NCBI GenBank assembly: GCA_021295675.1
Contig: JAGWBY010000052.1
Coordinates: forward strand, 1-25,054
Length of the DNA: 25,054 nucleotides
Direction: 5' to 3'
Origin: Candidatus Latescibacterota bacterium
GTDB lineage: Bacteria; Latescibacterota; UBA2968; UBA8231
Of the stretch, positions 1-25,054 are shown in pieces. Every line of letters begins with the position of its first letter. The stretch's first letter is position 1. The notes beneath the pieces are model-generated. The model searched no databases. It saw only the letters and a list, made by a program, of their open reading frames with translations, and had not been told where the DNA came from. The translations under genes and the position numbers were made by a program.

Positions 1-92
1 AGGTGTTTCCCACCTTGCGGCGGTGCGCTGAGGGCGGGGCCATGCACGTGCATCGAGGCGAGGAAAAGTTCCCGGAGTTGGAACGGTTCTAA
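1..92 (+). CDS. Possible 3' end of an unidentified upstream gene
   Basis: An open frame runs from the window edge (first full codon at 3) to a TAA at 90-92. It gives about 29 residues ending in KFPELERF. Third codon positions are mostly G or C, as in the neighbouring genes, which is the only support for coding. The fragment is too short to assign to a family. It lies on the same strand as the ThuA-like gene, 52 bases upstream of it, and could share its transcript. Confidence 0.3.
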   Translation, partial: VFPTLRRCAEGGAMHVHRGEEKFPELERF

Positions 93-144
93 GGCGGCGA
101 GCCTGCCGCCAATTACAGGCACAAATTCACGGAGGAGGCGATGC

Positions 145-854
145 ATGGCTACGGCCTTTGCCCTAGTGGGCGACCGCTATCACACGTCTGATTACATCCG
201 CACGGCTTTGAGCCGCACCTTGGTCCAAGGCATGGGATTGTCCATTGATTTTACCGACGAGATCACCCTGCTCAACGCCCAACATTTGTCGAGCTATCGG
301 TTGCTGATCGTCTTCCGCGACGGCATGATCTGGCCCAATGGCTACGGCATAGAGGCTGCGTCCGTTAGCGAGCCGCCCGTCGAGGCTGAGGAATCCCGTC
401 CCGTGCAGTGGATTACCGAGGACCAAGGCCGCGCTGTGCGGAACTTTGTGGAGGCGGGCGGGGCGGCTCTTTTCTACCACAATTCCACGTACATCGCCCC
501 GGGCAGCAGCGACTTCCGCCATGTGCTAGGCGCTGCTACGCAAGGGCACCCGCCGGTGCGTCCCTACCGAGTTCACATAACGCGCACAGATCACCCCATA
601 ACGCGCGGCGTGGAGGACTTTGTCGTCGAGGACGAGCAGCACTTCATGCAGTACGACAAGGATCCAGCCCATGTCCTAGCCGTCAGCGTCAACGACGACG
701 GGGCACCACGTGCGAGGCGGCTTGGGCGTACGAGTACGGCGCGGGCCGCGTGTGCTATTTATCACCGGGACACACCATCCCCGCGCTGTGGAACCCGTCC
801 TACGAGAAGTTGCAACAAAACGCCGTGCGCTGGCTGTTGCGCGACGACTTGTAG
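145..854 (+). CDS. ThuA-like domain protein, frame broken near 700-715
   Basis: The N-terminal part (MATAFALVGDRYHTSDYIR) and the body with EAGGAALFYHN and DHPITRG look like the ThuA (trehalose utilisation-like) family, which has a glutamine amidotransferase-like fold and often accompanies sugar metabolism genes. The ATG at 145 is preceded by a strong GGAGGA at 131-136. After NDDGAP the reading frame loses similarity. The family's C-terminal block, with WAYEYGAGRVCYLSPGHT, continues in another frame and stops at 852-854. A one-frame shift around 700-715 joins the parts into about 236 residues, a normal ThuA length. Without the shift, translation would run on to 1020 with an unrelated tail. 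The substrate is unknown. The gene is either an assembly error or a pseudogene. Confidence 0.72.
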
Positions 855-934
855 AGGTGCTCGACAGCTAACGTATCCTGCCAACCTTTTCCCAAGACAG
901 TGGCGATTGATGACGAACGCGTCGATTGGTGGAA

Positions 935-3120
935 TCAATTGCTCGACAGTGTTGATTCCAATAGAATGGCTTGTCCCGCTTCCAGCACCGCGCCGACTTC
1001 GCCGCGCAGCCGCTCCTTGAGCGTGGTGTAGCGCTGGGCGACCTTGTCGTTGGCAATGGCCAGCTTGAGGGCCTTGGGAGTGCCGACGATGACAATCATT
1101 TGCTTGGCGCGGGTAATCGCCGTGTAGAGCAGGTTGCGCTGTAGCATCACGTAGTGCTGCGTCGTCAGTGGCAGCACCACCACGGGAAATTCCGACCCCT
1201 GAGAGCGGTGGATGCTGATGGCGTAGGCGAGGGTTAGCTGGTCGAGATCGGCCTGATCGTATTCTAGGGTGTAGTCAAAGCGCACGTAGAGCACTTGCTT
1301 TTCCGCGTCGAGCCGCTCGATTGTGCCGATGTCGCCGTTAAAAACGCCCTTGTCGTAGTTGTTTTTGACCTGCATGACTTTGTCGCCCACCCGGAACTCG
1401 GCTCCGCGATGGCTATGCACTTGGCCGTGCGGATTGAGGCGCTGTTGCAGCCGCTGGTTGAGATTGAGCGCGCCGGTCTCGCCGCGGTACATGGGCGCAA
1501 GCACTTGGATGTCGTTGCGCTGATCCCATCCTCGATAGCTGGGCAGCCGCGTGGCGCACAACTCCTCCACCTGCTCGACCACCCGCTCTGGGTCGCCTTC
1601 TTGGATGAAGTAGAAATCCGCGTCTGCTTGGTTCTCGACGATGGGCATTTCGCCGCTGTTGATGCGGTGCGCGTTGCGGATGATGTGGCTTTTTTGCGCT
1701 TGGCGAAAAATCTGTGTCAGGCGCACCACCGGCACTGCGGCGGAGTCGATGATGTCGCGGAGCACATTGCCCGGCCCCACCGAGGGCAGCTGGTCGATGT
1801 CGCCGACTAGCACCAGCCGAACGTGGTCGGGCAGGGCGCGCAGGAGCGCGTTCATCAGCACCACGTCGATCATGGAAGCCTCATCAACGATCAGCGCATC
1901 GACTTCGAGGCGGTCGTCGTAGCCCTTTTTGAATTGCCGCTCGCCTGGCTGAAATCCCAACAGCCGATGAATGGTCTTGGCCTCCCGCCCGCTGGCCTCG
2001 CTCAGCCGCTTAGCGGCGCGGCCCGTAGGCGAGCACAGCGCGACCTTGAGGCCGCCTTCCTCCAATAGGCGCAAGATGCGCCGCGTGACCGTAGTCTTGC
2101 CGGTGCCCGGCCCGCCGGTCAGCACCAGCACCTTGCTCGTGGCGACTAGCTCCACGGCCTGTTTTTGCGCCGGAGCTAATTCCAGCTCGTCCTCCGCTTC
2201 TGCGGGCACGACCAATTCTTCGGCTGGCGTGCGCAAAAGCCGTTTTAGCGACGATGCCGCACCCACTTCGGCGCGATGGAGCGGCGGCAAATAGCAGCGC
2301 AGGTCTTCGGTGACCACGCCGTCGTTGGCGCGCAGGGCCTCTAATGCCGGCGGCAACAACTCGGCGTTAATGTCCAAAATTTCGACGGCCCCCGGCAGCT
2401 CCATCGTTCCAACGGCCGGCAGCTCCATCGTTCTAACGGTCGGCAGGTACACATGACCTTCGTCGGCTGCTTCGGAGAGCAGGTAGCGGATGCCGGCCTG
2501 TACGCGTGCGGGTGCGTCGCGCTCCATTCCCAAGCGCTGGGCAATGCGGTCGGCGATGCGGAAGCCGATTCCATCCACATCGCGCTCCAAGCGATAGGGA
2601 TCGCTGCGGACTTTTTGGATGGCCTCTTGGCCGTAGGTCTTGAAAATTTTTACCGCGTAGCCGGTGGTGATCCCGTGCGACTGCAAAAAGACCATCACGT
2701 CCTTGATTTGCCGCTGCTCGTCCCAAGCCGCGGCAATCAGCTCGACTCTCTTTTTGCCCAGCTTGGGCACTTCCTCTAGATGATGTCGAGCGTTTCCGCG
2801 CCAAAGTGCTCAACGATGCGCTTGGCCGACCTCGGCCCGACGCCTTTGATCAGACCGGACCCGAGGTACTTTTGTATGCCTTCGAGGGTCGAGGGATAAA
2901 CGGCCTTATAGTGCTCTACCTTGAACTGTTTGCCGTATTTGGGATGATTGGTCCACACGCCTTCGACTTCGACGCTTTCACCCTCTTGGATGGAGGCAAG
3001 CGTCCCCACGATTGCGATCCGCTCGCGCTGGCCCTCTACTACTAAGCGCGCAATGGTATAGCCGTTTTCCGGGTTGTGGTAGGTCAGGCGATCTATAAAG
3101 CCCTTATACGATTGGTTCAT
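935..3120 (-). CDS. recD2: RecD2-type ATP-dependent DNA helicase, frame broken near 2765-2780
   Basis: This is a superfamily 1B 5'-3' DNA helicase of the RecD2/YrrC type, acting in DNA repair and replication. The first part (3120-2776, ATG start) has the N-terminal domain and a helix-hairpin-helix around LIKGVGPRSAKRIVEHFG, then hits TAG after AETLDII. The second part (to 935) resumes in another frame at EVPKLGKKR and carries all the motor motifs: Walker A GGPGTGKTT, Walker B ALIVDEASMID, VGDIDQLPSVGPGN, LTQIFRQ, and the UvrD-like C-terminal SIHRSQGSEFPVVVLP with LLYTAITRAK. The two parts sum to about 725 residues, usual for RecD2. Family members generally have several more residues between the two hairpins, so a small deletion may have caused the shift. 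A GTG at the restart could allow a separate 611-residue product. The gene is the last of the minus-strand run, 9 bases after the PAP2-like gene. Confidence 0.88.
2392..2439. repeat. Two tandem 24-bp copies inside the RecD2 gene
   Basis: Two adjacent 24-base copies occupy 2392-2415 and 2416-2439. They differ at one base (C/T at 2410 versus 2434), and a partial third copy starts at 2440. The repeat is in frame and duplicates eight residues, visible as TMELPAVGTMELPG, in the region before the ATPase core. Confidence 0.85.
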
Positions 3121-3129
3121 GTGCTGCGC

Positions 3130-3719
3130 TCACCAGATGAAAGCACTGTACAGCAGGGCCATACTCCCCGCGCCCAGCGCGCCGCCCGCGCCGACCTGCA
3201 TGGGAGTATGCGCCCGCCCGGCCAACTCAGCAAAAAGGGCCACGCTGCGCTGCCGACGCTGATCAACAATACGCAGGTCGCTCCCCCGACACCAGCCGCG
3301 TGAATGCTGATCTTATAGGAGCGATTGATCCACCAGACTAAGAGCGTGTTGACGACACAGGCCGTGGCCGTGACCAGCATCAGAGGCGGAGCATTGATCC
3401 CGTAGAGGGCCGCTCCCCCCAAAGCGTAGCAAAGAGCGCCCAGCAAGAGCAGGGTAGCGCGTTTGTTGCGGTCGTCTGTATAGGCTTTGTCGAGATAGCC
3501 CGAGCGCACTAGGCACCAGAGCAGCAACCCGGGTACCAAAGAGAAAGTGCCGATTGCCACCGAGCCGGCGAGCCAGTCGCCCAGCACGTGCGCTTGGACG
3601 CCGAAGACCAACAGCGCCAACAGCGCGGGATTGAGCAAGTGGGAGAAAAAACGTGCGACTGGGTGCAGACGAAAACAGGGACGAGCTAATTGCTCGCCCC
3701 TGTTTGTTTCTTTTGCCAT
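3130..3719 (-). CDS. PAP2-like integral membrane protein, frame broken near 3230-3260
   Basis: This is a small multi-pass membrane protein with hydrophobic segments such as NPALLALLVFGV, VPGLLLWCLV and LLLLGALCYALGG. The motif WWINRSYKISIHAAGVGG matches the KxSxHaxG block of distant PAP2 phosphatases. A last block with AELAGRAHTPMQVGAG, like the terminal R-(x5)-HT-x-x-Q block of that family, is encoded in a different frame and ends at a TGA at 3130-3132. One shift around 3230-3260, where an A5 followed by G3 lies at 3232-3239, rejoins them into about 196 residues. Left uncorrected, the frame runs to 3117 with an arginine-rich tail. The ATG at 3719 overlaps the PqqD-domain gene by 34 bases, so a later start is possible. 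PAP2 proteins dephosphorylate lipid phosphates or diphosphates; the substrate here is unknown and the canonical KX6RP motif is not clear. Confidence 0.62.
3673..3705. terminator. Hairpin spanning the stop codon of the PqqD-domain gene
   Basis: Arms of 14 bases at 3673-3686 and 3692-3705 are complementary except for one position (a possible G-U pair in the minus-strand transcript), with a 5-base loop. The TAG of the PqqD-domain gene starts in the loop. On the minus strand only TTTT follows, so termination would be partial. The hairpin could instead be an attenuator or RNA-stability element before the PAP2-like and recD2 genes. Confidence 0.5.
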
Positions 3720-5012
3720 TTTTTTCCGCTAGCCGCGCCGCGGTCGGGCGGCCTCTCATCGCCCTCTAGCACGAAGCCGATAAAGCGCTTCTGCCCAAGG
3801 GTCTTCAGATACTGGAGCAGGGAGACCTCGGCCTCCTTGCGATTGAGCTGGTACTTGTCGCTGAGCTCTTCGATCATATCGCCGACCGAGTTGCGGCCAT
3901 TGCACATCCGCCAGACTTCGCTGCCGACCTCGTCGAGGGTGATTTTGCGCTGCTTGGGGATGTAGAAAAACTTGGACAACAGCCGCACCCTCCAGGTCTC
4001 TTGGCGCGCTATGAAGACCTGGACCTCGTCGTTGTCGTTGTTTTCCCAGCGCAGGGACTCATTGCGCGTTGGCCGCGACGCCAGCATGGTCCCTTGTTTT
4101 TTGATAAAATGCCCATCTACTACCTTGGTGACTAGATCGTCTGCTGCATCTTTCTTGCGGTAGAGGTGCTCGACGATTGCGATCTTGTCGATGCTGGTAT
4201 CGCGCCAGACGCGTCCCCGCAGATACAGGCGCGGCCTCGGGTTCATAAAGGGCAGCGGACGCAGTAGCTGACGCCAGCGGCTGCGCGGCCGCCCCTCGAC
4301 GCGAATGCCCTCGTGTTCCTGCACGGCTTCTGGAGCAAAAGTGTTTCTTAAAAAAGACCGGATACCAGTCTTGAATGTGCGCGTCTTTGAGCATGATCCG
4401 GGCCATGCTCAACCGATGCACCTTTAAAACTTGTTTGCCGAGAGAAAACTCTAGCTCGATGTGACCCGACTTGAGGGAATGGCTTTGTAGCTTGAGGTCG
4501 TTGGGCGCGAAAAACCGCAAGCCGTACACGCTCCACAGATGAGCGTCCTCGGCTTCTTGATCGACGAGCGAGCTGAACACGGCCTCGGCTTGCTCGGGCA
4601 AAAACTCGTCTAGCTTGGCCAGCACTCGCAGGAGCACTACCCGCCCGGACTTCAAGGCGAGCGCTAGGTTGTATGCGCGGAAGTCGGCCTCCCAGATGAA
4701 AACCTCGTATTCGCGGCCTTCGAGGAATTTTTTGTTCTTGAGGAATCGGGCGCGGCGCTGAACCTCAAAGGGGGCATCGACCTTTTGGGCCTTCTTTTCT
4801 AGGTTGGCCAAGTAGCGATCTACCAACTCGGTCAGACGCAGGGCCTCGCCGCGGCCTTTGAGACGCCGCCATTCGATCTCGGCCCGCACGATTTCGGCGT
4901 CGTCGAGGCGGGCATAGCCCTTTTCAAAGTCCCCGTCAACCCGGCCGAGATTCCAGTCGTCAGGCACGGACAACCGCAGTCCTTGCCAAGCAAAATCCAC
5001 CCGATCGCTCAT
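3686..5012 (-). CDS. PqqD-domain protein with uncharacterised N-terminal half, frame broken at 4350-4355
   Basis: The protein starts MSDRVDFAWQGLRLSVPDDW at ATG 5012, one base after the stop of the upstream transporter gene. Its first ~220 residues are soluble, with no signal peptide, and I do not recognise them. After WYPVFF the frame is lost. Removing one base of the A6 run at 4350-4355 restores a natural continuation (FAPEAVQEHEGIRVEGRP) and a total of about 441 residues. The C-terminal part, roughly residues 350-415 after joining, is a PqqD-like domain: KITLDEVGSEVWRMCNGRNS followed by IEELSDKYQLNRKEAEVSLL. PqqD-like domains bind leader peptides of ribosomally made peptides and pass them to modifying enzymes, but no radical SAM enzyme or precursor is visible here. 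It probably works in the cytoplasm with the adjacent transporters. Confidence 0.78.
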
Positions 5013-5013
5013 A

Positions 5014-7440
5014 CTAGAAGATCAGCACGGAGACCGATTTCTGGATTAGGGCAACCCCCACCGACGCCATGCCCATCAGCGCCATGCCGCAGGCGAAGCC
5101 CACCGCCAGAACCGGGGCAAACTGCCGCCACTCCTGCCGCCCGTACTTGTTCCAAAAGTAGTAGCGAGCCAAGAGCGCGCCGATGATCTCGGTCACCACG
5201 TAATGCGGCAGAATCGTCAGCGAGCGCACGAAGCCAAAGATCAACAGGATCGGCAGCCCGAGTATGGAGAGCAGAATGAAGCTCACTATCCCGAAGCCAG
5301 CACCCAAGGCGATGACCTCTGGTTTCAGTGCCCTAAAGAGCCAAGGCACGTCGGTGGAGCGCTGAATCCAAGAACTGGTAAAGAGCGGATCGGTATCGAC
5401 CTCGAAGTAGAAAGACCACCCCGCTGGCACGGCTCGTTCGACCTCCACTTCAAGGGTCGGGCGGGGATCGCGGATGATGGTGTCCATCGCTGGCCCCAGT
5501 GGCGCAATCGTCGGCAGGCCCTCGACAACTTGCTCTCCAGCTAGCTGCTCGTCGCGCAGGTAGCGCTCGGCGACGATGTCGGGTGCCCCTTGATCGAAGT
5601 ACGAGTAGAAAACTTGGGTCGGCATCCACGGGCCAACTTGGCCTCGCTTGCCGCTGGAGTCCAGCCACTCCTGATCCACTAGCCGCACTCGCCAGTACCA
5701 CCACTCGTTTTCGATCAGGTTAGCCGGAGTCCATCCCGCCCGATCGTTGTCTATGGCCAGTTCGCTGCGCATGGTGCCGGTGATAAAGAGACATTGCTGG
5801 TAGGCGCGCAGCCGCCACATGAGCTGGGCATAGGGGTAGGAGGCCGAGGGGATTGGTGCTAGTTTCCAGATATAGGAGCCGTAGAGAAAACTGGTAAAGA
5901 GCACGATGGGTACCATGAAAATCTCGGCGCGGATGATGCTGGTAAACTGGGTGCCGGTCAATTCGATTTCGCGGAACTTCTGGGTCTGGGCACCGTAGTT
6001 GCCCAAGGGAAACGGAATGAACCAGATGTCAACACCGCGATACCCAGAGAGAATAACCGTGGCCTCGCGCACGAAGGGAATGTCCACCGTCTGCCCTACC
6101 ATCCCGACGAGGCGAGCGTTGACAAACGACTGAAAGGGCGTGAATACGAAACCAAAGAAGAGGAAGAACCATACAAATTGGGCAATGCCCGGCAGCAGCC
6201 AAGCGGCGATGCCGATCAGGCCGGCCGTGGCTAAGGCGTATAGTGCCAACGCCACCCAGATGGGGAAATCGCCGCGGCCAGCGGGGGTGGCGAAGCCGCG
6301 CTTGGGCTTGCTATCATCCCCGTTGCCGTTGTTAGCCCTAGCCTTGCGCACGCTCTGAACTATCTGATAAATGCCGATGGCGGCGATGGCGAAGGTAGTG
6401 CCGAGGCCGAAACTCATCCAGAAATCGACGTAGTTGACGAAGTAGGTCTCGATCGTGCCCATGCCTTGCTGCCACAAGTTCAGGTATGGCTCCTCGCGCC
6501 ACGAAGGCGTCCAGGTGTAGAGCAGCGGGTTGGCAACGGCGGCGGCGACTAGACCGAGGAAGGTGCCAACCACGCCCCAGAACGGCAAGACTAGCCCGGC
6601 AAAGATCGGTCCCAAGTGCGCGGTAAACCCCAGCGGGGTGGCCGGGATAAAGTTGCCGGTGACTTGGGTGAAATCGACAAAGGGAATGGGTATGAGTTGG
6701 ATCGGCTCGGTCAGCAGCGCCCCCGTAATCGCCGGCAAGGCCACGTAGATTGTGCCAAAGACTAAGCCGATCATCGCCCCTGCCGAAAATACCCGCCAGC
6801 GCCACGTCTCAACCCCTTGGGTGGTCTCGGCCAGTGCCGTAGCGCCTTGGGCGTTTACGGGCGCGAAGGGAAAGGGTAGGCGCTCGTAGTCGGAGGTGAG
6901 CCGGAAGAGCGCGTACGACATGGTGAACCAGTTGATGCGCCAGATGATCATCCCCAAGACTAGGAGTACGATCGGCATCGCCCAATCCGAGTGCAGGAAA
7001 GTCCGTTCGATGATGGCGGAGGAGTCGGGCTGCGGTGCCACCCAGCCGGGGATCAGCTTGGCGATGCCAAACTGCTTGGCCGCTGGCGATTGCACCAAGT
7101 ACTGGTTGTAGAGCAAGCCTTCAAAGGCACCAGTCTCAGCGGCAATCAGCGAGCCGGCCACGTAGAACAGCACATAGACTTCTTGGCGCCGGAGGGAAGA
7201 AAAGGAGCGCTTGGTGATTTCGGCGAAGAGGATGATGGTCACCCACTCGGCCGCCGCCCCCAAAGAGCCGCCGATCATCAGGCTCAAGTACATGTTGCCC
7301 GGCACCATGATGAAAGCGACGAAGAGCACGCCGAGGATGGCCTTGATCGTAAAGCCGTTCTCGAAGCGGTCCGGGACCTGCATTAAGTCCCGATATTCTT
7401 CGATCTCTTGGTTCGGATTTCTGTTTTTGCTTCCGAGCAC
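5014..7440 (-). CDS. OPT-like multi-pass transporter with an extracytoplasmic insert
   Basis: This is an 808-residue membrane protein that begins with a GTG at 7440, supported by GGGAGG at 7448-7453 and placed right after the stop of the FtsX fusion gene. Over a dozen hydrophobic segments are visible, for example ILGVLFVAFIMVPGN, VLLVLGMIIW and FVWFFLFFGFVF. The layout resembles the OPT-like peptide transporter/DUF6785 group, and the protein looks like a distant relative of the transporter at 12198-14119. About 150 soluble residues (roughly 555-707) sit before the last helices. They contain WWYWRVRLVDQ and later FYFEVDTDPLF, which resemble strands of fibronectin type III-like domains. The frame is intact. 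OPT proteins import peptides or metal chelates using ion gradients; the substrate here is an inference only. No ATPase domain is present. Confidence 0.75.
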   Translation of the reverse strand: MLGSKNRNPNQEIEEYRDLMQVPDRFENGFTIKAILGVLFVAFIMVPGNMYLSLMIGGSLGAAAEWVTIILFAEITKRSFSSLRRQEVYVLFYVAGSLIAAETGAFEGLLYNQYLVQSPAAKQFGIAKLIPGWVAPQPDSSAIIERTFLHSDWAMPIVLLVLGMIIWRINWFTMSYALFRLTSDYERLPFPFAPVNAQGATALAETTQGVETWRWRVFSAGAMIGLVFGTIYVALPAITGALLTEPIQLIPIPFVDFTQVTGNFIPATPLGFTAHLGPIFAGLVLPFWGVVGTFLGLVAAAVANPLLYTWTPSWREEPYLNLWQQGMGTIETYFVNYVDFWMSFGLGTTFAIAAIGIYQIVQSVRKARANNGNGDDSKPKRGFATPAGRGDFPIWVALALYALATAGLIGIAAWLLPGIAQFVWFFLFFGFVFTPFQSFVNARLVGMVGQTVDIPFVREATVILSGYRGVDIWFIPFPLGNYGAQTQKFREIELTGTQFTSIIRAEIFMVPIVLFTSFLYGSYIWKLAPIPSASYPYAQLMWRLRAYQQCLFITGTMRSELAIDNDRAGWTPANLIENEWWYWRVRLVDQEWLDSSGKRGQVGPWMPTQVFYSYFDQGAPDIVAERYLRDEQLAGEQVVEGLPTIAPLGPAMDTIIRDPRPTLEVEVERAVPAGWSFYFEVDTDPLFTSSWIQRSTDVPWLFRALKPEVIALGAGFGIVSFILLSILGLPILLIFGFVRSLTILPHYVVTEIIGALLARYYFWNKYGRQEWRQFAPVLAVGFACGMALMGMASVGVALIQKSVSVLIF

Positions 7441-7453
7441 TCGCTATCCTCCC

Positions 7454-10400
7454 TTACGCCGACACTTCGCTGCGCAGCCCTTGTAGAATTTCCACGCCCT
7501 GTTGGCGGTAGCCTTCTTTGGCCTCGGCATCTACCGTGCGCCAGATAAGGAACTGTTTGCGGATGACGTTCATAAAGCGCTGGTTGACTCGCCGCCACGA
7601 GGCGTCCTCGCCGCTGAGCCGCTTGATTTGTAGGCTGACCGCGTAAATGTTGTGCTCGGCCTCTGGCATGGCCCGCACGGTGACGTGTTGGCTGACACCC
7701 AAATCGAACGGAGCCAGCCAGATATTCATGTCGATAATGTATCCTTCGCCGTTGGGCGTTTCTTCGCGGCTTAGCTGGGCACCGTCGGTGTAGAAGGTGC
7801 CGATGGACTCTTCGCTGTAGGGCTCAAGCCCAAGACCTCGTGACCGCTGACTGTAAAGGGGAACTCGAAATCCCACTGGTCGCCGTCGGGCGGCGGCAGT
7901 TTCCACTTGCGGGTCACGTCCGGCACGGCCATTTGCGAAGCCTTGCGCGCCGGATAAATCGTCGAGAGCATGACCACGGCCATCACCAGCATACAGGAGA
8001 GCACCGCGGCCACCGAGGAATAATTGAGCGTGAAGCCGCCCAAAAGGTCAAATTCGATGAGCACTTTGGCGATTACTTGGCCGCTGAGATAACCGGCGAC
8101 CACGCCTAACACCGAATAGACGCAACTCTCGGCGATAAAGAGCCATGAGATGTGGCCAGGGGCTAGGCCCACCGAAGAGTAGATGCCGATTTCGCGGAAG
8201 CGCTCGTACACGCTGCCCATCATGGTGTTGAGCACGATTAGTGAGGCGATCAGCATGGGGATGAACAAGTTGCTCATCCCGGAAAAGGAGGTCATGCCCA
8301 GCGATGAATAGATCGACACCTTGATGTATTCATCGCCAGCCTCCTTGACTCCGGCAAACAGCGTTACCGCGAGGCGCGAGAGGAACTCCTCGACCTCGCC
8401 GCGCACATCGCTGCCCTCGGGGAAGCGCACGGCTACCGACTGTAGTGGGTTGCCGCTGCCGACGTTGCGCAGCGTGTGGTAGGGAATAATCAGGGTGTTG
8501 GCTGGCTCTATGTGGACGAAGGGCTTGATGACGACTTTGGCGTCCTCCAGACCTTGTTTCTCGCGCTGTTCTTCTTCGGCTATTTCCTGCACTGCCTGAC
8601 CGCCGGTGACAGCGAAGTCGGCTGGCGTCAGAATTTCGTCGTCTAGGTCTTTGAGGTCCTTCATGCGCTTAGAATCGATGACGCCCACCACCGTGAACAA
8701 GTCGCCGAAGACCCTGACTTTTGCTTGACCAACGTCGGCCAAATCGACATCGAGATGGGCTTCCTTGACCATGTCGATGGGCAGGATGCAGGCCTTGTCT
8801 TCACCCGGCTCAAACCAACGTCCGGCGACTATGGCTTGGCTGAGCCGAGTGACTTGAGTCTCTTCGGGTGCTAAACCTAGTACGCCGAGCGCGTTATGGG
8901 CCTTTTCCCCGTGTTTTATTTTGATGTGTGCCTTGGCCTTGTTGCTGTACCAACTGCGCGGCGCGACCGCGGCCCGGTCGCCGAAATTGCTGCGGGCGTA
9001 TTCGAGGACTGAATCCTCCATGGGATTCCACGCCTTGCTGCGAATGAGGATGCCCTCGTAGAGACCCTCGTTGTCGCGGCTGATTTGGTTGAATCGCAAG
9101 CCCGTGCGGATGGAGGTGAAAGAGAGCACTGTGAACGTCAGTAGCAAGAGCGTGGTAAAGGTGAGGACCGTACGCGTCTTGCGCCGTTTCATGTTGGAAA
9201 TCCCGAGCTGGAAGGCCGTCAGCGAGGCCGAAGAGCGGCTGACGTCCGTGTCGTGGATCACGGCTACCTCGGTGCGCAGCTTCTTCATCTGCTCGTTAAA
9301 GCGGCCGGAAATGATCGACATCACCAGCACTGCCAAGGCGATGATGATAAAGGCCAACAGAATGACGAAGGGATTGGATAGCTGAAAGGCCGGATGCACC
9401 AGCCACAACACTATCCAAATCGCCAGAAAAACCCCGGCGAATCCGATGATTTGGTTGCGGATCGTGGCCGCCGTAAAAATGAGCCGCTCAGTAAAAAAGG
9501 CGCAGGGAATGACGAGGGCCATGAAGAAGATAATGCCCTGGATGACGTCGTTCTGGGTAGATTTGACGTCTGGATAGGCGCGCGATTCCAGCCCGAAGGC
9601 CGCGCGCGTGTGACGCACGAAATCGCCCCAGCGCTGCTCGGTCTCAGCCTCGGCGGCTTGGGCCAGCTCGGATTCGGCGCGATAGTGGAGGTCGTTGAGG
9701 CGCTGGTTCTCAATGGCAAAGCTCCGCAACTCGCGCATTCGCGACTCGTCGAGATTCCACATGTCTTGGGCGGCTTGAAAGGTCGTGCGGGCAAAGGAAG
9801 TACCGGGGCGGATCTCAAAACCCTCGCCTTCGGCCTTTTCTTTGTCGGTTACGCTGGTGGCGTTGAGCAGGAGCGAGCGGAATCCCAACAGGCCAGCACC
9901 GAACCCCATCTTGATGTGCGAACCGGGCCGTGCAAAGAGCACCCCGACCGGCTCATTTTGGGCCGAGGGGCCTTCGCCGATGGTATAACCGTACTCCACA
10001 GGTGGGCCGTTCGTTTCGTCGAAGACCTGCACATTGGACAGCTTGGTCAGATAGCGCGGATCGACGATGTCGAAGAAGTTGTAGGGCACGCAGGGGAAGA
10101 GGATGACCATCCACTGCTTATCGCGCCAGTCCATGGCGACCCGCATGGGGTAACTTTCGTCGCCTTGCACGCCGCGGTCAGGGGCGTAGGTGATGCGGCC
10201 GGTGATCGGGTCCATGTAGTAGCCCTCGATCTGCACGTTGTTGACCCGCACCCGATTTATGTAAAAGGCCCCTTTATCATCGACGACCTCGTAGTACTCG
10301 CCGCGCACGCCTTTGTACGACTTTTTCTTGCCGTTGCGCACGACGGCCACTGCGTCTGCACGCGGTAGGTCGGGGATGATGCTGCGGCGCGGAAAGACCA

Positions 10401-12180
10401 TGGTGCGACCACGCAGCGAGCGCAGCGTGTCGCGCAGGCGCATCTTGAAGTCCGGGAAAAGCTCAGGGTCTTCAAAGGCCATCTCGAACATGCCGGCGAG
10501 CACCCGGATCTGTTTGGCGAGATTGGCGTAGTTGACGTGTTCGGCCCGGTCTAAGGGCGTATCGACGAGGAAGCGCGCGTCGTTGACAGTGACAAAAGCC
10601 AATGCCGGCGTACCGGTCGCCAATACCAATTCGCTGTTGACTGATATTTCGCCCGGCACAAAGGTCTGCCAGCTCATTCCGCCTTCGGGACTGATACCAT
10701 TGACCAGCACGTCGCGCTGCTGGTAGCCTAACTCGCGGCTGATCTTGCGCGCATAACCCATGAAATTCTTGCCGAAAGGCGCGAAGTAGCGCTTGTAGTA
10801 AAAGCTGGTATTGCTATTCCAGACTCCGAGCTCGTCGGTCTGCGACGAAAGGTCGAGACTGATAAAGAGCTTGACCGCGAGTGAATCGACTTTGGGGTCA
10901 GCCCAAGTTTTGTAGAGCGCCAAGCGCAAGTCGTCGTCTGAGCGCAAGTCGTCAACCAGTTCGCGGCGATCTTTGAATTGCTCGTTGGCGAGGTTTAGTG
11001 TACCTCCTTCTTGGCTCAGCAGCCCTTCGGCGAGTGCAGCGTCGGCAACGCGCGAGGCCAAGTCGGTACGCCCTTCGGCAACGCCCCGCACGAGGGCTTC
11101 CTTACTGGTGAACTCCTCCTCGCCGATGGCGTAGTGGATGCCGTCTTGGACTATCATGTTCCGCGCGAGTGCAGCATCGACGACCCGCCTCACCAGCATG
11201 TGCTCGATAAAGGGATCCTCTTTGCGCAAATAGCGCTGGATGAAATCATCAACCCCGCGCAAGCCCAAGTGGTGGGCCGAAGTGGCGAGGAATACGACCG
11301 TGCGCGCCGGCGGGTTTTCGCGAAAGTAGCGCGCCAGTTCCAACAGCGCAGTAATGCCTGAGGCTTGCTCGGCACCTGGGGCAAGGGCCGGCACGACCGA
11401 CATGGCGTCGTAGTACGCCTCTAGCACGATCACGTCCTCTTTTAGCAAAGGATCGTAGCCGGGGATCGTGCCGAGGATATTCCAAGCGGGACGCCGCTCC
11501 CAATCCATGCGGTACTGTAGGTGGAGCGTCTGCTCGCCCTCGGTCGCCAACTGGCGACGCAAGTGCTGACCTGCTTGGCGGTTGACCCAAAACCTCGGCA
11601 GGTCGAGCGGCATGGAGAGGAATTTCTTTTCGCCCTCCAAGTACACGGTGGAGTCCGGCTCGATAAAGATGATAGCTTGCGCCCCGAGGTAGGCGGCATT
11701 GAGCCAGGCGTCACCGGAATTGAAGTCCATCAGGGCCACAGCCCCTTCGACTTGCTTGCCCTCCATGTCCGCGTACTCACCCGCGCCAGCGTCGATCAAG
11801 TGCTTGGTCATCCCGCCTTCGGGCAGCGTCGAGGTTTTGACGAGGTTGGGCCACAGGCCGTGGATTGGCACTTGTTCGTCACTGCCAACTATTTGCAGAA
11901 ATCCGCCCTTATCGACCGGAATAGAGACATCGTATTCGTGGACTGTGACGTCGTCGAGACCGATGGCGCGGAAGCGCTCCTGCACGATCTGGGCTGCTTG
12001 GTCGGCACCTCGATAGCCGGCAACTCTAGACCCCAAGCCGGCAAAGGTGTCCATCGTTTGCTGCACGCGCTCGACTGGGGCCGTGCGCGCCAACTCAGCA
12101 AAATCGACTTCGGTCCAAGCCGGTGCTGCGCCGACCAAAATCCAGCCGAAGACCATCCACCACATCGCGAACTTAGGCAT
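7454..12180 (-). CDS. M28 peptidase-like domain fused to FtsX-like permease, frame broken near 7822-7845
   Basis: The start is ATG 12180, giving a signal peptide (MPKFAMWWMVFGWILVGAAP); the frame is open further upstream, but those residues do not look natural. Residues ~30-560 resemble a secreted M28 aminopeptidase with a PA-like region (AAYLGAQAIIFIEPDS). The usual HxD, GAxD and EE zinc sites read YYDA (256-259), PGAEQASG (268-275) and AHHLGLRG (302-309), so it is probably inactive. Residues ~320-430 hold two related helical repeats (VVDAALARNMIVQDG and VADAALAEGLLSQEGG). The C-terminal half is an FtsX/MacB-type permease with one helix block near the middle, a soluble domain and a final membrane block. 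The frame breaks near the end: after FPFTVSGHE the natural tail (LGLEPYSEESIGTFYTDG) continues in another frame to TAA 7454-7456, for about 1575 residues. No partner ABC ATPase lies in the window. Confidence 0.83.
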
Positions 12181-12197
12181 AATTGTAAGTGCCTTTC

Positions 12198-14119
12198 TTA
12201 GATCCAGAAGACCACATTGTCGGTCATGCCCGTAAAAAAGTCGATAATCAACCAAAGCCCCGCGATGAAAAACTGGCCTATAATTAGTCCTAAAAAGAAA
12301 GGACGCGCCCGGCGAAAAAGGCTGGGGCCGCCGTATTTCATCGCCAACAATTTTAAGAGCCAAGCGAGGGCAATGCTAAACCACAACTGGTCCATCAGCC
12401 ATACGGCACCAATGGGGTATCCAATGGGATGCAAAGGCCACCACAAGAGCTGCTGGCGCGCCCACATGAGCAGGGCCATGATGCATCTATATTCGGCTCG
12501 GTAGGCGCGCTTAACTTGGTGGTAATATAATCAAAAGGGGCGCGAGTTCCACCACCAAAAAACCACGCGTTGAGGTTGATGCCGCCGTATTCGTAAGCGA
12601 GGTGCAAAATCGCTACGACCGAGCCGACAATGCTGACAAAAATCGCCAGCAGCATGTACCAAAAAAGCGGCCGCAGCCCTAGGCCCTCACCCAATTTGAG
12701 TCCGTGTGCGCAGGAAGCCATAACAAACGTGCGGATATCTGCCGCCCACACGAACGTGTATGCGAGGCCGACCATGCCGGCCGGGCCGATCGCCGAAGAG
12801 CCGACAGCCGAAACTAAGACCGTCGGAGAAATCATCGGTCCGACTGCCGCGGCCACTCCTCCTTCTGCTACCACTCGAGTTAGGCCGACGAAGATAACGA
12901 TGGCCAGCATCACGGTCAAAAAGGCCGCCCACAGCGGCAAGCCAGACTGCCACAGCCAGATGGTCATCACCGCGACACCGGAGAGCCAAGTTAAGACCGC
13001 CGTCCGATAGGAGAGCATCTCGCCGCTGTCGTCGATGCGGTCGTCGCCTCGGAATGCCTTGCGCAGCACGTCGCGCAGGTGCTCGCGGCCGACCCACAGG
13101 CCGAAAAGCACTAAGACGATCATCGCGCCCTGCCCTTGATGGGCGAGAATTGGCTCGCTAGAAGCGCCGTAAACGAGCTTTTCGGTGCTGCCAACCCCTA
13201 AAACCCCCAGCCCCCCTCGGATCAGCTTGGCGATGGTGTTGAAAAACCATAGGCTGAAGGCAATGTCGAGGTTGATCAGATAGGCGAACCCGATCATGGG
13301 AAAGCTCAGACGGAAGATCAGGCTGACGGTGTTGCGCAGGATCGGAATCGAAGAGACGAGCTGGATGGCGGGGATAAAGTTGAAGTATGCGTGTAGGGCG
13401 TTGAGGCTGCTGACGAACACGGGCAAGGCAAAGCCAACCCACATGATTGGATTTTTGAAGAAAGGGCCTAGGGCTTCTCTGCGGCCTCCGCTCTGCACCA
13501 TGGCCAAGGGCACTTGCACCAGCGGATAAACTAGCCGCTCTCGCTCCACCCACTGGCGGCGCATAATGACCATAGACGAGATCATCACCAAGTACAGGGC
13601 TACAATCAGAATGGCCCAATAGCACAGCGGACCGCTCCAAGCGGCCCAAGGCACCCCAGCGGTGCGCGGTGCTCCTTCGTAAAACCACTTGATCGCCTCG
13701 GGGTCCTGCGGGGTAATCCACTCGGGAAGGTGCGGTAGGATGAGCAAGGCCCACTCGTTTTCCGGGGTGGCGTAGTACTGGGCACCGGTGATGATCGTTA
13801 GCCAGTACTCACTCAGGCCCATCGTCGGGATGGCCGAAGCCGTGAGCATCATAATGTACGCGACGATTAGCTCGCAGCGTCCGAGGGCCACAGGGGCGGC
13901 AAAGCGCATCAGCAAGGCGTTGAACAAGCCCGTCAACAAGAAGAAAAGGAACAGGGCACCTGCAGCACTGAAATCAATCGACATGTAGGAGCCACGGATG
14001 ACCATGTTGCCGTACGGTGCTCCCACGGCGATGCACAGCGACCCTAGGGTACCCGCTACCAGTGCTTTGGCGCTGAAGACCGGTTCGGTTTGCAAGGTAG
14101 GCTTTTGGGGCAAGTCCAT
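12198..14119 (-). CDS. DUF6785/DUF6784 OPT-like transporter, frame broken near 12480-12497
   Basis: This multi-pass membrane protein of about 640 residues after joining starts at ATG 14119. The first part has about a dozen hydrophobic segments and motifs such as SMVIMRRQWVERERLVYPL and GLTRVVAEGGVAAAVGP, typical of the DUF6785 group related to OPT transporters. After PTEPNID the frame is lost. The family's C-terminal block (DUF6784-like), with ARQQLLWWPLHPIGYPIG and RRARPFFLGLIIGQF, follows in another frame and stops at a TAA at 12198-12200. A one-frame shift near 12480-12497 unites them. It lies 36 bases after the Gx-type gene and 17 bases before the M28-like/FtsX gene, consistent with cotranscription. 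The transported substrate is unknown; peptides are suggested only by distant OPT similarity. Confidence 0.8.
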
Positions 14120-14155
14120 TGAAATGATCTAAAGTCTATACATTTATAACTGGCC

Positions 14156-14668
14156 TTAGTCCAACCAGCCTATTTTCGCCAATTGTTCCAAGGTCCACCA
14201 AGCCAACAGGCCGATCGCCCCTCCGCTCACCAGAGCGCTGAACAAGGCCAGCGGCAAAAGTGCGAACAGGCCGCTGTGGCCGATATAGCCAGCGGCGAGA
14301 ACGAGTTGGCTGAGCTGGTGCGCCAACGCGCCCCAGATGCTCAGACCCACGACGCTGAAAAGCCGCGTTCCCATGCGGCGCACCGCAACCATGACCAACC
14401 AACTCGCCAAGCCAGCCCCGCCGCCGATGACAAAAGCCGGACCGGCAAATCCCCCACTGAGCAAGCCGCCAACTACCAGCTTGATGGCACTAACGGCCAA
14501 TGCCGGACCGCCGCCAAAGCTCACTAACGCGACTAAAACCGGCAAATTGCCGAGTCCCAACTTCATCCAAGGCAAGGGTTTGGGCACCAGCGATTCAAAG
14601 GTGAAGAGCACAATTGCCGCACTGGCCATAAGCCCCAAACGGGCCACGTTTCTCGGGTGGGTAAACAT
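14156..14668 (-). CDS. Gx transporter / HepS component I-like membrane protein
   Basis: This intact 170-residue membrane protein has about five helices. LGLGNLPVLVALVSFGGGP and GGLLSGGFAGPAFVIGGGAG match the family named heptaprenyl diphosphate synthase component I, now often called Gx transporter family, which resembles ECF-type substrate-binding membrane subunits. Its ATG (14668-14666) shares one base with the TGA of the upstream NusG II-like gene, so the two are translationally coupled. The same pairing of a NusG II-like protein with a Gx protein is common in other bacteria, often near Rnf or FMN-binding genes, which are absent here. The substrate is unknown. No component II (polyprenyl synthase) is in the window, so a direct role in isoprenoid synthesis is not supported. 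Confidence 0.82.
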   Translation of the reverse strand: MFTHPRNVARLGLMASAAIVLFTFESLVPKPLPWMKLGLGNLPVLVALVSFGGGPALAVSAIKLVVGGLLSGGFAGPAFVIGGGAGLASWLVMVAVRRMGTRLFSVVGLSIWGALAHQLSQLVLAAGYIGHSGLFALLPLALFSALVSGGAIGLLAWWTLEQLAKIGWLD

Positions 14669-15057
14669 CAGTGAATCATCGCGTCTATGGGCGCGGCACC
14701 AGCGATCCTCAGCACTAGACTATTGGGCACGCACGCGGCCACGTCGCCTGCCCACTGCATCCAGCCCCGCCGCATGCAAATTTTGTGAATGCAGGGTGCG
14801 GAAAGTACGCGCACGCCCTTGGGGCCGATCTCGATCTGGCTCGCGCCCAAAGGTCCTACAACCGGCAAGACCCCGTAGTTTGAGAGGGCATGCGTGGCGG
14901 GCGCGGCCCCAGCCAGCTCGACGATGAGCACGCCGCCGACTTCGGCTGTATAGCGGCCGTAGAGTATCAGCCCGATCGCACTCAAGCCCACGACGAGCGC
15001 GAGGATTTTATCCGCTCGCGTCAGCACCGGTGCGTTTTCGGTATTTAGCCACCACAT
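14668..15057 (-). CDS. NusG domain II-like membrane-anchored protein
   Basis: This 129-residue protein has one N-terminal membrane segment (ILALVVGLSAIGLILYG), so it is probably anchored with the rest outside the cytoplasm. The block PKGVRVLSAPCIHKICMRRG followed by AACVPNSLVLRIAG is the signature of NusG domain II-containing small proteins; three cysteines lie in it. The start ATG at 15057 has AAGGA about six bases upstream. It is the first gene of the minus-strand run, and its stop overlaps the Gx-type gene. The biochemical role of this family is not established; association with small-molecule transport or redox complexes is inferred from its usual neighbours. Confidence 0.82.
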   Translation of the reverse strand: MWWLNTENAPVLTRADKILALVVGLSAIGLILYGRYTAEVGGVLIVELAGAAPATHALSNYGVLPVVGPLGASQIEIGPKGVRVLSAPCIHKICMRRGWMQWAGDVAACVPNSLVLRIAGAAPIDAMIH

Positions 15058-15078
15058 CCTGCGTCCTTTTCTCTTCCC

Positions 15079-15106
15079 ATTCTAATAACTTCTACCGCGC
15101 GTGCAA
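15079..15106 (-). promoter_or_regulatory. Candidate sigma70-type promoter of the long minus-strand run
   Basis: On the minus strand TTGCAC (15106-15101) and TAGAAT (15084-15079) are separated by 16 bases, 21 bases upstream of the first ATG. The fit to consensus is fair. The -35 box lies inside an inverted repeat. Confidence 0.45.
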
Positions 15107-15116
15107 ACGAGCGCGG
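15095..15116. promoter_or_regulatory. Inverted repeat overlapping the minus-strand -35 box
   Basis: CCGCGC (15095-15100) and GCGCGG (15111-15116) are perfect inverted copies with a 10-base spacer. The position over the candidate -35 box suggests an operator for the minus-strand run, though six GC-rich base pairs can arise by chance. Confidence 0.3.
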
Positions 15117-15135
15117 AACTTCTGATTGTATGTAC

Positions 15136-15165
15136 TTGTTTTTTTTTTATATGCTTGTTTATATT
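15136..15165 (+). promoter_or_regulatory. Candidate sigma70-type promoter of rel
   Basis: TTGTTT (15136-15141) and TATATT (15160-15165) are 18 bases apart in an AT-rich stretch that includes ten consecutive T at 15139-15148. The -10 box ends 28 bases before the rel ATG. No strong Shine-Dalgarno sequence precedes that ATG. Confidence 0.45.
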
Positions 15166-15193
15166 GACGGGCGAGTAGATAGCGAAAGATCCC

Positions 15194-17383
15194 ATGACTG
15201 AAACCATTCCCACATCTCTTGCGGACCTGCCAAACACCTACTTAGACGAACTTGTCGAGCAGGGGGGCGACGAACTACGGCTACAGATGCTGCTGGTCGA
15301 GGTTTCCTCCTGCAACGACCAAGCCGATTTTGAACTACTCAGCCGCGCCTACTACTTCGCCAAGGAGCATCACGAGGGCCAGATCCGCAAGTCCGGCGAG
15401 CCGTTTCTTGCCCATTGCGTCGAAGTGGCTCGGCTGCTCGCCCAATTGGGCTTGGATCACACCACAGTTGCAGCCGGACTGTTGCACGATGTCGTTGAGG
15501 ATACACCGGCCACGCATGAAGAGGTTGCCAAACAGTTTGGCGAAGAGATCGCCGAACTGATCGCCGGGGTTACCAAAATCGATCAGATAACCTACGAAAG
15601 CCGCGAGGTACGCCAAGCTGAGACCTATCGCAAGATGCTGCTTTCTATGGTCAAGGACATCCGCGTCATCCTCATCAAGCTGGCTGACCGCCTGCACAAC
15701 ATGCGCACGCTCCAATACCTAAGTCCCCAATCCCGCGCGCGCACGGCAAGGGAAACGCTCGAAGTGTACGCGCCGCTGGCTCACCGCTTTGGGTTGGCGC
15801 GGATCCGCTGGCAGTTAGAGGACCAAAGCCTCAAGTTCCTCGAACCCAAAATTTACCAAGAGCTGCGCGAAAGCGTGGCCATGACGCGCCAAGAGCGCGA
15901 AGACTATATAAAAGAATTCAAGGTCCCAATTGAGGAGTGCCTGCACGACAATGGCATTAAAGCAGAATTTACGAGCCGCGCCAAGAACTTCTACAGCATC
16001 TACAATAAGATGAAGGCGCGCGGTAAGCCCTTTGAAGAAATCTACGACCTACTGGCCATACGCATCATCACCGGCACCATGCGCGAATGCTATGATATCC
16101 TCGGTCTGATCCACGACATTTACAAAGCTATTCCCGGACGCATCAAAGACTATATATCGACTCCCAAGAGCAACATGTACCAGTCGCTGCACACGTCGGT
16201 GATCGGCCCCAAAGGCCAATACGTCGAAGTGCAAATTCGCACCCCGCAGATGCACCACACGGCTGAAATCGGCATTGCTGCCCACTGGCGCTACAAATCC
16301 AACGACACGGATCCCAGCGATTTAAACCAACATATGAGTTGGCTGCACCAAGTCATCGACTGGCAACAAGAGGCTAGGGACCCAGTCGAATTCATGGAAA
16401 ACCTGAAGACCGAGCTCGCGTCTCAGGACGAGATATTCGTCTTCACGCCCAAAGGCCACCTACATCAGTTGCCCAAGGGAGCCACGCCGATCGACTTCGC
16501 CTTTGCCATCCACACCGACATCGGGATACACTGCGCGACGGCCAAAGTAAATGATCAAGTTGTACCGCTAAGCGCGACTTTGAACAGCGGCGAAACCGTG
16601 GAGATCGTCACGGCATCACAGCAAAAACCCAAACTCGCTTGGTTGGACCAAGTCAAGACCGCCAAGGCTCGCCAAGCCATCCGCCGTTGGCTACGGGAGG
16701 AGCAATACGACCACAACGTGCGCCTTGGCAAGGAGGCGCTCGACAGGGAACTAAAGTCCTATCGGCCCGCCGACCCACCCGACCTCGATACCGTGGCTGA
16801 GGAGTTCGGGTTCAGGGCCGCCGAGCACCTCTACGCGGCTCTCGGCAACGGGGACCTGTCAATCGGCAAGGTTATCAGCCGAATAGCCCCGCTCAAGCCC
16901 ATACGGCGCGCGATCCGACCCCAAGACCGCAGAGATATTCGCATCCAAGGGATGCAAAACCTGATGATCCGCTTTGGCAAATGCTGTGGTCCCATCCCAG
17001 GCGACGAGATCGTCGGCTTAGTTACCCGCGGCCGCGGCGTTACGGTCCACCGCACCGACTGCCCCAACATCGGCCGGATTTCCGCAGAGCCAGACCGCCT
17101 GCTCATAGTCGAGTGGGAGTTGGAGGACGAACCGGCCTTTACCGTGCAGCTACGCACTCGCAGTTGGGATCGCACGTACTTGCTGGCGGACATCGCGAAG
17201 GCGATCGGCGACGTTGGCTCCAACATCCGCGACTCCACTACCAGCACCGATGGCCATATCGCCGAACAGGACTTCTGGATCGATGTTGCCGACAACGAGC
17301 AACTGCGCCAGGCTATAGACCAAATCGAGCAGATCGAGGGCGTTTTGAAAGTGCTGCGCGTGGATGAGTCGGCAAACAGTTAG
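15194..17383 (+). CDS. rel: Bifunctional (p)ppGpp synthetase/hydrolase, Rel/SpoT family
   Basis: The protein is intact at 729 residues, the usual long-RSH length. The HD hydrolase domain has His74, HDVVEDT at 98-104 and KLADRLHNM at 162-170. The synthetase domain follows (NFYSIYNKMKARGK, YDLLAIRI, STPKSNMYQSLHT). The loop GRIKDY (315-320) carries the RxKD motif of bifunctional or hydrolase-capable enzymes rather than the ExDD of RelA. A TGS domain (EIFVFTPKGHLHQLPKGATP) comes next, then the cysteine-rich FGKCCGPIPGDEIVG region and a C-terminal ACT domain. It makes and degrades the stringent-response alarmone ppGpp in the cytoplasm, responding to starvation through the ribosome. hisC starts two bases after its stop, so the two genes are probably cotranscribed. 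Confidence 0.96.
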   Translation: MTETIPTSLADLPNTYLDELVEQGGDELRLQMLLVEVSSCNDQADFELLSRAYYFAKEHHEGQIRKSGEPFLAHCVEVARLLAQLGLDHTTVAAGLLHDVVEDTPATHEEVAKQFGEEIAELIAGVTKIDQITYESREVRQAETYRKMLLSMVKDIRVILIKLADRLHNMRTLQYLSPQSRARTARETLEVYAPLAHRFGLARIRWQLEDQSLKFLEPKIYQELRESVAMTRQEREDYIKEFKVPIEECLHDNGIKAEFTSRAKNFYSIYNKMKARGKPFEEIYDLLAIRIITGTMRECYDILGLIHDIYKAIPGRIKDYISTPKSNMYQSLHTSVIGPKGQYVEVQIRTPQMHHTAEIGIAAHWRYKSNDTDPSDLNQHMSWLHQVIDWQQEARDPVEFMENLKTELASQDEIFVFTPKGHLHQLPKGATPIDFAFAIHTDIGIHCATAKVNDQVVPLSATLNSGETVEIVTASQQKPKLAWLDQVKTAKARQAIRRWLREEQYDHNVRLGKEALDRELKSYRPADPPDLDTVAEEFGFRAAEHLYAALGNGDLSIGKVISRIAPLKPIRRAIRPQDRRDIRIQGMQNLMIRFGKCCGPIPGDEIVGLVTRGRGVTVHRTDCPNIGRISAEPDRLLIVEWELEDEPAFTVQLRTRSWDRTYLLADIAKAIGDVGSNIRDSTTSTDGHIAEQDFWIDVADNEQLRQAIDQIEQIEGVLKVLRVDESANS

Positions 17384-17385
17384 TC

Positions 17386-18450
17386 ATGTCGGACCTGTTC
17401 CGCCCCAACATCGCCCGCCTGCGCGGGTACGTCCCCGGGGAACAGCCCCGCGAAAAGGGCTATATCAAGCTCAATACCAACGAAAATCCCTACCCGCCTT
17501 CCCCCGTAGTGCTGGAGCGGCTGCGCGATGCGTGCTCCGCTGATCTGCGTCTCTATCCCGACCCAGACGCTTGGGCCTTGCGCCGCAAATTGGGCGAGGT
17601 GTTCGCCATTGCACCCCAGCAGATTATGGTCGGCAACGGCTCGGACGAGCTGCTCAACGTCATCAACCGCAGCTTTGCCGGCGAGGGCGACAAAATCGCC
17701 TATCCCCATCCCACGTACGGCTACTACAAGCCGCTGATCGATATCCAAGGAGCGGAGGCGGTTCCGGTCGAGTTTGGCGAGGATTTCTCCCTGCCTGAGG
17801 GCCTAGCCGTTCCCGGGGCCCGCATCACCTTTCTCGCCAATCCCAACGCGCCCTCGGGGACCCGCGTACCCTACGACGAGGTTGCCGCGCTCTGTGCGCG
17901 GGTTGACGGCGTCTTGGTCGTGGATGAAGCGTATGTCGATTTTTCGCAGGGCGGCTGCATTCAGCTCATCGAGCAACAACCCAACGCCATTGTCGTGCGC
18001 ACCATGTCCAAATCTTTTTCCCTCGCCGGTATGCGCATTGGTTTTGCCTTTGCCCCAGCCGCACTGATCGAGGGGATGTGGAAGGTCAAAGACCACTACA
18101 ATCTCAATCGGCTGAGCTTGGTGGCCGCCGAGGCAGCCCTAGAGGATATAGACGCGATGCGCGCAAACGCCGCCCGCGTCTGCGCAACGCGTGCGCACCT
18201 GTGTGCTGAACTGCGGGCGTTGGGTTTTTACGTGTGGGATTCGCAGGCGAATTTCGTGCTCACTAGGCTCGGCGAGCGCTGGGCTAGCCGTACCGCGGCC
18301 GAACTCTACGCGGAACTCAAGGAGCGCCGAATCTTGGTGCGCTACTTTGCTTCGCCGCCGTGCTTGGCCGATTGCCTGCGTATCTCGGTAGGCACGGACG
18401 CCGAGATCACCGCATTGCTAGCGGCCCTAAAAGAGCTATCACCCGTTTAG
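17386..18450 (+). CDS. hisC: Histidinol-phosphate aminotransferase
   Basis: This intact 354-residue fold-type I PLP enzyme converts imidazole-acetol phosphate and glutamate to histidinol phosphate in histidine synthesis. The HisC start pattern (LFRPNIARLRGYVPGEQP, then KLNTNENPYPPSP) is clear. Cofactor and active-site elements are GNGSDELL (83-90), NPNAPSG (152-158), DEAYVDF (180-186), the Schiff-base lysine in TMSKSFSLAG (Lys209) and Arg217. Its ATG lies two bases after the rel stop. No other his gene is in the window, so it may be an isolated copy, and broader aromatic aminotransferase activity is possible. The 3' end overlaps the convergent glycosyltransferase gene by 12 bases. Confidence 0.92.
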   Translation: MSDLFRPNIARLRGYVPGEQPREKGYIKLNTNENPYPPSPVVLERLRDACSADLRLYPDPDAWALRRKLGEVFAIAPQQIMVGNGSDELLNVINRSFAGEGDKIAYPHPTYGYYKPLIDIQGAEAVPVEFGEDFSLPEGLAVPGARITFLANPNAPSGTRVPYDEVAALCARVDGVLVVDEAYVDFSQGGCIQLIEQQPNAIVVRTMSKSFSLAGMRIGFAFAPAALIEGMWKVKDHYNLNRLSLVAAEAALEDIDAMRANAARVCATRAHLCAELRALGFYVWDSQANFVLTRLGERWASRTAAELYAELKERRILVRYFASPPCLADCLRISVGTDAEITALLAALKELSPV

Positions 18451-19407
18451 GCGCTCGGCAATGCGCGGGGTGCGCCCGCCGCGCTGGTGCATGCTGGCGA
18501 TCATGTCTCCTAAAAAGCCGATGGAGAAACACTGAATGCCGACGATGATCAACAGGATGCCCAGCATGAGCAGGGGATGGCGGTTTTGGATGTTGCCGTG
18601 CTCGTAGCGCAGCAAAGCCACATAGGCGCAGATGACTGATCCGCAAAGCGTGGAGATGAGCCCCAAGCTGCCGAAGACGTGCATGGGTGTGGTCATAAAG
18701 CGCACGACAAAGGTCACGGTCAGCAGGTCCAAAAATCCGTTTAGCAATCGCTTGGTCCCGAATTTGGAATGGCCGAAGCGGCGGGGATGGTGTTGCACCG
18801 GGATCTCGCCGACTCGATAGCCCATCCAGTGGGCCACGGCGGGCAAAAATCGATACAATTCTCCGTAGAGATACGGCAGTGCATCTTCGGCTACCTCGCG
18901 CCGATACGCCTTGAGGCCGCAGTTGAAATCGCGCAGGCGCACCCCGGAGACCAGCGAAGTGATCCAATTGAATAAGCGGGAGGGGAGGGTTTTACTCAAA
19001 GGGTCGCGGCGCTTGGCCTTCCAGCCCGAGATTAAGTCGTAATCGCGGTTTAGCTCGTCCAGCAGCCGGGGGATTTCGCGGGGATCGTCTTGCAGGTCGG
19101 CGTCCATGGTGACGATGACTTGGCCGCGCGCCTGCTTGAAGCCAGCGGCGAGGGCTGCGGCCTTGCGGTAGTTGCGGCGGAAGCGCAAGGCGCACACCTG
19201 CGGATGCTGCTTGGCCAACTCGCCCAAGACGGCAAACGAGCCGTCCGTGCTGCCGTCGTCCACGAAAATGGCCTCCCAGGACCATTCCGCGGTCGCCAGA
19301 GCACTATCGATCTGGACCCATAGATGAGGCAGGCTTTCCTCTTCGTTAAAAACGGGAATGACGAGGGACAGAAAAATCTCTGCTTCTGCTTCTTTCTCTT
19401 GGCCCAT
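18439..19407 (-). CDS. GT2 family polyprenyl-phosphate glycosyltransferase (DPM1/GtrB-like)
   Basis: The likely start is ATG 19407, with AGGAG seven bases upstream, giving 322 residues; a start at 19440 would add residues lacking such a site. The GT-A catalytic domain shows LSLVIPVFNEEES, FVDDGSTDGS (49-58) and the metal-binding MDADLQDDP (101-109), then RDFNCGLKAYRREV and PVQHHPRRFGHSKFG. Two C-terminal membrane helices (VFGSLGLISTLCGSVICAY and LGILLIIVGIQCFSIGF) complete the layout of enzymes that transfer a sugar from a nucleotide donor to undecaprenyl phosphate, feeding cell-surface glycan or protein modification. The sugar is unknown. It is divergent from mpl and convergent with hisC. 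Confidence 0.9.
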   Translation of the reverse strand: MGQEKEAEAEIFLSLVIPVFNEEESLPHLWVQIDSALATAEWSWEAIFVDDGSTDGSFAVLGELAKQHPQVCALRFRRNYRKAAALAAGFKQARGQVIVTMDADLQDDPREIPRLLDELNRDYDLISGWKAKRRDPLSKTLPSRLFNWITSLVSGVRLRDFNCGLKAYRREVAEDALPYLYGELYRFLPAVAHWMGYRVGEIPVQHHPRRFGHSKFGTKRLLNGFLDLLTVTFVVRFMTTPMHVFGSLGLISTLCGSVICAYVALLRYEHGNIQNRHPLLMLGILLIIVGIQCFSIGFLGDMIASMHQRGGRTPRIAERLNG

Positions 19408-19482
19408 GGTCTCCTCTCTTGCAAGCAAGTGCCCCCACAATAAAACAATCGCCGATTACTAAACACAAACTGGCCGCTTCCC

Positions 19483-19512
19483 TTGACACCTGAATCGCCC
19501 CAACGGTATATA
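19483..19512 (+). promoter_or_regulatory. Strong sigma70-type promoter of mpl, implying a leaderless mRNA
   Basis: TTGACA (19483-19488) is a perfect -35 box. TATATA (19507-19512) follows after 18 bases. The ATG of mpl begins at 19518, six bases past the -10 box, where transcription would start. No Shine-Dalgarno sequence lies in the five bases between. Confidence 0.75.
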
Positions 19513-19517
19513 CGGTC

Positions 19518-20945
19518 ATGCAGCTTCCCTCGGGTTCCCACATTCATCTGATCGCCGCTTGCGGCACGGCCATGGGGTCTTTGGCCGGTATGCTGCGCGA
19601 GCAGGGGTATCGCGTCACCGGGTCGGACAGCCACGTCTATCCTCCGATGAGCACCATGCTTGAGGATTTGGGGATCGATGTGCGGGCCGGCTTCTCAGCG
19701 GATCACCTAGTGCCAACGCCAGATTTGGTCGTCATTGGCAACGCAATCTCGCGTGGCAATCCAGAGGTCGAGGCCGTACTCTCGCGCCGGATCCCGTATC
19801 TGTCGCTACCGGAAGTACTGCGCGATTTCTTTATCCGCAGCAAGTGTTCGATAGTGGTAACCGGAACCCACGGCAAAACCACCACTACGGCACTCATCGC
19901 CCACCTCTTCACCGCTTGCGACCTAGATCCGTCCTTCCTCGTCGCCGGGGTGCCGCAAAACTTCGACCGCTCCTACCGGCTCGGCCAAGGCGCGCACTTC
20001 ATCGTCGAAGGAGACGAATACGACAGCGCCTTTTTTGCCAAGTGGGCGAAGTTTTTCTACTACCTACCCGATGTGCTAATCGTCAACAACATTGAATTCG
20101 ACCACGCCGACATCTACCAAGACCTTGCCGAAATCGTCAAAGCCTTCCGTCAGCTCGTCAACATGGTGCCGCAAAATGGTCTAATTCTAGCCCACGGCAC
20201 CGACCATAATGTCGCCGAACTCCTCCCTGCCGCGCTGGCACCGGTGGAAACCTTTGGCCTCGCAGAAGGCGCGTTTTGGCGCGCTACCAACCTCCAAGCC
20301 AGTGCCGAGGGCACGCGCTTCACCTTGTGCCGGTCAGGGCGAGAGGTGGGAGTTTTCGACTTGCCGCTGAGCGGCGATTACAATGTCTGCAATGCGCTCG
20401 CCAGCTTGGCCGCTGGTTTCCACGCTGGCTTGACTGCCAGCGACCTGCGCGCGGCCCTAGCCAGCTTTGCTGGCGTCAAACGCCGACAAGAGCAGATTGG
20501 CCTGATTGACGACGTTCTTCTCATTGACGACTTCGCCCACCATCCCACTGCGGTCGCTCACACTCTAGAAGGACTGCGTCGGTCTCATCCCGGCCGCAGG
20601 CTCATCGCGGTCTTTGAACCGGCCAGCGCAACCAACGCCCGCGCTATCTTTGAGGATCGCTATGTCGAAGCATTTGCCTTGGCCGACGCGTTCGTCGCAA
20701 CAGCGGTCCCCCGTCCCGAACGCGCCCGGGACGACGAGCCGTTCTCACCCGAGCGTTTAGTGGCGCGTCTCTGCGCCACCGGCAAGCCAGCGCATTACCT
20801 GCCCGACGCCGAATCGATGGCCAATTTTTTAGCTGCGGAAACCCGCCCAAGCGATTTAGTGGTTTTTATGAGCAATGGCGGTTTCGGCGGCTTGCAACAG
20901 AAGCTGTGCGCGGCACTCACAGCCCGTGAGTCCTGTATCGACTAG
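19518..20945 (+). CDS. mpl: UDP-MurNAc:L-Ala-gamma-D-Glu-meso-DAP ligase
   Basis: This Mur ligase family enzyme, intact at 475 residues, attaches recycled murein tripeptide to UDP-MurNAc in the cytoplasm. The Mpl-type N-terminus (HIHLIAACGTAMGSLAGML) is followed by the ATP loop VTGTHGKTTTT (114-124), the Mpl-specific EGDEYDSAFFAKWAKFFYY (164-182), NIEFDHADIY and FAHHPTAV near the third domain. The acidic EGDEYDSAFF block distinguishes Mpl from MurC. Its presence implies a meso-diaminopimelate cell wall with peptidoglycan recycling, which fits a Gram-negative organism. It is transcribed from its own promoter just upstream and is divergent from the glycosyltransferase gene. No murein peptide permease or amidase is nearby. 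Confidence 0.95.
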   Translation: MQLPSGSHIHLIAACGTAMGSLAGMLREQGYRVTGSDSHVYPPMSTMLEDLGIDVRAGFSADHLVPTPDLVVIGNAISRGNPEVEAVLSRRIPYLSLPEVLRDFFIRSKCSIVVTGTHGKTTTTALIAHLFTACDLDPSFLVAGVPQNFDRSYRLGQGAHFIVEGDEYDSAFFAKWAKFFYYLPDVLIVNNIEFDHADIYQDLAEIVKAFRQLVNMVPQNGLILAHGTDHNVAELLPAALAPVETFGLAEGAFWRATNLQASAEGTRFTLCRSGREVGVFDLPLSGDYNVCNALASLAAGFHAGLTASDLRAALASFAGVKRRQEQIGLIDDVLLIDDFAHHPTAVAHTLEGLRRSHPGRRLIAVFEPASATNARAIFEDRYVEAFALADAFVATAVPRPERARDDEPFSPERLVARLCATGKPAHYLPDAESMANFLAAETRPSDLVVFMSNGGFGGLQQKLCAALTARESCID

Positions 20946-21073
20946 GTGTCAGAACTGTTGCCGAATAGACGCACTGAGTACGGTTAATACGCGCAGTGTG
21001 AATTTTGTATTTGTATATTTTACAATATGTTATAGAAAATAGAAGATATAGGCACGCATATTGCATTAAACGC

Positions 21074-21087
21074 ATGGCAATTGCCAT
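21074..21087. promoter_or_regulatory. 14-bp perfect palindrome upstream of the lamin-tail gene
   Basis: ATGGCAATTGCCAT reads the same on both strands. It lies 23 bases before the ATG, downstream of an AT-rich stretch (about 21001-21055) where promoter boxes are likely but not clearly defined. The site could bind a dimeric repressor or be a chance palindrome. Confidence 0.3.
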
Positions 21088-21110
21088 CTCACCTTAACCT
21101 GGAGGCTGCC

Positions 21111-21785
21111 ATGCGTCCTTTTATTGCTTTTATCTTTTTTACTCTCGCCGCACCTGTCGCGGCCCAACCCGGCCCGGTCGTCATATCCGAGTTGATGTGG
21201 TCGGGTAGTACGGCATCTACTGCCGACGAGTGGATCGAACTCTACAACGCCAGCAATGCGGCGATTGATCTGGCTGGCTGGGCTTTGACCTACCGCAGCG
21301 GCGACGAGGACAAGGTGATGTTCGTGCTCGACGCTGCGGTGATCCCCGCCGGACAGACCTTTCTCATCGCTAACTACGCCGCCGATCACAAAAACTCCCT
21401 CCTCGCCGTCGAGCCTCAGCGCGTTGACGCCGCGGTTTCGCTGCCCAACACCAAGCTGCTCTTACATCTGTACGACGGCGACCCGCAAGCTGGGGGCCAG
21501 CTCATCGACGTGGTCGACGATGGTCGCGGAGCCCCTTTTGCCGGTGACTCAGCCAGCAAAAGCGCCATGGTGCGCATCGCCTTTGACCAGCCCGGCGACC
21601 AGCCCGAGAGCTGGGCGACGGCGACCGAACAAAGCGGCTGGGATGCGGGTGCCAGCGAGTTGGGCACGCCGGGATCCATTCCCGCGTACCTGCTCCCGGA
21701 TGGGAGCGAAACGACCGAGCCCGTCATGGGAACGAACGTTTTACCGATGTCTTGGGCCTTGGTAAAACAGCATCTATATCGATAG
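21111..21785 (+). CDS. Secreted lamin-tail domain (LTD) protein
   Basis: The start is ATG 21111, with GGAGG at 21101-21105. It yields a clear signal peptide (MRPFIAFIFFTLAAPVAAQ) and a 224-residue protein. VVISELMWSG, then ADEWIELYNASNAAIDLAGW and AGQTFLIANY form a lamin-tail domain, an immunoglobulin-like fold found in many secreted bacterial proteins, often with nucleases or surface anchors. Here it is the only recognised domain, followed by TPGSIPAYLLPDG and a short C-terminal tail (VLPMSWALVKQHLYR). No membrane anchor, dockerin or catalytic motif is visible. It is probably a stand-alone transcript, since a strong terminator follows. Its role is unknown; adhesion or surface binding is possible. 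Confidence 0.82.
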   Translation: MRPFIAFIFFTLAAPVAAQPGPVVISELMWSGSTASTADEWIELYNASNAAIDLAGWALTYRSGDEDKVMFVLDAAVIPAGQTFLIANYAADHKNSLLAVEPQRVDAAVSLPNTKLLLHLYDGDPQAGGQLIDVVDDGRGAPFAGDSASKSAMVRIAFDQPGDQPESWATATEQSGWDAGASELGTPGSIPAYLLPDGSETTEPVMGTNVLPMSWALVKQHLYR

Positions 21786-21800
21786 CGCAGATTGCAGAAC

Positions 21801-21835
21801 AAAAGGCACCTACTTAGGGGTAGGTGCCTTTTTAT
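21801..21835 (+). terminator. Rho-independent terminator of the lamin-tail gene
   Basis: A perfect 13-base-pair stem (21801-21813 with 21820-21832), rich in G-C in the middle, has a 6-base loop and runs into T residues. It begins 15 bases after the stop codon. Confidence 0.92.
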
Positions 21836-21840
21836 TGCCC

Positions 21841-21882
21841 AAAAAAGGCCGTGGAAGCTGAGATGCGCTTCACACGGCCTTT
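21841..21882 (-). terminator. Rho-independent terminator after tRNA-Val
   Basis: Read on the minus strand, a 15-base-pair stem with one bulged T (5' arm AAAGGCCGTGTGAAGC) closes an 8-base loop and ends in a run of six T. It lies 5 bases after the CCA end of tRNA-Val and faces the terminator of the lamin-tail gene. Confidence 0.85.
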
Positions 21883-21887
21883 AACGA

Positions 21888-21964
21888 TGGTGGGCAATCG
21901 CAGATTTGAACTGCGGACCTCCGGTATGTGAGACCGGCGCTCTAACCAACTGAGCTAATCGCCC
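21888..21964 (-). tRNA. tRNA-Val(CAC)
   Basis: A complete 77-base cloverleaf with encoded CCA. The acceptor GGGCGAT pairs with ATTGCCC (one G-U). The D arm is GCTC/GAGC, the anticodon stem CCGGT/ACCGG holds loop CTCACAT with anticodon CAC (valine, GUG), and the T arm is CGCAG/CTGCG with TTCAAAT. No promoter box is evident in the 19 bases after the FG-GAP gene, so it may be processed from that transcript. Confidence 0.96.
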
Positions 21965-21983
21965 ACCTCCAACAGCTACTGAG

Positions 21984-24179
21984 TCAATGTCCGTTGTGCC
22001 CGGCGGTAAAGTGGAATTTTGGCAGGATCACTTCAGTCACCGATGGGTGGCCTTCGCGCAGGCGGTACGCTCGGTCGAGCTTCAGTTCTTGCCAGCGCTG
22101 CGTCTGATAGGTCGCCGGCCAAGTGATTTCCACGAAATCCACTGCCACAGCATCCCCTAGCCCGAGGTGGGGTGCGAGCGGGTTGGCCCCAAAGCTGCCG
22201 CCCGAGCCGATGAGGTGGTGAATGTCGCGGGTGCTGCCGTCCGGTTGCCGCACGCGCACGCGCACACGGCCGCCAATAGCCCCTCGGTTCGACTGCACGC
22301 CTTGGGGAAACAGCCGCAGCCAGCGGTTGCCGTGTCCGGGATTTTCGTAGAGCACGTTCTGGTAGAGGTCGCCCTCAAAAGCGCCGCCCATGATCTCAAA
22401 GACGTCTTGGTCTCCATCGTTGTCGAAGTCTGCAAAGGACACGCCATGCCCTTTCTGCACGTTGCCGAAGCCGCCTGTCGTAGTGACGTCCAAAAACCGC
22501 GTGCCACCGTCGTTGCGCAACATGCGGTTGGGCGTGAGGGAGCGCAGATCGGGAATCCCAGTGCCGACGTAGCAGTCGGGGAACCCATCATTGTCCAAGT
22601 CGCCGTAGTTGGCACCCATAGCTAGGATGACTTGGCCAAAGCTCCCCAGCGCTTCGGTGACCTCGTCGAAGGTACCGTCGCCGTTGTTGCGATACACGTG
22701 GGCGTGATCGGCAGCAAATTCCTCGCCGAGGTACGCACGCGCCATGTCGCCGAGGTCGTTCATGTTGTAGCCGCCGGCGAACAAGTCGAGCCAGCCGTCG
22801 TTGTCGTAGTCCCAAAACCAAGTGGGAAAGCTCTCGTTCGGCCCTGGTGCGACGACCGCCGCGGCAAAGCGCCAGCCCGCTGCTGTGTCGCCGAGGTTGC
22901 GATAGAGGACGTTTTCTCGGTAGAACTGAGATACGTATAGGTCGATCAAGCCGTCGTTGTCTATATCGCCCCAGGCAACGCCCTTCACAAAGCCCACGTG
23001 ATGGACGCCGACTGCGGGAGCTACATCGACAAACGTGCCGTCGCCTTGGTTGCGAAACAACTGGCATGGATGGGGCTGCTTGCCAGACTCGTTGCCGACA
23101 AACAGATCCAACCAGCCGTCGTTGTCGAAGTCGGCAAAGGCTGCTGCGTGGGTCGGGTGCAAGGAGAACAAGCCGGTGCGCCGCGTCACGTCCACAAAGG
23201 TGCCGTCGCCATTGTTGCGCAACAGAGAGTTGGGCATACGGCCTTCTTCTCCCATCCAAGCACCGCGCAAAACGAGCAGATCGACATCGCCGTCGTTGTC
23301 GAAGTCGGCCTGTTCTAGGTTGATCCCCCCGATTTGCCCGGCTAGCCCGGCTGCTGTCGTGGCCTCGGTAAAGGTACCATCGCCATCGTTGTGGAAATAG
23401 CGCAGTGGATCGCGTAACCCCCACGAGGAGACCGCAATATCCAGCAGACCGTCGCCATCGAAGTCCTCGACCGCGCTACCGCCCGCTAGCCCCACGGCCG
23501 CGACTCCAGCCGCCGGTGCCACGTCGCGGAAGCGCTGGATTCCGCCGCTGTCGCCGTCGAATACGCGCGGGGGAATGCGCCAAAGCTTTGGCACCCCTTC
23601 CGGGTATTCACCCAAGGTCATGTACGCCAAGTTCAACAGCCAGCGCGTTCCCAGATCGCTTGGGCGCTTATTCAGATTTATAGTGTAGTGCTCGATGGCG
23701 CGGCGGGCTCCCTCCTGCAAGGTGTGGACGCCGTCGCCACGGATCGGCAGCAAGCAGGAATTCGTGGTGTGGTTGCGCAGGCAGTTTTCCTGCTCCCCGA
23801 GGCGCAGATAGGCGATGGCGAGTTGGTCGTGCAGCATATAGACAAAACCCTCGGTCGCCGGAACCTGCCCGGCCTCTATGGTCACTAACACGCGCTGCAT
23901 CTCTTCGATGCCCGTGCGCAGATCCCCGGTCCGCACCCGCTCTTGGGCGATCCGCAGGCGCATATTTAGCCGCTTGACCGCGCTCATTGGTTGCCCCAGC
24001 AAGGAACTGAGGCCCTCAACCCGGGCTTGGTTCAGATAGATGTTGGCGATGGGATCGGCCCGCTGGGCGAGGCGTGCCAGCACCGTCGCCATAAAACGCG
24101 AATCCCCGCGATCGACACCGGCGTCCACCTGCCCGAAGACGGCTGTGGCCCATAGCAGAATGGCTATAACGCTCTGCAT
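21984..24179 (-). CDS. Secreted FG-GAP/VCBS repeat protein with ASPIC/UnbV domain (CRTAC1-like)
   Basis: The protein has 731 residues from ATG 24179, with a signal peptide (MQSVIAILLWATAVFGQVDA). Residues ~30-200 are helical and TPR-like (LAIAYLRLGEQENCLRNH; LLNLAYMTLGEYPEGVPKLW). Seven repeats follow, each with a calcium-loop motif of the DxDxDGxxD type: DFDGDGLLD, DFDNDGDVD, DFDNDGWLD, DIDNDGLID, DYDNDGWLD, DLDNDGFPD and DFDNDGDQD. These indicate a beta-propeller. The C-terminal ASPIC/UnbV domain is shown by NRGAIGGRVRVRV and HLGLGDAVAVDFVEITWP. It is probably exported and calcium-stabilised; the function is unknown, with adhesion or substrate binding likely. No clear Shine-Dalgarno sequence precedes the ATG. 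Confidence 0.92.
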   Translation of the reverse strand: MQSVIAILLWATAVFGQVDAGVDRGDSRFMATVLARLAQRADPIANIYLNQARVEGLSSLLGQPMSAVKRLNMRLRIAQERVRTGDLRTGIEEMQRVLVTIEAGQVPATEGFVYMLHDQLAIAYLRLGEQENCLRNHTTNSCLLPIRGDGVHTLQEGARRAIEHYTINLNKRPSDLGTRWLLNLAYMTLGEYPEGVPKLWRIPPRVFDGDSGGIQRFRDVAPAAGVAAVGLAGGSAVEDFDGDGLLDIAVSSWGLRDPLRYFHNDGDGTFTEATTAAGLAGQIGGINLEQADFDNDGDVDLLVLRGAWMGEEGRMPNSLLRNNGDGTFVDVTRRTGLFSLHPTHAAAFADFDNDGWLDLFVGNESGKQPHPCQLFRNQGDGTFVDVAPAVGVHHVGFVKGVAWGDIDNDGLIDLYVSQFYRENVLYRNLGDTAAGWRFAAAVVAPGPNESFPTWFWDYDNDGWLDLFAGGYNMNDLGDMARAYLGEEFAADHAHVYRNNGDGTFDEVTEALGSFGQVILAMGANYGDLDNDGFPDCYVGTGIPDLRSLTPNRMLRNDGGTRFLDVTTTGGFGNVQKGHGVSFADFDNDGDQDVFEIMGGAFEGDLYQNVLYENPGHGNRWLRLFPQGVQSNRGAIGGRVRVRVRQPDGSTRDIHHLIGSGGSFGANPLAPHLGLGDAVAVDFVEITWPATYQTQRWQELKLDRAYRLREGHPSVTEVILPKFHFTAGHNGH

Positions 24180-24242
24180 AAGAAAAAACGGCTACAAAAA
24201 TTGGTGTCCCAATCCTCGTAACCGCGCATGTGGAAAAAGTAA

Positions 24243-24335
<93 letters not shown>

Positions 24336-24339
<4 letters not shown>

Positions 24340-25054
24340 GAGCTTTGTTGGGCCGCGACCGCTTGGCGCTCTTGGTTGAGCGCGACCAGTTCGGCGCTGA
24401 TGCGCGCAATTTCGCCCTCGTCGGATGCTGCCGCGAGAGCCTGACGCGCGTTGGCGATGCGCTTTTGCAGCGCATTTTTCTGAAAGTAACTCAAATAGTC
24501 GCGCCATTGTCGCTCGACTTGTTCCTCGTCGAAACCTTGGGCCGCGCATTGAGCGACTAGGCGTACGAGTGCGTCGTCTTGCAGCTCACTGATGATCGTG
24601 CCAAGGTCAATGGCTTTGCCGTGAGCATGGTGGTCGAAGAAGGTACGACACAGGGCTTGAGTGCGGGCGTCGCTTAGCGAGTCGGGGGTGAATTCCCGAA
24701 CAGTTTGGGGTATGAGTTGAGGGAAGTTGAGCAATAGCCCCATGAATTCGAGCTCGTGGCGCGGCGGCTCGGATGCGGCTGTCGGGGATGGCTCGGCAAC
24801 TGCCTTGCGCTGTTGTTGGGGACGGCGCATGGAGGCTTGCAGGTCGTGGCGCAGGGATTGCTCGTCAACCGAGAGGCGCTCGGCGACTTCGCGCAGTAGC
24901 AGGTCGCGGCGGACCGCATCGCGGGGCTTGGCTAGGAGAGGTTTGAGCCTTTCGACAGCGCGCGCTTTGCCTTCAACGCTGGAGAGATCGTGCTGCTGGG
25001 CGAGTTGTTCGAGGTAGAAATCGAGAACCGACTGGGCATTTTCGGCTCGTTCGA
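24336..25054 (-). CDS. dnaG: DNA primase, C-terminal part (cut by the window edge)
   Basis: The reading frame is open from the window edge (first full codon at 25052) to a TGA at 24338-24336, about 238 residues. Near the edge, LDFYLEQLAQQHDLSSVEGK, then VERLKPLLAKPRDAVRRDLL and EVAERLSVDE, match the end of the DnaG catalytic core. After a proline-rich linker comes the helical C-terminal domain (LEFMGLLLNFPQLIPQTV; SYFQKNALQKRIANARQAL) that binds the DnaB helicase. DnaG makes RNA primers at the replication fork. The catalytic TOPRIM motifs lie outside the window. The gene is followed by a CAU tRNA after 16 bases; no frameshift is seen in this part. Confidence 0.9.

What the first reader, a model, noticed from the sequence alone, without database searches (positions are those of the whole stretch)
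3686..14119. Candidate undescribed envelope system: two OPT-like permeases, a pseudo-peptidase/FtsX fusion and a PqqD-domain protein
Four adjacent same-strand genes with gaps of 1 to 17 bases encode an OPT-like DUF6785 permease, an M28-like/FtsX fusion, a second OPT-like permease and a PqqD-domain protein. Three unrelated families (OPT, M28, PqqD) usually deal with peptides, and no known pathway I can name combines them. I infer a peptide-sensing or peptide-moving complex: the dead M28 domain binds outside, the permeases move or signal, and PqqD binds inside. The role is unproven.
Basis: partly seen in the sequence, partly recalled or inferred. Interest (0 to 1): 0.72.

Follow-up and report, generated by a model that had tools for sequence, protein, structure and literature searches.

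The report
Undescribed ABC motor with OPT permeases
The genes are part of an apparently undescribed, widely conserved bacterial membrane machine in which an ATP-driven motor of the MacB/LolCDE type, carrying a dead peptidase on its outer side, is tied by gene order, co-occurrence and a gene fusion to OPT-type permeases; what it moves or senses is not known.

Summary
The 'M28/FtsX fusion' is one half of a Type VII (MacB/LolCDE/FtsX-class) ABC permease carrying a pseudo-M28 domain. Partners found in relatives: a ~230-aa 'mini-FtsX' and a LolD/MacB-like ATPase. In two relatives all seven families lie in one same-strand run (OPT-A, M28-FtsX, OPT-B, a PsbP/Mog1-fold protein, PqqD, mini-FtsX, ATPase), with two small extra genes after OPT-A. 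In the window's phylum 56 of 64 genomes have one mini-FtsX; the ATPase adjoins it in 36 of 37 loci checked, mostly away from the other genes. In Hydrogenedentota (68 genomes), all 14 with M28-FtsX have mini-FtsX and all 52 without mini-FtsX lack M28-FtsX. Four single-contig genomes hold 7, 7, 3 and 3 M28-FtsX but one mini-FtsX each, suggesting a shared motor. Two genomes fuse M28-FtsX to OPT-A. The window's own genome could not be searched, so its motor is inferred. A peptide role is not shown. The mechanism (ATP-driven outer arm working the OPT permeases) is inferred.

The parts
12201..14119 (-). OPT-A: DUF6785 permease with a DUF6784-type end; reading frame cut by a 28-base deletion near 12484
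   Evidence: PF20581 419.8 bits; profile end 552-632 found in another frame (converted from reverse-complement coordinates); relative L001 has DUF6785 and DUF6784 in one frame
7454..12180 (-). M28-FtsX: pseudo-M28, transthyretin-like domain, extra TM helices, FtsX/MacB half-permease with MacB-type periplasmic domain, cytosolic C-terminal domain; cut by a 25-base deletion near 7821
   Evidence: Pfam; 48-sequence active-site table; AF2 model of the C-half of relative L001 and fold searches; start codon
5014..7440 (-). OPT-B: second permease, 808 aa, intact
   Evidence: 2287 homologues among 7999 scored candidates; loci in many groups; one of 4 relatives with a sub-threshold PF03169 OPT match
4059..5012 (-). 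PsbP/Mog1-fold tandem protein (called PqqN here), cytosolic by lack of TM or signal; cut by deletions near 4338 and 4089
   Evidence: hydropathy; AF2 pLDDT 86 on relative L065 and fold searches
3686..4116 (-). PqqD gene (start approximate, from relative L022), reading into the previous gene's frame because of the 19-base deletion
   Evidence: PF05402 43.8 bits; separate ~143-aa gene in relatives

Best explanation
The genes encode most of an inner-membrane machine of the Type VII ABC superfamily built from seven conserved families. M28-FtsX is one large permease half; mini-FtsX (about 230 aa, FtsX core with almost no outer domain) is the likely other half; a LolD/MacB-like ATPase drives them. 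Shown: conserved gene order, co-occurrence, an M28-FtsX/OPT-A gene fusion, MacB/LolC-class fold, intact ATPase motifs, uniformly altered M28 site. Inferred: ATP binding and hydrolysis swing the outer arm (pseudo-M28, transthyretin-like and MacB-type domains), which holds a ligand in the remodelled M28 pocket and hands it to, or gates, the two OPT-type permeases. PqqD and the tandem PsbP/Mog1-fold protein act inside as docking or chaperone subunits on the motor. In the window's phylum one mini-FtsX/ATPase motor, encoded elsewhere, is probably shared by several M28-FtsX/OPT modules.
For: All seven families in one same-strand run in L163 and L164, with two small genes between OPT-A and M28-FtsX; six in L165, where OPT-A would lie off the contig; L068 likewise without OPT-A. 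Mini-FtsX (E up to 1e-35) in 21 of 23 further OPT-B-bearing genomes. ATPase next to it in 36 of 37 loci of the window's phylum and 27 of 30 elsewhere, those three misses lying near contig ends. Patchy phylum of G010 (68 genomes): mini-FtsX 16, M28-FtsX 14, DUF6785 15, the latter two nested in the first, Fisher p 1e-12 to 4e-14, uncorrected for kinship. M28-FtsX beside an OPT gene in 33 of 34 sampled loci, 25 of 26 if the 8 loci first reached through OPT-B are left out, against about 0.17 expected if about 60 DUF6785 copies were scattered. Fusion ORFs of 2129 and 2111 aa (L103, L114). FtsX half matches HrtB, YtrF, MacB, LolC/E, FtsX, YbbP. ATPase motifs intact in 6 of 6 examined. FtsX motif ER.REIG-type in 75 of 82 M28-FtsX and 64 of 85 mini-FtsX, redundant sets, by a simple pattern. 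Copy numbers 7, 7, 3, 3 M28-FtsX against 1 mini-FtsX and 1 PqqN in four single-contig genomes.
Against: No functional data. The window's own genome is not held, so mini-FtsX and ATPase are shown only in relatives. Mini-FtsX is missing in 3 genomes of the phylum with M28-FtsX (G013, G025, G051) and in G069 and G082, where a relaxed search shows only generic FtsX hits. Two genomes have mini-FtsX without M28-FtsX at the cut-off (G112, G146), though PqqD and ATPase adjoin it there. OPT-B stands without nearby M28-FtsX in 8 loci (L017-L019, L029, L042, L048, L051, L064), some with little upstream sequence; L146 has M28-FtsX without an OPT. L142 has mini-FtsX without the ATPase nearby. Genomes with several mini-FtsX exist (G078 five, G081 three). 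Mini-FtsX could pair with itself. Related genomes are not independent samples. No complex was modelled.
Confidence: 0.55

Rival explanations
1. Extraction machine: like LolCDE or YbbAP-TesA, the ABC part pulls a lipid-like or membrane-bound compound out of the inner membrane and the pseudo-M28 arm receives it; the OPT proteins are carriers for the product or merely co-transcribed.
Against: Gene fusion and near-constant OPT neighbours suggest that OPT proteins are integral.
Confidence: 0.22
2. One reading: a peptide-sensing or peptide-moving complex in which dead M28 binds peptide outside, OPT proteins move it and PqqD binds peptide inside.
Against: NCBIfam PqqD peptide-chaperone cut-offs are not met. 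No precursor peptide or maturase was noticed beside the operon, but none was searched for systematically. Neighbours of other DUF6785 copies are mixed, with sulfatases, GFO/IDH/MocA oxidoreductases and an aldo/keto reductase among 20 proteins scanned, which is only weak evidence.
Confidence: 0.13
3. Sensor: a BceAB-S-like arrangement in which ligand capture by the outer arm is read by PqqD and PqqN inside to set the activity of OPT carriers.
For: BceAB-type systems couple Type VII ABC to a membrane partner (PMC12646458 passages); the cytosolic C-terminal domain has invariant residues across 43 sequences.
Against: No kinase or regulator was noticed among the shared neighbours, though these were not all annotated.
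Confidence: 0.1

Closest known systems
MacB / LolCDE / FtsEX (Type VII ABC)
   Same: FtsX permease fold, MacB-type periplasmic domain, LolD/MacB-like ATPase
   Different: Asymmetric halves: one of about 1500 aa with pseudo-M28 and extra helices, one of about 230 aa; recurrent OPT, PqqD and PqqN partners. Whether MacA- or LolA-like partners exist was not searched
YbbAP-TesA
   Same: Type VII ABC paired with an outer hydrolase fold and extra TM helices (PMC12646458, passages)
   Different: Here the hydrolase-like domain is an M28 relative, fused and catalytically dead, and OPT permeases are partners
Group II ECF transporters (recalled)
   Same: One motor per genome apparently shared by several substrate modules
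   Different: FtsX-type permease fold instead; sharing here is inferred from copy number only
OPT / DUF6785 carriers
   Same: OPT-A is a DUF6785-DUF6784 protein
   Different: Known OPT carriers are proton-coupled and work without an ABC motor (recalled); here they accompany one

Membership tests
Type VII ABC superfamily | FtsX-type 4-TM permease fold with MacB-type outer domain | tested here: met
Type VII ABC superfamily | Cognate LolD/MacB-type ATPase with intact motifs | tested here: met
   In relatives only; not testable in the window's own genome
Type VII ABC superfamily | ATP-driven mechanotransmission | not testable with these tools
   needs biochemistry
M28 peptidase (active) | Metal-binding His and catalytic Glu-Glu pair | tested here: not met
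   0 of 48 sequences keep either Glu (positions 367-368: H 47, N 1; F 26, H 14, G 6, C 1, Y 1); first His is Y 39, F 5, H 4; bridging Asp is E 44, D 3, A 1 (register from the alignment). Ligands in the C-terminal half of the M28 fold were not assessed
OPT family PF03169 | Pfam score above cut-off | tested here: inconclusive
   Of 4 OPT-B relatives scanned, 1 matched OPT at 19.7 bits (cut-off 25.8); window OPT-B none
DUF6785 | PF20581 above cut-off | tested here: met
   419.8 bits, cut-off 25
PqqD domain PF05402 | Pfam score above cut-off | tested here: met
   43.8 bits, cut-off 23.4
PqqD peptide chaperone of RiPP or PQQ pathways | NCBIfam equivalog or exception cut-off | tested here: not met
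   6 families matched, none at its cut-off, e.g. 30.1 bits against 100 (TIGR04302), 29.4 against 46 (TIGR03859)
Shared-motor transporter (ECF-like) | One motor serving several modules | tested here: inconclusive
   Copy numbers fit; physical sharing untested

The most novel reading that the evidence does not exclude
A new class of ABC-energised OPT transporter: a single mini-FtsX/ATPase motor per genome plugs into several M28-FtsX/OPT modules, each with its own pseudo-M28 receptor arm, so that ATP-driven mechanotransmission powers or gates OPT carriers. It would be an ECF-like shared-motor logic in a Type VII ABC system.
Probability: 0.35. Interest if true: 0.88.

Novelty: new variant of a known kind. 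Interest (0 to 1): 0.72.

Why it matters
It joins two transporter superfamilies that the paper searches listed here did not find linked (OPT and Type VII ABC), gives a context to DUF6785 and DUF6784 (no paper in the held library names either), explains a conserved dead M28 domain as part of an ABC arm, and offers a testable shared-motor idea. It occurs in many uncultured groups, including Latescibacterota, Armatimonadota, Planctomycetota and Hydrogenedentota.

Tried and rejected
Not supported: RiPP or PQQ maturation (PqqD cut-offs not met). Rejected: active M28 peptidase. No near match in the plasmid collection. Considered and dropped: the broken PqqD ORF as programmed frameshifting, because relatives have two ordinary overlapping genes and the window has deletions. 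Profiles of OPT-B and PqqN against PDB sequences gave nothing useful. Paper searches that gave 0 papers: DUF6785, three of five terms FtsX, M28, OPT family, Latescibacter, Hydrogenedent, 'FtsX-like permease' with 'peptidase M28', PqqD with FtsX, DUF6784, FtsX with 'M28 family' and 'ABC transporter permease'; two of three terms Latescibacter, OPT family, oligopeptide transporter gave 75 papers, of which the 20 listed show no Latescibacter occurrence. This covers only the open library held. Eag papers were seen as a search listing only; PMC12646458 as passages. The helix-grip-like match of the C-terminal domain is weak and was not pursued alone. M28-FtsX counts per genome are limited to 8 scored candidates and inflated by fragments, so only four single-contig genomes are quoted for copy number; one search scored at most 45 candidates per genome. 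L107 was fetched as a candidate M28-FtsX locus and turned out not to be one; it is not counted. Small ORFs were not scanned for precursor peptides.

Full report
1. What is in the window. Minus-strand ORFs encode a DUF6785 protein, an M28/MacB_PCD/FtsX protein, an 808-aa membrane protein and a PqqD-domain ORF. The window has no whole genome in the collection. It aligns at about 92-93% nucleotide identity over roughly 15-17.6 kb with loci L022, L065 and L001, whose titles read Latescibacterota or Gemmatimonadota/Gemmatimonadetes. Against L065 it lacks seven stretches of 19-28 bases, with at most 2 bases of microhomology, near 702, 2779, 3217, 4089, 4338, 7821 and 12483; those inside the finding split OPT-A, M28-FtsX, PqqN and PqqD. 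The PqqD ORF is two genes in relatives: a ~330-aa protein (here PqqN) and a ~143-aa PqqD.

2. Neighbourhood conservation. A search with OPT-B gave 2287 homologues among 7999 scored candidates. One scan of genome contigs kept 80 of 106 loci, with record titles naming Latescibacterota, Armatimonadota, Planctomycetota, Kiritimatiellota, Hydrogenedentota, Omnitrophota, Lentisphaeria, Desantisbacteria, Coatesbacteria, FCPU426 and others. M28-FtsX lies within 3 kb upstream on the same strand in 65 of 79 loci with at least 150 bases upstream. Of the 14 others, L045-L047 have OPT-A between and M28-FtsX further up, L037, L039 and L040 are short contigs with OPT-A next to OPT-B, and 8 have neither. OPT-A is nearby in 26 of 42 loci with at least 9 kb upstream; PqqD is within 4 kb downstream in 22 of 56 and mini-FtsX within 4.5 kb in 8 of 56 loci with at least 2.5 kb downstream.

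3. The missing motor. Loci titled Hydrogenedentota, Kiritimatiellota, Desantisbacteria and others showed two further genes downstream: a ~230-aa FtsX protein and an ABC ATPase. The mini-FtsX profile gave one strong hit (E 1e-69 to 1e-77, next about 1e-20) in each of 8 genomes of the window's phylum, each adjoining the ATPase. In that phylum 56 of 64 genomes have exactly one at E up to 1e-40. In the 37 loci fetched from it, the ATPase adjoins in 36, PqqD lies immediately upstream in 4 and an OPT gene in 0; in 30 loci from 21 other genomes the figures are 27, 15 and 11. L163 and L164 carry all seven families in one same-strand run. Between OPT-A and M28-FtsX they hold two further same-strand ORFs, of about 70 and 240 aa, not annotated. 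L165 lacks only OPT-A, at the contig start. The six ATPases examined have all motifs sought.

4. Co-occurrence. In 64 genomes of the phylum: mini-FtsX 56, M28-FtsX 58, DUF6785 59, PqqN 56. Mini-FtsX and M28-FtsX: both 55, neither 5, only M28-FtsX 3, only mini-FtsX 1, Fisher p 4e-5. In 68 genomes of the phylum of G010 (L071, titled Hydrogenedentota) the sets for mini-FtsX, M28-FtsX and DUF6785 are 16, 14 and 15, the latter two nested in the first. Kinship was not corrected for. Of 23 further genomes with OPT-B, 21 have mini-FtsX. A relaxed search of five genomes that have M28-FtsX or OPT-B but lacked mini-FtsX shows only generic FtsX hits (E 1e-15 to 1e-21).

5. Copy number and fusion. M28-FtsX has 7, 7, 3 and 3 copies in the single-contig genomes G001, G002, G049 and G050, each with one mini-FtsX and one PqqN. 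Of 34 M28-FtsX loci examined in the phylum (7 in G001, 7 in G002, 20 more in L146-L165), 33 have OPT-A or OPT-B nearby; L146 does not. Eight of the 34 had first been reached through OPT-B; without them it is 25 of 26. In G001 and G002 one copy is fused to OPT-A in a single ORF (L114, 2111 aa; L103, 2129 aa). Not every genome has one motor: G078 has five mini-FtsX and G081 three. DUF6785 itself is multiplied: 39 of 64 genomes reach the limit of 19 scored matches, with up to 60 first-look candidates, and 0 of 14 control genomes match. Eleven loci of G002 holding 14 such ORFs were fetched, and 20 neighbouring proteins scanned at E 1e-5. They are a mixed set: two sulfatases, a sulfatase-modifying-factor-like protein, two GFO/IDH/MocA oxidoreductases, an aldo/keto reductase, PhyH, a Na/Ala symporter, two FG-GAP/ASPIC proteins and others, 3 without a hit. 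This gives no sign of peptides, and only a weak hint of carbohydrates.

7. Mechanism. Type VII ABC systems transmit ATP-driven motion to the outer side and are defined by their partners (PMC12646458, passages seen). By that logic the partners here are the pseudo-M28 arm and the OPT permeases. That the arm works the permeases, and that one motor is shared, are inferences from fusion, gene order and copy number. Biochemistry is lacking.

8. Verdict. The finding is real and more interesting than stated, with a different core: an ABC motor. Novelty is placed at 'new variant of a known kind', because the motor is squarely Type VII while its composition was not found in print by the searches listed.

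Noticed in passing
window 702-12483: Seven deletions of 19-28 bases with almost no microhomology relative to relative L065, none in the aligned stretch beyond 12.5 kb; assembly artefact or gene decay, unexplained.
   Followed up: partly
L103 (7193-13579, minus) and L114 (5667-11999, plus): Natural single-ORF fusion of M28-FtsX with a DUF6785 permease in two single-contig genomes; open frames of 2101 and 2143 aa in G003 and G004 may be the same.
   Followed up: partly
L163 11617-12563 and L164 2206-3364: Two same-strand ORFs of about 70 and 240 aa between OPT-A and M28-FtsX, similar in both loci by eye; possible further subunits.
   Followed up: no
Latescibacterota genomes, e.g. G002: Large multiplication of DUF6785: 39 of 64 genomes at the scoring limit of 19.
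   Followed up: partly
window 14156-15057: NusG_II-domain and heptaprenyl-diphosphate-synthase component I genes directly upstream, kept in this order in many relatives.
   Followed up: no
L005 4050-5210 minus: A gene that looks like flagellin by eye (no family search) in opposite orientation between PqqD and the PAP2-like gene; its ORF cluster occurs in 11 loci.
   Followed up: no
G078 (L168, L187, L192, L194, L195): A genome titled Kiritimatiellota with five mini-FtsX copies, several beside OPT, M28-FtsX or PqqD genes, so the one-motor rule is not universal.
   Followed up: partly
window 21888-21964: tRNA-Val (cac) on the minus strand.
   Followed up: no
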